This document shows, in pieces, positions 1 through 64,000 of a DNA stretch of 64,000 bases. Within the stretch, counting starts at the first letter, position 1, and every line of letters begins with the position of its first letter. Source of the DNA: Candidatus Fermentithermobacillaceae bacterium (lineage in GTDB: Bacteria > Bacillota > Sulfobacillia > Fermentithermobacillales > DUSS01). Location of the stretch: contig DYEQ01000092.1 of assembly GCA_020725645.1 (NCBI GenBank), forward strand, positions 1 through 64,000, read 5' to 3'. Below the pieces are notes generated by a model that did no database searches, had not been told where the DNA came from, and was given only the letters and a program-made list of their open reading frames with translations. The position numbers and the translations under genes are program-made.

Positions 1-1164
1 ATCTATGAAAAAGTAGACGGAGGCCTCGACCATTTCCACGAGAGTCCGCGCCCTTTCCCTCAGTGACGACACCACCTTTTTCAACCATTCCCACTTTAGC
101 TCAACTTCGTCCCGGCGGAGAAGCGAACCTCTTACCGCGAACTCGGCGTAAAGACCGGTGAGACGGTCCAGATCAATAGTGCGCACGTAATACCCGTTCA
201 TCCAGGTCATCTTGGTCACGTCGTAGATGGCGGGCGTAGCTGAGACCTTCTTCAAGTCGAAGTCGCGCACCATTTCCTCGAGGGAAAGGATCTCCTTGGA
301 TGGGTCGGGAGGAGTCCATCCGAGAAGAGCGATGTAATTGACTATCGCTTCGGGAAGGTATCCTCCGTCCCTGAATTCCTCAACGCTCTGAGCACCGTGA
401 CGCTTGGATAGTTTTGACCGGTCCGGGGCCAGGATCATCGGGACATGGGCGAATTCCGGCGGCGTCCACCCGAACGCCCGGTAGATCATAAGTTGCTTGG
501 GTGTATTGGATAGGTGCTCATCGGCCCGGATGACGTGGGTTATCCCCATGAGGTGGTCGTCCACCACACACGCGAAGTTGTACGTGGGGAAGCCGTCGGA
601 CTTCATGATGACGAAATCGGATACTTCCTCGTTAGTGAAAGATACGTCCCCGTGAACGATATCTTTCACCACGGTGGCGCCGGACGACGGAGTCTTCAAC
701 CGCAACACAGGCTTGCGCCCCTCTGCTTCGAACGCGCGGATTTCCTGCTCTGACAGGCGCCGGCATCTTCCGTCGTAACCGACGTAGCGTCCGGAACTTC
801 TGGCTTCCTCCCGTCGAGCTTTGAGTTCCTCCGGCGTGCAGTAGCAGCGGTAAGCTTCGCCCTTTTCCAGAAGGATGGCGGCGTGCTTTACGTAGACATC
901 GCGACGTTGAGATTGAAAGTAGGGACCGTGCTCCCCGCCTACACCGGGCCCCTCGTCCCACATCAGGCCAAGCCAGCGGAAGCTTTCCATCATCTTCTCG
1001 GCGGAATCCGTTATGGTCCTGTCCGCGTCGGTGTCTTCCACCCGCAGGACGAACGTCCCCCCTGTACGGCGGGCGAAAAGCCAGTTAAATAAAGCGGTTC
1101 TCGCACCTCCTATGTGCAGATAACCCGTCGGGGACGGAGCGAACCTCACCCTTACCCCGCTCAC
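1..1164 (-). CDS. gltX: Glutamyl-tRNA synthetase, C-terminus beyond left edge
   Basis: Manual reverse translation from GTG at 1164: VSGVRVRFAPSPTGYLHIGGARTALFNWLFARR...; HIGGARTA and DRSKLSKRHG (KLSKR) class I motifs; GGAGG RBS upstream. Confidence 0.95.
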   Translation of the reverse strand, partial: MSGVRVRFAPSPTGYLHIGGARTALFNWLFARRTGGTFVLRVEDTDADRTITDSAEKMMESFRWLGLMWDEGPGVGGEHGPYFQSQRRDVYVKHAAILLEKGEAYRCYCTPEELKARREEARSSGRYVGYDGRCRRLSEQEIRAFEAEGRKPVLRLKTPSSGATVVKDIVHGDVSFTNEEVSDFVIMKSDGFPTYNFACVVDDHLMGITHVIRADEHLSNTPKQLMIYRAFGWTPPEFAHVPMILAPDRSKLSKRHGAQSVEEFRDGGYLPEAIVNYIALLGWTPPDPSKEILSLEEMVRDFDLKKVSATPAIYDVTKMTWMNGYYVRTIDLDRLTGLYAEFAVRGSLLRRDEVELKWEWLKKVVSSLRERARTLVEMVEASVYFFID

Positions 1165-1428
1165 GAATTGGACCCTCCTCCCATAGAAGACCGGTCTTTG
1201 GCAGATACCTGCAACACGCCCCCGTAGCGCTGGAAGGAGACCGGCGAGCCCCCTCCACAATACACGCAGATCGTGATAATCACAGGACCTACCCGCGTGA
1301 CCTGGGGACTCCGCCCCAGGATGCGGCGCTGCCTGCTCAAGACCCACCTTGCGGCTCAGCAACACTGCGGGAAGGAACCGGCTCTGAAGTATCCTGCCTA
1401 TCCGGACGTCTCCAGAGCTCCTACCTCA

Positions 1429-2346
1429 CTATTCAGACTGAGCCAGAAGGGCTTCCCATTGCCTATCCACTTCCTGCTGGAGTTCCTCGAGAAGGCTCTC
1501 GTTGCCCGGTTTGAACAAATGATTAAACCGTCCCTGCCGCTTCAGGAACTCCACCAGGGGCTTCTTTTCCCTTGGCTTATAAGTCACCCGAATCTTCCCG
1601 TTTTCCACCTCGTACAACGCCCAGAAGCACGTGTCCACGGCAAGCCGGCACAGCTCGATAGTATCCGAAGAGTCGTACCGCCACCCTCTGGGACACGGAG
1701 CGATAACGTTGAGGAACGCCGGCCCGTCAGCTGAAAAAGCCTTTTCAGCTTTGGCGTAAAGGTCGTTCCAGTGTGCGGGCGAGACCTGAGCTGCGTAAGG
1801 GATGTTGTGGGCCACCACTATCTTCGTTAGGTCTTTCCGGCTTCCCCGCTTTCCCGGTTGCACCTTGCCGACCGGGCTGGTCGTAGTCTCAGCGCCCTTG
1901 GGAGTTGCAGACGACCTTTGAATCCCGGTATTCATATAGGCACCGTTATCGTAGCAGACGTAGACCATCTTGTGCCCTCGCTCGAGCGCGCCTGATAAGC
2001 TCTGAAGTCCGATGTCATAAGTGCCGCCGTCTCCGCCGAAAGCTATAAATTTAATGTCCTGCGAGATTTTGCCCTGTCTCTTTAAGGACCTGTAAGCAGC
2101 TTCCACACCGCTCAAGGATGCGGCGGCGGACTCGAAAGCGGTATGAATCCAGGGGCTCTGCCACGAAGTAAACGGATATATCGTCGTCGAAACCTCGAGG
2201 CACCCGGTGGCGTTAGCTACGACTACCGGCCCGTGCGCCGCTTTCAAAACTTGCCTGACGACTATGGGGGCGCCGCACCCTGCACACATGCGATGTCCGG
2301 GTGCAAGCACCTCGGGTATCCTCGAAAGCTCTCTCAAAGTAGCCAT
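1429..2346 (-). CDS. porB: 2-oxoacid (pyruvate):ferredoxin oxidoreductase beta subunit
   Basis: HRMCAGCGAPIVVRQ and GDGGTYDIGLQSLSGALERGH TPP-binding motif; operon context with alpha, delta and gamma subunits. Confidence 0.9.
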   Translation of the reverse strand: MATLRELSRIPEVLAPGHRMCAGCGAPIVVRQVLKAAHGPVVVANATGCLEVSTTIYPFTSWQSPWIHTAFESAAASLSGVEAAYRSLKRQGKISQDIKFIAFGGDGGTYDIGLQSLSGALERGHKMVYVCYDNGAYMNTGIQRSSATPKGAETTTSPVGKVQPGKRGSRKDLTKIVVAHNIPYAAQVSPAHWNDLYAKAEKAFSADGPAFLNVIAPCPRGWRYDSSDTIELCRLAVDTCFWALYEVENGKIRVTYKPREKKPLVEFLKRQGRFNHLFKPGNESLLEELQQEVDRQWEALLAQSE

Positions 2347-2357
2347 GGTCCAGCCTC

Positions 2358-3545
2358 CTATTCCCTCACGTCGAGATAGCTGACGGGCGTCTTTACCGAA
2401 CCTCTGGCGAGATCCGCCGCCAGATCTGCAAATACGCTTTCGATCTGAGCGGTCCCGACATCCCGTCCGCCCAGTCCGAAAATGTAATTTCTCATGAGGG
2501 GTCTTGTGGGAGCGTCGTAAAACGCCGCTCTGATTTCACAGAACAAAGGACCGCCCTGCGTGGAAAAGGTCTCGGCCCTGTCCAGGATCGCGACGGCCGT
2601 GGCTTGGGACAAAGCTTCTCTTAATTCATTAGCGGGGAACGGTCTTATAACCCTGGGCTTTAAAAGGCCCACTTTTTCTCCTTTTCTCCTCAACTCGTCC
2701 ACGACAGCTCTGGTAGTACCGGCGGTCGATGACAGCACCACTATCACCCGCTCGGCATCCTCGAGCTTGTAGCCCTCGAGGAACCCATACTCTCTTCCGG
2801 TCAGGCGGGCGTACTCTTTGCCCACCTCGAGGATGACGCGGCGAGATGCCTCCATAGCTTTGGCCTGCTGGAATTTCATTTCGAACAGATAGTCGGGAAG
2901 GACCAGCGGGCCGACGGTGACGGGGTTATCCACATCAAGCACCGAGTACACGGGTTTGTACTCTCCGACGAATTGGGCGACTTCCTCATCGGAGAGCACT
3001 TCCAAACTCTCTATACCGTGACTGGTGATGAATCCGTCCTGGCAGACCATGACCGGAAGCTGGACATCCGGATGTTCCGCTATCCTGACCGCCTGTATCA
3101 TGTTATCGTAAGCTTCCTGGGCACTTTCGGAGTACAGCTGGATCCAGCCCGTGGTCAACGCACCCATGGTATCCGAGTGATCACAATGGATGTTGATGGG
3201 TCCGGAAAGGGTCCTGTTAACTACGGGCATAACTATGGGCAGTCTGTACCCGGAAGCTATGTGAAGCATTTCCCACATGAGCGCCAGTCCCTGCGAAGAC
3301 GTGGCGGTCATCGCCCTGGCGCCCGAAGCAGCTGCGCCTATGGTCGCGGACATCGCCGAATGTTCACTTTCCACGGTGACGAATTCGGTTTTGACCATTC
3401 CGTCCGCTACGAATTGCGAGAAAAACTGCACTATATCGGTCTGAGGTGTAATGGGGTAAGCCGCCACTACGTCGGGGTTGATTTGCCTCATGGCGTGGGC
3501 GACCGCCTCGTTACCGGTCATGGCCACGTGTTGTCTAGATCCCAT
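2358..3545 (-). CDS. porA: 2-oxoacid (pyruvate):ferredoxin oxidoreductase alpha subunit
   Basis: TGNEAVAHAMRQINPDVVAAYPITPQTDIVQFFSQFVADG; operon context. Confidence 0.92.
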   Translation of the reverse strand: MGSRQHVAMTGNEAVAHAMRQINPDVVAAYPITPQTDIVQFFSQFVADGMVKTEFVTVESEHSAMSATIGAAASGARAMTATSSQGLALMWEMLHIASGYRLPIVMPVVNRTLSGPINIHCDHSDTMGALTTGWIQLYSESAQEAYDNMIQAVRIAEHPDVQLPVMVCQDGFITSHGIESLEVLSDEEVAQFVGEYKPVYSVLDVDNPVTVGPLVLPDYLFEMKFQQAKAMEASRRVILEVGKEYARLTGREYGFLEGYKLEDAERVIVVLSSTAGTTRAVVDELRRKGEKVGLLKPRVIRPFPANELREALSQATAVAILDRAETFSTQGGPLFCEIRAAFYDAPTRPLMRNYIFGLGGRDVGTAQIESVFADLAADLARGSVKTPVSYLDVRE

Positions 3546-3594
3546 CGCTAGATAACCCTCCTTGGATCGAGAAAGCTTCCGCCGTTCAGCTTCT

Positions 3595-3882
3595 TTACGC
3601 CTCTCTCTCGAGCCTCAACGCCTTTTCCTTTCTAGGGCATTCACGAACGCATATTCCGCAACCCTTGCAGTGGCTGTAGTCGATCCCCTTCATCTTTCCG
3701 TCTTCGACCTCTATTGCATTGTCGGGACAATAAACCCAGCAGATCAGGCAATGAACACACCCCTCCGGGATCCATACGGGTCGCTGACTCCTCCACTCAC
3801 CGGTCCTGTAGGACCTGGAATTGCCGGGCGCCGGGATGATCCCACCGATCGGAATGTCTTTTGCTGACTTTAGCTCGGTCAC
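3595..3882 (-). CDS. porD: 2-oxoacid:ferredoxin oxidoreductase delta (4Fe-4S ferredoxin) subunit
   Basis: Two Cys clusters: CVHCLICWVYCPDNAI and CKGCGICVRECPRK. Confidence 0.92.
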   Translation of the reverse strand: MTELKSAKDIPIGGIIPAPGNSRSYRTGEWRSQRPVWIPEGCVHCLICWVYCPDNAIEVEDGKMKGIDYSHCKGCGICVRECPRKEKALRLEREA

Positions 3883-4457
3883 TCTGATTTCACCTCTTCA
3901 TAAGCTCTCTTGATCGCCTTGATATTGCCCTCAACCACGTTCGTCCTGCCATGAAACTTCTTCAGCAGGTCCTTTCTTATCGTCTCAAGGAACAGGTCGA
4001 AGGGAATTATCCCGGAAAGCCTCAAAAAGGCACCCATCATCGGGGTGTTGGGAATGTCTCTTCCAATTGTTTCTATGGAAATTCCCGAAGCATCGATTGT
4101 GGCAACCTTACCATCTTTCAAGGGTATCTTCTTACGGGCTTCCTCCGGCGAGAGCGTGGTGTTGATGAGCACCGTCCCCCCCGGTCGTAGTCCTTCAGAG
4201 ACGTCTACCGAGCCCAGAAGCGTCGGATCGAGCACCAACACAAAGTCCGGATGTTCCACCGGAGAGTGAATGGTTATCGGCTCGTCTCCCACGCGGTTAA
4301 AGGCGCGTATCGGCGCCCCCATCCGTTCGGGCCCGTATTCCGGAAACCCCTGGACGTGCTTGCCGGCGGCGTGACAGGTCTCGGCAAGAAGCGTCGATGC
4401 GGTCTTAGCCCCCTGCCCTCCTCTGGCGTGCCAGCGGATTTCGATCATGTTCCTCAC
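3879..4457 (-). CDS. porG: 2-oxoacid:ferredoxin oxidoreductase gamma subunit
   Basis: IEIRWHARGGQGAKTASTLLAE...GKHVQGFPEYGPERMGAPIRAFNRV. Confidence 0.92.
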   Translation of the reverse strand: MRNMIEIRWHARGGQGAKTASTLLAETCHAAGKHVQGFPEYGPERMGAPIRAFNRVGDEPITIHSPVEHPDFVLVLDPTLLGSVDVSEGLRPGGTVLINTTLSPEEARKKIPLKDGKVATIDASGISIETIGRDIPNTPMMGAFLRLSGIIPFDLFLETIRKDLLKKFHGRTNVVEGNIKAIKRAYEEVKSE

Positions 4458-4500
4458 GGGTAACTGCCTCCCTCTTGAATTATCGATCTATCCCCTGTAA

Positions 4501-4535
4501 CACAAAAATCCGTGCTCCGGAGAGCACGTTTTGTG
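4501..4535. promoter_or_regulatory. Bulged 14-bp hairpin upstream of the por operon (bidirectional terminator/attenuator-like)
   Basis: CACAAAA-ATC-CGTGCTC-CGGA-GAGCACG-TTTTGTG: two perfect 7-bp helices separated by a 3-nt bulge. Confidence 0.55.
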
Positions 4536-4774
4536 CAAATCGCCCACGTATAACAGCATTAGTACGCATAAACTTTGACACTCCTATTTAAGACACACTA
4601 ACAAATGGGTCAGCTAAGCGTCAAGTTGCCCGTCCGGCCACCGCGTCAACTTCCACTACCACACCGTAAGGGAACTAAAGTAAGCAAAGGTTTTTTCGGC
4701 TCATAAAGGATCTTCGGATGCCGAAGAAAAAAGGGTCATAAATACAGTCTCTCGCTTCGAGGAGGAAGTCCATC

Positions 4775-6325
4775 ATGTACGATGTGGTGTTCAGGAACGC
4801 CCGGATCTTGGACGGTACGGGCGCACCCTGGTATAAAGGCGACGTCGCGGTAAAAGACGGACGGATAGCTAAAGTCGGTATGGTAGAGGCGAAGGGACGT
4901 GAGGAGGTCGACTGCACCGGTAATTACCTGTGCCCCGGGTTCATCGACGCTCATTCCCACTCCGATCAGGCTTTAGTAACCACCCCGACAGCTGATAGTA
5001 AGGTCATGCAAGGTGTCACGCTGGAGGTCATAGGCCAGTGCGGAGCGTCGGCAGCTCCACGAGGGATGAGCCCTGACGAGGGAGATGAAGACGGTGACGA
5101 GACCTTAAAGCCTTCGTGGACCGACATGGGATCGTACCTGGATTTGCTCGAGACGAACGGCGTCAGCGTGAATGTAGCTGCTCTGGTGGGTCACGGGTCC
5201 GTGAGGCGCCAGGTTATGGGTTCTCTCATGCGAGGCCCCACCGCCGACGAAATGAACCTCATGAAGCGCCTTGTGGCCGAAGCGATGGATCAGGGCGCCT
5301 GGGGGATATCCACCGGCCTCATCTATGTCCCGGGCGTCTATGCCGGGACGGAAGAGATTATCGAGCTCGCCAAGGTAGTTTCCTCGCGCCGGGGCGTGTA
5401 TTTCACCCATATGAGAAACGAGGGTCCGAACCTCCTCGAAGCCATTGAAGAAGCTTTGCGCATCGGAAGGGAAGCGGACATCCCCGTCCAGATATCCCAC
5501 TTTAAGGCGGCAGGCAAGGCTAACTGGGGAAAGGTTACGGAAGGAATCGAGATGATCGAACGAGCTAGACGCTCCGGGCTCGATGTCACCGCCGATCAGT
5601 ACCCTTACATTGCTTCTTCTACGGGACTCGGGGCCTTCGTCCCCTCGTGGGTTTGGGAAGGCGGCAGGGAAGCTGCTCTGGGCCGCATGAGAGATCCCGT
5701 CGAGCGACGGCGGATAATTGATGCCGTCGCGGGACGGGATATTTGGTCCGACCTGGTGATAGCTAACGTATCCTCCGTCCTTGACGCCGACTTCGTCGGC
5801 AAAAGCGTCGCCGACATCGCAAAGGTCCTCGGCGTTTCGCCGGAAGAAGCTTGCCTCGGGTTACTCGAGCGCAACCTGGGTGTCGTGCAAATAGTGAACT
5901 TCGCCATGAGCGAAGACGATGTAAAGACCGTCATGAAACAACCTTGGGTGATGGTGGGTTCGGACGCGCGGGCTTTGAAGAAGGAAACAGCTAAGGGCCA
6001 GCCTCATCCAAGGTCATATGGAACTTTCGCCAGAATACTCGCCAAGTACGTCAGGGAAGAAAGAACGTTGCGGTTAGAAGAAGCGGTCAGAAAAATGACA
6101 TCGCTGCCCGTGATGCGCCTCGGTCTTCAGGATAGGGGCCTCGTTCGGGAGGGGATGTGGGCCGACCTCGTTCTATTCGACGCCGGCGAAATCGCCGATG
6201 TGGCGACTTATACTGACCCGCATCACTACGCCAAGGGAATTCTTCGCGTGCTGGTAAACGGCGTAGATGTCGTAAGGGACGGAAAACACACGGGAAAGCG
6301 TCCGGGGAGAGTTCTCCGGCATTAG
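4775..6325 (+). CDS. N-acyl-D-amino-acid deacylase / D-aminoacylase family amidohydrolase
   Basis: MYDVVFRNARILDGTGAPWYKGDVAVKDGRI...CPGFIDAHSHSDQ...YFTHMRNEG...ISHFKAAGKANWG. Confidence 0.9.
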   Translation: MYDVVFRNARILDGTGAPWYKGDVAVKDGRIAKVGMVEAKGREEVDCTGNYLCPGFIDAHSHSDQALVTTPTADSKVMQGVTLEVIGQCGASAAPRGMSPDEGDEDGDETLKPSWTDMGSYLDLLETNGVSVNVAALVGHGSVRRQVMGSLMRGPTADEMNLMKRLVAEAMDQGAWGISTGLIYVPGVYAGTEEIIELAKVVSSRRGVYFTHMRNEGPNLLEAIEEALRIGREADIPVQISHFKAAGKANWGKVTEGIEMIERARRSGLDVTADQYPYIASSTGLGAFVPSWVWEGGREAALGRMRDPVERRRIIDAVAGRDIWSDLVIANVSSVLDADFVGKSVADIAKVLGVSPEEACLGLLERNLGVVQIVNFAMSEDDVKTVMKQPWVMVGSDARALKKETAKGQPHPRSYGTFARILAKYVREERTLRLEEAVRKMTSLPVMRLGLQDRGLVREGMWADLVLFDAGEIADVATYTDPHHYAKGILRVLVNGVDVVRDGKHTGKRPGRVLRH

Positions 6326-6439
6326 GCTTACTCCGTTCGCACCGGATGGTCGCGGAATACTCGAGGCGCGCTCGTGACGACGGGGCGGGAAACTTACAAC
6401 CTACAGCCCGTGGGCGGTTTTTCCCGTAATAATAGACAA

Positions 6440-7504
6440 TTACCGTTTCCGTGCAGCGAGTCCTGAGCCATGCCGGGTTCTCATCCCCGCCCTCTTACGA
6501 CCCGAGTATCCAAGCGGGGCGTCGGCCGGAAGATGCGTGTACTCGACCGTCAATTGCCTGGGCCGAACCCCCAGGGATTCATCCAATCGTTCGTAGGCGC
6601 AGCGTACGTAAGCTTCGACCACATCGTATCCGACGGCGTTTCTTCCTAAGGCTAGAGCTACCTTGGTCGTTTGCCCCGAGCCGACAAAAGGATCGAGCAC
6701 GGTATCGCCGGGGTAAGAGTATAGCTGGATGAGGCGGTATGGTATTTCTTCCGGAAAAGGGCAAGGATGCTCGAGGGCGTTCGGGGGCACGGGAGCGATG
6801 TGCCAGACGTTGTTGGCGATCTCCTTCGTAAAAAGCTCACCTACGGGATACCTGGCTGCGTCCCGCCGGTCCTGGGAGGCGGCACGGTAAATGGGCTCGC
6901 CGCTCTTGCGAAATACCAGGATATACTCGGTCATGATGTTCGGATGGTAGTACCCGGGATACGGGTGCTGGATGAACACGCCGGCCCGCTTGACCCCCGC
7001 CGTGGTTTTGTGCCAGACGATGTCCTGGTGAAACCTCCAGCCGATTCCAGCAAGGCAGCTTACAAGATCAAAAGGCACCGGGTACAGAGTTCCTTCCATC
7101 AGCACCGTGCCCACGACGACGGCTAGAAAGCCGCCGGGCCTGGTCTTTCTAAGGGTTTCTCCGAAGATACCGGTGACCCACCGGAGATAAGAACGATAGT
7201 CCTCGAATCCATTGGCGTAAGAGCGCGTCCTGAAAGACTGATTCGGGTCTTGTGCATGACGGTCGTAATCTATGGCGTTCCAGTACGGCGGAGAAGTCAC
7301 CGTAAGGGCAACGCTTTCGTCGGGAACTTCCGGCATCTCTTCACTACTACCACAGTAAAGGCGAGCTTCCACTCGGTTACTGCCGAGGGAGCGCGCCTTG
7401 ACCATGACAGGTCGGCCGTTTCCGCGGCCGTTGACGGGAGCAGCCCCTGTCTCGAGAATCGACTCGCCGCTTTGATGAATTTCCCCGCCTTTATCGCACA
7501 GCAT
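6440..7504 (-). CDS. Solitary DNA methyltransferase (beta-type motif order)
   Basis: SVALTVTSPPYWNAIDYD (motif IV) precedes DPFVGSGQTTKVALALGRNAVGYDV (motif I). The ORF track start at 7693 runs into tRNA-Thr; ATG at 7504 with AAAGGTGA RBS is more likely. Confidence 0.8.
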   Translation of the reverse strand: MLCDKGGEIHQSGESILETGAAPVNGRGNGRPVMVKARSLGSNRVEARLYCGSSEEMPEVPDESVALTVTSPPYWNAIDYDRHAQDPNQSFRTRSYANGFEDYRSYLRWVTGIFGETLRKTRPGGFLAVVVGTVLMEGTLYPVPFDLVSCLAGIGWRFHQDIVWHKTTAGVKRAGVFIQHPYPGYYHPNIMTEYILVFRKSGEPIYRAASQDRRDAARYPVGELFTKEIANNVWHIAPVPPNALEHPCPFPEEIPYRLIQLYSYPGDTVLDPFVGSGQTTKVALALGRNAVGYDVVEAYVRCAYERLDESLGVRPRQLTVEYTHLPADAPLGYSGRKRAGMRTRHGSGLAARKR

Positions 7505-7665
7505 AGGGTCACCTTTACCTGAGAATACTTCTCGCCCAGCCTTTTGTGCCACGGCGAAAACCGCGGGTACTTCCACCCTCCGGTTGGCACTTCGACACAG
7601 CTCAGTGCTTGCCCTGCCCCAGGCTCGGATATCAGCGAGGACGCTCATGCGGACTTTCAAATGCG

Positions 7666-7740
7666 TGGAGCCGGCGATGGGATTCGAACCCATGACCTGC
7701 CGATTACGAATCGGCTGCTCTACCGCTGAGCTACGCCGGC
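7666..7740 (-). tRNA. tRNA-Thr(CGT)
   Basis: GCCGGCGTAGCTCAGCGGTAGAGCAGCCGATTCGTAATCGGCAGGTCATGGGTTCGAATCCCATCGCCGGCTCCA; cloverleaf with CCA encoded. Confidence 0.96.
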
Positions 7741-8003
7741 TCGGTCCCCCGAGACTTATCGAGCTACTATAACGGCATAATTCTCACATCCAGAGACAGC
7801 CCCCGGGGTACGACCAAAGCCAATTCTACACGAAGGCAACATCCTGGGCAACAGGGAGCGGGTTGTGGTTCAGACCACGTAATACACCGACCCGTGGCGG
7901 GTGTTTCCAGGTGCTTTACCCCTGGCAAACAAAGGTACCGGCGGTCATGACGGATATGCCGCGCCTGGAGTGCATACCTGCCGGGTGTTGTTCGAGCTCA
8001 CGA

Positions 8004-8042
8004 AGCGAGTTTGCCGGTGAGATATAGCCCGGCAAACTCGCT
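8004..8042. repeat. Perfect 14-bp inverted repeat
   Basis: AGCGAGTTTGCCGG (8004-8017) / CCGGCAAACTCGCT (8029-8042), 11-nt loop, just downstream of the minus-strand ORF ending at 8074. Confidence 0.7.
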
Positions 8043-8073
8043 CCCGGGGACCGGGTTCCATTTATCGCGATGT

Positions 8074-8573
8074 TCAGTTCAGGTCAGCGAAGGTGACGTC
8101 ATCGATGACCGTCGGGTCCGTTCCCGTAGGCGAAGGGGATCTCGTGAAGAGAAGCCGGCAGAAGGCCGTCTCGGGCGGCGCCGTGTCCGTCAAGGCCAGG
8201 ACGGTCACGTGAAATCCGGCCGTAGGTGCGGGCGACGGAACACCGGAGATGAACAGGTACAGCCCGTGCCCGAGCTCCAATCCCGCAGCTGAGAGCCATA
8301 GGCCAGGTCGCCGGCGGTCGTTCCGTTTAGCCCCCACGCAAACGTGAGCTGATAACGTCTACCCGGGATAACCGGGATATCCTGAAAGAGCATTGCGGGG
8401 TCGGCCGGCGTAACCTGACCCAGGAAAGCAGCTTGAGACCCGGTGTGGGCAAGCGTAGCTCCAACGATAGCTACGTTACTGGACTGCCAGTCAGCCAGCG
8501 GGGCCCCAACGGTGCCCGTCTCGAATCCTCCGTTCACAACCAGGTTACCCTTGACCGCTGTTACGAACATCAT
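8074..8573 (-). pseudogene. Frameshifted small 'NGGFE...VDDVxF' protein (carbohydrate-binding/beta-sandwich-like), copy C
   Basis: ORF 8205-8573 (NLVVNGGFETGTVGAPLADWQ...YQLTFAWGLNGTTAGDLAYGSQL) continues in another frame in ORF 8074-8337 (LGHGLYLFISGVPSPAPTAGFHVTVLAL...PTVIDDVTFADLN); AGGAGGTG RBS before ATG. Confidence 0.65.
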
Positions 8574-8593
8574 CGCACCTCCTGCGTTTGGGC

Positions 8594-8824
8594 CTAAGTG
8601 GGTTCATGGAAGAACACGTCATCCACGAACATCCTGGTAGACAGCTGCGGGCTGACCGGCAGCCGTCACGCCCATACCCAGCATGGAGAGGCCCGAGTGC
8701 GAGGTCAGGTCGGTGACCATCACGTTCCTCAGGGTCAAATCGGCAAGGGTGGAGTCTCCCAAAATGCGAGTCCTAGTTCAAACCCCGGGTTTTTAACGAG
8801 GTTTCCTCTTGGCGCGGAAATCAC
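8594..8824 (-). pseudogene. Remnant of the same family, copy B: frameshift plus internal deletion
   Basis: Manual translation: VISAPRGNLVKNPGFELGLAFWETP | (frame change) ADLTLRNVMVTDLTSHSGLSMLGMGVTAAGQPAAVYQDV | (frame change) MFVDDVFFHEPT*; GAGGAGG RBS upstream. Confidence 0.6.
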
Positions 8825-8846
8825 ACATACCACCTCCTCGACATGC

Positions 8847-9134
8847 CTAACTATGCTGTTCGAACAGCACGTCGTCGACAAGGACGAAGTTGCCGGGTGC
8901 GCCCGGCGCCTTGCTCAGGATGATCCTGGCCATAACAGCTACGGCAGGCGCCTGAACTGTGTAGATGATTATGGCCTTGTAAGCTCCCGTAGCTGCCGCA
9001 CCAATGGTCACCGCGGGCACCAGCACCGGGCTTGGTCCTTCCAGAGCGGTCCCTAGATCATCTCCGGTCGAGTCGAGCCTCGGATGTCGGGGCACATGTC
9101 CTGGCGTAAGAAGTAGAAGACGAAATGAGCTCAA
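8847..9134 (-). pseudogene. C-terminal fragment of the same family, copy A
   Basis: ...AIIIYTVQAPAVAVMARIILSKAPGAPGNFVLVDDVLFEQHS*; no NGGFE/NPGFE N-terminus before the adjacent tRNA-Gly. Confidence 0.55.
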
Positions 9135-9162
9135 TGGTATAGGAGAACGGGGGGAATAAAAA

Positions 9163-9237
9163 TGGAGCGAGAGACGGGATTCGAACCCGCGACCCTCGGC
9201 TTGGGAAGCCGATGTTCTACCACTAAACTACTCTCGC
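9163..9237 (-). tRNA. tRNA-Gly(CCC)
   Basis: GCGAGAGTAGTTTAGTGGTAGAACATCGGCTTCCCAAGCCGAGGGTCGCGGGTTCGAATCCCGTCTCTCGCTCCA. Confidence 0.96.
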
Positions 9238-9359
9238 TCGGCGAGCTTTATTATATGCCATCCCCGCCCGGAACGCAACATATCGACTGGCCAGTGCCGC
9301 GCGTCAGGCATTTGACAACACTCGTCAGGCTGAACCCGAAATGCGAGCTGTTTCTGCGC

Positions 9360-10421
9360 TCAAAGAACCGGTTCTCCGGCGCGTTTTACGAGATTCTCTT
9401 CAAACGGCGGGGTGATCACACCTTTCTCGGTGATTATGGCCGTCACCAGCCTGGCCGGAGTCACGTCAAAAGCTGGATTCCACACCCGTACGTCCTTAGG
9501 GGCAATGCCTTTGCCCATCACGGTCCGTACTTCGTCCTCGTTTCGCTCTTCGATGGGTATCCGGTCGCCAGACGGGGTTGCCAGGTCTACCGTGGACAAG
9601 GGCGCCGCTACGTAAAAGGGTATACCGTGCGTCCCCGCTAAGCATGCCAGCGAGTACGTCCCGATTTTGTTGGCGACGTCGCCGTTTCTGGCTATGCGGT
9701 CGGCACCCACGATGACCGCATGGACGCTTCCCCGGGACATGAGGTAACCCGCTGCGCTGTCCACGATGAGCGTCACCGGGATACCGTCCTGCATGAGCTC
9801 CCAGGCGGTCAGCCTCGCCCCCTGTAGGAAAGGCCTTGTCTCGTCGGCGTAGACCATGCGGATTTTCCCATCTTTCCAGGCCTGTCTTACGACTCCGAGC
9901 GCGGTTCCAAAGCCACCCGTAGCGAGAGCACCCGCGTTGCAATGGGTGAGCACCCCCGAACCGGGACGGATAAGGGCCGCCCCGTGCCTGCCGATGGCGG
10001 CGTTGCCTTCGGTGTCTTCCCGCTCTATTGCGGCGGCTTCCCGTTCCATGGCGTGTAAAGCTTCCGCCATACCGGCCTGAGAAAGCACGGCCATTCCCCG
10101 GGAAAGAACTCTATCGACGGCCCACGCCAGATTCACTGCGGTAGGCCTCGCCGCCTTCAGGAGGTCACTCATTTCCCGGAGAGAGGAGCGGAAAGAGTCG
10201 TCTCCCTTTGCACTTCGGGCAGCTTGTTTTGCGCCTAAAACCAAACCATATCCCGCCGCGATGCCTATCGCCGGCGCTCCCCGGACGACCATGTCGGTGA
10301 TGGCGCGGGCGACCTCGCGGGGGTCACGGCACGTGACGTAAGACACCCGTTCGGGTAGCAAGCGCTGGTCAAGGAGATCCAGTTCGTCTCCTCGCCAGAC
10401 TATTACGTCGACCAACTGCAT
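9360..10421 (-). CDS. mtnA: S-methyl-5-thioribose-1-phosphate isomerase
   Basis: RGAPAIGIAAGYGLVLG...LTHCNAGALATGGFGTALGV...YADETRPFLQGARLTAWEL...VGADRIARNGDVANKIGTY. Confidence 0.95.
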   Translation of the reverse strand: MQLVDVIVWRGDELDLLDQRLLPERVSYVTCRDPREVARAITDMVVRGAPAIGIAAGYGLVLGAKQAARSAKGDDSFRSSLREMSDLLKAARPTAVNLAWAVDRVLSRGMAVLSQAGMAEALHAMEREAAAIEREDTEGNAAIGRHGAALIRPGSGVLTHCNAGALATGGFGTALGVVRQAWKDGKIRMVYADETRPFLQGARLTAWELMQDGIPVTLIVDSAAGYLMSRGSVHAVIVGADRIARNGDVANKIGTYSLACLAGTHGIPFYVAAPLSTVDLATPSGDRIPIEERNEDEVRTVMGKGIAPKDVRVWNPAFDVTPARLVTAIITEKGVITPPFEENLVKRAGEPVL

Positions 10422-10549
10422 TCACCTCGCCCGGATTTTGCCTGAAAACACGGGAACCACGTACGCAGCTCCGCCATTTAGCAGGTATACAGCGGAAACC
10501 CCCGAGGACCACTAGGGCCGGTCCCATTCTCCTTGCTTTGCTCCCCTAC

Positions 10550-11368
10550 CTACTTCTCCGGAGGCAGAGCCAGGAGGAGTTCCTTTTGGCATGAACAACC
10601 TCTTTCCTCGGGCAAATCCCGAATGATCTCGCTTAAGAGTTCCCTGAGCTTCTGGTTATTCTCGGCGAAGACCCTCACCACTTCCTCATGACTCACCGGC
10701 TTTATGTCGGGACGACCCTCGAGTCCCACGTCGTAGTCGGTGATGAGGGAGATATTCAAGTAGCACATGCCGAGCTCCCGGGCCAAGACGACTTCTGGGT
10801 ACCCCGTCATGTTGATGACGTGCCAGCCCATGCCCGAGAACCACCTGGATTCCGCCCTCGTCGAAAAGCGAGGCCCCTGAATGATGACGATGGTACCTCT
10901 CTCATGATGTTTGAGGCCGAGTTTTTGGGCCTTGGCGATGGCGACGCCTCTCATTTCCGGGCAATACGGGTCCGCGGTGGATATATGGACCGCTCTCGGA
11001 CCATCATAAAACGTGTCCTTCCTTCCGGTGGTCCTGTCCACAAACTGGTCGCAAAAGACGAAGTCTCCCGGCGCGATGTCGGGCTGCAAACTTCCCGCCG
11101 CGCACGGAGCGATGATCCTGGTACAGCCCACTTCCCGAAGGGCCCACAGGTTCGCCCTGTAGTTAACCATGTGCGGAGGATACTGGTGGTTCCGGCCGTG
11201 CCTCGGTACGAACGCAACATTTCTCCCGTGCACTTCTCCCAAGGCGATCAGGTCCGAAGGAGCGCCATAAGGCGTATCAACCTTGATTTCCTTCGCGTCC
11301 GAGAGGAACTCGTAAAAGCCTGTGCCTCCGATGACTCCTATCTCAACTTTCCGGTCCCGTTCCGTCAT
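10550..11368 (-). CDS. mtnP: S-methyl-5'-thioadenosine phosphorylase
   Basis: IGVIGGTGFYEF...VAFVPRHGRNHQYPPHMVNYRANLWAL...QGPRFSTRAESRWF..INMTGYPEVVLARELGMCY. Confidence 0.93.
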   Translation of the reverse strand: MTERDRKVEIGVIGGTGFYEFLSDAKEIKVDTPYGAPSDLIALGEVHGRNVAFVPRHGRNHQYPPHMVNYRANLWALREVGCTRIIAPCAAGSLQPDIAPGDFVFCDQFVDRTTGRKDTFYDGPRAVHISTADPYCPEMRGVAIAKAQKLGLKHHERGTIVIIQGPRFSTRAESRWFSGMGWHVINMTGYPEVVLARELGMCYLNISLITDYDVGLEGRPDIKPVSHEEVVRVFAENNQKLRELLSEIIRDLPEERGCSCQKELLLALPPEK

Positions 11369-11424
11369 CAGGCATCTCCCTCCGTGTCAAAGACTCAGAG
11401 ACTTCAAAGCCGCGTCCGCATTCT

Positions 11425-12876
11425 TCAGCCTTTGACGACTCCCAGCGGCCGCGTTTTCACCACCTTCCTGGCCAAACCCGCCGCTACCGTCGCCTCCACC
11501 ACGTCATCCACATCTTTGTAAGCTTGAGGTGCTTCCTCTATGAGACCCTTCACAGTGGCTGACCGCACGTAGACTCCCCGGGAAGAGAGCTCGTTCAGAA
11601 GCTCCTCGGCGGACATAGTTCTCTTGGCCTGCTGTCTGGACAGCGCCCGGCCTGCCCCATGACACGCAGACCCGAACGAGTCCCGCATTGCCTCGGGAGT
11701 GCCTACGAGTACGTAAGATGCCCGGCCCATGTCTCCCGGAACCAGGACGGGCTGCCCGGATTCCCGGTAAACGGCGGGCAGAGCGGGATGACCGGCGGGG
11801 AAAGCTCGGGTGGCACCCTTTCTGTGGACTATGAGCTTTTTCTTTTTCCCCTCGACCTCGTGCTCTTCGACTTTGGCGATGTTGTGAGCTACGTCGTAGA
11901 CGAGCTTCATGCCCAAGGCCTCCGCGCCGCGGCCGAACACCTTGGCGACAGCTTCCCTTACGAGATGCAAAAGAACCTGGCGGTTTGCCCATGCGTAATT
12001 GGCTGCGGCGGCCATAGCACCGAAATACGCCTGTCCCTCGGGAGATTTGAAAGGAGCGCAATCCAGTTGCCTGTCCGGCAGCTTTATCGCGTACTTTTCC
12101 GTGGTCTTCCTCATTATGTCCAGGTTATCCTGACAAACCTGATGTCCGAAACCTCTCGAGCCCGAATGCACCCAGAAGACAACCTGGTCCTTGAACAGGC
12201 CGAACGCTTTGGCCGTATTTTCATCGTACACTTCCTCAACGCAGCCGACTTCTATAAAATGATTCCCCGAACCGAGCGTCCCGACCTGGCCTTTCCCGCG
12301 CTCGTACGCCTTTCGAGAGACCCGAGAGGGCTGAGCTCCCTCCAAGGCCCCTCCCTCTTCGCATCGCTCGATATCTTCAGGCCACCCGTATCCCTTTTGC
12401 AGGGCCCATCTCGCCCCTTTAACCAGAAGCTCGTCGGTCTCGTCTTTGGATAGGGCTATTTTCCCCTCCTTACCCACGCCACTCGGTACCGCCCTGAATA
12501 TGGCATCGGTGATCTCCCTTATCCGGGGCTTGACCTCGTTGAGCGTGAGGTCGGACCGGCATAGCCTGACGCCGCAGTTAATGTCGTAGCCTACTCCGCC
12601 CGGAGAGATGACCCCATCGTCCGGGTCGCAGGCGGCCACGCCACCGATGGGAAATCCGTATCCCTCATGGATATCGGGCATGGCGATGGACGCCATCACT
12701 ATCCCTGGAAGATGCGCCACGTTGATTGCCTGCTCCAGCGCTTTTGTACCCTTTATCTCTTCCAGAAAGTCCTCTCCCGCAAAGACGTAGCAGGGAACCC
12801 TCATGCCCCTCTGGGCATCTCTGGGTACAACGAAACGACACCTGCCTACCCTTTGAATCGGAGGAGTGGTCGCCAT
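11425..12876 (-). CDS. rtcB: RtcB family RNA-splicing ligase
   Basis: MPDIHEGYGFPIGGVAA...SPGGVGYDINCGVRL...GTLGSGNHFIEV...WVHSGSRGFGHQV; ATG at 12876 with AAGGTGAA RBS preferred over 12954. Confidence 0.95.
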   Translation of the reverse strand: MATTPPIQRVGRCRFVVPRDAQRGMRVPCYVFAGEDFLEEIKGTKALEQAINVAHLPGIVMASIAMPDIHEGYGFPIGGVAACDPDDGVISPGGVGYDINCGVRLCRSDLTLNEVKPRIREITDAIFRAVPSGVGKEGKIALSKDETDELLVKGARWALQKGYGWPEDIERCEEGGALEGAQPSRVSRKAYERGKGQVGTLGSGNHFIEVGCVEEVYDENTAKAFGLFKDQVVFWVHSGSRGFGHQVCQDNLDIMRKTTEKYAIKLPDRQLDCAPFKSPEGQAYFGAMAAAANYAWANRQVLLHLVREAVAKVFGRGAEALGMKLVYDVAHNIAKVEEHEVEGKKKKLIVHRKGATRAFPAGHPALPAVYRESGQPVLVPGDMGRASYVLVGTPEAMRDSFGSACHGAGRALSRQQAKRTMSAEELLNELSSRGVYVRSATVKGLIEEAPQAYKDVDDVVEATVAAGLARKVVKTRPLGVVKG

Positions 12877-12992
12877 AGAGTTCACCTTCTTTCTGGGATT
12901 TTGAAAACCCGCCGAAAAACGAGCCAATTGTGTCTCGAGAGTCGTTCCCGTCAATGTATCTCTGGATGACTAATCCCCCTGGAGATAAAAAA

Positions 12993-13397
12993 CTAAAGAT
13001 CGAACGTCACTTCCATCAGGGTTGGGGTTATTAAAATGTCGTTGTAGGTGGCGGCCTTCACCTCTCTCAAAATCTCCACACAATCTTCTACGCTCGCCCC
13101 CCGGCACCTGGTCAGAACCGAGCCCGGAGCCATCGACGAAACAAGGAGGTCTTTTACGACGAGTCCCTCACCGGCGAAGCGATACAGGTGTTCATTCAGG
13201 AGATTCACGACGAGTTCCTCCTCGTCATCGCCTTCGACCGCTACTTCCCAGCTCTTTTTGTCCGGCACCGTTTCCGTGTCAACCATCAGAGACCACATCC
13301 CCAAACACAGTGCGCGAAGCGTCTGGGCAAAATCAGAGCCCTCGGCCCTGATCCTGGCGTCCGCCCGGTGATCGAGGATGATGTATTTCCCGGTCAT
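12993..13397 (-). CDS. Archease (RtcB cofactor)
   Basis: YIILDHRADARIRAEGSDFAQTLRALCLGMWSLMVD...; adjacent to rtcB. Confidence 0.88.
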   Translation of the reverse strand: MTGKYIILDHRADARIRAEGSDFAQTLRALCLGMWSLMVDTETVPDKKSWEVAVEGDDEEELVVNLLNEHLYRFAGEGLVVKDLLVSSMAPGSVLTRCRGASVEDCVEILREVKAATYNDILITPTLMEVTFDL

Positions 13398-13400
13398 AGT

Positions 13401-15815
13401 CTAGCTCGCCTCGAGAATGGCCACGGCGCTCACCCTGTCCTCGGGGTCTACCTTCATGAGCTTGACCCCTGCCGTGTCCCGGTGGAGCTGCTTGACCTGA
13501 CTGATGGCGAGGCGAATCACGGTACCCTGGGCCGTCGCCAGCACGGCCTCGTCGCCCGGCCTTACCACACGCAAAGCAGCTAACTTGCCTCCGGACTCGG
13601 TCAGTCTGGCCGCCTTGACACCCAGTCCGCCGCGGTTCCTGAGAGGGAACTCCTCCGCCGGCGTACACTTGCCGTATCCCCTCTCCGTAACCGTTAGAAC
13701 CAGACTTCCGGGGCTTACCGGGTCGGCGCCTATCACGTAGTCGTCTTCTTCGAGCCGGATTCCCCTTACCCCTGCAGCGGTCCTCCCCATGGTGCGAACC
13801 GAGTCCACGTTCAACCGCAAAGCTTTGCCGTCGCGGGTTCCAATTACGATTTCGTCGCCGGGTTCGACCAACCGCGCCAGGACAAGCTGATCGTTTTCCT
13901 TGAGGCTTATCGCGGCCACCCCGTTCCGGCGGGTGCCCAAAAACGCATCCACGGGTGTACGTTTCACTACACCGCGCTTGGTGACGAAAAAGAGATCACC
14001 CTTCGATTCGGCATCCACGGGAATGAGGGCGGTGAGCCGTTCGGTTTCGGCAAGGGGGAGAAGCTTTGCAACGGGATAGCCCTTGGCGTGCCTACCGGCC
14101 TCGGGTATGTCGTAGACCCTGAACCAATAAGCTTTCCCGGCGTCGGAGAACACCAAAAGCGACTTTTTGGTCGTGGTGATCACGACCCTTTCGATGAAGT
14201 CGGACTCTCTCGTATCCATTGCGGTGCTGCCCATCCCACCCCTCCGCTGATTCCTGTAAACAGCGAGAGGCATTCTCTTCACGTAATTTGCGTGAGTAAG
14301 CAGCACGACCATATCCTCTTCGACGATGAGGTCTTCTTCGCTGATCTCTTCCACCTCGTCAACTATCTGAGTCCTGCGCTTATCCGCATAGGCCTCCTTG
14401 ATCTCCAGGAGCTCCTTGCGGATTATGCCGAAGACCATCTTTTCCGAAGCTAAAACGGCCCTGTAATATTCGATGTCTTTCAGAAGGGCGCGTCGCTCCT
14501 GGATAATTTTGTCCCTCTCAAGTCTGGTGAGCCGTTCGAGCTTCATGTCCAGTATGGCGTTGGCCTGGATTTCGTCGAGTCCGAACCGCTCCATGAGTCC
14601 TTTGCGAGCTTCATCAGCGGATGCCGAAGCTCGAATGAGGGCGATTACTTCATCCAGGTTTGCCAGAGCGATCTCCAGACCGGCCAGGATGTGAGCTCGC
14701 TCCTCTGCTTTTTTCAGGTCGTACGTAGTTCTCCTGATTACGACCTCTTTCCGGTGCTCGAGGTAGTGTCCGAGCATCCCTCTGAGGTCGAGCACCACCG
14801 GCCTACCACGGACCAGGGCCAGCATGATCGCACCGAAACTTTGCTGAAGAGCTGTGTGCTTGAAGAGCTGACGCAATACGACTTCGGGATCGGTATCTTT
14901 ACGCACTTCCACCACGACCCGGAGGCCGCTCTTGTCGCTTTCGTCTCTCAGGTCCGAAACTCCCTGGATTTTCTTGTCCCGGACGAGAAGAGCTATTTGC
15001 TCGACCAGGTTAGCTTTATTAACCTGGTACGGAAGTTCATCTACGATGATGACGTCTTTCTGCTTTTGCCGTTCGATGCGGGTTTTCGCCCTCATGGTGA
15101 TGATGGAGCGACCGGTGGTGTAAAGCGTTCTTATCCGATCACTGCCGGTTATGAGGCCTCCGGTCGGGAAATCCGGTCCCTTTATGTATTCCATGAGCTT
15201 CTCGTTTCCCGCCTCGGGGTCATCTATCAGGGCAACCAGGGCATCGACCACTTCTCCGAGGTTATGCGGAGGTATGTTCGTCGCCATGCCGACGGCGATG
15301 CCGGCAGAACCGTTTATCAGGAGATTCGGTATTTTCGCCGGTAGAACCACGGGTTCCTTCAACGTGTCGTCGAAGTTGGGCCCGAAGTCTACGGTTTCTT
15401 TCTCAATGTCAGCTAAGAGCTCGCCGGCTATCTTCGCCATCCGCACTTCGGTATAACGCATGGCGGCCGCGGCGTCACCGTCCACGGAACCGAAGTTTCC
15501 ATGGCCGTCTACCAGCGGGTACCTCATGTTGAAGTCCTGCGCCATCCTCACGAGGGCATCGTAAACAGCCATGTCGCCGTGAGGATGGTACTTGCCGAGG
15601 ACCTCCCCGACGAGGCGGGCCGATTTTTTATGCGGTCTATCATGCCGCATTCCTTGCTCGTACATGGCGTACAGGATGCGCCGCTGCACCGGCTTGAGCC
15701 CGTCCCTGACGTCGGGAAGAGCTCTCGATACAATTACGCTCATCGAGTAATCGATGTAGGAGCGCTTCATCTCCTCCTCGATGAACGTCTCGACTATTCC
15801 CGCATTTGTCGCCAT
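13401..15815 (-). CDS. gyrA: DNA gyrase subunit A
   Basis: Full-length type IIA topoisomerase A subunit ([31 protein letters not shown]) with GyrA-box-like QRRGGMGS; paired with gyrB. Confidence 0.97.
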
Positions 15816-15845
15816 AATGTCACCTCCGCCGCGTAAAAGCTGCGA

Positions 15846-17792
<1,947 letters not shown>

Positions 17793-17834
17793 TTAGCACA
17801 GCTCGGCAAGGCCGCCAAAGAACCTCTACAAGCT

Positions 17835-18083
17835 CTACAGTCGCCGGGCCCGCAAGGAAATGGTTGCGGGTGTCAAAAAGGACAGGTAGATCTCATTATC
17901 GCATATCACGAGCGAGCGATGGTTGCCCTCTCCGATTACCGTCATTCTCCCCCGCGCTCGAAGCGATGAAACAAGATCTCTGTTGCTTCTGGATTTGAGA
18001 GCTTGCTGCCACGGAAGCACGCATACGACGCTTTCCGCCGGGATCATTACGCCCCCGCCGATGTCCAAGCCCGGAGCTCTCAC
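17835..18083 (-). CDS. remB: RemA/RemB-like (DUF370) extracellular matrix regulator family
   Basis: LDIGGGVMIPAESVVCVLPWQQ..., small protein immediately upstream of gyrB, the remB/yaaB position in Bacillota. Confidence 0.7.
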   Translation of the reverse strand: MRAPGLDIGGGVMIPAESVVCVLPWQQALKSRSNRDLVSSLRARGRMTVIGEGNHRSLVICDNEIYLSFLTPATISLRARRL

Positions 18084-19024
18084 GAAGGATTCATCTCCTT
18101 GAGCAGCTTGAAGTACTTCTTACCAAGAATTCTTTCCAGCATAGCATCGTCTATCTCGCTCAGAGGGCGTCCCGCCCGGACTGAGGCCAGCTTTCCCAGA
18201 GCGTCAGCAAGAAGCTTGCGTTTCGAACGGTCCCTCCCCGGAATGCTGAGGGCCCGAACCTGGCGCAAGAGAAGATATTCCACGTGGGAACGGGCCGCCA
18301 GAAGGACGGCCGGATGCACCGAACCTACCTGCTGGCAGATTTCTCGCCAGCTTATGGAGGGCTGGGCCCACAATAAAGTCCAAGCTTTGAGATAAGCTTT
18401 TCTTTCCCTTCTGGTCCTGCAATAGGGACAATCGGCACCCGGCTTTCGCAGTGCCCCACAGTCAGGGCACGTGGAGTACCCGTTGGACAGGAGTCGCTCA
18501 GTTCTGTAAGTCAGCGCATTATACCAACCAAGAAAGGCAGTTCTGAGTTTCTCATCACTTACCTCGGCGAAAAGAGGTGACGGGCGTGACTCGGCCGGTC
18601 GCCCCATAGAAGATTGAGCAGCATGACGGCACATCTCCCGGTATTCTTCCGTTACGGAGCTGGGCGATCCTGGCTGCCCGGTGCCAGTACGCCCCATCGT
18701 CCGTCTTCCCTGGGATGAGGCATGTTTTCTCTCCACCACGAAGTGAAGGTCTTGAAATCCGGCGCAAGGCAGAGCTGCGTTGAGCTTTCGCAGGAGCTCG
18801 TGTTTCATAAACGAGAGCTCCTGGGCCCAGACAGGCGAGGATGTCTTTACCGTGAGTATGCCGCCTTGTATGTTCAAAACCTCGGCATGACGCGCGATGC
18901 GCTGTCCGACAACGGAATTCCATAACTCGTACGCCCGGTACCGGCTTGCTGCAGCGAGTTTCCCGTCCCTCTCCAGCGCCTTGCAGAGAATCTCATATGC
19001 GGTCTCCAATCCCGCACTACCCAC
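18080..19024 (-). CDS. DUF721/DciA-like protein with C-terminal zinc-ribbon extension
   Basis: N-terminus YRAYELWNSVVGQRIARHAEVLNIQGGILTVKTSSPVWAQELSFMKHELLRKLN (DUF721-type); later CPDCGALRKPGADCPYC. Confidence 0.78.
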   Translation of the reverse strand: MGSAGLETAYEILCKALERDGKLAAASRYRAYELWNSVVGQRIARHAEVLNIQGGILTVKTSSPVWAQELSFMKHELLRKLNAALPCAGFQDLHFVVERKHASSQGRRTMGRTGTGQPGSPSSVTEEYREMCRHAAQSSMGRPAESRPSPLFAEVSDEKLRTAFLGWYNALTYRTERLLSNGYSTCPDCGALRKPGADCPYCRTRRERKAYLKAWTLLWAQPSISWREICQQVGSVHPAVLLAARSHVEYLLLRQVRALSIPGRDRSKRKLLADALGKLASVRAGRPLSEIDDAMLERILGKKYFKLLKEMNPS

Positions 19025-19044
19025 CGGCGTCCCTCTCTCCGGCT

Positions 19045-20157
19045 CTAGGCGCCTGGCTTCATAGGCATGACCACGAAAGTGGTTTTAACCGGTGAGTCGT
19101 CGTCCAAAGGTTCGATGGCGAGGGGGCTGACTTCGCCGGTAGCCTTCAGCACCGTCCGGGCCGTCCCCGCTCCTTTTGCCGCAAGGAGGGCGTATCGGTG
19201 CTGAATGCAGATTTCCATTTCATCCCCCTCTACCTCTGCCGGGATTTCCTCTTCCATCCTTCCCTTGTCGCTGGAACCCGCCCTCACCGTAACGCCCCCG
19301 GAACTGAAACGAAGCCGCATAGCCTTATCTTCCTCACTTGCCAGTACCGAAGCTCGTGATGCCGAGGCGATGAGCTTTTCGGTGTCCAGTCGCACCTGCG
19401 TCCGGAAAGACTTAGGAATCACCTGCTGGTATGCATAATACTGGCCCTCGATCAATCTGGCAAAGGCGTTCACCGGCCCCAAAGAAAAGAACACGTGGTT
19501 CGGACCAATACGGATGCGGACGGACTTTTCATCCTGGTCGTCGAGGAGAGACGCAAGATCCTGCAACACTTTAGCCAGCACTATCACACCGAGCTCCGGG
19601 CTTTTTACGGCAGTTCTTGCCACTGCCAGTGAGAACAGATCGGTGCTGACCATCCTCAGTTCGTTGTCCTTGACCTCTATAAAACATGCAGCCCACAGAG
19701 GCCTCGCAGCATTTGCTACGGCGCAAGCTGTCCCAACTTCTACCATCCTGCGGAACACGTCCTTATCGAGGACAATCTCTTGACTATCATTTTCTTCCGG
19801 CCACGGCGGGAAATCTTCTCCAGGACTTGCATTAATGTACATCTTCGACGTCCCTGATGCTATGAGAAACGACCACTCCGCTTCGGAAAGACTCATCCTC
19901 ACTTCACCCAAGGAAAGAGTCCTAATAACGTCCTGCAGCAATTTGGAGTTGACCGTCATGGACCCGGCTCTTTCGCACTGACAGGGAATGGTTACCCTGA
20001 TTCCCCAATCGAGGTTCGTACCGGAAACCGTGATTTGTCCGGAGGTTCCTTCTATAAGAACGTTTCTTAGTACGGGTAGCGTAGCTCTCGCAGGAATCGG
20101 TTTAGAGGCGGTTTGAACAAGCCACGAAAGAAGCGATTTGTCTAAGCTGAAGTCCAT
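19045..20157 (-). CDS. dnaN: DNA polymerase III beta sliding clamp
   Basis: MDFSLDKSLLSWLVQTASKPIPARATLPVLRNVLIEG...; next to dnaA. Confidence 0.93.
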   Translation of the reverse strand: MDFSLDKSLLSWLVQTASKPIPARATLPVLRNVLIEGTSGQITVSGTNLDWGIRVTIPCQCERAGSMTVNSKLLQDVIRTLSLGEVRMSLSEAEWSFLIASGTSKMYINASPGEDFPPWPEENDSQEIVLDKDVFRRMVEVGTACAVANAARPLWAACFIEVKDNELRMVSTDLFSLAVARTAVKSPELGVIVLAKVLQDLASLLDDQDEKSVRIRIGPNHVFFSLGPVNAFARLIEGQYYAYQQVIPKSFRTQVRLDTEKLIASASRASVLASEEDKAMRLRFSSGGVTVRAGSSDKGRMEEEIPAEVEGDEMEICIQHRYALLAAKGAGTARTVLKATGEVSPLAIEPLDDDSPVKTTFVVMPMKPGA

Positions 20158-20278
20158 CGTAAAACCCCCGTTTCTCTGACTAAGAGAAGGATATTTGGCA
20201 TGAGAACTCTTCAAGGTCTTCGTTGTCCTATTGATCTCTGTCTTACTTAAGAGATCCTTTAGTCGTAACATTAGGGCC

Positions 20279-20465
20279 TGTGGACGATGTTCAAAATGTT
20301 TATTAACCCTGCCCAGGTGATATTCCTTCTTGTTGATGAGTCTGTGGAGAGGATGTTGACCGCCGGTTGAAAAAGACGGCAGGTCTCAAGCATCCACATT
20401 CTTATCGACATCGTCCACGTATTTTCCCCAAGCTATCAACCTGAGTTCCACAACGCTTATCAACA
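20279..20465. other. dnaA-dnaN intergenic part of putative bipartite oriC
   Basis: Near-consensus DnaA boxes: TTATCGACA (20402-20410), TTATCAACA (20457-20465), weaker TGTGGACGA (20279), TGTTGATGA (20351), GCATCCACA (20390). Confidence 0.5.
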
Positions 20466-20489
20466 TCCGCGACCCGAAAGGAAACTCTC

Positions 20490-21851
20490 TTATGACTCCT
20501 TAAGCTTCTTTACCAGGAGGTCGATTACAGAAGCAAGGGACAAGTCCACTTCGATTTCGTGGGCGATCTTTTCGCAGGCATGAAGGACGGTGGTGTGATC
20601 CCGCTTGCCGAACTCTTCGCCGATGCGAGGTAAAGAAGCATCGGTGAGCTGTCGTGCCAAATACATCGCTACTTGGCGCGGAAAAGCTACGTTCTTAGAA
20701 CGCCGTTTGTCCCACATGTCTTCCAGGTCGATGTTGTAATGACCTGCAACGACCTCTTGGATTCGCCGGATGGTGATGGGCCGGCGCGGTTCGTCGGGAA
20801 CCAGGCCGCGAAGGACCTCGCGACACAAAGATACGTCCAGGGGTCTCCGGTTCAGAGATGAATACGCAAGAACTCTGATGAGAGCGCCCTCGAGTTCCCG
20901 GATATTGGTGGGAATCCTCTCAGCTATGTATTGACACACGTCCAGCGGAACATCGACGCCTTCGAGCTCCCCTTTCTTTCTGAGGATGGCCACTCTCGTT
21001 TCAAAATCGGGCGGTTGAATGTCGCATATGAGGCCCCATTCGAAACGCGTCCTTAAACGGTGTTCGAGTGTGGCGATATCTTTTGGGGGCCTGTCCGACG
21101 AGATGACCAGCTGTTTGGAGGCCTGATGCAACGCGTCGAAAGTATGGAAGAGCTCTTCCTGAGTAGCTTCTTTTCCGGCGACGAACTGGATGTCATCGAT
21201 GAGCAAAAGGTCCACTCCCCTGTACCGGTTCCGGAAGTGAGGGGTGCTGCCTTCTTGAATGGCGGTGATGAGGTCGTTGGTAAATGTTTCCGACGATACG
21301 TAGCAAACGCGAAGGCGCCAGTGGTGAGCTATAACGTACTGGGCGATAGCTTGCATGAGATGAGTCTTGCCCAACCCCACGCCGCTGTAGATAAACAGGG
21401 GGTTGTAAATTTTAGCGGGAGACTCGGCCACCGCCAGCGCTGCTGCATGAGCGAATCTGTTCGACGCTCCCACGATGAAGTTCTCGAACGAATAACGCGG
21501 GTTTAGTATCCGAAGCTGTTCTTCGTTGTGGGACGCCACTCTTTTTATCGCCCTCGCCTGATTATCGTCGTCGAACAGGGTGTTTTTGGACGCCTTTTCC
21601 GGGTCCTGTACCTGAAACCTGATGGGACACGGCTTGCCCGAGATCTCCTGCCAGATGGATGCGAGCACGTCCTTGTACTTGCTTTCTATCCAGGAACGCG
21701 CGAATTCCGAAGGAACAAGAATGGTCAGAGCGCCATCGCCGGACTGGAGCGGGCGCGTTTCCCTGAGCCAGCGCTCGAAAGAAGGATTGTTGAGCCGCGC
21801 CGAGGCGGTAGAGAGCACTTTCTCCCAGATGTTCTCGACAAAGCTTGACAT
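20490..21851 (-). CDS. dnaA: Chromosomal replication initiator DnaA
   Basis: NPRYSFENFIVGASNRFAHAAALAVAESPAKIYNPLFIYSGVGLGKTHLMQAIA; FGKRDHTTVLHACEKI; ATG at 21851 (MSSFVENIW). Confidence 0.97.
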   Translation of the reverse strand: MSSFVENIWEKVLSTASARLNNPSFERWLRETRPLQSGDGALTILVPSEFARSWIESKYKDVLASIWQEISGKPCPIRFQVQDPEKASKNTLFDDDNQARAIKRVASHNEEQLRILNPRYSFENFIVGASNRFAHAAALAVAESPAKIYNPLFIYSGVGLGKTHLMQAIAQYVIAHHWRLRVCYVSSETFTNDLITAIQEGSTPHFRNRYRGVDLLLIDDIQFVAGKEATQEELFHTFDALHQASKQLVISSDRPPKDIATLEHRLRTRFEWGLICDIQPPDFETRVAILRKKGELEGVDVPLDVCQYIAERIPTNIRELEGALIRVLAYSSLNRRPLDVSLCREVLRGLVPDEPRRPITIRRIQEVVAGHYNIDLEDMWDKRRSKNVAFPRQVAMYLARQLTDASLPRIGEEFGKRDHTTVLHACEKIAHEIEVDLSLASVIDLLVKKLKES

Positions 21852-22054
21852 ACCGGGTCTTTCCTTTCGTACTGACGTTGCATACACACGTGAAGGCAAC
21901 GACTCCGTAGTGACGGAGGTATTCGGGAATGTATATGCCTCCGTTCATACGAAAAGAGCCGCATGTCTCTTCTCTATTAAGTTGGCGGCGCACCGGCACT
22001 TAGCCGGCTGCCAGGTGTCAACCCGTGCCCCGGGGCGAATAAAGATCCCACAGC

Positions 22055-22086
22055 TTATTCACAGACTTATCAACAGATGTGGATAA
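22055..22086. other. DnaA-box cluster upstream of dnaA (putative oriC)
   Basis: TTATTCACA (22055-22063), TTATCAACA (22067-22075), TGTGGATAA (22078-22086; perfect reverse-orientation box). Confidence 0.75.
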
Positions 22087-22094
22087 AGGCCAGA

Positions 22095-22119
22095 AAACGC
22101 CGGATTTTCTCCGGCGTTT
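22095..22119. terminator. Perfect 10-bp hairpin between DnaA boxes and rpmH
   Basis: AAACGCCGGA-TTTTC-TCCGGCGTTT. Confidence 0.5.
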
Positions 22120-22218
22120 CCCTATTCGGTTGTTCGCTCGGGACTAGGTCCCCATGAAACTATATCAGGATAGGTCCGTTCGGAACAAGGGATGTAACGG
22201 AAAATAAGATCGCTTTGT

Positions 22219-22248
22219 TTGACACACATTTTGCTGGCAAGATATAAT
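22219..22248 (+). promoter_or_regulatory. SigA-type promoter for rpmH operon
   Basis: TTGACA (22219-22224) - 18 nt - TATAAT (22243-22248). Confidence 0.75.
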
Positions 22249-22308
22249 TCTTTCCGATTCCTGGCTTTGGGTTCCAGGAGCGGATCCGGCGGTGGAGGGA
22301 TAAGCAGA

Positions 22309-22443
22309 ATGAAACGGACGTACCAACCGAAGAAAAGGAAGAGGCAACGAACACACGGGTTCCTCACAAGGATGTCGAGCGCCGGAGGGCGAAAGGTTAT
22401 AGCAAGGAGAAGGCGCAAGGGTCGTGTTATCCTCAGCGCTTGA
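22309..22443 (+). CDS. rpmH: 50S ribosomal protein L34
   Basis: [44 protein letters not shown] (44 aa). Confidence 0.98.
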
Positions 22444-22536
22444 GAGGATGGGCGGTTTCAATTTCAACGGGATTTGTATTGGCTTCGCGCATACCGGAGC
22501 TCGTAAGTGTTTTAGCCGGCGAAATGTATCCGAGAA

Positions 22537-22878
22537 ATGATGGGCAGATTCAAACCCGCGTCGTTTCCCCAGGCTATGGAGAAGGGCCGGTCTCGAGCTA
22601 ACCGGTACTTGGTTCTTTATTATCTTCCGGAACCCGGAGACGAGGTGCGTCTTGCAATATCGGTGCCTCGAAAATCGGCAAAAGCGGTGGCAAGAAATCG
22701 CGTCAAGCGGAGAGTACGGGAGGTTTTCAGGGTAGCGGTAGGAAATCTTAAAGCGGCGGGACAGTTCGCCTTCATAGTCCGGAGAAACGCTATTTCCGCG
22801 AGCTACCGGGAGGTCGACTGGGCGGTGAAGGACGTACTGAGAAAAATGGACCTGTGGAATGGTGATGGCGGTGCGTAA
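22537..22878 (+). CDS. rnpA: Ribonuclease P protein component
   Basis: RANRYLVLYYLP...RLAISVPRKSAKAVARNRVKRRVREVFR; between rpmH and yidD. Confidence 0.92.
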   Translation: MMGRFKPASFPQAMEKGRSRANRYLVLYYLPEPGDEVRLAISVPRKSAKAVARNRVKRRVREVFRVAVGNLKAAGQFAFIVRRNAISASYREVDWAVKDVLRKMDLWNGDGGA

Positions 22879-23137
22879 GGTTGCCGAGAGGGTTCTTGTA
22901 GGACTGATCGATGCTTACACGCGTTGGATTTCCCCTCTTAAAGGACCGACCTGTCGCTTCTATCCCTCGTGTTCGCAGTACGCCCGCGATGCCATCGTTA
23001 TCCACGGGCCGGTGCGCGGGGTTCTTTTAGCTTCGTGGAGGGTTCTTCGCTGTAACCCTCTGTCGCGGGGAGGGTATGATCCCGTGCCCCCGCGAAGAGA
23101 CGAGAGAGCTCGGAGCTGGCAAGAGAGGGGGCTTTAA
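22859..23137 (+). CDS. yidD: Membrane protein insertion efficiency factor YidD
   Basis: GLIDAYTRWISPLKGPTCRFYPSCSQYARDAIVIHG...RCNPLSRGGYDPVP. Confidence 0.95.
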   Translation: MVMAVRKVAERVLVGLIDAYTRWISPLKGPTCRFYPSCSQYARDAIVIHGPVRGVLLASWRVLRCNPLSRGGYDPVPPRRDERARSWQERGL

Positions 23138-23138
23138 A

Positions 23139-23807
23139 TTGTCATATGTGGTCAACGCGATGATCGCGATACTCGACTTCTTCTACGGGTTGACGTCAAG
23201 CTGGGGATTGGCGATTATTCTTTTTACTTTCGTCGTAAGGCTCATCATCTTGCCCCTGAGCATCATGCAAGCTCGGGCCAACCAGCGATTGCAGGAACTG
23301 CAACCGGAGCTGCAGGGGATTCAGAAAAAGTATAAGGACGACCCGGAAAGACTCAATCTCGAACTGGCGGATCTTTATCGCCGTTACCGGGTCAACCCGG
23401 CATCAGGGTGTCTTATCTTCATCGTTCAATTGCCGATTCTCTTAGGGATAATCCGGGCTCTGGAAGCTCACGCCGCGCTCAAGGTCGCGACTTTTCTCGG
23501 AATTACGCTGGGGCAGCCGGAGAGACTGTGGCTTCCCCTCATTACGGTTGCGACTACGTACATTGCGTTTAAGATGACGCCGTCTATGGGCGGCGGAGCA
23601 CAGGCGTCCCAGCAGAGGGCGATGATGGTAGCGATGCTCGCCTTGATGTTCTTCTTCTCTTTCAGGTTCCCGGCGGCGGTCGCTCTGTACATCATCGCGG
23701 CCAACGTGTTTGGACTCTTCGAGAGACTCGTGGTTCCAGTGCCCGGCAGCGACAAGGAAGGAGTAAGTACTCGTGAAAAGCGTGGAGGTCAAAGGGAGGA
23801 CAGTTGA
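23139..23807 (+). CDS. yidC: YidC/Oxa1 family membrane insertase
   Basis: TTG start at 23139; SSWGLAIILFTFVVRLIILPLSIMQARANQRLQELQPELQGIQKKYKDDPERLNLEL. Confidence 0.93.
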   Translation: MSYVVNAMIAILDFFYGLTSSWGLAIILFTFVVRLIILPLSIMQARANQRLQELQPELQGIQKKYKDDPERLNLELADLYRRYRVNPASGCLIFIVQLPILLGIIRALEAHAALKVATFLGITLGQPERLWLPLITVATTYIAFKMTPSMGGGAQASQQRAMMVAMLALMFFFSFRFPAAVALYIIAANVFGLFERLVVPVPGSDKEGVSTREKRGGQREDS

Positions 23808-24390
23808 GGAAGCTATCGACGAAGCTCTAAAGGTGCTGGGCGTACCGAGAGAATGGGTGGAAGTGGAGGTGCTGGAGGTACCGTCCAAAGGCATTCTCGG
23901 ACTCGCCAGGAAAGACGCGAGAGTTCGAGTGACGGTGCGGCGGAGCAAAGCTGACCTGGCGAGAGAGTTCATGGAGGGAATAGTCCGGCGGATGGGCATC
24001 GATGCCGCCGTCGAGGTTAGAAGAGCTGGGGGAGCTCTTTACATCGACGTAGTGGGAAGGGACGTGGGTTTTCTCATCGGAAGACGCGGTCAGACCCTGG
24101 AGGCCCTGGAGTACCTGCTGAAAATCGCTACCGCAGGGTCCGAAGGGGGCGAGGAGCAAATCGTCCTGGACGTGGGAGGATACAGGCGACGCAGGGAAAA
24201 GCAGCTGGAGGATCTGGCTCAGAGAGCTGCAAAACAGGTCATTAGGACCGGCAGGGCCGTGATGCTCGAGCCGATGGATGCGCGGTCCAGGCGCACGATC
24301 CACCTGGCGCTTCAGCGGCATCCTTGTGTGTCCACGCACAGCGAAGGGGAAGAGCCGAACAGGCGGGTCATCATATCCCCGAGGACGTAG
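23773..24390 (+). CDS. jag: RNA-binding protein Jag/KhpB
   Basis: Jag N-terminal domain (VEVKGRTVEEAIDEALKVLGV), KH (DVGFLIGRRGQTLEALEYLL), R3H-like C-terminus. Confidence 0.93.
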   Translation: MKSVEVKGRTVEEAIDEALKVLGVPREWVEVEVLEVPSKGILGLARKDARVRVTVRRSKADLAREFMEGIVRRMGIDAAVEVRRAGGALYIDVVGRDVGFLIGRRGQTLEALEYLLKIATAGSEGGEEQIVLDVGGYRRRREKQLEDLAQRAAKQVIRTGRAVMLEPMDARSRRTIHLALQRHPCVSTHSEGEEPNRRVIISPRT

Positions 24391-24416
24391 AGGCAGGAAG
24401 AACCGAGAGCAGGATG

Positions 24417-24446
24417 AGCTCCGGCCTCTTAGAGCCGGGGCTTTTT
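24417..24446 (+). terminator. Intrinsic terminator
   Basis: AGCTCCGGC-CTCTTAGA-GCCGGGGCTTTTT (one G-U pair). Confidence 0.7.
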
Positions 24447-24596
24447 CATCGGGGCGGAAAGGGTCTTTGGAGGCGAGAGTCCTTAGGAGCAGCGATTTGG
24501 TGAAAACTCGGGGTTGACTGGAAGGGTTTGAGGAGCGGAAGGCCGGTATGGCGGAGTTTAAAGGAGGGACGGAGTGCTTTGGAACGGGAGGACCGA

Positions 24597-25973
24597 ATGC
24601 AGGGCGAGACCATCGCGGCGATAGCTACACCGAGAGGGACGGGGGGAATAGCGATCATCAAGATCTCCGGCAAGGATGCGGTCGCGGTGGCTGCGGGCTG
24701 CCTGTCGCCCCGGGGCGCGAGGAAGCTTTCAAGGGCCCGGGGTTACAGCGTGTTTTTTGACCGGGTGGTGTCGCCGGTATCGGGAGAAACCATCGACGAG
24801 ACTATCGTTCTGTTGATGAGATCTCCCCGTTCCTATACAGGGGAAGATGTGGTTGAGCTTCAGTGCCACGGCGGTGAGCTGGTGGCAGAAAAGGTGCTGG
24901 ACGCCGTGCTGTCGCGGGGGGCGAGGATGGCGGAACCCGGGGAGTTCACCAGGAGAGCTTTCCTGAACGGGAAGATCACCTTGGACGAAGCTGAGGCGGT
25001 ACTGGATGTGGTCTTGGCCAGGACGGACCGGGCCTTACGACAAGCTTTCCTCCGCCTTGAAGGAAAACTCGGGAAGTCGGTGCTGGGGTGGCGGGATAAG
25101 ATCGCGGCCGTCCTGGCGATGGTCCAGGGGGCACTGGACTTCCCCGATGACATCACGTTGAGGGATGAGGACGTCGTACCTGCTCTCGAGGAAGTCACCG
25201 CTGAAATCGATTCCATGCTTAAGGACGGGGTGCTGGGGCTCGCCCTGACGGCCGGCGTGGAGCTCGCGCTGGTCGGACGACCGAACGCCGGTAAGTCGTC
25301 CCTATTCAATGCGCTCTTAGGCGAGGACCGGGCAATCGTCACGGAAGTCCCTGGTACTACCCGGGATCTTCTGAGGGAGCGGGTGCAGTGGGCCGGGATT
25401 CCGGTAGTCCTCGTGGATACGGCGGGGCTCCGGGAGACCCGGGAGATAGTAGAGGCCATCGGGGTTGAACGCGCGAGAAAGGCGGCGGAAGAGTCGTGGG
25501 TAGCCCTCTACGTGGTCGACGCGAGCCGGCCCCTTACCGGTGAGGACTGGTACTGGCTGGAAAGATGGCGGGACCGCAGGGTCGTGGTGGTGCTCAATAA
25601 GGCCGACATAGCTCCCGAGCATGTCAAGAGGGACATTTCAGCTGTCGTAGCGGTGAAAACCAGCTTTCCGGTTGTGGAGGTCTCGGCCCGGACCGGATGG
25701 GGTCTGGAAAAGCTGAAGGAAACCGTGATTGGGATGTTCGAGGGAGCGGACCGGGAATCGGTAGTGCCCGGGAGCGCCAGGCAGGTAGCCTGTTTGAGGA
25801 AAGCTCGGGAAGCTCTCGGTCGAGCTCTGGAGGCATGGCGCGAGGGTTGGACCTGGGACGTTGTGGCTTCAGAGATGGAAGATGCCTGCCGCGTACTGGA
25901 TGAGATTACGGGATCGCGGATCAGCGAAGATGTTTTGGGTGAGATATTCTCCCGCTTTTGCGTTGGTAAATGA
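24597..25973 (+). CDS. mnmE: tRNA modification GTPase MnmE
   Basis: IAAIATPRGTGGIAIIKISGKDA; GRPNAGKSSLFNALLGEDRAIVTEVPGTTRD; C-terminal FSRFCVGK. Confidence 0.97.
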   Translation: MQGETIAAIATPRGTGGIAIIKISGKDAVAVAAGCLSPRGARKLSRARGYSVFFDRVVSPVSGETIDETIVLLMRSPRSYTGEDVVELQCHGGELVAEKVLDAVLSRGARMAEPGEFTRRAFLNGKITLDEAEAVLDVVLARTDRALRQAFLRLEGKLGKSVLGWRDKIAAVLAMVQGALDFPDDITLRDEDVVPALEEVTAEIDSMLKDGVLGLALTAGVELALVGRPNAGKSSLFNALLGEDRAIVTEVPGTTRDLLRERVQWAGIPVVLVDTAGLRETREIVEAIGVERARKAAEESWVALYVVDASRPLTGEDWYWLERWRDRRVVVVLNKADIAPEHVKRDISAVVAVKTSFPVVEVSARTGWGLEKLKETVIGMFEGADRESVVPGSARQVACLRKAREALGRALEAWREGWTWDVVASEMEDACRVLDEITGSRISEDVLGEIFSRFCVGK

Positions 25974-26182
25974 CCCTGCACTGGATGTGTGCAGGGATAC
26001 GCAGGGGTAGGCGGTTAAGAGTTAAAATACCTGTGGAAGTAACGGCGCTTAACATAACATGCATATTCAAGAGATCCATTTGAGAGGTGGATGGAAAGCT
26101 GGGGGCAGGGCTGAGCTCAGGTCCCGGGGCGGAAGCTCAGGGTGTAGCGGGCGGGTGGAGATAAGGAAGGGGTAGTTCATCG

Positions 26183-28012
26183 TTGGAATGCATCGGAACG
26201 AGGATCATAGGAGCCTACGATGCCTGCGTGGTCGGTTCGGGACACGCGGCGTGTGAAGCAGCTTTAGCTTTGTCTCGTCTAGGTAAATCCGTGGCTATGG
26301 TGACGCTTAATGCGAATAACATAGCCGGCATGGCGTGTAACCCCGCCATCGGAGGCCCGGGGAAGGCCCAAATCGTAAGGGAGATCGATGCTTTGGGCGG
26401 AGAGATGGCTCTTGCTGCGGACGAGGCATGTCTTGAAATGAGGATTCTAAACCAGTCGAAGGGACCGGCAGTCCAGTCCCTGAGGGCACAGTGCGATAAA
26501 AGAGTCTATAGCGGGCATATGAGGGCCGCCATCATGAAGGAACGGCGAATAGCCCTTGTGGAAGGCATGGTCACCGGGGTTTTAACAGGGGATGGAACTG
26601 TGGAGGGCGTGGTGCTTTCCGACGGGAGGAGAGTCCTGGGCCGAGCTGTGGTACTGGCTACCGGTGTGTATCTCGAATCTAGAACGATAGTCGGCCCGGA
26701 GGTCAAGATATCAGGGCCCATGGGCGAACCCTCTGCGAGGGGGCTTTCCGCGTCTTTAGTGAAACTCGGCCTCGAGGTAGGGAGGTTCAAGACGGGCACA
26801 TCACCCAGAGTTCGCAGAGACAGCGTGGTGTGGGACAGGGTTCGGAAAGAAGAAGGGGCCGCGGTTCCACTGGCCCTCTCTTTCATGTCCGTTCCCAGAG
26901 TGTGGGATTTCGATGCGTGTTACTCAACGGAGACTTGCGAAGCTACGCACGAGATCATCCGGGCCAACGTTTCCCGGGCGCCTCTTTTCAACGGGACCAT
27001 CGTCGGTACCGGTCCTCGTTACTGCCCTTCGATAGAGGACAAAGTGATGAGATTTCCCGAGCGCAAGCGGCATCTCGTGTTTCTCGAGAAGGAATCCAGA
27101 GATTCCGACGAGATCTACCTCCTCGGCTTATCTACGAGCCTTCCTCTCGATGTCCAGGAGGAGATGCTGAGGACGATCCGGGGGCTGGAACGGGCCGTGA
27201 TCAGCCGGCCGGGCTACGCTATCGAGTACGATTACGTTCTTCCGAATCAGCTGAAACCGAGCCTCGAGACGGCCAGCATTCCCGGGCTGTTCTTGGCGGG
27301 TCAGATATGCGGCTCTTCGGGCTATGAGGAAGCTGCAGCTCAGGGGCTAATCGCAGGGATTAACGCTTCCCGGTACTTGGATGGGAAGGAGCCTCTGGTT
27401 CTCGGACGGGATCAGGCATACATCGGCGTGCTCATCGACGACCTCGTTTCGTCACCCATAACGGAGCCGTACAGGATGTTAACGGCGAGGGCCGAGTACA
27501 GGCTGCTTCTGAGGCAGTCCAACGCCGACCTGAGGTTGACACCTATCGGAAGGGAGATAGGGTTGGTGTCCGACGAAAGGTGGGCGGTTTTCGAGACGAG
27601 GCGGGGGCAGGTGGAGCTCGGGCGGAAGCTCCTGAATCGAGAAATCTGCGGCAGACGGGCGGGGGATTACCTGAGGAGGCCCGGAAGTTCAATAGAGGAG
27701 CTGATGAAGGACATGCCCGAACTCTGCGAACTTGATGCCGATGTCCTCGAGGAAGTCGAGACAGAAGCCCGGTACGCAGGTTTCATAGAGAGGCAAGAAA
27801 GTGAGGTCAGACGGCTCCAGAGATGGAGCGGGAAGAGGATTCCTCCAGGGTTGGACCCGGATCTGGTGCCGGGACTTTCCCGGGAGACGAAAGACAAGAT
27901 AAGGCGGTACCGCCCTGCTACTCTAGGCAGAGCTGCAGATCTCGGTGTTTCCCCCGTAGATATCCTGGTGCTTGGGGCGTATCTCCAGGGGCGGCCGGCC
28001 GGGGGCGAATAA
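26183..28012 (+). CDS. mnmG: tRNA uridine-5-carboxymethylaminomethyl synthesis enzyme MnmG
   Basis: VVGSGHAACEAALALSRLGKSVAMVTLNANNIAGMACNPAIGGPGKAQIVREIDALGGEM. Confidence 0.97.
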   Translation: MECIGTRIIGAYDACVVGSGHAACEAALALSRLGKSVAMVTLNANNIAGMACNPAIGGPGKAQIVREIDALGGEMALAADEACLEMRILNQSKGPAVQSLRAQCDKRVYSGHMRAAIMKERRIALVEGMVTGVLTGDGTVEGVVLSDGRRVLGRAVVLATGVYLESRTIVGPEVKISGPMGEPSARGLSASLVKLGLEVGRFKTGTSPRVRRDSVVWDRVRKEEGAAVPLALSFMSVPRVWDFDACYSTETCEATHEIIRANVSRAPLFNGTIVGTGPRYCPSIEDKVMRFPERKRHLVFLEKESRDSDEIYLLGLSTSLPLDVQEEMLRTIRGLERAVISRPGYAIEYDYVLPNQLKPSLETASIPGLFLAGQICGSSGYEEAAAQGLIAGINASRYLDGKEPLVLGRDQAYIGVLIDDLVSSPITEPYRMLTARAEYRLLLRQSNADLRLTPIGREIGLVSDERWAVFETRRGQVELGRKLLNREICGRRAGDYLRRPGSSIEELMKDMPELCELDADVLEEVETEARYAGFIERQESEVRRLQRWSGKRIPPGLDPDLVPGLSRETKDKIRRYRPATLGRAADLGVSPVDILVLGAYLQGRPAGGE

Positions 28013-28052
28013 TGGAGAAGGGAAGGTTGGGGTGGGGGAAATCTAAGCCCAC

Positions 28053-28853
28053 ATGGGCTGCGTAAGAGGGGGCGCGACCTTGATGGATGGGTTCGTGTCG
28101 CGAAGCGTTGATGGAAGGGCGGACGAGGTCGTGTCCTCTGCGCTGCAAGCTCTGGTGGAGATGGGGCTGCCCGTAAAGGAGCAGTTTAAGAGGCAAATTC
28201 TAGCCTGGGCGGAGGTTTGGAGAAACTGGACGGGTAGGAGCGTCACGGGGCTCGACTCGCCCAGGGAAATCGGGGTAAGACTCATCGCTGACTCCTTCGC
28301 GTTGTTCTACGCATTGACGCCGGGCGTGGGAGACCTTTGCTGCGACGTGGGGTCCGGGAACGGATGGCCCGGACTGGCGCTGAAACTTCACGAACCTTCG
28401 GTTCATCTTGTGCTGCTCGATGCGAAGAGATCCTCGTGCGAGTTCCTTTCTGCTGTGGTGCGGGCAATGGCTGTGAAGGGCGTGGAAGTCTGGCACCAAA
28501 GGGCCGAAGAGGTAGGAAGAGACCCTCGGACAAGAGAGGTGTTTTCCATCGTGGTCTCCCGGGCCGCAGGAAAGCTTCCGGTGGTGCTGGAGCTCGGCGC
28601 GCCTCTGGTCAGGACCGGCGGGAAGCTGGTCCTGTGGCTGGGCCCGGAGAGCGTGGTTGGGAGCAAGGGCTCGGGCGATGGGGACGAGATGCGGGATGGT
28701 TTGAATTACCTTGGTCTCTCCGGTCTGGAGGTCCGGCGGTATTCGCTTCCGGGGGGTCAAGGGGAGCGGATTCTTGCCGTTTATCGCAAGGAGCGGCCTT
28801 CGGAGGAAAGGTTTCCCCGGACGGCCAAGGCCATCAAGACGAGGCCCCTATAG
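28053..28853 (+). CDS. rsmG: 16S rRNA (guanine527-N7)-methyltransferase RsmG
   Basis: DLCCDVGSGNGWPGLALKLHEPSVHLVLLDAKRSSCEFL; conserved mnmE-mnmG-rsmG-noc order. Confidence 0.93.
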   Translation: MGCVRGGATLMDGFVSRSVDGRADEVVSSALQALVEMGLPVKEQFKRQILAWAEVWRNWTGRSVTGLDSPREIGVRLIADSFALFYALTPGVGDLCCDVGSGNGWPGLALKLHEPSVHLVLLDAKRSSCEFLSAVVRAMAVKGVEVWHQRAEEVGRDPRTREVFSIVVSRAAGKLPVVLELGAPLVRTGGKLVLWLGPESVVGSKGSGDGDEMRDGLNYLGLSGLEVRRYSLPGGQGERILAVYRKERPSEERFPRTAKAIKTRPL

Positions 28854-28979
28854 GAGCGGTCTCCATCCTGAACGATGGACCCCGAGAGGCCACGGGGGCG
28901 AGGGGATCGAGGCGCAGGGTTCGGTCCGTGAGCTACGGGCAAAGCGCGGTAGCCCGGGCTGAAAAGAGGAGGAAGTCGG

Positions 28980-29888
28980 TTGCTGGCGAATCCTTCCATG
29001 GGAGATGGGATAATGGGCGGAATTGCGGTGAGGGAGATATATTCCCGCAAACCCGTGGAGATTCCTTTGCGAAGTATTAGGAGGCGGGAGGATTCGGTTC
29101 CCCCTTCAGAGGGGTTTATGAGGGAGAGGGCGCCGGGCGGCGGACCTCTTACAGGGGAGGAGGGAGTCCTGGTGGTTCGCAAGACGCCCGAAGGCTACGA
29201 GCTCCTTGCGGGCGACAGGGACTTTCTGAGGTGGGCCGCGTCGGGAAAGGAGACGGGGCCAGCCGTTGTGCTGGAGTTGAGGGAAGTCGAAGCTCTTTTT
29301 GTGAGGCTGGTTCTGGGTTCCAGCAGGCGCGAGTTGAATCCGCTGGAGGAAGCCAGAATATATCACCGGCTGACGGGAGAATTCGGGATGTCCCAGGAAG
29401 ACATCGGGGCTGAAATCGGTAAGGTTCAGTCGACGATAGCTAATAAGTTGAGGCTGCTCAAACTGGAAGAGGAGATCCAGGAGGGTATCAGGAGCGCGCA
29501 GATCGGCGAGCGGCACGCTAGAGCTCTCTTGCGGTTAGAGGACCCGGATCTCAGAGTGAGGTTGTTCAGGGAGTGCGTGAGGAAGAAGTGGTCAGCTGAG
29601 GAAATGGAGCTCGCCGTGGCCGTGAAGGCCGGGATAAGGTCGGCCGTGCGGACGAAGAATCGGCGGAGAGTAGGCGTGTACCGCGATCTCAGGATCTTTC
29701 AGAATTCCTTGCGGCAAATCGCCAGGGAGATGCTGCGCGCTGGGCTCCGCTGCGACGTGGCCGAGGAGGAGTCGGGAGGGACGTGGGTCTTCAAGGTGGC
29801 GGTGTGCGTGGAGGGAAGGGGGAGCCCGGGAGAAGCGGTAGCTGACGGCAATCAACCGGAGGGGCCCGGCGGGTCGGAGACGACGTAG
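28980..29888 (+). CDS. noc: Noc-like ParB-family nucleoid occlusion protein
   Basis: NPLEEARIYHRLTGEFGMSQEDIGAEIGKVQSTIANKLRLLKLEEEIQEGI; ParB paralog directly upstream of soj-spo0J. Confidence 0.8.
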   Translation: MLANPSMGDGIMGGIAVREIYSRKPVEIPLRSIRRREDSVPPSEGFMRERAPGGGPLTGEEGVLVVRKTPEGYELLAGDRDFLRWAASGKETGPAVVLELREVEALFVRLVLGSSRRELNPLEEARIYHRLTGEFGMSQEDIGAEIGKVQSTIANKLRLLKLEEEIQEGIRSAQIGERHARALLRLEDPDLRVRLFRECVRKKWSAEEMELAVAVKAGIRSAVRTKNRRRVGVYRDLRIFQNSLRQIAREMLRAGLRCDVAEEESGGTWVFKVAVCVEGRGSPGEAVADGNQPEGPGGSETT

Positions 29889-29924
29889 AGGGGGCCGGCC
29901 TGGGTAAAGGCCCGCAACTCGATT

Positions 29925-29950
29925 ACGGAGGGACGATCCCTCCGTTTTTG
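29925..29950 (+). terminator. Intrinsic terminator after noc
   Basis: ACGGAGGGA-CGA-TCCCTCCGTTTTTG. Confidence 0.85.
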
Positions 29951-30001
29951 ATTTTTAGAAGGGTTTAGTAATGTTCCGGAGAAGAGAGGGAATGGCGGGA
30001 G

Positions 30002-30796
30002 GTGAGAAACCTGTCGAGAGTTGTAGCTATCGCCAACCAGAAAGGTGGCGTCGGGAAGACCACGACGGCGGTTAACCTGTCTGCGTGTTTGGGCGAGATG
30101 GGAAGGACGGTACTGGTGGTGGATAACGATCCTCAAGGGAACGCCACCAGCGGACTGGGAATAGACAAGAACTCGGTGGAGGTTTCCCTGTACGACTGTC
30201 TTATGGGCAACGTCGAGCCGTCCCGCGTGTTGAAGGCGACGCCGTCCCGGGGGGTGTGGCTTCTTCCGTCGTCGATTCATCTTGCCGGTGCTGAAGTGGA
30301 AATGGTGAACACGCCCGAAAGGGAAACTCTTCTAAGAAAAGTCGTGGGGCGAATCAGGGAGAACTACGATTTCGTCTTCATAGACTGCCCCCCTTCGTTG
30401 GGCCTTTTGACGGTGAACGCGTTGGTCGCTGCCGACTCGGTGCTCATTCCGATTCAGTGTGAGTATTACGCTCTGGAAGGGTTGACGCAGCTTTTGAACA
30501 CGATCAAGCTGGTGAGGAGCCGGTTGAATTCGAGCCTGGAGCTGGAGGGTGTACTCCTCACGATGTTCGATGCGAGGACAAACCTTTCGATGCAGGTTGC
30601 CGAGGAAGTGAAGAAGTACTTCCGGGAGAAGGTTTATAGAGCGGTTATTCCGCGGAACGTCCGGCTAAGCGAAGCACCGTCTTACGGGAAGCCCATCAGC
30701 GTTTACGACCCGAGGTCGAGAGGCACCGAGGTGTACAGGGAGCTGGCGGAGGAGGTGGTCAGACGTGTTGAAGAGGGGTTTGGGACGCGGGATTGA
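30002..30796 (+). CDS. soj: Chromosome partitioning ATPase ParA/Soj
   Basis: VVAIANQKGGVGKTTTAVNLSACLGEMGRTVLVVDNDPQGNATSGLGI. Confidence 0.96.
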   Translation: MRNLSRVVAIANQKGGVGKTTTAVNLSACLGEMGRTVLVVDNDPQGNATSGLGIDKNSVEVSLYDCLMGNVEPSRVLKATPSRGVWLLPSSIHLAGAEVEMVNTPERETLLRKVVGRIRENYDFVFIDCPPSLGLLTVNALVAADSVLIPIQCEYYALEGLTQLLNTIKLVRSRLNSSLELEGVLLTMFDARTNLSMQVAEEVKKYFREKVYRAVIPRNVRLSEAPSYGKPISVYDPRSRGTEVYRELAEEVVRRVEEGFGTRD

Positions 30797-31604
30797 CTCA
30801 CTGATTCCGCCAGTGGAACCGGAGCCGGGCGAAGCTACCGTTGAGGTGGCGGTATCCGAGATCGACCCCAACCCGTTTCAGCCGCGAAGGGAATTCAGCC
30901 AGGAGAGCCTTGAGGAGCTGGCGGCCTCGGTAAAGGAGCATGGGGTTTTGCAGCCGCTAATCGTCCGGAGGGTGGGGGGACGCTTTCAGCTGGTCGCCGG
31001 GGAACGGCGGTTGAGGGCAGCGCAAATGGCGGGGCTGGCCCGGGTTCCAGTGGTTGTGCGGGCCATGGACGATAGGCAGGTCATGATAGTGTCTCTCGTA
31101 GAGAACCTGCAGCGGGAGGACCTGCGACCTCTGGAGGAGGCGGAGGCGTTTCGCCGGCTGATAGAGGAATTCGGGCTGACCCAGGAGCAAGCGGCGGAAC
31201 AGGTGGGCAAGTCCAGATCGGAAGTTGCGAATACCCTCAGGCTTCTCAAACTGGAGCCGGAGGCTAAGAAGCTTTTGGATGAAGGCAAGATTACCGCGGG
31301 TCATGCCAGAGCGCTCGTGGGGTTGGAGCCGGGGCGTCAGGGGGAGATTGCGAGGATGGCGGCGTCCAAGAACCTGACGGTCCGGCAGGTTGAAGAGTTG
31401 GTATATGGAAGGAAGAAGGAAAGGAAAGCCCAGGTAGTCGCCCGTGTTCGCGAGGCCGAACTAGCGCTGTCAGAAGCCTTAGGCAGTCCCGTAGTGGTGA
31501 AGCGGCATGGCAATAGGGGCACCATCACGATCTCCTTTTTCGGCGACGAGGATCTGGAGAGGCTGGTGGGTATTTTGACGGGGGAGAGCCAAGCGAGGGT
31601 TTGA
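30765..31604 (+). CDS. spo0J: Chromosome partitioning protein ParB/Spo0J
   Basis: IDPNPFQPRREFSQESLEELAASVKEHGVLQPLIVRR...LVAGERRLRAAQMAGL. Confidence 0.96.
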   Translation: MLKRGLGRGIDSLIPPVEPEPGEATVEVAVSEIDPNPFQPRREFSQESLEELAASVKEHGVLQPLIVRRVGGRFQLVAGERRLRAAQMAGLARVPVVVRAMDDRQVMIVSLVENLQREDLRPLEEAEAFRRLIEEFGLTQEQAAEQVGKSRSEVANTLRLLKLEPEAKKLLDEGKITAGHARALVGLEPGRQGEIARMAASKNLTVRQVEELVYGRKKERKAQVVARVREAELALSEALGSPVVVKRHGNRGTITISFFGDEDLERLVGILTGESQARV

Positions 31605-31705
31605 CAGGGGCGCAGCTCAGGCGTCTTAGGTCTGAAAGGGGGGCCGAGTTTTTCTCGATGTAGGTAGTAAAAGAGGGAATCATGCGTAACCGGTAGGGAG
31701 TTGAA

Positions 31706-31721
31706 TGTTTCACGTGAAACA
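31706..31721. promoter_or_regulatory. parS centromere-like site
   Basis: TGTTTCACGTGAAACA, exact match to the bacterial parS consensus; inside 20-bp palindrome AATGTTTCACGTGAAACATT. Confidence 0.95.
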
Positions 31722-31753
31722 TTAACGTATTTTGACTGCAAGGAGGCGCTTTT

Positions 31754-32920
31754 ATGCTCAGACCGGCCTGGGCTGAAATTGATCTGGATAACTTTTGCGA
31801 CAACATCAAAGCTGTTGCCAGCGTAACTTCTCCATCTTCCGGGCTTCTCGCCGTGATCAAGGCGGATGGCTACGGTTGCGGTGCTGTGGCCTGCGCCCTG
31901 GCAGCTTTGACTGTCCCGGCGGTCAAGGGGCTGGCGGTGGCGACTCCCGAAGAAGCGCTGGAGCTCAGAGACGCGGGAGTTCCCGGCATGATCCTGGTCT
32001 TGGGCCCGTCAACACCGGAAGCTATTCCCGAGCTCGTCGGGCGGGATATCTCCGTGACAATCACCGACACCCGGGGAATCGAGGCGATGGAACGGGCGGG
32101 CCTTGATGCCACGAAAAAATCCAAGCTCCACCTGAAGGTGGATACGGGTATGTCGCGGCTAGGGTTTCGCCCCGGACGGGAAATCGACGAAGCTTTGGTC
32201 ATACTACGCCGGAGCTCCGCAATCCAACTCGAGGGTGTCTACACCCACTTTGCCGTGGCCGACGAGGAAGAAGAGTACACGAGATTCCAGTGGGGTCTCT
32301 ACCAGGATGCTCTCAACCAGCTGCAAGCAGCGGGGCTCCATCCGCGCTATAAGCATGTGGCGAATTCCGCCGCCATCCTATGGTTGCCCGAGTCCCATCT
32401 TGACCTGGTGCGTCCTGGCATAATGCTATTTGGCTCGTTCCCAGGACAAAAAGTCCCAAGGAAGATAGAACTCAAGCCCGTCCTGAGCTTGAAAAGCCGG
32501 GTTGCGTACGTGAAACGCGTCCCCCAGGGGACGAACGTGGGCTACGGGCGGGCCTACACCACAGCCGAAGAGACCACGATCGCGACGATCCCCATCGGAT
32601 ACGCTGACGGATATCCCAGATGCCTGTCGAACGTCGCCCCGGTAATAATCGGGGGGAAGAAGCACAAGCTGGCCGGTAGGGTGTGTATGGACCAGATCAT
32701 GGTCGACGCCGGACAGACGAGTTGCCGGGCGGGCGACGAAGTGACCTTGATTGGCGAGGACGGTTCAGAGAGAATAACCTTGGACGAGGTCGCTTCGCTT
32801 GCCGGCACCATCCCTCACGAGATCCTTACGAGGATAGGTAAGCGCGTCCCCAGGACCTACCGGTTCAGGGGCAAGACATACACATCTACGGGATCGCTGA
32901 TAGAGGAGTTTCGCCGATAA
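31754..32920 (+). CDS. alr: Alanine racemase
   Basis: RPAWAEIDLDNFCDNI...LLAVIKADGYGCGAVACA...GTNVGYGRAYTT; GRVCMDQIMVD. Confidence 0.96.
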   Translation: MLRPAWAEIDLDNFCDNIKAVASVTSPSSGLLAVIKADGYGCGAVACALAALTVPAVKGLAVATPEEALELRDAGVPGMILVLGPSTPEAIPELVGRDISVTITDTRGIEAMERAGLDATKKSKLHLKVDTGMSRLGFRPGREIDEALVILRRSSAIQLEGVYTHFAVADEEEEYTRFQWGLYQDALNQLQAAGLHPRYKHVANSAAILWLPESHLDLVRPGIMLFGSFPGQKVPRKIELKPVLSLKSRVAYVKRVPQGTNVGYGRAYTTAEETTIATIPIGYADGYPRCLSNVAPVIIGGKKHKLAGRVCMDQIMVDAGQTSCRAGDEVTLIGEDGSERITLDEVASLAGTIPHEILTRIGKRVPRTYRFRGKTYTSTGSLIEEFRR

Positions 32921-33144
32921 CCGAGTGTTGCCCGGGTTCGGGAGCAACCATAAACGGGGCCGCGGCCGGGAAGCCGGGATAAAGAATTTCCGCAGCTTGC
33001 CTGCGGGAGGCAGGATTTCCGCACTTTTCGTCGAATTGGCACCTTGGGATCGCCATCCCGGAGCGGATGCGGCCGAAGCGAGAAGTGACGGGCTTCCAGC
33101 GAAGCGAAGGAGCTGTACCTTTTTGCAGAAATGAGGGACAGGCA

Positions 33145-34128
33145 GTGAAACATCGTACCCGAACCGGACACTCCCCCGATAAACTGAAGGTGGCGAAGAG
33201 CACCGCTCCCAGGCCCATTACCCTCATGTACATACCTACCACCGGCGAGCCCAGACGCTTCGTCACTTCCGCCAAAACCCTCAGGGGCCTTTGCGTCGGT
33301 CTCATCCTCTTCTTAACCCTCGTCAGCTGGCTAGCTTACTCCTGGCGCAAGCAGGGAGTTGAGCTCGCCGAATTGCGGTATCTTCACCGCGTCGCAGAAG
33401 AGCAGAAAGCTGAACTAAAAGCCCTCCAGGACCAGACGCGCAGCCTCCAGGAGAGGCTCAAGCAGCTTGAGATTCTCGAATCCAAGATCAGGCAGTCCCT
33501 GCAAGCAGAAGGCGTACTCTCGCAATCGTTTATTTCCTCCGCCCTCGGCGTCGCGTCCCGCGAAACAGCGACCCTTCCCTCCCGCTCTTCCGATGCCGTT
33601 CGGATAGCTAACCGCGATATTGGAAGAGTAATCCAGCTATCCGAGAATGAGCTGGGTGAGCTTGATAAGAGCTTGTCCGACCTTGAGTCCCGCTACGAGG
33701 ACCTCGAAGGCGATGCGAAAGAGGTTGTCCGGTGGCTGCGAGCACAACCGAATATATGGCCGACGTGGGGCACCGTGACCTCGGGTTTCGGGTGGCGCCG
33801 GCACCCCATCACCGGACGGTATGAGTTTCATCCCGCTCTGGACATAGCCGCCCCGTACGGCACGCCTATTGTGGCCGCGGCTGACGGCAGGGTGGAGTTT
33901 GCCGGATATAGATCCGGCTACGGTAGGACCGTGGTTATCAACCATGGCTACGGCATCAAAACTCTTTACGCCCACTGCTCCACCATCAAGGTGAGGTACG
34001 GGCAAAACGTCGTCAGAGGACAACTCATAGCGACCATCGGTGATTCGGGCACCGCCACCGGCCCTCACCTCCACTACGAGATCCACGTGTCGGGAGTGGC
34101 GGTGAATCCCTTTAAGTACCTCAAGTAA
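33145..34128 (+). CDS. M23 family metallopeptidase (membrane-anchored, coiled coil)
   Basis: TM segment, coiled-coil, then VTSGFGWRRHPITGRYEFHPALDIAAPYGTPIVAAADG...GPHLHYEIH; GTG start at 33145 preferred. Confidence 0.88.
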   Translation: MKHRTRTGHSPDKLKVAKSTAPRPITLMYIPTTGEPRRFVTSAKTLRGLCVGLILFLTLVSWLAYSWRKQGVELAELRYLHRVAEEQKAELKALQDQTRSLQERLKQLEILESKIRQSLQAEGVLSQSFISSALGVASRETATLPSRSSDAVRIANRDIGRVIQLSENELGELDKSLSDLESRYEDLEGDAKEVVRWLRAQPNIWPTWGTVTSGFGWRRHPITGRYEFHPALDIAAPYGTPIVAAADGRVEFAGYRSGYGRTVVINHGYGIKTLYAHCSTIKVRYGQNVVRGQLIATIGDSGTATGPHLHYEIHVSGVAVNPFKYLK

Positions 34129-34246
34129 CCCAGTTGGCAGGTCAGGCAGGTTTCAGCTCGACTTCGGCGAGAAAGAGAGCTGAAACATCGCGCAAAAGAA
34201 GACCCTTATCTAGGGTACGAGAATTAAAAGACAATGAGAGGTGGTA

Positions 34247-34681
34247 ATGTTGTTCGCTAAAGCCGAAGCCCCCGTCAAGCCGGGACAAATCGAAAGCATC
34301 CTCGGGAAAGGTTTGCAAGTCAAAGGTACTATTCACTCAAAGGGGACATTAAGAATCGACGGAACTTGCGAGGGAACCGTGGAAAGCGAGGCCGATGTCA
34401 TCATCGGCGAAAGTGCCGTCCTCAATTCCGAGATCAGAGCCAAAAACGTTACGGTGGGCGGAACCGTCACGGGAAACATCACCGTCTCCGGCCGGCTGGA
34501 GATCCTTCAAACGGGCAAGGTCAAGGGCGACGTCCACGTAGGGACCATCGTCATCTCCGAAGGTGCGCTGTTCCAGGGCAACTGCACCATGGAATCCAAC
34601 TCCAAAGAGCCGGAAACCAAGTTGTACCAGAAACCTCAGAATGCGATGGCGGGCCCAAAGGTTGAGCCCCTGAAGAAATAG
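34247..34681 (+). CDS. Bactofilin (polymer-forming cytoskeletal protein)
   Basis: GLQVKGTIHSKGTLRIDGTCEGTVESEADVIIGESAVLNSEIRAKNVTVGGTVTGNI; GAGAGGTGG RBS. Confidence 0.93.
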   Translation: MLFAKAEAPVKPGQIESILGKGLQVKGTIHSKGTLRIDGTCEGTVESEADVIIGESAVLNSEIRAKNVTVGGTVTGNITVSGRLEILQTGKVKGDVHVGTIVISEGALFQGNCTMESNSKEPETKLYQKPQNAMAGPKVEPLKK

Positions 34682-34862
34682 GCGACGGTCGTACAGGCGA
34701 TTCAAGACATCACCGGTCACAGCATAGACCGATGGGCTGGAAGTTACGTACTCACGAGAGCAGCTAGGCGTCGCTTGACCGGAGCCTGGGGGCCGAACGG
34801 CCCGTAGTTCACAGAAAGCAAGAGATTGGAAAGAGATCAAAGGCACGAAGTCAGAAAAGAAC

Positions 34863-34900
34863 AACCTGGACACACACTAAAGGTGCCAGGTTTCTTTTTC
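34863..34900 (+). terminator. Intrinsic terminator
   Basis: AACCTGG...CCAGGTT followed by TCTTTTTC. Confidence 0.65.
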
Positions 34901-34974
34901 TGTAGCTTGTTCCCAGCGGCAGACGGTAGAGCTTTTGAGGCATACGGACGAAATGGGAGGGACAACGACAACAG

Positions 34975-35601
34975 ATGTACAGAGACCGGACCCAAGCAGG
35001 AGAGGTCCTCGCCGGTCTTTTGACCGGATGGAGGAGTCGCGATCCCCTGGTCCTCGGAGTGCCCAGAGGTGGCGTCATCGTAGCTGCTGTCGTCGCGTCA
35101 GCCCTTCAAGCGCACCTTGACATCATCGTCTCGAGAAAAGTGGGGGCCCCCGGAAACCCCGAGTTCGCGGTGGCTGCGGTCGACCCGGACGGCGAATTAT
35201 TCATCGACCCGGAAAGCTTTATCCCGGTCTCCCACGAGTACCTGGAGCGTGCCGCGGCGGCGGAGCGCCGGGAAATCTCGAGGCGGCTTGCGCTCTGGAG
35301 GGGAGACCGGGAAGAGCCCCCGGTTGCCGGCCGTACCGTGATCATGGTGGACGACGGCATAGCGACAGGGCTCACCGCACTGGCCGCTCTGACTTATCTA
35401 CGACGAAAATCGCCCTCCCGTCTCATCCTGGCGGTACCCGTCGCCCCGGCCGATACGGTAGCAAAGCTCGAGCGGTACGCCGATGAAGTGGTATGCCCCC
35501 TCAGGCCCTCCCTCTTCTTCGCCGTCGGTGAGTGGTATGAAGATTTCACTCAGGTTACCGACGAGGAAGTAAGAAAAGCTCTTCAGAGCCACAACGAATG
35601 A
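34975..35601 (+). CDS. Type I phosphoribosyltransferase family protein
   Basis: VLGVPRGGVIVAAVVASAL...RTVIMVDDGIATGLTALAAL (PRPP-binding-type motif). Confidence 0.85.
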   Translation: MYRDRTQAGEVLAGLLTGWRSRDPLVLGVPRGGVIVAAVVASALQAHLDIIVSRKVGAPGNPEFAVAAVDPDGELFIDPESFIPVSHEYLERAAAAERREISRRLALWRGDREEPPVAGRTVIMVDDGIATGLTALAALTYLRRKSPSRLILAVPVAPADTVAKLERYADEVVCPLRPSLFFAVGEWYEDFTQVTDEEVRKALQSHNE

Positions 35602-35635
35602 ATTTCCCTCACTGCGGCGCATATTCTCCTGAGGG

Positions 35636-36253
35636 GTGCCGGCGATTCTCGAGGACATCCGGGACATCAGAATCCACGCCTTCGGTGAAAACGGACATTA
35701 CGCCCTCGCCGACGCGCTCAGGGTCGCCCTAAAGATCCAACGGCTTGAATCAAAACCCCTCAAAGTAGTTTGCATCGGAACCGACAGGTCAACCGGGGAC
35801 TCCCTCGGTCCCCTGGTGGGTTCCATGCTGGTCGCCGCGGGCTTTCGGGGTGAGGTATGGGGCACGCTCGAGAGCCCTGTCCACGCGGTAAACCTCGCTG
35901 AGATCATCCCGCGCACGGTTGACGGGGAATCTGCGGTAATAGCAGTCGACGCTTGCCTGGGGAGGAAGACGGAAGTCGGCTCCATAGTGGTCGGACCGGG
36001 ACCCGTACTACCGGGCGCAGGCCTTCGCAAGCGGCTGCCCGGCATCGGCGATGTTCACGTGACGGGAGTCGTCAACGTAGGCGGCTTCATGGACTACGCC
36101 ATCCTTCAATGCACCCGCTTGTACACCGTAGTAAAGATAGCGTCTGTGATATCCCGGGGTCTTCTCATCGCTGCGGGGCAGGACCGGTCTCAAGACCGGG
36201 TCCCGAACCGCAGCCAACTCTTCACTATTCCCTGGGTCCAAGAGAACGCCTGA
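35636..36253 (+). CDS. yyaC: YyaC-family spore protein (putative spore protease)
   Basis: VVCIGTDRSTGDSLGPLVGSML...VIAVDACLGRKTEVGSIVVGPGPVLPGAGLRK. Confidence 0.88.
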   Translation: MPAILEDIRDIRIHAFGENGHYALADALRVALKIQRLESKPLKVVCIGTDRSTGDSLGPLVGSMLVAAGFRGEVWGTLESPVHAVNLAEIIPRTVDGESAVIAVDACLGRKTEVGSIVVGPGPVLPGAGLRKRLPGIGDVHVTGVVNVGGFMDYAILQCTRLYTVVKIASVISRGLLIAAGQDRSQDRVPNRSQLFTIPWVQENA

Positions 36254-36488
36254 CCTCATCCACTACCTCTTCCGGGGTGCGACCCGCAGCTGTCACAACC
36301 GGAGCTTCCCTCGAATCGGTGATACCCATGAAATCCGAGTCCAACCCGCTCACCACGATAGCGTGGGCTCCCAGCGTAAGCAGGCCTTCGGGCCTTCTCA
36401 ACTCGACTACCTCGAACCCCGCATCTTTCAGAGCATCTTGAAACGGTCCGAGGCCGGGTTCAACCGCAACGCGTGTCACCCAACACAC
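36225..36488 (-). CDS. YkuS/UPF0180-like small protein
   Basis: VAVEPGLGPFQDALKDAGFEVVEL...AIVVSGLDSDFMGITDSREAPVVTAAGRTPEEVVDEV. Confidence 0.75.
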   Translation of the reverse strand: MCWVTRVAVEPGLGPFQDALKDAGFEVVELRRPEGLLTLGAHAIVVSGLDSDFMGITDSREAPVVTAAGRTPEEVVDEVRRSLGPRE

Positions 36489-36639
36489 CTCCTCAAGACA
36501 GGAATTTCGAAAATATGCTTACCCCAGACAAGATACTATATACCGACGATCCAAGCGCCGGGCCGGCCGGTCGTCATTGCCCGACCGGCGAGACAGGAGC
36601 TTTGGCCTCCGCGTGGAAAACATACGTGGGGGGAAACAA

Positions 36640-37122
36640 GTGAAGCCGGCGCTTTCCAGGACTATTGCCCTCTTAAAAGCCGGGAACGAGGAGGAAGCAG
36701 AAGCCCTTCTGGAAGCTCTACTTTCCTCCAAGCGGAACGACCCGGAGTTAACCAACGCCCTGGGCGTCCTCCGCGCATTCAGCGGACGTTACGATGAGGC
36801 TCGGGACCTTTTTGAGCTATCCCTCCACACATCCCGCGACAAAGCCAAAGTCTTATGTAACCTCGGCAACCTGTGCCTGGTTGAAAACGATCCTGAGGGG
36901 GCGTTGCGATACTACGCTCAGGCCATGGAAGCATCTTTCATGGCCCCAGAACCCCGGTACAATGCGGCGAGGGCGTATCAACAGATGGGACACTTCGAAA
37001 AGGCCCTGCAGGCCATCTTTGACTATGACGACTGTCGATCCTTCCAGCGACGCCTCGCCATAATGACATTTCTCACGGTGCTGCTGGGGATCGTGTACGT
37101 CGCCGCGCTCATCCTGCACTGA
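36640..37122 (+). CDS. TPR protein with C-terminal transmembrane helix
   Basis: Repeats: NALGVLRAFSGRYDEARDLFELSL, CNLGNLCLVENDPEGALRYYAQAM, YNAARAYQQMGHFEKALQAI; ends MTFLTVLLGIVYVAALILH. Confidence 0.7.
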   Translation: MKPALSRTIALLKAGNEEEAEALLEALLSSKRNDPELTNALGVLRAFSGRYDEARDLFELSLHTSRDKAKVLCNLGNLCLVENDPEGALRYYAQAMEASFMAPEPRYNAARAYQQMGHFEKALQAIFDYDDCRSFQRRLAIMTFLTVLLGIVYVAALILH

Positions 37123-37143
37123 ACAAAGCGAGGGTCGATCCCC

Positions 37144-38331
37144 ATGCCCGTGATGGTACCCTGGCACAGGACCCGACCAACCAGCCCCCGCGGGCGACAG
37201 CCCCTACCTTCGCCCACCTCCAGGACCATCAGCACGTCACGTTCGCCCCGGACCAAGGTGCTGCTCGTTCTCACCGGTCTCTTCCTCGTATCCGTACTCT
37301 TTGGGGCAATCCCGCGCTTCCGCAGGCCTGGCCTGGCAGACCTGGAACTGGCCTGGGAAATCCCGTGCTCGAGACCGGTGGCAATAAGCGACGGAAAGAT
37401 CCTCATAGCCGGCGGCGGCTGGGATGCGACGCGGGTGGCGAGCGTAATAGATGCTGGCACCGGGACCGTGAGCACCCTGCCGGTTCCCATTCCTGACCAT
37501 GCATCTTTGGCGGGAACGGGAATAGCGTGGATCGAAGGCCGGACATTGTTCTTTATCGAGGCGGACGGAACGCGAACCTCTCTGGACGTGTCCCCCGACT
37601 CATTTCTCTTGACCGCCTTCGAGACGACCGGACTGACCTCGCTGGTGCTCACTCACCCCAAGCTGGCCGGGGAAGAGAGCTGGTCCGGTGCATGGAGCTT
37701 GGCCTGCCTTTCCCTGCAGGGACAGAGATGGAGCCGAGACTTGCCGGGGATTCCCGTTCTAGCCAGAGCGGGCACCGCCGGGTTGCTGGTGGGAGTGACC
37801 GACCCCGCTTCGGGGCCGACCTCTTGCATCTACCTGCTTTCACCGAACACCGGTCAGATACTGTGGAGCAGGCGACTCGGACCGGGCTTTTTCAGAGAGA
37901 CGGAGTTCCTGCCCTCCGGGGATGTCTTTGTTTCATGGAGCTCAGGGGTGCTGGTCTTGTCCGCCCGCGGTGAACTCCTCCGCCAATATGAGCCAAAGGA
38001 GAGCATAATCTCAGCTGCCGCCAGCGCCACGGGAATATACGTCATCGAAGGCAAATCCGAGGCCACCGGGGGGGCGTACCTCACCGCTGTCCCCGACGAC
38101 GCTCGCGCTACGTGGAAAAGGCGGGTAAGCGTACCGGCGTTGGTCAAAGTCAAGGAGGAAGTGATCCTTTGCCTAGAGAGGCAAAAGGTCCGAGCGTTTT
38201 CTGGACATTCCGGTGAAGAAATCTGGTATTATGAAACCGGGAAAGGGACTACCTGGCTTCTGGACTCCGGGATCCTGCGCTGGGACGGACAGAAGCTTCA
38301 ACTGCTTAGATACAGGTTTCATCCGGACTAG
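37144..38331 (+). CDS. Membrane-anchored putative beta-propeller protein (PQQ-like)
   Basis: N-terminal TM, repeated G-x-I-LW-type strands (CIYLLSPNTGQILWSRRLG; SGHSGEEIWYYETGKGT). Confidence 0.6.
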   Translation: MPVMVPWHRTRPTSPRGRQPLPSPTSRTISTSRSPRTKVLLVLTGLFLVSVLFGAIPRFRRPGLADLELAWEIPCSRPVAISDGKILIAGGGWDATRVASVIDAGTGTVSTLPVPIPDHASLAGTGIAWIEGRTLFFIEADGTRTSLDVSPDSFLLTAFETTGLTSLVLTHPKLAGEESWSGAWSLACLSLQGQRWSRDLPGIPVLARAGTAGLLVGVTDPASGPTSCIYLLSPNTGQILWSRRLGPGFFRETEFLPSGDVFVSWSSGVLVLSARGELLRQYEPKESIISAAASATGIYVIEGKSEATGGAYLTAVPDDARATWKRRVSVPALVKVKEEVILCLERQKVRAFSGHSGEEIWYYETGKGTTWLLDSGILRWDGQKLQLLRYRFHPD

Positions 38332-38381
38332 ATGAGTGACAACCGGGTAAGCACCTATGCCAGCGAGGGGGGACGAAGCTC

Positions 38382-38720
38382 ATGGCGCGGTTTCTCGTAC
38401 GGAACTGGCTCAGAGCGCTCGTCGTCCCCGGGGTAGCTTTCGCTTCGCAGGCCCTTCTTAAGCCACTCGACCCGTTCCTCTGGTTTATCCTCACTTTCCT
38501 TCTGGTCTACCTGGCCGATTCTCTGGTGCCCACCTTGTCCGACAGGGACTTTGTCCTCTACCTCGAGGATCTTTTCGCCGGTGCGATTCTCGCCACTGTT
38601 GCCGCGGCCCTAGGCTTTGTCGTCGATTCGTTTTTAGCGATGTATACATCGAGACATGCGGGACCGGCGGTTCCCTCGCTGGTGCTCATGCTCACGTATA
38701 ACCTACTGAGGAAAAAGTAG
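38382..38720 (+). CDS. Small integral membrane protein, unknown function
   Basis: 112 aa, three to four hydrophobic segments. Confidence 0.65.
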   Translation: MARFLVRNWLRALVVPGVAFASQALLKPLDPFLWFILTFLLVYLADSLVPTLSDRDFVLYLEDLFAGAILATVAAALGFVVDSFLAMYTSRHAGPAVPSLVLMLTYNLLRKK

Positions 38721-38761
38721 ACGGAGAAGAGCAGGCGCAAGGGCCAGGAGGTGAAACAACG

Positions 38762-39466
38762 TTGAAGAACTGGCTTGACGTGCTACTCGGCATAATACTT
38801 CTGGAAGCAGCCATTCGAGGCTTCCTGAAGGGATTCTGGGTTACCTTGCTCTCGTTCATCGGAACCATAGCCGGACTGATAGGCGCATACTGCTTAACCG
38901 GCCCGGTGGTACGGTTCCTCGAGACGCAGTGGCACGTCGTCTCCAACCTGGAACGATCCCTGTTCGGTTCGTTGGCGGCGCTTCCCACGTTCAATGTGCC
39001 CTTCGGTCCCGCTACCATCACCAACATCTCGGATTTCGTCGGGAAATACCCCGCGCTCCGGCCTCTGGCAGAGGTAGCCGAAAGAGCGCTTTGGGATATC
39101 CTGGCGGGGAGGCAGGTGGCCACCGCCGGCAAAGCTATGGCCGTCCTTTTCGCGGCCCTGTTCGTCCGGACCGCTGTATTCCTGCTTCTCGTAGGCGCGA
39201 TACGCCTCGCTGCCATGCTCCTGGCGAGGGGCCTTGACCTCGCTACGGAAAGCTCGATACCCCTGAGACTGCTGGGCGCAGCTCTTGATGGGGCCCTCAG
39301 AGCGCTATGGCTCGGGATACTCGTTGGAGGCGTGGTGTATCCCATTGTGGTGGCGGGTCAAATACCCTTCCTGAGGGAAACGCTGGCGTCTTCCCGTATT
39401 ACCCCGTATCTCCTGGACATATACCAGGTCGTGGCTAGGGTAGCTTTCGGGTGGGTTCGGCGGTAA
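38762..39466 (+). CDS. CvpA family protein
   Basis: NWLDVLLGIILLEAAIRGFLKGFWVTLLSFIGTIAGLIGAYCLTGPVVRFLE. Confidence 0.8.
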   Translation: MKNWLDVLLGIILLEAAIRGFLKGFWVTLLSFIGTIAGLIGAYCLTGPVVRFLETQWHVVSNLERSLFGSLAALPTFNVPFGPATITNISDFVGKYPALRPLAEVAERALWDILAGRQVATAGKAMAVLFAALFVRTAVFLLLVGAIRLAAMLLARGLDLATESSIPLRLLGAALDGALRALWLGILVGGVVYPIVVAGQIPFLRETLASSRITPYLLDIYQVVARVAFGWVRR

Positions 39467-39549
39467 GTCAAGCTCGCGAACCGGCCTCAAGTCACGGCAT
39501 CCGGGAGATCCGTGGCGTAGAGAATCCACCGCACAGGAGGCTTTCTGTT

Positions 39550-39756
39550 ATGCTTCTCGATCCACCCCTTCGTCCCGGCGACGTCGTGGTTCTAAAAAAG
39601 GCCCACCCATGCGGGTCCCGACAGTGGACCGTCCTCATGGCTGGAGCGGATGTGCGATTGCGCTGCAACGGTTGCGGTCGGGTACTCCTCATCGATCGAG
39701 TGAAATTCTCCGCGAAATTCAAAGAGAGACTTTCATCTGCAGACGATTCCAGGTAA
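39550..39756 (+). CDS. DUF951 family protein
   Basis: LRPGDVVVLKKAHPCGSRQWTVLMAGADVRLRCNGCGRVLLIDRVKF; AGGAGG RBS. Confidence 0.88.
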   Translation: MLLDPPLRPGDVVVLKKAHPCGSRQWTVLMAGADVRLRCNGCGRVLLIDRVKFSAKFKERLSSADDSR

Positions 39757-39866
39757 AAGCTGCGTCTGGCAGCGCGCGCACGAAGTTGCTTGCGCCGTGG
39801 GAATCGGCAACCTTTGCTTTCCACGCGGGCAGCGGCTTGTCGTGATTGTCCTTGGGTGGACGATTC

Positions 39867-39888
39867 CACAGTTTTTACACACTTTTTC
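39867..39888. promoter_or_regulatory. 11-bp tandem direct repeat upstream of exporter operon
   Basis: CACAGTTTTTA / CACACTTTTTC, immediately adjacent. Confidence 0.45.
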
Positions 39889-40077
39889 CACCGATAATCC
39901 TCAAAACCGGGATAAATTATGCTCAACGAATCCAGGTCCGACTAACTAATTCGTGGGGGCCGTCCGCCGGGCAGCGAGATGGCAGATCGCATATAGACAC
40001 GGATATGCAACCTCCTCGGTGTGTGGTAGGCCCGAGGTACGGAGACTCAAGAGATACAGGTGAGGTGGGCCATTGTG

Positions 40078-41775
40078 ATGCAGGAGACCAGAAGTGACAG
40101 AAAGTCAACCTTCCAGCAGAAAGTCAAGGGGTTATTTTCCGCCCGCACCCGGACGATGTGGGTGGTGCTCATTTTGGTCGTCGCCGGAATAGGTCTGTGG
40201 GGTTTTTTCGCCTGGAGGGGCCGCATGACAGCTGGAAGTCAGGATCAGACGTTCCGACTTGCACGAGTTACGCGAGGCCGGATTGAAGTGACAGTAACCG
40301 GAACCGGAACTGTCAGGCCGAGCCGTCGCTGGGAACTCAGTGCGAGAGCAGCGGGGGAGGTTAAACATGTCTTTGTAGAACCCGGCCAGACCGTGAAAGC
40401 TGGACAGCCACTGGCTGCATTAGATGCGGATGACGCCTCTCTCAAAGTAGAGAACGCGGAACTAGCGTTACAACAGGCACGATCTACCCTTTCTGACCTG
40501 GAAGAGGATCTAGTTTCATTGACTGTGAGGAGCGACAGCGAGGGTGCCTTGACGCAGCTGTCCGTCAAAGAAGGTCAGCCGGTAAGCGAGAATTACCTGA
40601 TCGGAACCATCACGAGTCGTAACATGGAAGTCAGGGCCTACTTTAACGCAAGCCAGCTGAGAAACATTCAAGTAGGCCAGGAAGCGCACGTTTTCTTCTC
40701 GAACCTCTTGTACGGTGTGACCGGGACGGTAAAACACGTCAGCGAAACCGGTAAGGCCGACCAAAGGGGAGCGGTCCTGTACCCGGTGACCGTAGAGATA
40801 GAAAACAAAGGTGCTCTGATGCCGGGCATGGTCGCCACGGTCGAGGTGAACACCCCCGCCGGTGTCATGCAGGCGCCTGAGAATACCAACGAAACCTCGT
40901 ATGTCGTCAGAGAAGTACGTACCAAGGTGAGCGGTACTGTCAAGAGAATCCTGGTGGCTCAGGGTGACTACGTGGAAAGCGGTGACGTGCTTGTAGAACT
41001 CGAAAACGAGGCACTAAAAAGGCAGGTGGAAAGTCAAAGACTGAAGGTTAAGCAAGCAGAGAGAGATCTTTCCTTAGCTCAGCAAGAGCTGGCTTCCAGG
41101 ACCATAACCGCTCCAGCAGATGGCACGGTGCTGGATGTTAAGGTTCGCGAGGGGGACCGCGCCGGCGCAGGCTCGGTTGTAGCAGTGCTCGCGGACTTGA
41201 ACTCTATGGAAGTGACGGTTCCGGTAGACGAGATCGATGCCGGAAAAGTCAAGGCGGGGCAAGAGGCTACGATAACTTGTGACGCACTTCCAGGCAAGCA
41301 ACTTCAAGGCAAGGTATCCGCGATAAGCCTCGAGGGCAAGACATCGGCAGGTGTTGCGACCTTTGATGCAACGGTAACCATTCAGGGCCCGACAGAGCTT
41401 TTATCGGGAATGACGTGCGACGTGCGCATCGCCATCGCCTCAAAAGATGATGCTCTCATTCTTCCCATCGAGGCGCTAGAGCTCCGCGGAAACGATTACG
41501 TGGTGTGGGTTGTGTCGAACGTACCTTCCAGTGCTGAGGTTCAATCGAGGCGGCAGCCCAACGTCTCGGCCGATAGAAGCATCCTGTCACAGGCCAAACC
41601 CGTCACGGTTCAGGTGGGACTCATCAATTCGACCTATGCAGAGATCCTTAGTGGGCTCAAAGAGGGCGATGTAGTTGTGATGTTCACCCAAAACTCAGGG
41701 CAGGCAACCGGCACGGATCGGTGGTTCCGTCCAGGCGTTGGGAACCCCGGGCTCACAAGGATGATGCCGAGGTAG
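40078..41775 (+). CDS. HlyD/MacA-type adaptor with two sequential biotinyl-lipoyl/barrel modules
   Basis: Module 1 VTVTGTGTVRPSRRWELSARAAGEVKHVFVEPGQTVKAGQPLAALDADD; module 2 VREVRTKVSGTVKRILVAQGDYVESGDVLVELENEA. Confidence 0.85.
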   Translation: MQETRSDRKSTFQQKVKGLFSARTRTMWVVLILVVAGIGLWGFFAWRGRMTAGSQDQTFRLARVTRGRIEVTVTGTGTVRPSRRWELSARAAGEVKHVFVEPGQTVKAGQPLAALDADDASLKVENAELALQQARSTLSDLEEDLVSLTVRSDSEGALTQLSVKEGQPVSENYLIGTITSRNMEVRAYFNASQLRNIQVGQEAHVFFSNLLYGVTGTVKHVSETGKADQRGAVLYPVTVEIENKGALMPGMVATVEVNTPAGVMQAPENTNETSYVVREVRTKVSGTVKRILVAQGDYVESGDVLVELENEALKRQVESQRLKVKQAERDLSLAQQELASRTITAPADGTVLDVKVREGDRAGAGSVVAVLADLNSMEVTVPVDEIDAGKVKAGQEATITCDALPGKQLQGKVSAISLEGKTSAGVATFDATVTIQGPTELLSGMTCDVRIAIASKDDALILPIEALELRGNDYVVWVVSNVPSSAEVQSRRQPNVSADRSILSQAKPVTVQVGLINSTYAEILSGLKEGDVVVMFTQNSGQATGTDRWFRPGVGNPGLTRMMPR

Positions 41776-41791
41776 GGGGGCGGATGCAACG

Positions 41792-42466
41792 ATGATCAAG
41801 GTCGAGAACCTCCGAAAGACCTATCGAGCTGGACTCGTAGAAGTACCTGCGCTCAGGGGTGTGAGCTTCGAAGTAGATGAACGCGAATACGTCGCTATAG
41901 TTGGGCCGTCGGGCTCAGGCAAGTCCACGCTGATGCACCTCCTTGGCTGCCTGGATGTGCCCAGCGCAGGGCGGTACATTTTTGACGGTGTTGAAGTGTC
42001 TACTCTCGGAGAAGACGAACTGGCGAGAGTGAGGAATCGCAAGATAGGCTTCGTCTTCCAAGGATTTCACCTCCTTCCCCGACTGACTGCTCTCGAAAAC
42101 GTAGAGCTTCCTCTGGTGTACAGGGGAGTTGGTGCCGCCACCAGGAGAAAGAGGGCGATCAGAGCCCTGGAGCTGGTCGGACTGGGTGCTCGTGTCCAGC
42201 ACTACCCCAACGAACTGTCTGGAGGTGAGCAGCAAAGGGTTGCCATTGCCCGAGCCATGGTAGGGGACCCGATCTTGCTGCTGGCAGATGAACCCACGGG
42301 AAACCTTGACAGCCGCACCGGCGCCGACGTTCTTGACCTGTTCCGACGCATCAATGAAACCGGGTGCACTGTTATCATGGTGACTCACAACATGACCGCT
42401 GCCTCGAGAGCGAAAAGGTTACTCAAGATTCGGGACGGGCTCCTCGAGGGAGACGAAAGGGTGTAG
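41792..42466 (+). CDS. ABC transporter ATP-binding protein (MacB/LolD type)
   Basis: VGPSGSGKSTLMHLLGCLDVPSAGRY; NELSGGEQQRVAIARAMVGDPILLLADEPTGNLDS. Confidence 0.96.
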   Translation: MIKVENLRKTYRAGLVEVPALRGVSFEVDEREYVAIVGPSGSGKSTLMHLLGCLDVPSAGRYIFDGVEVSTLGEDELARVRNRKIGFVFQGFHLLPRLTALENVELPLVYRGVGAATRRKRAIRALELVGLGARVQHYPNELSGGEQQRVAIARAMVGDPILLLADEPTGNLDSRTGADVLDLFRRINETGCTVIMVTHNMTAASRAKRLLKIRDGLLEGDERV

Positions 42467-42471
42467 TTACA

Positions 42472-43644
42472 GTGGACTTCGCTACCAGTCTTAAAATGGG
42501 GCTAAAAGCCCTGTTGTCCAACAGACTCAGATCCGCGCTGACCATTCTCGGAGTGGTAATTGGTGTAGCTGCCGTCATCGGCGTAGTGGCGATAGCTCAG
42601 GGTAGCCAGCGTCAGGTCACGAGCCAGATCGAGTCTCTGGGCACATACCTCCTGACGGTCTCAATACGTGGTCGAGGCGCTGATAAGATGCTGACTTCTG
42701 ACGATGTGACCGAATTGACCGCGGGTATCGATGGTATCGCGGGGGTGTCTCCTGTTGTCACCGGGTCGGCGACAGCCAAGTACGGAACCCGCAAGTATGA
42801 CTGCAGCCTCCTGGGAGTAAATGAGCAATACGCGACAGTAAGAGACTTGCAGCTGGAGACAGGGCGCTTTTTTACTCAGATAGATATCAGCACCAGGCAG
42901 AAAGTAGCCCTCCTGGGGCAAAACGTTGTGGCGGAGCTGTTCGGTCTGTCGGATCCCGTCGGCAAGGACATAAAACTCAATGGCCAGACGTTCGTCGTGA
43001 TCGGTGTCCTGGCCCCCAGAGGAGGCGGGCCGGCCGGAACCGAAGATGACCAGGTCCTGATTCCCGTTACGTCCGCCGAGAGACTAGTTGGAAGGCGAGG
43101 TGTCAGCACTTTCTACATTCGGGGCCAAGATAAGGAATCGGTGAAGCAAATCTCTACCGCCATCTCGGATCGGCTTTACAGGCGCTTCCGCGACCAGGAT
43201 GCGTACAGGATCTTCGACCAAACCCAGATGCTTCAAACGGTTACCAATGTCAGTCAGACGCTGACCCTCATGCTCGCGAGCATAGCTTTTATCTCTCTCC
43301 TGGTTGGTGGTATAGGGATAATGAACATAATGCTCGTGTCAGTCGTGGAGCGTACCAAAGAAATAGGGCTTCGAAAGGCGGTTGGGGCGACCCGGCGCGA
43401 TATAATGAGCCAGTTCCTCCTGGAATCGGCGATGCTCAGCGGTGTCGGAGGAGTACTGGGGATTATCAGCGGCGAGATTTTGGCCGGAGCAATTGCCTCG
43501 GCGATCAAAGTTCCGGCGGTATTCCCGTGGGCCGGTGCCGGCATCGCGCTTGGGCTTGCGTTGGTTGTTGGAATAGGTTTCGGAATCTACCCGGCTAGCA
43601 GAGCTGCCAACCTGGCACCTATTGAGGCTCTCCGTACGGAGTGA
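42472..43644 (+). CDS. ABC transporter permease (MacB/FtsX type)
   Basis: FATSLKMGLKALLSNRLRSALTILGVVIGVAAVIGVVAIAQG...GGIGIMNIMLVSVVERTKEIGLRKAVGATRRDI; GTG start at 42472. Confidence 0.94.
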   Translation: MDFATSLKMGLKALLSNRLRSALTILGVVIGVAAVIGVVAIAQGSQRQVTSQIESLGTYLLTVSIRGRGADKMLTSDDVTELTAGIDGIAGVSPVVTGSATAKYGTRKYDCSLLGVNEQYATVRDLQLETGRFFTQIDISTRQKVALLGQNVVAELFGLSDPVGKDIKLNGQTFVVIGVLAPRGGGPAGTEDDQVLIPVTSAERLVGRRGVSTFYIRGQDKESVKQISTAISDRLYRRFRDQDAYRIFDQTQMLQTVTNVSQTLTLMLASIAFISLLVGGIGIMNIMLVSVVERTKEIGLRKAVGATRRDIMSQFLLESAMLSGVGGVLGIISGEILAGAIASAIKVPAVFPWAGAGIALGLALVVGIGFGIYPASRAANLAPIEALRTE

Positions 43645-43663
43645 TTAGAGCTGATAGGTCACA

Positions 43664-44377
43664 ATGAAAATGAAAGTGTTGGAGGCAGAGATTGACCCTA
43701 ACGTGGCTAAGACTATCTTTGTAGTAGAAGACGACAGGAACGTTAGGTACCTCATCCGGCAGTATCTGGTAAAGGCCGGGTTTAACGTCGAGACTTTCCC
43801 GTCGGCAGAAGAGCTGAAGAACAGACTCAACGCGGGCTATCCTGACATGTTCATTGTGGATATCATGTTGCCAGGCCAGGACGGACTGGAGTTCTGTAAG
43901 GAACTGAGGAAAGAATCGAGCGTTCCGGTGATTTTCGTCTCAGCTCGAGGGGATGAAACAGACCGCATAATCGGATTAGAGCTGGGAGCTGACGACTATC
44001 TCGCAAAGCCGTTCAGTCCCAAGGAACTAGTTGCGAGAGTACGGGCGGTCTTCAGACGAGTTGAAGGCACTGAACGCACCAATGAGCTTTGCGCCGGCAA
44101 CGTCCGGATGCTAGTAGATGAGCACCGGGTCCTTGTGGGTGTCAGGGAGGTCGAGTTTACCCCGAAAGAATACGACCTTTTGCACACGTTCATGAAAAGA
44201 CCTAATCGTGTCCATACCCGGCAAGAACTCCTGAATGCGGTCTGGGGAATTGATCACGAGGGGGATCTTAGGGCAGTGGATGACCTGGTAAAACGGATCA
44301 GGCGAAAACTGGCGGAGGCGGACGCCACAGTAAGACTCGTAACTGTCTGGGGGGTTGGCTACAGGCTGGAGCCATGA
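43664..44377 (+). CDS. OmpR/PhoB-family response regulator
   Basis: IFVVEDDRNVRYLIRQYLVKAGFNVETF...FIVDIMLPGQDGLEFCKEL...winged helix C-terminus. Confidence 0.95.
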   Translation: MKMKVLEAEIDPNVAKTIFVVEDDRNVRYLIRQYLVKAGFNVETFPSAEELKNRLNAGYPDMFIVDIMLPGQDGLEFCKELRKESSVPVIFVSARGDETDRIIGLELGADDYLAKPFSPKELVARVRAVFRRVEGTERTNELCAGNVRMLVDEHRVLVGVREVEFTPKEYDLLHTFMKRPNRVHTRQELLNAVWGIDHEGDLRAVDDLVKRIRRKLAEADATVRLVTVWGVGYRLEP

Positions 44378-45840
44378 GATTCCGAAGCATCTCTACAAGG
44401 ATATTCCTTTGTTATCTGCTGGCAATATGTCTCAGCACCCTCGTGGCCGGGGTATCCTTCTACTCCCTGGTCCGGCGCTACATCGAACGGGAGGCAGGAT
44501 TAGCTCTGGCCCGGGAAGCTGCGCTTTTCGCGCAATCTCTGGCGAAAGGCTCGCGTAGGGGACATTGGTTGCCCCTTGAGCACTCTTCCCCGATGATATT
44601 CCTTTTCGGTGGCCGGCCTATTGAGAGTCAGTACGTGGTGACCGACAATCAGGGTTCGGTGGTGTCGGCCACTTCGCCGGCGGATTTCCCAATCGGTAGC
44701 CAGTTGGATGAGGTATTACCTCCGGGGCCCGTGCTTGGTCAGCTATCTGACCGCCCAATCACGAGATACGGCAGGGATATAGTCGCGGGCCTTGCCGCCA
44801 TACCCGGTTCTCCCGAATCGCCCGGTATGGTGATTGTTTATACGAGACGCAGCGTTCTTCAGACCCTGAACATCGTATTCGGGAAATACCTCATCCAGGG
44901 CTTCGGAATCGGAGCGCTGGTGGCAGCTGGCTTTACCGTCTATCTCACCTCCCGCATTGTCCGTCCTCTATCCGTACTTAGAGACAAGGTCAGGGAGCTC
45001 GGCCGCCTGAATTTCGCCGTTGGGCTCGACCTGGGGCGTAACGACGAAATCGGGGAACTGGCGATGGCATTCGACGATATGGCAAGGAGACTTTCCGAGC
45101 ACGAGGAAGCTACGCGGCGGTTCCTTCATAATACCTCTCATGAGCTGAAAACGCCGCTCATGAGTATCCGCGGATATGCCGAAGGCATCAGGGACGGTGT
45201 GTTCGAGGGAGAGGAAGTAGCTTTTGCCCTGGATGTCATTACGTCGGAATGCCAAAGGCTCGAGACGCAGGTGGACCAGCTTCTGTACCTAGGACGACTA
45301 GAGAGCTCTTCTGAACGATATGAATTTGCGCCTCTCACGTTGAAAGATCTAGCAGAAGGAATCGTCGCCACTCTAAAAGGCTGGTCGGAAAAAGAGGGCG
45401 TGACAGTGGATCTGGACATTCCCCCGCACCTGACTCTCGTTGCGGACAGGGATAAGCTTGGGTGCCTTCTCAGGAATCTTCTCGGCAACGCGGTTAGGCA
45501 CGCAGCCAAACGCATCGTGGTGTCGGCCAGAGACAACGTTGCAGCAGGCTTTACCGAAATTGAAGTGAAGGACGATGGCCCCGGATTCAGCCCAGAAGAT
45601 CTTCCCAATGTTTTCGTGCCCTTTTACCGTGGTCCGGATGGTGAAGCTGGACTCGGCCTCGCCATTGTAAAAGCCATAGCTGAAGGTCACGGGGGCTGGG
45701 CGGTAGCTGAGAATGCTACCGGAGGTGGTGCGGTGGTCCGGATTGGCTTATCCCTGAATCCCGGTACTCGACCCGGGCCAAATCGTCTTTCGCGCGGCGG
45801 AGAGAACCCAAACGACGGCAGGGGAAACGTCGCCTACTAA
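44374..45840 (+). CDS. HAMP-containing sensor histidine kinase
   Basis: FLHNTSHELKTPLMSIRGYAEGI; LLGNAVRHA; DDGPGFSPEDL; ATGA overlap with the response regulator. Confidence 0.95.
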   Translation: MRFRSISTRIFLCYLLAICLSTLVAGVSFYSLVRRYIEREAGLALAREAALFAQSLAKGSRRGHWLPLEHSSPMIFLFGGRPIESQYVVTDNQGSVVSATSPADFPIGSQLDEVLPPGPVLGQLSDRPITRYGRDIVAGLAAIPGSPESPGMVIVYTRRSVLQTLNIVFGKYLIQGFGIGALVAAGFTVYLTSRIVRPLSVLRDKVRELGRLNFAVGLDLGRNDEIGELAMAFDDMARRLSEHEEATRRFLHNTSHELKTPLMSIRGYAEGIRDGVFEGEEVAFALDVITSECQRLETQVDQLLYLGRLESSSERYEFAPLTLKDLAEGIVATLKGWSEKEGVTVDLDIPPHLTLVADRDKLGCLLRNLLGNAVRHAAKRIVVSARDNVAAGFTEIEVKDDGPGFSPEDLPNVFVPFYRGPDGEAGLGLAIVKAIAEGHGGWAVAENATGGGAVVRIGLSLNPGTRPGPNRLSRGGENPNDGRGNVAY

Positions 45841-45886
45841 GACCTGATGTGGCCACGGAGCTGGCGCCCACCGGTGTCCCCGTCCG

Positions 45887-45915
45887 TTGTGTTTCCCTCT
45901 CCCCGGTGTTATAAT
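45887..45915 (+). promoter_or_regulatory. SigA-type promoter for rpsF operon
   Basis: TTGTGT (45887) - 17 nt - TATAAT (45910-45915). Confidence 0.65.
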
Positions 45916-45992
45916 CAGCGGCGCGCCGGTTGAGCGGTAGCTTCTCTTCCGTCCCGACAAACGGGACCGAAAGTCCATGGAAGGGGGTAAAC

Positions 45993-46439
45993 TTGTCATT
46001 GCGCCTGTATGAGCTGATGTTCATCACCAGACCGGACCTGGACGAGGAGAAGGTAGCTTCCATCGCCAGCAAATACCAGGATATCATCACTTCCGCCGGC
46101 GGTCAGGTGAAAAAGCAGGACAAGTGGGGAAAACGAAGACTCGCCTACGAAATCGACGGTCAGCGCGAAGGAGTATACATGCTCATAACATTTGAAGGCG
46201 AACCCGCCCTTACGAAAGAACTCGACCGCCTCATGAAAATCGACGCTGACCTCCTCAGGCACATGATCGTCCGGGCTTCCCCATCGAGTCTCGAACCTCC
46301 TAAGCCCAAGGTGCGAAAAGGTCGTCCGGCCGAAGCTCTTGGCGGCACCGAACGGGTCGAGGGGCACGAGCCAAGGGAAACCGGTGAGCGTGTCGCTGGC
46401 GAGCCAGCTGTCCCCACTCCAGAAGGTTTAGAGAGCTGA
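45993..46439 (+). CDS. rpsF: 30S ribosomal protein S6 with C-terminal extension
   Basis: TTG start; LRLYELMFITRPDLDEEKVASIASKYQDIITSAGGQVKKQDKWGKRRLAYEI. Confidence 0.94.
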   Translation: MSLRLYELMFITRPDLDEEKVASIASKYQDIITSAGGQVKKQDKWGKRRLAYEIDGQREGVYMLITFEGEPALTKELDRLMKIDADLLRHMIVRASPSSLEPPKPKVRKGRPAEALGGTERVEGHEPRETGERVAGEPAVPTPEGLES

Positions 46440-46511
46440 TAGATGGTTTGGGATCGGGTTTTTCAGTTGTCGCCAACATCTCGATAAGATGAGAAACTGG
46501 AGGGACGCTCG

Positions 46512-47006
46512 ATGCTCAACCGGATCGTGTTGGTAGGGCGGCTTACGAGGGACCCGGAACTCAGGTACACACCCTCGGCCAAGGCGGTAGCTTCCTTTAC
46601 GCTCGCCGTCGATCGCCGCCGGAATCAGCAGGGAGAAAGAGAAACCGATTTCATCGACATAGTCACATGGGGCCGCCTGGCTGAAACCTGCTCTAATTAC
46701 CTGTCTAAAGGGCGACTGGTGGCAGTCGAAGGGAGGCTCCAGATCAGGTCTTACCAGACCCAGGACGGGCAGAAACGGAAAGTGGCAGAAGTTGTGGCTG
46801 ACGGGGTCCACTTCCTGTCGGCGCCCTCGAGGGCGGATGCGGAAGCGCTGGAGACAGCTTCGCTTGAGGAAGACGAATCCGTCGATTCCGCTGGTGCCAA
46901 CGGCGAATCGCCGCTCTCCGGGGAGCTGCGTGTTGATGAAGAATCCGGTGGCGGTCCAGGGCCTGAAGCGGGCAGGAAGTCCGCCGGAGGGAGCCCGAAG
47001 TCCTAG
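46512..47006 (+). CDS. ssb: Single-stranded DNA-binding protein
   Basis: MLNRIVLVGRLTRDPELRYTPSAKAVASFTLAVDRR; no acidic -DDxPF tail. Confidence 0.95.
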   Translation: MLNRIVLVGRLTRDPELRYTPSAKAVASFTLAVDRRRNQQGERETDFIDIVTWGRLAETCSNYLSKGRLVAVEGRLQIRSYQTQDGQKRKVAEVVADGVHFLSAPSRADAEALETASLEEDESVDSAGANGESPLSGELRVDEESGGGPGPEAGRKSAGGSPKS

Positions 47007-47187
47007 TCCGGCCGGCGAAGCTGCGGTCCAGGCGTGACGGGGCAGATGAACTGCCGGCCGGCATACTGAAGTTCCAAGGCCCGAAAACTCTAGACCAAAA
47101 GCTGCCCGCAAGGAAGTCCCAAGAATGGGTCAAGCGCCCCGGCCCGGCATCACCCCGGCGTCGGGCTCAGGTAGGGAGGATGTCGCA

Positions 47188-47418
47188 TTGAGGCGAGAAC
47201 ACGGTCGAAAAGCAAGAAGAAAGGTATGCGCCTTTAGCGTCGACGGGATTGAGGAGATAGACTACAAGGATGTTCCCAGGTTGCGGCGCTATCTCACCGA
47301 GAGAGGGAAGATCCTTCCCCGGCGCATCACCGGGAATTGCGCCCGTCACCAGCGCCAGCTCACTCGGGCTATCAAAAGGGCGAGAGTGATGGCTCTGTTG
47401 CCCTTTACGGTCGAATGA
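47188..47418 (+). CDS. rpsR: 30S ribosomal protein S18
   Basis: TTG start at 47188 after [66 protein letters not shown]. Confidence 0.95.
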
Positions 47419-47470
47419 CCGCACCTGCCAGCGTGTGGCGCTAAACGTTGCCGAATGTTAAGGTGATCCT

Positions 47471-47620
47471 GAGGCGAAGACGGCTTCGCCGGCCCGCAAT
47501 GGAGAGTCCGGTGGTGGCATGCCATAACGCTGGGCAAAGCTCGCGGACTGCGGGCCGAGCGTCGTCGGTTCGCAACGAAATTGCGGGATGGGAGTGGGGC
47601 GCCGGAGAGATCCGGCGCCC
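47471..47620 (+). ncRNA. Candidate structured RNA between rpsR and yybS-like gene (unclassified; strand assumed from flanking genes)
   Basis: GGCGAAG-ACGG-CTTCGCC (47473-47490); GGCCCGC/GCGGGCC (47491-47497/47550-47556) enclosing AGTCCG/CGGACT (47505-47510/47544-47549); CGCAA-CGAAA-TTGCG (47571-47585); GGGCGCCGGA-GAGA-TCCGGCGCCC (47597-47620). Confidence 0.35.
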
Positions 47621-47677
47621 TACCTCCAGGCTGGGCACCGACCGGATAGGTCAAGCCGGATTAGGAAGGGAAATTGA

Positions 47678-48694
47678 ATGATAAACAGAGATCATGCGGG
47701 GGTCCGCAGGCAGGGCCACAGAGCTCTCGTCGAATCGGCGCTCCTCGCCGCGCTGGGCGCGGTCATAATTTCCCTGGCCGAGTACGCCCCGGTGACCGGA
47801 ATAGTGGTTGCCTTCCTCGGGCCGGTCCCGGTAGCTGTGGTCGTCTCAAGACACGGGTTGAAATGGGGGGTCCTGTCCGCCGTAGTAGCGACCCTTATTT
47901 CCATTGCCTTCCTTAACCCGATTTTCGCACTGGGAGCAGGCCTAACCTTGATCCTAGGCGGCCTAAGCTTGGGTTACGGCATAGTGAAAAAACTGGACGC
48001 ACAAAAGACACTTCTACTGATGACCGTCGCCGGAATCCTCATCGTTATCGTAAACGTCCTCGTGTTCTTCCTCGCCTTGGGTTTGGGTCCGGAGGCCCTT
48101 CTCAAGGAGACCACCGAATCTATGGTAACCGGAATCGAACAGGGGGCCAAGCTCGCTGCAAAGCTCACGGGACAGCCCATGGATGCCGCGGAATGGGCCA
48201 GGACCAGGCAGGAGATGATCACCGCTTTCGGCCAGACGCTCAGACAGGCAATCGTCGGGCTCGTCATTACAACTGCAGCTATCCATGCCTATCTCAATTA
48301 CACGATATCCGGTGCGGTGCTGCGTCGCTTTGGGGTGCATGTCAACGAGTTGCCACCGTTTTCCAGGTGGATCTTCCCGCCGTGGGCCGGGCTTTTGTTC
48401 TTCCTGGCAAGCAGCGTCCCAGGTGTCTTCGCAAAGGAGCTGGCCATGTACCCCCTGCTTCGAGCGGTCATTCTAAACGTGGTCGTCGGGACCACCCTAT
48501 TTGTGCTGGTCGAAGGGCTGAGTCTCCTCTCTTACTATCTCAAACAAGCTAAGATGCCCCAGTTTCTCATCGTTTTCCTCAGCATTTACGTCGTTGCCAG
48601 CCCGTCTTTCAGCTTTCTTGCCCAGCTTTCCGGAGCTCTCGATGCCATGATGGACTTCAGGAGGATTCGCTGGGGTGAGCTTGAAGACTTATGA
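47678..48694 (+). CDS. YybS-like / DUF2232 membrane protein
   Basis: Multi-TM protein between rpsR and rplI, e.g. ESALLAALGAVIISLAEYAPVTGIVVAFLGPVPVAVVVSRHGLKWGVLSAVVA. Confidence 0.8.
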   Translation: MINRDHAGVRRQGHRALVESALLAALGAVIISLAEYAPVTGIVVAFLGPVPVAVVVSRHGLKWGVLSAVVATLISIAFLNPIFALGAGLTLILGGLSLGYGIVKKLDAQKTLLLMTVAGILIVIVNVLVFFLALGLGPEALLKETTESMVTGIEQGAKLAAKLTGQPMDAAEWARTRQEMITAFGQTLRQAIVGLVITTAAIHAYLNYTISGAVLRRFGVHVNELPPFSRWIFPPWAGLLFFLASSVPGVFAKELAMYPLLRAVILNVVVGTTLFVLVEGLSLLSYYLKQAKMPQFLIVFLSIYVVASPSFSFLAQLSGALDAMMDFRRIRWGELEDL

Positions 48695-48790
48695 TAGTAT
48701 GGAACGGTGTCTTCTTTGGCGACGCAGGTGCGAAGTTCGAACTGAGCTTCCGTACCTGGTGAGGCCGAATAGTGAGGTGAGAGTCGTCCG

Positions 48791-49264
48791 ATGAGGGTCA
48801 TCTTGAAAAAGGACGTTCCCGGCCTCGGGCGCCGGGGCGATACCGTTCAAGTGAAAGACGGCTACGCCTGGAACTATCTCATTCCCCGGGAGATCGCCGT
48901 ACCCGCCACTGACGGCCGGCTCAGGGAAGAGCAGTCAAGGAAAGAAGCTCTGAAGTCTAAGGAGTCCAGGCTTCTGGAGGCAGCCCGGCAGGACGCGGCG
49001 AGAATCCAGGGGAAGCGAGTAGTAGTTTGTGCCAGGGCGGGACAGGGGCGCCTTTTCGGGTCGGTTACGGCCCGGGATATCGCCGATGCCTTGTCCCGGC
49101 AGTATGGTTTTCAGGTGGACAAGAGAAAGATTCTCCTCGAGGAAAATCTTAAGGAGATGGGTGTTCACGAAGTGCAAATCCAGATTCATCCTCTGGTAAA
49201 GGTAACGATTGAGGTGGAAATCAAAGCGGAGGTGAAAAAGAAAAATGAAAAGCAAAGCTGGTAA
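48791..49264 (+). CDS. rplI: 50S ribosomal protein L9
   Basis: MRVILKKDVPGLGRRGDTVQVKDGYAWNYLIPREIAVPAT. Confidence 0.97.
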   Translation: MRVILKKDVPGLGRRGDTVQVKDGYAWNYLIPREIAVPATDGRLREEQSRKEALKSKESRLLEAARQDAARIQGKRVVVCARAGQGRLFGSVTARDIADALSRQYGFQVDKRKILLEENLKEMGVHEVQIQIHPLVKVTIEVEIKAEVKKKNEKQSW

Positions 49265-51191
49265 AGAAATTCTCAAAAACGATGAGACACTCGAGTTTTC
49301 TCCGCATAGCGAAGATATGTTAAAGCGGCGCGTCGGGGCTATGTTCAGCCTTCTCGCGTCAATATACGGACCGGATAAGCTCGTGCTAAAAGCAGGAAAA
49401 CTGGGGGCTCTCGGAGGTATGAGGTCCGACGACCTCTCCAGTCAAGTGCTGGCGTTGCAAAAGGTGGTGTTCGACGACCCCGGTCTGCGGGCGAAGCCCC
49501 GCATAGAGGAAATTCCGGTCATCCTCGATAACTGCCAGGATGAAATCGCGGACTTCGTGGCGAGACAGTCGGTGGAGCAGGAGATGGAGGCCCGGGTATC
49601 GAGAAAGCTTCAAGAGAAGCACCAGGCCTACCTTAACGAGATAAGGAGAGAGGTCCTCCAGGAAGAAGTCGGGCCCGAAACCCCCGCCACCAAGCAAAAA
49701 CTGAAGGAGCTTCTTAAGCTCGAGAAGCGCACTCTCTCCGTGTCATGCCTTCAGCTGGTGAGGCCGAAATCCCTCAAAGAGATCGTCGGGCAGGACAGGG
49801 CGATTAAAGACCTCCTGGCTAAGGTAGCGAGCCCTTATCCGCAGCACGTGATCCTATACGGTCCTCCGGGCGTGGGTAAGACGTCCGTCGCCCGCCTCGT
49901 CCTCGAAGAGGCCAAGAAGATGGCATGTACTCCCTTTGCCCCGGATGCACCGTTCATCGAGACGGACGGCGCGACACTGAGGTGGGACCCAAGGGAAATA
50001 ACAAACCCCCTTCTAGGCTCCGTCCACGATCCCATTTACCAAGGAGCTAGGCGGGACCTGGCCGAAGGCGGCATACCCGAACCCAAAATCGGCCTGGTTA
50101 CTCAAGCTTCCGGGGGTGTCCTCTTCATCGACGAGATCGGCGAGATGGATCCCCTACTTCAAAACAAGCTCTTGAAAGTGCTGGAGGATAAGAGAGTGAC
50201 CTTCGAGTCGTCCTACTACGACCCGGACGACCCTCGCGTACCGAAATACGTAAAGAGGCTCTTTTCCAAAGGCGCTCCCGCCGATTTCATATTGATCGGT
50301 GCCACCACCAGAGAACCGGAAGAGCTCAGCCCGGCCTTGAGGTCCAGGTGCGCCGAGGTGTTCTTCGATCCCCTTACGCCCGAACACATCATCGAGATCC
50401 TGAAGAATGCGGCGAAGAAGCTCCGTGCGAAACTCAGTAAGGAAGCTCTGGAACTCATAGCTGATCACACCATCGAAGGGCGAAAGGCTGTGGGGATCCT
50501 GGCCGATGCTTTTGCGGCGAGCCTCTACGAAGCCGGCGGCGCGAAGCCGGAAAGAGGCTATATCCAGGTGACTGTCGACCACGTGAAGGAAGCTATCAGG
50601 TCTGCCAGGCTTCTCCCCTACGTGACTGTGAAGGCCCGGGACGAAATGGAGGTGGGCCGTACTTTCGGCCTCGGCGTCCTCGGACACGTCGGTTCCGTGC
50701 TGGAAGTGGAGGCCGTAGCTTTTCCGGCGAAAGAGGCGGGTAAAGGTGCCATACGCATGAACGATACTGCGGGCTCCATGGTCAAGGACTCCCTTTTCAA
50801 CGCCGCAGCTGCCTTGAGGAAGGTTCTAGGGGTTGACCCAGGGGCGTGGGATATCCAGGTAAACATCGTGGGAGGAGCTCAGGTGGACGGCCCCTCGGCG
50901 GGCCTGGCCATCTGCCTCGCGGTGATGTCAGCGGTGAGGGAGATACCCCTGAGGCAGGATGTCGCAGTGACCGGCGAAGTCTCCCTGAGGGGTCAGGTGA
51001 AAGCTATCGGTGGGGTGTACGAGAAGATATACGGCGCCAGGCAAGCTGGGATGAAGAAGGTCTTGCTCCCTCTGGAAAATGCCCAGGGGGTTCCCGCGGT
51101 TAGAGGGATCGAAGTCGCATTCGTGCGGGATGTGTCCGAAGCTTTGGACCACCTAAACCCCAGCTGGAGGCAATTCCTCCAGACCGCATAA
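49245..51191 (+). CDS. Lon-family ATP-dependent protease (LonC-like)
   Basis: ILYGPPGVGKTSVARLV; catalytic VDGPSAGLAICLA and GQVKAIGG; no LAN domain; between rplI and dnaB. Confidence 0.9.
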   Translation: MKSKAGKEILKNDETLEFSPHSEDMLKRRVGAMFSLLASIYGPDKLVLKAGKLGALGGMRSDDLSSQVLALQKVVFDDPGLRAKPRIEEIPVILDNCQDEIADFVARQSVEQEMEARVSRKLQEKHQAYLNEIRREVLQEEVGPETPATKQKLKELLKLEKRTLSVSCLQLVRPKSLKEIVGQDRAIKDLLAKVASPYPQHVILYGPPGVGKTSVARLVLEEAKKMACTPFAPDAPFIETDGATLRWDPREITNPLLGSVHDPIYQGARRDLAEGGIPEPKIGLVTQASGGVLFIDEIGEMDPLLQNKLLKVLEDKRVTFESSYYDPDDPRVPKYVKRLFSKGAPADFILIGATTREPEELSPALRSRCAEVFFDPLTPEHIIEILKNAAKKLRAKLSKEALELIADHTIEGRKAVGILADAFAASLYEAGGAKPERGYIQVTVDHVKEAIRSARLLPYVTVKARDEMEVGRTFGLGVLGHVGSVLEVEAVAFPAKEAGKGAIRMNDTAGSMVKDSLFNAAAALRKVLGVDPGAWDIQVNIVGGAQVDGPSAGLAICLAVMSAVREIPLRQDVAVTGEVSLRGQVKAIGGVYEKIYGARQAGMKKVLLPLENAQGVPAVRGIEVAFVRDVSEALDHLNPSWRQFLQTA

Positions 51192-51296
51192 CCGGCAAGG
51201 ACCTGGGCCTAACGGAGGAACCGGCGAAAGCTTGGGGCAAAGGGAAGACGAGTCCGATCTGAACCCATTGCAGCATGGTCGAAAGGGGGGAGGCCG

Positions 51297-52619
51297 GTGG
51301 GGTCGAGCGAGGAGCGGATACCGCCCCAGAACCTGGAGGCGGAACAATCAGTGCTCGGCTCAATGCTCATCGACAAAGATGCGGCGGTGTACTGCGCAGA
51401 TGTCCTCGATCCCGAAGACTTTTACAAAGACGCTCACCGAGTGATTTTCGCCCGGATGCTCGAAATGCTCGATATGGGTGAACCGACCGATCTCGTCACC
51501 GTATCGGATAAGCTCAGGGCTACCGGCGAACTCGAGAAGGTTGGAGGGGCATCGTTCCTAGGGATGCTAGCCAACTTCGTACCGACCGCCGCCAATGTCG
51601 AGCATTACGCGAGAATAGTGAAGGAAAAGGCGGTTTTGAGGCGGCTTATCTCGGCCGCCACCGAAATTGCCTCTTCCGCCTACTCAGTTCAGACCGAAGT
51701 CGATGAGATCCTGGATAAAGCTGAGCAAGCTATATTCGACGTAGCTCAAAAACGACCGGGGAACACCTGCATACCACTGAAGGACGTTCTCGTAGAGACC
51801 ATGGAGCACCTGGAGTACCTGTCCTCCAAGCCCGGGGGTACCATCGGCCTTGCGACCGGCTTGAAGGATCTCGACAGGATCACATCGGGATTCCAGCAGT
51901 CAGACCTCATTATCCTGGCCGCCAGACCCTCCGTTGGCAAGACTTCCCTCGCGCTCAACATAGCGAAAAACGTAGCCTTAAAAGAAGAAGTGCCTGTCGT
52001 CATCTTCAGCCTTGAAATGTCCAGGGAGCAAGTAGCTCAGAGGCTCCTGTGCTCTGAGGCCCATATCGACAGCCAGCGCTTGCGAGGCGGCTTTTTGAGC
52101 AACGAGGAATGGCGTAGCTTATCGGTCGCCCTGGGCCGGCTGGCGGAAGCTAAGATATACATCGACGATACACCCTCCCTTTCCACCATGGAACTGAGGT
52201 CAAGGTGCAGGCGCCTCAAGAGCCAGACCGGGCTCGGACTCGTGGTGGTGGATTACTTGCAGCTCATGAGACCATCGAGGAGAGGGGAAAACAGGCAACA
52301 GGAGATTTCGGAGATCTCCCGGTCATTAAAGAGCTTGGCCCGGGAAATCAACGTTCCGGTTCTGGCCATGTCGCAGCTGTCCCGGGCGGTGGAACAAAGG
52401 CAGGACCGCCGTCCTCTTCTGTCAGACCTCAGGGAATCGGGCGCCATCGAACAGGATGCCGACGTGGTTCTGTTTCTTTACACGGACCCTGAGCTTGAGA
52501 ATCAGAACGAAATCGAACTGATTATAGCCAAGCAACGGAATGGACCTACCGCCAGCATAAGGCTGTTCTACTCCCGGGAGACGTGCAGCTTCGGTGACCT
52601 GGATGTGATGCACGCGTAA
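51297..52619 (+). CDS. dnaB: Replicative DNA helicase DnaB
   Basis: RIPPQNLEAEQSVLGSMLIDKDA; LIILAARPSVGKTSLALNIAKNVA; VVVDYLQLMRP. Confidence 0.96.
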   Translation: MGSSEERIPPQNLEAEQSVLGSMLIDKDAAVYCADVLDPEDFYKDAHRVIFARMLEMLDMGEPTDLVTVSDKLRATGELEKVGGASFLGMLANFVPTAANVEHYARIVKEKAVLRRLISAATEIASSAYSVQTEVDEILDKAEQAIFDVAQKRPGNTCIPLKDVLVETMEHLEYLSSKPGGTIGLATGLKDLDRITSGFQQSDLIILAARPSVGKTSLALNIAKNVALKEEVPVVIFSLEMSREQVAQRLLCSEAHIDSQRLRGGFLSNEEWRSLSVALGRLAEAKIYIDDTPSLSTMELRSRCRRLKSQTGLGLVVVDYLQLMRPSRRGENRQQEISEISRSLKSLAREINVPVLAMSQLSRAVEQRQDRRPLLSDLRESGAIEQDADVVLFLYTDPELENQNEIELIIAKQRNGPTASIRLFYSRETCSFGDLDVMHA

Positions 52620-52655
52620 GCTGGTCGGGAGGCAGCGGACCCGGTTGAGCGAAGG

Positions 52656-54071
52656 ATGGTGGACTTGATGAAACGGTGGGACGTCATCATCGTAGGCGCG
52701 GGACCCGCGGGTATTTTTACCGCGCTGGAGCTTAGCGAAAAGCTTCCGGGGGCTTCCATCCTGATGCTGGAAAAAGGTCCGGAAATCCAGAAGCGCATCT
52801 GCCCCAGGAATACCCTGGCACGGGGATGTCGGGAATGCTCTCCCTGCTCCATCGTATCCGGCTGGGGAGGCGCGGGTGCCTTCTCCGACGGGAAGCTTAC
52901 CCTTACCCCGCGGTTTGGCGGACTCCTCCCCGAGTACCTCGGGAGGCAGGAGGTAACCGAGCTCATAGAGTACGTGGATGGGATCTGGAAGCGGTTTGGG
53001 GCTCCCAACAGGCTGTTCGGAGCGGATGAAGAGGCAGTCTCCTCCCTGGTTAAAGAGGCCGCCAGGGCCGGCCTGGAGCTCATCCCCGCCCGCATCAGGC
53101 ATCTCGGTACAGAAAAGTGCCCGGACATCCTCAAGGCGATGTACACCCACCTTACGAAAAAGGTGGAGATTCGCACTGGCGTGACGGTGGATAGAATACT
53201 CATCCGGGACGGACGTGTCCACGGGGTCGCCCTGGCGGACGGCGCTTCCGAACTCTCCACCAGTGTCGTCGTAGCGCCCGGGCGGGAAGGGGCCTGGTGG
53301 TTTTCGGAGGAGGCCGAGCGCATCGGCTTGAGCCTCGAAGCTAATCCAGTGGACATAGGGGTCCGGGTGGAGGTTCCGGCAGTCCTCACCGACGAAATTA
53401 CCGAAAAGATATGGGAGTTCAAGATACATTACTATTCGCGGGCTTTTGACGACCTGGTGCGAACGTTTTGCGTATGTCCCAGGGGCGAAGTGGTGATGGA
53501 GAATTCCGCCGGCGTCATTACGGTCAACGGGCACTCCTACAGCGGCAAGCAGACGGAAAACACGAACTTCGCCGTCCTGGTATCGAAGACTTTTACCGAA
53601 CCTTTCAAGGAACCCATAGCGTACGGAAAAAACATCGCCACTCTCGCCAACATGCTAGGCGGGGGCGTCCTTGTGCAAAGGTTGGGTGACCTTTGGGAAG
53701 GACGGAGGTCGACGGCCCGGAGGCTCGCCAAAGGAATGGTCGAACCGACGCTTAAGGATGCCACTCCCGGCGACCTCACTCTCGTGCTTCCCTACCGGTA
53801 CGTGCTGAACATTCTGGAGATGCTCGAAGCTCTCGAAGAGTTCATCCCCGGGGTATGGTCGAGAAACACTTTGCTCTACGGGGTCGAGGTCAAGTTTTAC
53901 TCGTCTAGAGTCAAGGTGACACCGGATATGGAGACAGAAATCCCGGGACTCTTCGCCGTGGGAGACGGTGCAGGAATAACCCGCGGACTGGCGCAGGCAT
54001 CGGCATCCGGTGTTCGAGCTGCACGGGCTATCGCCCGCAGGATGGGATCTGGGGTGGAAAGCGCCGGGTGA
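52656..54071 (+). CDS. FAD-dependent oxidoreductase/dehydrogenase family protein
   Basis: WDVIIVGAGPAGIFTALELSEK; Cys-rich CPRNTLARGCRECSPCSIVSGWGGAGAFSDGKL; ETEIPGLFAVGDGAGITRG. Confidence 0.85.
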   Translation: MVDLMKRWDVIIVGAGPAGIFTALELSEKLPGASILMLEKGPEIQKRICPRNTLARGCRECSPCSIVSGWGGAGAFSDGKLTLTPRFGGLLPEYLGRQEVTELIEYVDGIWKRFGAPNRLFGADEEAVSSLVKEAARAGLELIPARIRHLGTEKCPDILKAMYTHLTKKVEIRTGVTVDRILIRDGRVHGVALADGASELSTSVVVAPGREGAWWFSEEAERIGLSLEANPVDIGVRVEVPAVLTDEITEKIWEFKIHYYSRAFDDLVRTFCVCPRGEVVMENSAGVITVNGHSYSGKQTENTNFAVLVSKTFTEPFKEPIAYGKNIATLANMLGGGVLVQRLGDLWEGRRSTARRLAKGMVEPTLKDATPGDLTLVLPYRYVLNILEMLEALEEFIPGVWSRNTLLYGVEVKFYSSRVKVTPDMETEIPGLFAVGDGAGITRGLAQASASGVRAARAIARRMGSGVESAG

Positions 54072-54089
54072 AGCACGGGGCCGGTGAAA

Positions 54090-54118
54090 TTGATCCACCC
54101 CCGGCCTTGTGGTATCAT
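54090..54118 (+). promoter_or_regulatory. SigA-type promoter for tRNA cluster
   Basis: TTGATC (54090-54095) - 17 nt - TATCAT (54113-54118), 15 bp before tRNA-Ser. Confidence 0.6.
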
Positions 54119-54132
54119 GGCGAAGCGAACGC

Positions 54133-54223
54133 GGAGGGGTGGCAGAGCGGTTGATCGCGGCAGTCTTGAAAACTGTTGAGGGCTTTGCGCCCTCCGTGGG
54201 TTCGAATCCCACCCCCTCCGCCA
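54133..54223 (+). tRNA. tRNA-Ser(TGA)
   Basis: GGAGGGGTGGCAGAGCGG...CTTGAAA loop...GGTTCGAATCCCACCCCCTCCGCCA with long variable arm. Confidence 0.96.
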
Positions 54224-54404
54224 CGACGTGAACATTACGACCTTAGGTTTCCAGACCCGCCGGGCGGCGGGCTACCTTCCAGTCGTGTACCCGCCCCGAT
54301 GAGCAGGTACGGGCCACTGGCGTAGAACGGCCGGACGTGCTATGATAAGCGTTGCAAACGGTGACCAAAGCGATGCCATCTACTTGTCGCCCGGGGGAAT
54401 AAGC

Positions 54405-54497
54405 GGAGAGGTCGCCTAGCAGGCCGAGGGCGACGGTTTGCTAAACCGTTAAGGGGCTAAAACCCCTTCGAGGGTTCGAATCCCTCCCTCTCCGCCA
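54405..54497 (+). tRNA. tRNA-Ser(GCT)
   Basis: GGAGAGGTCGCCTAGCAGG...TTGCTAA loop...CTCTCCGCCA; long variable arm. Confidence 0.96.
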
Positions 54498-54502
54498 GTG
54501 GT

Positions 54503-54579
54503 GCGCCCGTAGCTCAATTGGATAGAGCGGCAGACTACGGATCTGTAGGCTGTGGGTTCGACTCCCGCCGGGCGCACCA
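54503..54579 (+). tRNA. tRNA-Arg(ACG)
   Basis: GCGCCCGTAGCTCAATTGGATAGAGC...CTACGGA loop...CGGGCGCACCA. Confidence 0.96.
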
Positions 54580-54634
54580 GAAAAGTTTCGAATCGTAGAG
54601 AAGAGAAGGATTACGCAGAGAAAGGCTTTTACGT

Positions 54635-55379
<745 letters not shown>

Positions 55380-55441
55380 CGGATGTTTTTGTTTCCCTAA
55401 TCCGATCCTTGCCCTAACCTGAGATGGGATACGAGAGCGAC

Positions 55442-55531
55442 GGAGGGGTGTCGGAGCGGTTGAACGAGCCCGCCTCGAAAGCGGGTAGGCGTCCCTGCGC
55501 CTCGTGGGTTCGAATCCCACCCCCTCCGCCA
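55442..55531 (+). tRNA. tRNA-Ser(CGA)
   Basis: GGAGGGGTGTCGGAGCGG...CTCGAAA loop...CCCCTCCGCCA. Confidence 0.96.
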
Positions 55532-55566
55532 CCCGAAAGCCAATCCGACGTTAACCGGTTTTAAGC

Positions 55567-55660
55567 GGAGGGATGTCCGAGCGGCTGAAGGAGCACGCCT
55601 GGAGAGCGTGTAGACGGGCAAACACCTGTCTCGTGGGTTCAAATCCCACTCCCTCCGCCA
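55567..55660 (+). tRNA. tRNA-Ser(GGA)
   Basis: GGAGGGATGTCCGAGCGG...CTGGAGA loop...TCCCTCCGCCA. Confidence 0.96.
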
Positions 55661-55726
55661 TGACTTCTCCCGATCCGTCGAATTTCCGGCAGGCGAAATT
55701 CGCACGGAGTGCGGTTATTCGATTTT

Positions 55727-55995
55727 GGCCGTGCTAGACGGGGAGGTAGCGGTGCCCTGTAACCCGCAACCCGCTATAGCGGGGTCGAAGCCTTCCTGAG
55801 GCCGTCTTCTTGTAGGGTCCGGCCGTTGCGGGCGGCGACGAAGGTCGGGTCCGGCGCAACGTGCCCCCGTGAACCCCGCCAGGTCCGGGAGGAAGCAACG
55901 GTAAGCGGACCGGTGCGTGTGCCGCCGGGGCGCCTGACTGGAGCAAGCTACAACGGTATCGCCTGGAAGGAGCGGTCGAGGGCGGGTGCACGGCC
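55727..55995 (+). ncRNA. ffs: Large-type bacterial SRP RNA
   Basis: Terminal helix GGCCGTGC (55727) / GCACGGCC (55988-55995); CTAGACGGGGAGGTAGCGGTGCCCTGTAACCCGC; helix-8 core CAGGTCCGGGAGGAAGCAACGGTAAGC; directly upstream of dnaX. Confidence 0.92.
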
Positions 55996-56026
55996 ATTGG
56001 ATTTTTCCGGTTGGGGGGTTTGGCTC

Positions 56027-57793
56027 GTGCCCTACCAGGTCTTGTACAGAGCTTGGCGGCCAAACTCCTGGCGTCAGGTGGTCGGTCAAAAAGCGGTAGT
56101 TCGCATCCTGGAAAGCGCCTTACTTCAAAACAAAGTATCTCACGCTTACCTGTTTTCAGGTCCCCGGGGGACCGGAAAGACCACCGTCGCGAGGCTCCTC
56201 GCCAAGGCCGTTAACTGCAAAAACAGGCAGGGGGCTGAACCCTGTAACTCCTGCGATTCATGCAGCGCCATTCAAAACGGTACCTCCGTAGACGTGGTGG
56301 AAATCGACGCTGCTTCCAACAGGGGAATCGATGAAATCAGAGGCATAACCGAGTCTACCCGGTACTTGCCGGTTACGGGTGCCTACAAAGTGTACATCGT
56401 AGACGAAGTCCACATGCTTACGCAGGAAGCGTTCAACGCCCTCTTGAAGACCTTGGAGGAACCCCCGGCTCACGTCATCTTCATTCTGGCGACTACTGCT
56501 CCCCACAGGATCCCGGTGACGATAACGTCCAGATGCCAGCGGATGGACTTCCACAAGCTCTCAGTCGGCGAAATATGCGAGCGTCTCGGGGAGATAGCTT
56601 CCTCCGAGGGGATCGAAATCGAACCCGAAGCTCGGGATGCTCTGGCGAGAGCTGCTGAAGGTTCCCTTAGAGATGCCATCTCCCTTCTGGACCTGTGCAG
56701 CGCGTACGGCCGGGGGAAAGTGACACGGCAGGACGTGGAAGCTGTCCTGGGCACCTCCCCGCTGGAGTTCATGGAGAGGCTCGTGAGGTCTCTAGCCGCG
56801 GGAGACGCTCGGGAAACCCTGCGAGCTTTGCGGGAGATGTCCGATGCCGGCAAGGACTTTTTCCAGCTCGCTCAGGAAGTCGGAAACTTCGCCAGAGACC
56901 TAATCCTTCTGAAATCCGGCGGGGATCTCTCTGAACTGACGAGGCCTTCCGAGGAATCCCGGAAAATGCGGGAGCTGGCATTCACGATTTCCAGGGACTT
57001 TCTGTTCGCTCTTCTGGACGCGGCGGCCAGGGCGGTCAGCGACATGAGGGGCGCCCCGGATCCCAAGCTGGTCCTGGAACTCACCCTTCTAGGGTTGGCC
57101 CGGCCCTCGCAGCAGACCGGAGTCGAGATCTCCGGGAGAGCCCCCTGGTTTGAAGGAGCTCCCCGGGTTAACGGGGATAAATCCCGCACGGCGCAGGAGC
57201 AAATCCCGGGGGGACCCGGACGCACCGGCCATGTCCTGTCCTGCGAGGTGGAAGTTCAGGACGAATCTCCAGAACCGTCGCGGGCGTACCAGACGGCTGC
57301 TGGGCCGGCGAGGGTGGAACCTATGGATGTGTCTCTCGCCGGGCCGGACGAGATCCTGAACCGCGTGAAGGGCGTGTGGGACGACCTTTTGAACGTCCTG
57401 CAAAGGCGGAGACTGGTGAAAGCCCGAGCTTACCTCCTGCCCGGAAAGCCTGTGGGCCTGCGGGACGGCAACGTCGTGGTCTTGAGATTTCCGGCCACAT
57501 ATGCAACCCACCTTGAGCAGGTTATGGTTCCCGTGACCCGGAAAGCCATCGAAACCGAACTTTCGAAACTCACCGGGCTCGACCTCCGCATCGTAGCTGT
57601 TCCGGGCGAACCGGAAGCAAGCGGCAACGGCGACGGCGAAGAGAGCGTTGCGAAACGGGAGAACGGGGATAATCCGCTCGTGCTCAGGGCTCGAGAGCTG
57701 CTGGAGGCAGCTGCGCGGAAGAAATCCGGGCCTCCCGGCACCGACGTTGACTCCCGGCCGGTCCGGCGAGATGCTGGAAAGAGAACTGACTGA
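56027..57793 (+). CDS. dnaX: DNA polymerase III gamma/tau subunit
   Basis: VPYQVLYRAWRPNSWRQVVGQKAVVRILESALLQNKVSHAYLFSGPRGTGKTTVARLLAKAVNC; GTG 56027 chosen because the track N-terminus overlaps SRP RNA. Confidence 0.95.
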   Translation: MPYQVLYRAWRPNSWRQVVGQKAVVRILESALLQNKVSHAYLFSGPRGTGKTTVARLLAKAVNCKNRQGAEPCNSCDSCSAIQNGTSVDVVEIDAASNRGIDEIRGITESTRYLPVTGAYKVYIVDEVHMLTQEAFNALLKTLEEPPAHVIFILATTAPHRIPVTITSRCQRMDFHKLSVGEICERLGEIASSEGIEIEPEARDALARAAEGSLRDAISLLDLCSAYGRGKVTRQDVEAVLGTSPLEFMERLVRSLAAGDARETLRALREMSDAGKDFFQLAQEVGNFARDLILLKSGGDLSELTRPSEESRKMRELAFTISRDFLFALLDAAARAVSDMRGAPDPKLVLELTLLGLARPSQQTGVEISGRAPWFEGAPRVNGDKSRTAQEQIPGGPGRTGHVLSCEVEVQDESPEPSRAYQTAAGPARVEPMDVSLAGPDEILNRVKGVWDDLLNVLQRRRLVKARAYLLPGKPVGLRDGNVVVLRFPATYATHLEQVMVPVTRKAIETELSKLTGLDLRIVAVPGEPEASGNGDGEESVAKRENGDNPLVLRARELLEAAARKKSGPPGTDVDSRPVRRDAGKRTD

Positions 57794-57816
57794 CGCTGAT
57801 GAAGGGGGAAGGAATT

Positions 57817-58143
57817 ATGCCCAAATTCCAGGGCGGATTCGACATGTCGCGGCTCCTGAAAGAAGCTCAGAAGCTTCAAGCTGAGATGGAGCGGGTCGAA
57901 GGCGAGCTGGCCGAGAAAACCGTGGAGGAAACGGCCGGGGGCGGTGCCGTGAAGGCGGTTGTCACGTGCGGCTTTAAAGTTAAATCCATCGAAATCGACC
58001 CAGAGGCGGTCGATCTGGAAGACTTCGACATGCTCTCGGACCTCATCGTAGCTGCCGTGAACGCGGCCCTCGAGAAGGCTAGAAAAACGGCCCAGGAGGA
58101 AATGGCGAAGATTACGGGCGGGGTGAACCTGCCTCTGGTTTAA
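57817..58143 (+). CDS. YbaB/EbfC nucleoid-associated protein
   Basis: FDMSRLLKEAQKLQAEMERVEGELAEKTVEETAGGGAVKAVVTCGFKVKSIEIDPEAVD; between dnaX and recR. Confidence 0.94.
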   Translation: MPKFQGGFDMSRLLKEAQKLQAEMERVEGELAEKTVEETAGGGAVKAVVTCGFKVKSIEIDPEAVDLEDFDMLSDLIVAAVNAALEKARKTAQEEMAKITGGVNLPLV

Positions 58144-58157
58144 GTAGGTGAACTCCG

Positions 58158-58760
58158 TTGTCTTTTCCCGAACCATTAGTCAAACTCATAGAGGAATTGA
58201 GAAAACTCCCCGGGGTCGGTCCCAAGTCGGCCCAGCGCCTCGCGCTGCACCTTATCCTATCAGGTAAACCCGCCATCGACGGGCTGGTCTCATCGCTGGT
58301 GGCGGCGAGAGATAGGATAAGACGATGCTCCATTTGCGGCAACCTTACCGAGGCCGACCCGTGCCCTCTCTGCAAGGACCCCCGTAGAGACGGTTCCGTC
58401 CTTTGTGTCGTCGCCTCGCCGCAGGATGTAGCTGCGATCGAACGGTCGGGCGGGTTCAAAGGTCTCTATCACGTGCTCCGCGGCGCCATCGCGCCCATGG
58501 ACGGGGTAGGCCCCGAGGACGTCGGTACAGATGAGCTGTTGCGTCGAGTGAGGGATTCGAAGGGCAAGATAAAAGAGGTTATCCTCGCCACCAACCCCGA
58601 CGTCGAGGGGGAAGCTACGGCGGTCTACCTCTCTAAAGAGTTGAAGCCTCTGGGGGTCATCGTGACCAGATTGGCCAGGGGGCTCCCGCAGGGAGCGGAG
58701 ATCGACTACCAGGACGACATAACCCTTATCAAAGCTCTGGAGGGGAGACGCGAAATATAG
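58158..58760 (+). CDS. recR: Recombination protein RecR
   Basis: EELRKLPGVGPKSAQRLALHLI; CSICGNLTEADPCPLC; ATNPDVEGEATAVYLSKEL. Confidence 0.97.
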   Translation: MSFPEPLVKLIEELRKLPGVGPKSAQRLALHLILSGKPAIDGLVSSLVAARDRIRRCSICGNLTEADPCPLCKDPRRDGSVLCVVASPQDVAAIERSGGFKGLYHVLRGAIAPMDGVGPEDVGTDELLRRVRDSKGKIKEVILATNPDVEGEATAVYLSKELKPLGVIVTRLARGLPQGAEIDYQDDITLIKALEGRREI

Positions 58761-58937
58761 GGCGAATCAAGGAGTGTAGGACACACCGCTGTTGCCTGAT
58801 ATGCCCGGTCGATCCACCGGACGTATCGGGTTTCCACCACCTGGCAATACTCTACAGGAAGAGCAGTGGAACATCCGCTAACGGCACGAATAGCTATGAG
58901 CCGGTAGCTATAGCCGGGTGGAGGAGGATAGATCCTG

Positions 58938-59162
58938 GTGTTCGGCTTGAGGCAAGCTAAAAACGAAAAAGAGCTCGAGAGAAAGGCCCTGCTTAAGGCG
59001 CTTAGGCAGGCGGAGCACGAGATGGACGTCGCTCTCTCGTGTTTCCACGAGTCGACCGATCCGGAGATCATCGATCACGCTATCTACCTTATGGAAGCTG
59101 CCAAGAAGAAATACTCATATTTCTTGAAGAAAGCACGGCAGGAAAACCTCTTCACAAGCTAG
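58938..59162 (+). CDS. YaaL-like DUF2508 protein
   Basis: 74 aa between recR and bofA: LLKALRQAEHEMDVALSCFHESTDPEIIDHAIYLMEAAKKKYSYFLKKA. Confidence 0.85.
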   Translation: MFGLRQAKNEKELERKALLKALRQAEHEMDVALSCFHESTDPEIIDHAIYLMEAAKKKYSYFLKKARQENLFTS

Positions 59163-59227
59163 GCCGTCCGGAAAGGCGTCATAAAATCCCCCGGTGATGC
59201 ATATCGTTCAGCCGGAGGGAGAAGGCG

Positions 59228-59488
59228 ATGGACCTCAACGTTCTTTTGGGGATCGCCGTAGCTGGAGTAGTTCTCGTATATCTAATGAAAGCGCTTAAGG
59301 GTCCCCTAATGGGCCTCGGGAAACTAGCGCTGAGAACTCTCGTAGCTTTCGCCGGAATATGGGCTTTCAACGTGGTAGCCAGCCTTTTCGGAGTTCACAT
59401 GGGACTTAACATCGTCTCCGCTCTCACCATAGCGGTTCTGGGCTTACCGGGGATAGCTCTTCTTTTTGCCGTGAAGTACCTTCTGTAG
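59228..59488 (+). CDS. bofA: Pro-sigmaK processing inhibitor BofA family
   Basis: Two hydrophobic segments, NVVASLFGVHMGLNIVSALTIAVLGLPGIALLFAVKYLL; recR-yaaL-bofA synteny. Confidence 0.88.
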   Translation: MDLNVLLGIAVAGVVLVYLMKALKGPLMGLGKLALRTLVAFAGIWAFNVVASLFGVHMGLNIVSALTIAVLGLPGIALLFAVKYLL

Positions 59489-59669
59489 CTACCGGGCAGG
59501 TACCGGACGAGACCGACTATCCTGTCCGCCCCTTTTCCCCCGTGATTTCGCCCCGACCCTCAGCATAAGGAGCAGCGTAGGGCCAGAATCGCCGGATGTC
59601 GCGCAGCATACCCGCTCAAGAGTAACGTGTTTCTGCAGTATGGAGTTCAGTTAAAACCCATAACCCTCG

Positions 59670-60794
59670 TCAGCGAAGGAATTTCCGCGGATCTTTCGCT
59701 TCGCCATCAAGGCGAACTTCGAAGTGGACATGGGGGCCGGTAGCATAGCCCGAGTCACCCACGTAGCCTATGACCTGGCCCGTTACCACCGTCTGGCCCT
59801 GGGAGACGCTGGTCCTGGAAAGGTGAGCGTATCTCGTAACGAGTCCGCTACCGTGATCGATGGTGACTATACGACCATAGCCCGAAACGTAACCAACGAA
59901 GACGACCTTCCCCTGAGCTACTGCCCGGACCGGAGTCCCGATGGGCGCTGCGATATCAAGCCCTTCGTGAAAATGTCGCACTCCGCTTATGGGGTGAATC
60001 CGCCAGCCGAAACCCGACGTAATACGTCCGACAACGGGCCATTCCAGAGGGGAGCCCTTGAATGCCGACGCCACCGCCCACGTTTCCCTGGGTATTTGAG
60101 CGACCGGAATGATGAGGAGCTGTCCAGGGATGATGACATCACCGGCCAGAGAGTTTGCCTTGCGGACGGAGTCGACCGTAACGCCATAAGCGCGCGCTAT
60201 ATCCCACAGCGTGTCGCCCTTCGCAACCCTCCTGACCAGCGCCGACGCGTTTTTGACGATCATCAGGTGCTGGCCAGGGATAATCCTGTCGGGGGAGTCA
60301 ATGCCGTTTATCGTCGCTACGGAAGCTACGGTCGTATTGTGGGCCAGCGCTATGGAAGACAGTGTATCGCCCTCTTTGACCACATACGTTACAAGGGACG
60401 GTCCACCATTATCCCCGCCCTGATTGGGAGAACTTTCGCCCGCGCTCCTGCTTATCTCATCCCGCGGGAGCGAGAAAAGAACCAGGTCCCGGCTGGGCTT
60501 GGACTCCCTGCTGCGAGTTTCAGCCGTATCCGGCGACAGGTGTCCGCCACCGTTCCGCAGGGAGCTGCCGGAACCCGAGGCGCCCATGGTGCTCCCGCTG
60601 GACCCGTCAGCTCCTCCCGGGGCTTGGCCCTGCTCAAGCCAGGCCAGCGGGACTTCAACCGGCCCTCCCACGGCCGGCGCGTCGATAATCTGGGCCCCCT
60701 GGGCCGGGCCCTCCTGGTATGCCCTCCTCACTGAAATGCGAAAGTGCCCCTCCGGCAAGTAAAGTCCGGCGAGGAAGCCCAAGACGAGCGGCAC
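59670..60794 (-). CDS. LysM-containing M23 metallopeptidase
   Basis: Two LysM motifs (YVVKEGDTLSSIALAHNTTVASVATINGI; RRVAKGDTLWDIARAYGVTVDSVRKANSL) plus ITSGFGWRIHPISGVRHFHEGLDIAAPIGTPV...GPHVHFEVR; coding probably extends upstream of 60794. Confidence 0.9.
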   Translation of the reverse strand: MPLVLGFLAGLYLPEGHFRISVRRAYQEGPAQGAQIIDAPAVGGPVEVPLAWLEQGQAPGGADGSSGSTMGASGSGSSLRNGGGHLSPDTAETRSRESKPSRDLVLFSLPRDEISRSAGESSPNQGGDNGGPSLVTYVVKEGDTLSSIALAHNTTVASVATINGIDSPDRIIPGQHLMIVKNASALVRRVAKGDTLWDIARAYGVTVDSVRKANSLAGDVIIPGQLLIIPVAQIPRETWAVASAFKGSPLEWPVVGRITSGFGWRIHPISGVRHFHEGLDIAAPIGTPVRAVAQGKVVFVGYVSGYGRIVTIDHGSGLVTRYAHLSRTSVSQGQTVVTGQVIGYVGDSGYATGPHVHFEVRLDGEAKDPRKFLR

Positions 60795-60957
60795 GATCCA
60801 AGCTGCGACGAGGTGACGTTTCGACCTGGTTGAAGTCTTTTTTCTTGTGGAGTCCGCTGCCGTGACCTTTCCGGAGATTTGCCGGCGCGAAGCCAGCCCC
60901 GGTTCACGTCTTATAGGCGATCACTCCTAAAGCATAGGATTGCTCCCAGTCTGTGAC

Positions 60958-60986
60958 ATTATAGCCATTTCTAAATTAGAAAGCAA
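60958..60986 (-). promoter_or_regulatory. SigA-type promoter for LysM/M23 gene with palindromic spacer
   Basis: Minus strand TTGCTT - 17 nt - TATAAT; inverted repeat TTTCTAATTTAGAAA spans 60968-60982. Confidence 0.7.
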
Positions 60987-61437
60987 GGCTTAGTTGACCT
61001 GGGCGGTCCGCCCATCTATCATATGCCGGTCCGTACGTACAAGATGAATCAGAGGTGGTCCGGCTCAAACGACGCAGCTGAGCAGCACCTTAGAATCGAC
61101 CCAGCTATCAACCTCGCCTACCATAACTCATCCGTATAGGTTAGAATAACTTCTGTTAGCATAATCTTTGAGCCGGTTGACGGCATCTTTTGCTTGCCGC
61201 GGCGTTGCAGAATGCGCGGGGCGCGGGCATTTTGAGGCGTACAGGCGGGGATTCACCGCCGTCCACGGTACCGGTAAAAGGCTATAGACCCCGGTCGCCG
61301 CGCCGGGCTCGATCGCGGTAAAAGACCGGTACGAGACCGGGAGTCGAGATCCGGACACAGGTCGGGAGCCGGCATTTTGCTCCGGCCCGGTCTTGACAGT
61401 GCGTGACGTCGAGCGGAGCTATTTAGGAGGCACATAT

Positions 61438-62898
61438 ATGAAATCAGTCCCGCACAATCTAGTCTCTCACAAACCGCGGGGAGCGAGGGGGGGCTTAACG
61501 GCACGTAGCGCGGGTACCGGGGCGAAACCGGGTACGGGACAACTGTCGCCGAAATTCCGGTTCAGGTTACCCCGGCATTTCCTGTGGGTTGGATTCACGC
61601 TCAGCCTCGCCCTTTTGGTTGCATATATATACTTCTGTCCCCCGACCTGGGCTGTGATCCTGGACGGCGAGGTGATCGGCTACGTTTCCCAGGTCGAAGA
61701 AGTGAGAAAGGCTCTAGCTCTTCTCGCCGAATCCGAAGCTTCCAGGGTCGGCGCCCAGGTTGTCCCCAAGAATCCTCCATCGTTCGTAAGAAGACGGCCC
61801 CCTCAGGGGGCAATGCTCGTCACTCCCGAAACCATGGCCGGGGTTCTGTCCGAGAAAATGGAGTTCCTGGCGGCCGGTTACGTCATCTGCGTGGATGGGC
61901 AGGACGTGGTGGCGCTACCTTCCGAAGAAGACGCCCGGCTGGTGCTATCCAGCTTGCGGGAGCAATACGTCCAATCGATATCGCGCAAAAGCCAAGTCAC
62001 TGTAGAAGAGGTCCTGACTAAAGAAAACATCGAGATCAAGGAGAAGACGGTGTCAACGAGAATGTTCCGTTCCAGGGAAGATGCCCTCCGGATCCTCGTC
62101 CGCGGCACGGACAAAACAGTCACCCACATAGTACAGCGGGGCGAATGCCTCTGGACAATAGCGCAAGCAAATCACATGACCGTCGAGGACCTCAGAAAAG
62201 CTAACCCCCAGGTGAAGGGCGACCTCATATACGAGGGGGACTCCTTGAGCCTGGTAGTACCCGATCCCTACGTTACCTTTCAATCCAGGGAAAAAGTGGT
62301 ATTCGCCGTCGGCATTCCGTATGCGACCGAGGTAAGCTACGATGAGTCACTGTGGCCGTGGCAGGAACGGGTTCTCGTCGAGGGTAAGAACGGGCAGAAG
62401 CTCATAAGCCAGGAAGTGATTCGTGAAAACGGGAAGGAAGTATCCAGGCGGACTGTGGACGAAAGGATCCTGTCCTATCCGGTGACCAGGAAGGTGGTAA
62501 GAGGCTCAAAGCAGGTTCCTCCAATGGGCTCGGGGCAAATGGTCTGGCCGGTCAAGGGGCGGGTGACTTCGTACTTCGGTTGGAGGTGGGGCTCATTTCA
62601 CTCCGGCATAGATATAGCTGCCCCGGCAGGAACTCCAGTGCTCGCCGCCGACAACGGGATGGTTTCTTACAGGGGGTGGAACGGAGGCTACGGAAGACTC
62701 GTCTTGATAGATCACGGAAACGGGACGGTCACCGCCTACGCGCACCTGTCCGGCTACGCGGTCTCCGTTGGCGACAGGGTCGAAAAAGGTCAGGTGATCG
62801 GGTACGTCGGGTCGTCGGGGAACTCGACCGGCCCTCACCTCCACTTCGAGGTGCGGGTAAACGGGGTCGCTAAAAATCCCCTCGATTACTACAAATGA
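61438..62898 (+). CDS. LysM + G5-like + M23 metallopeptidase
   Basis: AGGAGG RBS; HIVQRGECLWTIAQANHMTVEDLRKANPQV (LysM); VLVEGKNGQKLISQEVIRENGKEVSRRTVDERI (G5-like); VTSYFGWRWGSFHSGIDIAAPAGTPV...GPHLHFEVR. Confidence 0.92.
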   Translation: MKSVPHNLVSHKPRGARGGLTARSAGTGAKPGTGQLSPKFRFRLPRHFLWVGFTLSLALLVAYIYFCPPTWAVILDGEVIGYVSQVEEVRKALALLAESEASRVGAQVVPKNPPSFVRRRPPQGAMLVTPETMAGVLSEKMEFLAAGYVICVDGQDVVALPSEEDARLVLSSLREQYVQSISRKSQVTVEEVLTKENIEIKEKTVSTRMFRSREDALRILVRGTDKTVTHIVQRGECLWTIAQANHMTVEDLRKANPQVKGDLIYEGDSLSLVVPDPYVTFQSREKVVFAVGIPYATEVSYDESLWPWQERVLVEGKNGQKLISQEVIRENGKEVSRRTVDERILSYPVTRKVVRGSKQVPPMGSGQMVWPVKGRVTSYFGWRWGSFHSGIDIAAPAGTPVLAADNGMVSYRGWNGGYGRLVLIDHGNGTVTAYAHLSGYAVSVGDRVEKGQVIGYVGSSGNSTGPHLHFEVRVNGVAKNPLDYYK

Positions 62899-63020
62899 GT
62901 GCCCAGGGTGGCCCCAGGGCGGCAAAGATTTCCCAAAGGTCCGGCAGGTATCCGGTACTACGCTGGCGAAAAACAAAGGACAGCAATCGAGCGGTGACGG
63001 AGGAACCAGGGGACGATAAC

Positions 63021-64000
63021 ATGGGTACATTCGTTATAGAAGGCGGACGCAAACTCTCGGGTACGGTATGGATAAGCGGGTCGAAGAACTCATCGGTGGC
63101 TCTCATCCCAGCCTGCCTCCTGGCGGACGGGACATCGCGCCTGGAGAATCTCGCCCTCATCAGAGACGTCCAGGTGTTCGCGAAAATCCTTAAAGATCTC
63201 GGAGCGAATGTGGATTTCCAGGGCCATTCCATTACGATAGCTCCCAACGGGTTCAGCTCGTGGAAAGCTCCGTACGACCTCGTCAAACAGCTGAGGGCCT
63301 CTTACTACCTCATGGGGGTGCTTTTAGCCAAATTCGGCCGGGCCGAGGTCGGCCTGCCGGGCGGGTGCGACATCGGCCCGCGGCCTATCGACCAGCACCT
63401 CAAAGGGTTCAAAGCACTGGGCGCAGAAGTCCGGGTCGAGGGTGGGGTGGTCAAGCTCCAGGCCAAGTCCTTGAAGGGAACGTCCATTTATCTGGACATC
63501 CCCAGCGTAGGCGCAACCATCAACATCATGCTGGCCGCCTCGAGAGCGGAGGGGACCACGATAATCGAGAACGCCGCCAAGGAACCTCACGTAGTCGATC
63601 TGGCCAACTTCCTGAACGCGATGGGCGCCAAGGTCCTGGGTGCCGGTACCGACGTGATCAAGGTGCGGGGAACCAAGTCCATGAATGGAGCTACACACTC
63701 GGTGGTGCCCGATGACATGGAGGCTGCCACCTATATGATGGCTGCGGTGGCCACCCGAGGGAACGTGCTCCTGCATAACGTGATCCCCAGGCATCTCGAA
63801 CCCGTCAGCGCCAAACTGCGGGAAGCGGGCGCCATCGTAAAGGAGGAAGGCGACGGTATCAGAGTAACGTGCAACGACCGGCCCCGGGCGGTGAACGTTA
63901 AAACCCTGCCGTATCCCGGGTTCCCCACGGACGCTCAGCAACCTCTAGTAGCGGTGATGGCTACAGCTGAAGGCATCAGCGTGGTTCAGGAGTCGGTGTA
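63021..64000 (+). CDS. murA: UDP-N-acetylglucosamine 1-carboxyvinyltransferase, truncated at right edge
   Basis: MGTFVIEGGRKLSGTVWISGSKNSSVALIPACLLADG; active-site GGCDIGPRPIDQH; open to window end. Confidence 0.95.
   Translation, partial: MGTFVIEGGRKLSGTVWISGSKNSSVALIPACLLADGTSRLENLALIRDVQVFAKILKDLGANVDFQGHSITIAPNGFSSWKAPYDLVKQLRASYYLMGVLLAKFGRAEVGLPGGCDIGPRPIDQHLKGFKALGAEVRVEGGVVKLQAKSLKGTSIYLDIPSVGATINIMLAASRAEGTTIIENAAKEPHVVDLANFLNAMGAKVLGAGTDVIKVRGTKSMNGATHSVVPDDMEAATYMMAAVATRGNVLLHNVIPRHLEPVSAKLREAGAIVKEEGDGIRVTCNDRPRAVNVKTLPYPGFPTDAQQPLVAVMATAEGISVVQESV

Follow-up and report, generated by a model that had tools for sequence, protein, structure and literature searches.

Which kind of locus leaves three tandem and differently damaged copies of one gene between two tRNA genes, and what did its products do? 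This question is raised by positions 8074-9077 (minus strand) of the window, i.e., the whole stretch of 64,000 nucleotides analyzed here, in which three tandem paralog remnants lie between tRNA-Thr and tRNA-Gly. The remnants were named A, B and C in transcription order on the minus strand and compared with the two other members of the genus (G002 and G001). The layout is as follows:

7666..7740 (-): tRNA-Thr(CGT), anchor of synteny in 3/3 genus members
8004..8042 (-): perfect 14-bp inverted repeat just downstream of C, also in G002
8074..8573 (-): gene C remnant, third in the operon, complete apart from 10 deleted nt
8594..8824 (-): gene B remnant, second in the operon, ~70 N-terminal and last ~10 codons
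8831..8839 (-): strong ribosome-binding site of gene B (GAGGAGG type), retained, same sequence in G002
8847..9077 (-): gene A remnant, first in the operon, C-terminal ~76 codons only
9078..9162 (-): scrambled ~85-nt remnant from truncated A to tRNA-Gly (alignment against G002)
9163..9237 (-): tRNA-Gly(CCC), anchor of synteny in 3/3 genus members

As a best explanation, the stretch is likely to be a recently pseudogenised three-gene operon A-B-C with a role at the spore, the latter being part of what is rated here as likely. The locus itself is a case of ordinary, recent, lineage-specific gene loss, affecting a protein family that has received little study.

Lesions, intact relatives and timing of the decay

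The first-pass annotation had described three homologous minus-strand units between two tRNA genes, and this description is borne out by the profile search that it had proposed as a check. A profile made solely from intact relatives matched window C (E = 3.7e-32 for its N-terminal and 5.2e-21 for its C-terminal part), the C-terminal part of A (4.7e-20) and both pieces of B (1.9e-7 and 2.7e-6), so that the units share homology among themselves as well as with intact genes found elsewhere. The NCBIfam model NF033675 likewise matched C (1.8e-9) and A (1.2e-4). No further copy of the array was found in the window's own genome by family and profile searches.

Intact orthologs in synteny were found, and every copy in the window carries a disabling lesion. 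G002 contains three intact genes of ~165-168 codons in the same order and between the same two tRNAs, each of which was aligned to its counterpart in the window (80% DNA identity for C):

L002 1489-2031 (-): intact G002 gene A
L002 963-1466 (-): intact G002 gene B
L002 433-939 (-): intact G002 gene C

Aligned against G002, C is shifted out of frame by a 10-nt deletion at ~8304/8305, which refines the single frameshift near 8240-8300 that had been suspected. B had been described as frameshifted and devoid of most of its middle, and indeed exhibits a 4-nt deletion near 8750 and a ~269-nt deletion near 8627, the combined effect of which is that the last residues are again read in their original frame. 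Upstream of ~9077, A is truncated, with its start, N-terminal half and upstream region lost (~240 nt plus the upstream region), in keeping with the missing N-terminus noted before. Between A and tRNA-Gly lies the scrambled remnant, in which a clear alignment with G002 is limited to the last bases adjoining the tRNA. The TTG at 9134, with which the listed open reading frame begins, does not mark the true start of a gene.

A further intact A-B-C triad in the same order is present in G016 (Fermentithermobacillaceae, another family of the order), with no tRNA beside it. The proposed look at orthologs and copy number in relatives thus yielded two intact triads, and G002 and G016 are the only genomes with one among the 154 searched from the class; within the order, two intact and one decayed array were found among 17 genomes. 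As A, B and C each pair between G002 and G016 (support 99/99, 99/96 and 100/99 for A-A, B-B and C-C in a tree of 50 domains), the triad is, judged from these sequence relationships, a set of three distinct genes that is older than the split of these families or was transmitted as one block.

In G001, the two tRNAs are 347 nt apart. This interval comprises 121 nt that align with the tRNA-Thr side; what remains corresponds for the most part to the region upstream of A, including the leader of A, the ribosome-binding site and ~8 codons at the start of the gene. All other parts of the array are gone. The start of A is missing from the window but survives in G001, so that at least the last steps of the loss took place independently in the two genomes. 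The earlier idea of a once-functional multicopy locus in active decay is well supported by the syntenic intact triad in one sister and the separate deletion scar in the other. The array is probably dispensable and under repeated loss within the genus.

The timing of this loss can be approached from the pattern of substitutions. Between the window and G002, C differs at codon positions 1/2/3 by.12/.05/.315, which is near the values of the flanking genes mtnA (.09/.07/.36) and mtnP (.05/.03/.35), and with G016 as outgroup ten residue changes are specific for the window and six for G002 (298 sites, p = 0.45). This codon pattern and the lack of an excess of changes in the window suggest long-lasting constraint on the genes, with disruption only in recent times. 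A long period of relaxed selection in the window lineage was considered and left no signal in the same counts.

Downstream of C, the inverted repeat at 8004-8042 folds as RNA with -31.3 kcal/mol (z = -5.9), is not followed by a T run and is probably an end-of-operon hairpin. A Sigma-70 promoter scan of the window gave results at chance level. On the far side of tRNA-Thr, a DNA methylase gene (N6_N4_Mtase, E = 2e-39; 6440-7600, minus strand) lies between a D-aminoacylase-like gene and the 3′ end of the tRNA. In G002 and G001 the aminoacylase gene directly adjoins the tRNA, so that the methylase gene looks inserted in the window; no direct repeat flanking it was found.

Three other explanations of the damaged array have to be weighed. 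That the genes are intact in the organism and were broken by assembly or sequencing indel errors, the alternative raised in the first-pass annotation, is conceivable for a draft genome in 111 contigs. However, the ~269-nt deletion in B and the loss in A go beyond single-base slips, mtnA and mtnP can be aligned over their entire length with both congeners, and a different deletion removed the array from G001, which makes this explanation very improbable. It is hardly more credible that the tRNA genes enclose what is left of an integrated prophage or mobile element. tRNA genes are common integration sites, two members of the family weakly match a PHROG phage tail protein family and the presence of the array in the order is patchy; yet no integrase or phage gene is located between the two tRNAs, the triad of G016 lacks an adjacent tRNA and matches in IMG/VR were only distant and partial (28-38% identity). 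The least probable of the three is that the damaged genes still function, for example by way of the truncated N-terminal half of C or by programmed frameshifting. While the window lineage shows no excess of residue changes, the deletion in C takes out domain residues, B is left without most of its second half, A is without start and upstream region, and in the intact relatives each gene is a single open frame. Recent pseudogenisation of the operon is thus retained for the following considerations.

The encoded domain and its fold

Each intact gene encodes one CBM16/CBM4-like beta-sandwich domain of ~165 aa, which belongs to the NTTRR-F1 homology group and carries no collagen tail. All of the seven proteins tested match NF033675 (best E = 2.2e-16). 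The intact C of G002 reaches 59.2 bits (E = 5e-16) over positions 4-153 of the 155 positions of this model, and 60.1 bits was the highest score of any triad member when the genomes were searched; the triad proteins hence fall under the curated cut-off of 70 bits, with a homology that spans the whole model. For PF02018, the piece of C in the window and the intact C of G002 score 21 and 17.3 bits, against a gathering score of 25.9. In the literature searched, no paper naming the NTTRR-F1 domain was found.

The resemblance to beta-sandwich or carbohydrate-binding proteins that had been noticed from the motif layout fits with the predicted structure, as AlphaFold2 modeled C of G016 confidently as a 10-stranded beta-sandwich (pLDDT 91.1), for which Foldseek returned the CBM16 module 2zey as nearest PDB match (E = 3e-9). 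One end of the domain carries the NGGFE motif and the other the DDV motif, and the alignments show no variation at the N, F, E, D and V positions of these motifs. CBM4-type sandwiches usually hold a structural calcium site, and by analogy both motifs are probably the two ends of such a site.

A putative role at the spore surface

By analogy with the partners of the domain in relatives, a function of the triad in the spore coat or on the spore surface appears likely. SpoIVA is encoded in all three congeners, and sporulation genes and predicted sporulation have been described for the related complete genome of 'Ca. Fermentithermobacillus' (PMC10215811). The bacterium from which the window originates is probably spore-forming. 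Against a spore role, the triad is absent from most SpoIVA-positive genomes of the order. In relatives, the domain is found fused to a SipL/SPOCS-type region (L087, with a match below the cut-off to the CsxC exosporium family; cf. PMC4942563), to LysM and BsuPI (L097, with a weak, sub-threshold match of SafA type) and to collagen repeats (L094, L085 and L092), and a SipL-type gene is located ~4 kb from the triad of G016. Also against this role, a search of the B. subtilis control with the NTTRR-F1 model gave no match. As a separate observation, L087 (922-2010) and L088 (901-2004) combine an N-terminal SPOCS-like with a C-terminal NTTRR-F1-like domain, possibly a coat-protein architecture that has not been reported.

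Inspection by eye revealed no apparent signal peptide in the intact triad proteins. Spore-coat proteins, which are laid down from the mother cell, are expected to be devoid of one. In the proposed mechanism the proteins would be made in the mother cell without a signal peptide, would join into a small assembly, perhaps a hetero-trimer, in the coat or the outermost spore layer and would there bind or cross-link glycan. Of the surface or spore protein suggested at first, the decay and the CBM fold are thus supported, while the spore role is one that we infer.

Upstream of A, the 17-mer TGAATATTATGNCRTGA occurs in both G002 and G016 at a distance of ~50-70 nt (15/17 positions identical; 0/300 shuffles):

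L002 2047-2063 (-): TGAATATTATGNCRTGA, common to the two families
L021 6712-6728 (+): TGAATATTATGNCRTGA, common to the two families

The window has lost the region matching this site. The GAATATT within the 17-mer presumably resembles a sigma-E -35 element. Its assignment as a site of a specific sporulation sigma factor would be tentative, as no matching -10 element was seen.

The main rival to the spore role, which leaves the decay untouched, is that the triad encoded vegetative cell-surface or secreted sugar-binding proteins. The CBM16-like fold would suit such a function, a single homolog in G040 sits among glycosyltransferases and a protein with S-layer-homology/PGA_cap features is encoded near the triad of G016. 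However, neither a signal peptide nor an anchor is apparent in the triad proteins, and the partners of the domain in relatives (SipL/SPOCS, LysM with BsuPI, collagen repeats) point elsewhere, so that this rival is considered unlikely, albeit less so than those raised against the decay. With the spore role retained, the intact, the broken and the deleted array form a three-species series within one uncultured genus, in which a probable spore-envelope operon is being lost.

Threefold sets and comparison with known systems

Sets of three also occur elsewhere. Six genomes of other Bacillota (G340, G270, G512, G528, G252 and G214) encode one protein of ~475-535 aa with three NTTRR-F1-like domains in a fixed order, and in the tree of 50 domains the domains of these proteins cluster by position. 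A split or fusion with A, B and C corresponding to the first, second and third domain was rejected by AU tests (p = 0.006, 0.002 and 0.022), and A+B+C as a single clade was not rejected (p = 0.23). As the tests reject this domain-by-domain orthology, the threefold sets probably arose twice. They hint at a trimeric unit, with two events being all that this hint is drawn from; the model of a three-domain protein (pLDDT 58, pTM 0.41, four rows) is too poor for statements on packing. That CBM-like spore domains work in obligate threes, with the operon and the three-domain protein as independent origins of a spore-surface unit that is (pseudo)trimeric and lacks a collagen stalk, is a speculative idea that we consider rather improbable. 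A three-domain homolog in G269 (L078, 569-1963) contains a TAA in its second domain, which possibly reflects a parallel decay in another lineage.

Among known systems, CBM16/CBM4-type modules (PF02018; PDB 2zey, 2zew) share the predicted fold (TM-score 0.70/0.79) and the NxGFE...W and DDV motifs with the triad proteins. The latter, however, are below the Pfam cut-off and joined to no enzyme, and sugar binding by them is putative. BclA-type exosporium glycoproteins consist of a collagen-like region and a C-terminal trimeric head, neither of which is present in the triad proteins. The name of the NTTRR-F1 family presumably implies collagen-like triplet repeats after the domain. Indeed, such repeats follow the domain in the relatives L094 and L085, for which scores of >200 bits were obtained, whereas the triad proteins end at the domain and are encoded by three separate genes. 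The three-domain NTTRR-F1 proteins, in turn, resemble the triad in that the domain occurs three times and in a constant order, but hold it in one polypeptide instead of three genes. The stand-alone three-gene form is therefore a small new element, built from a domain that is otherwise known beside collagen-like repeats.
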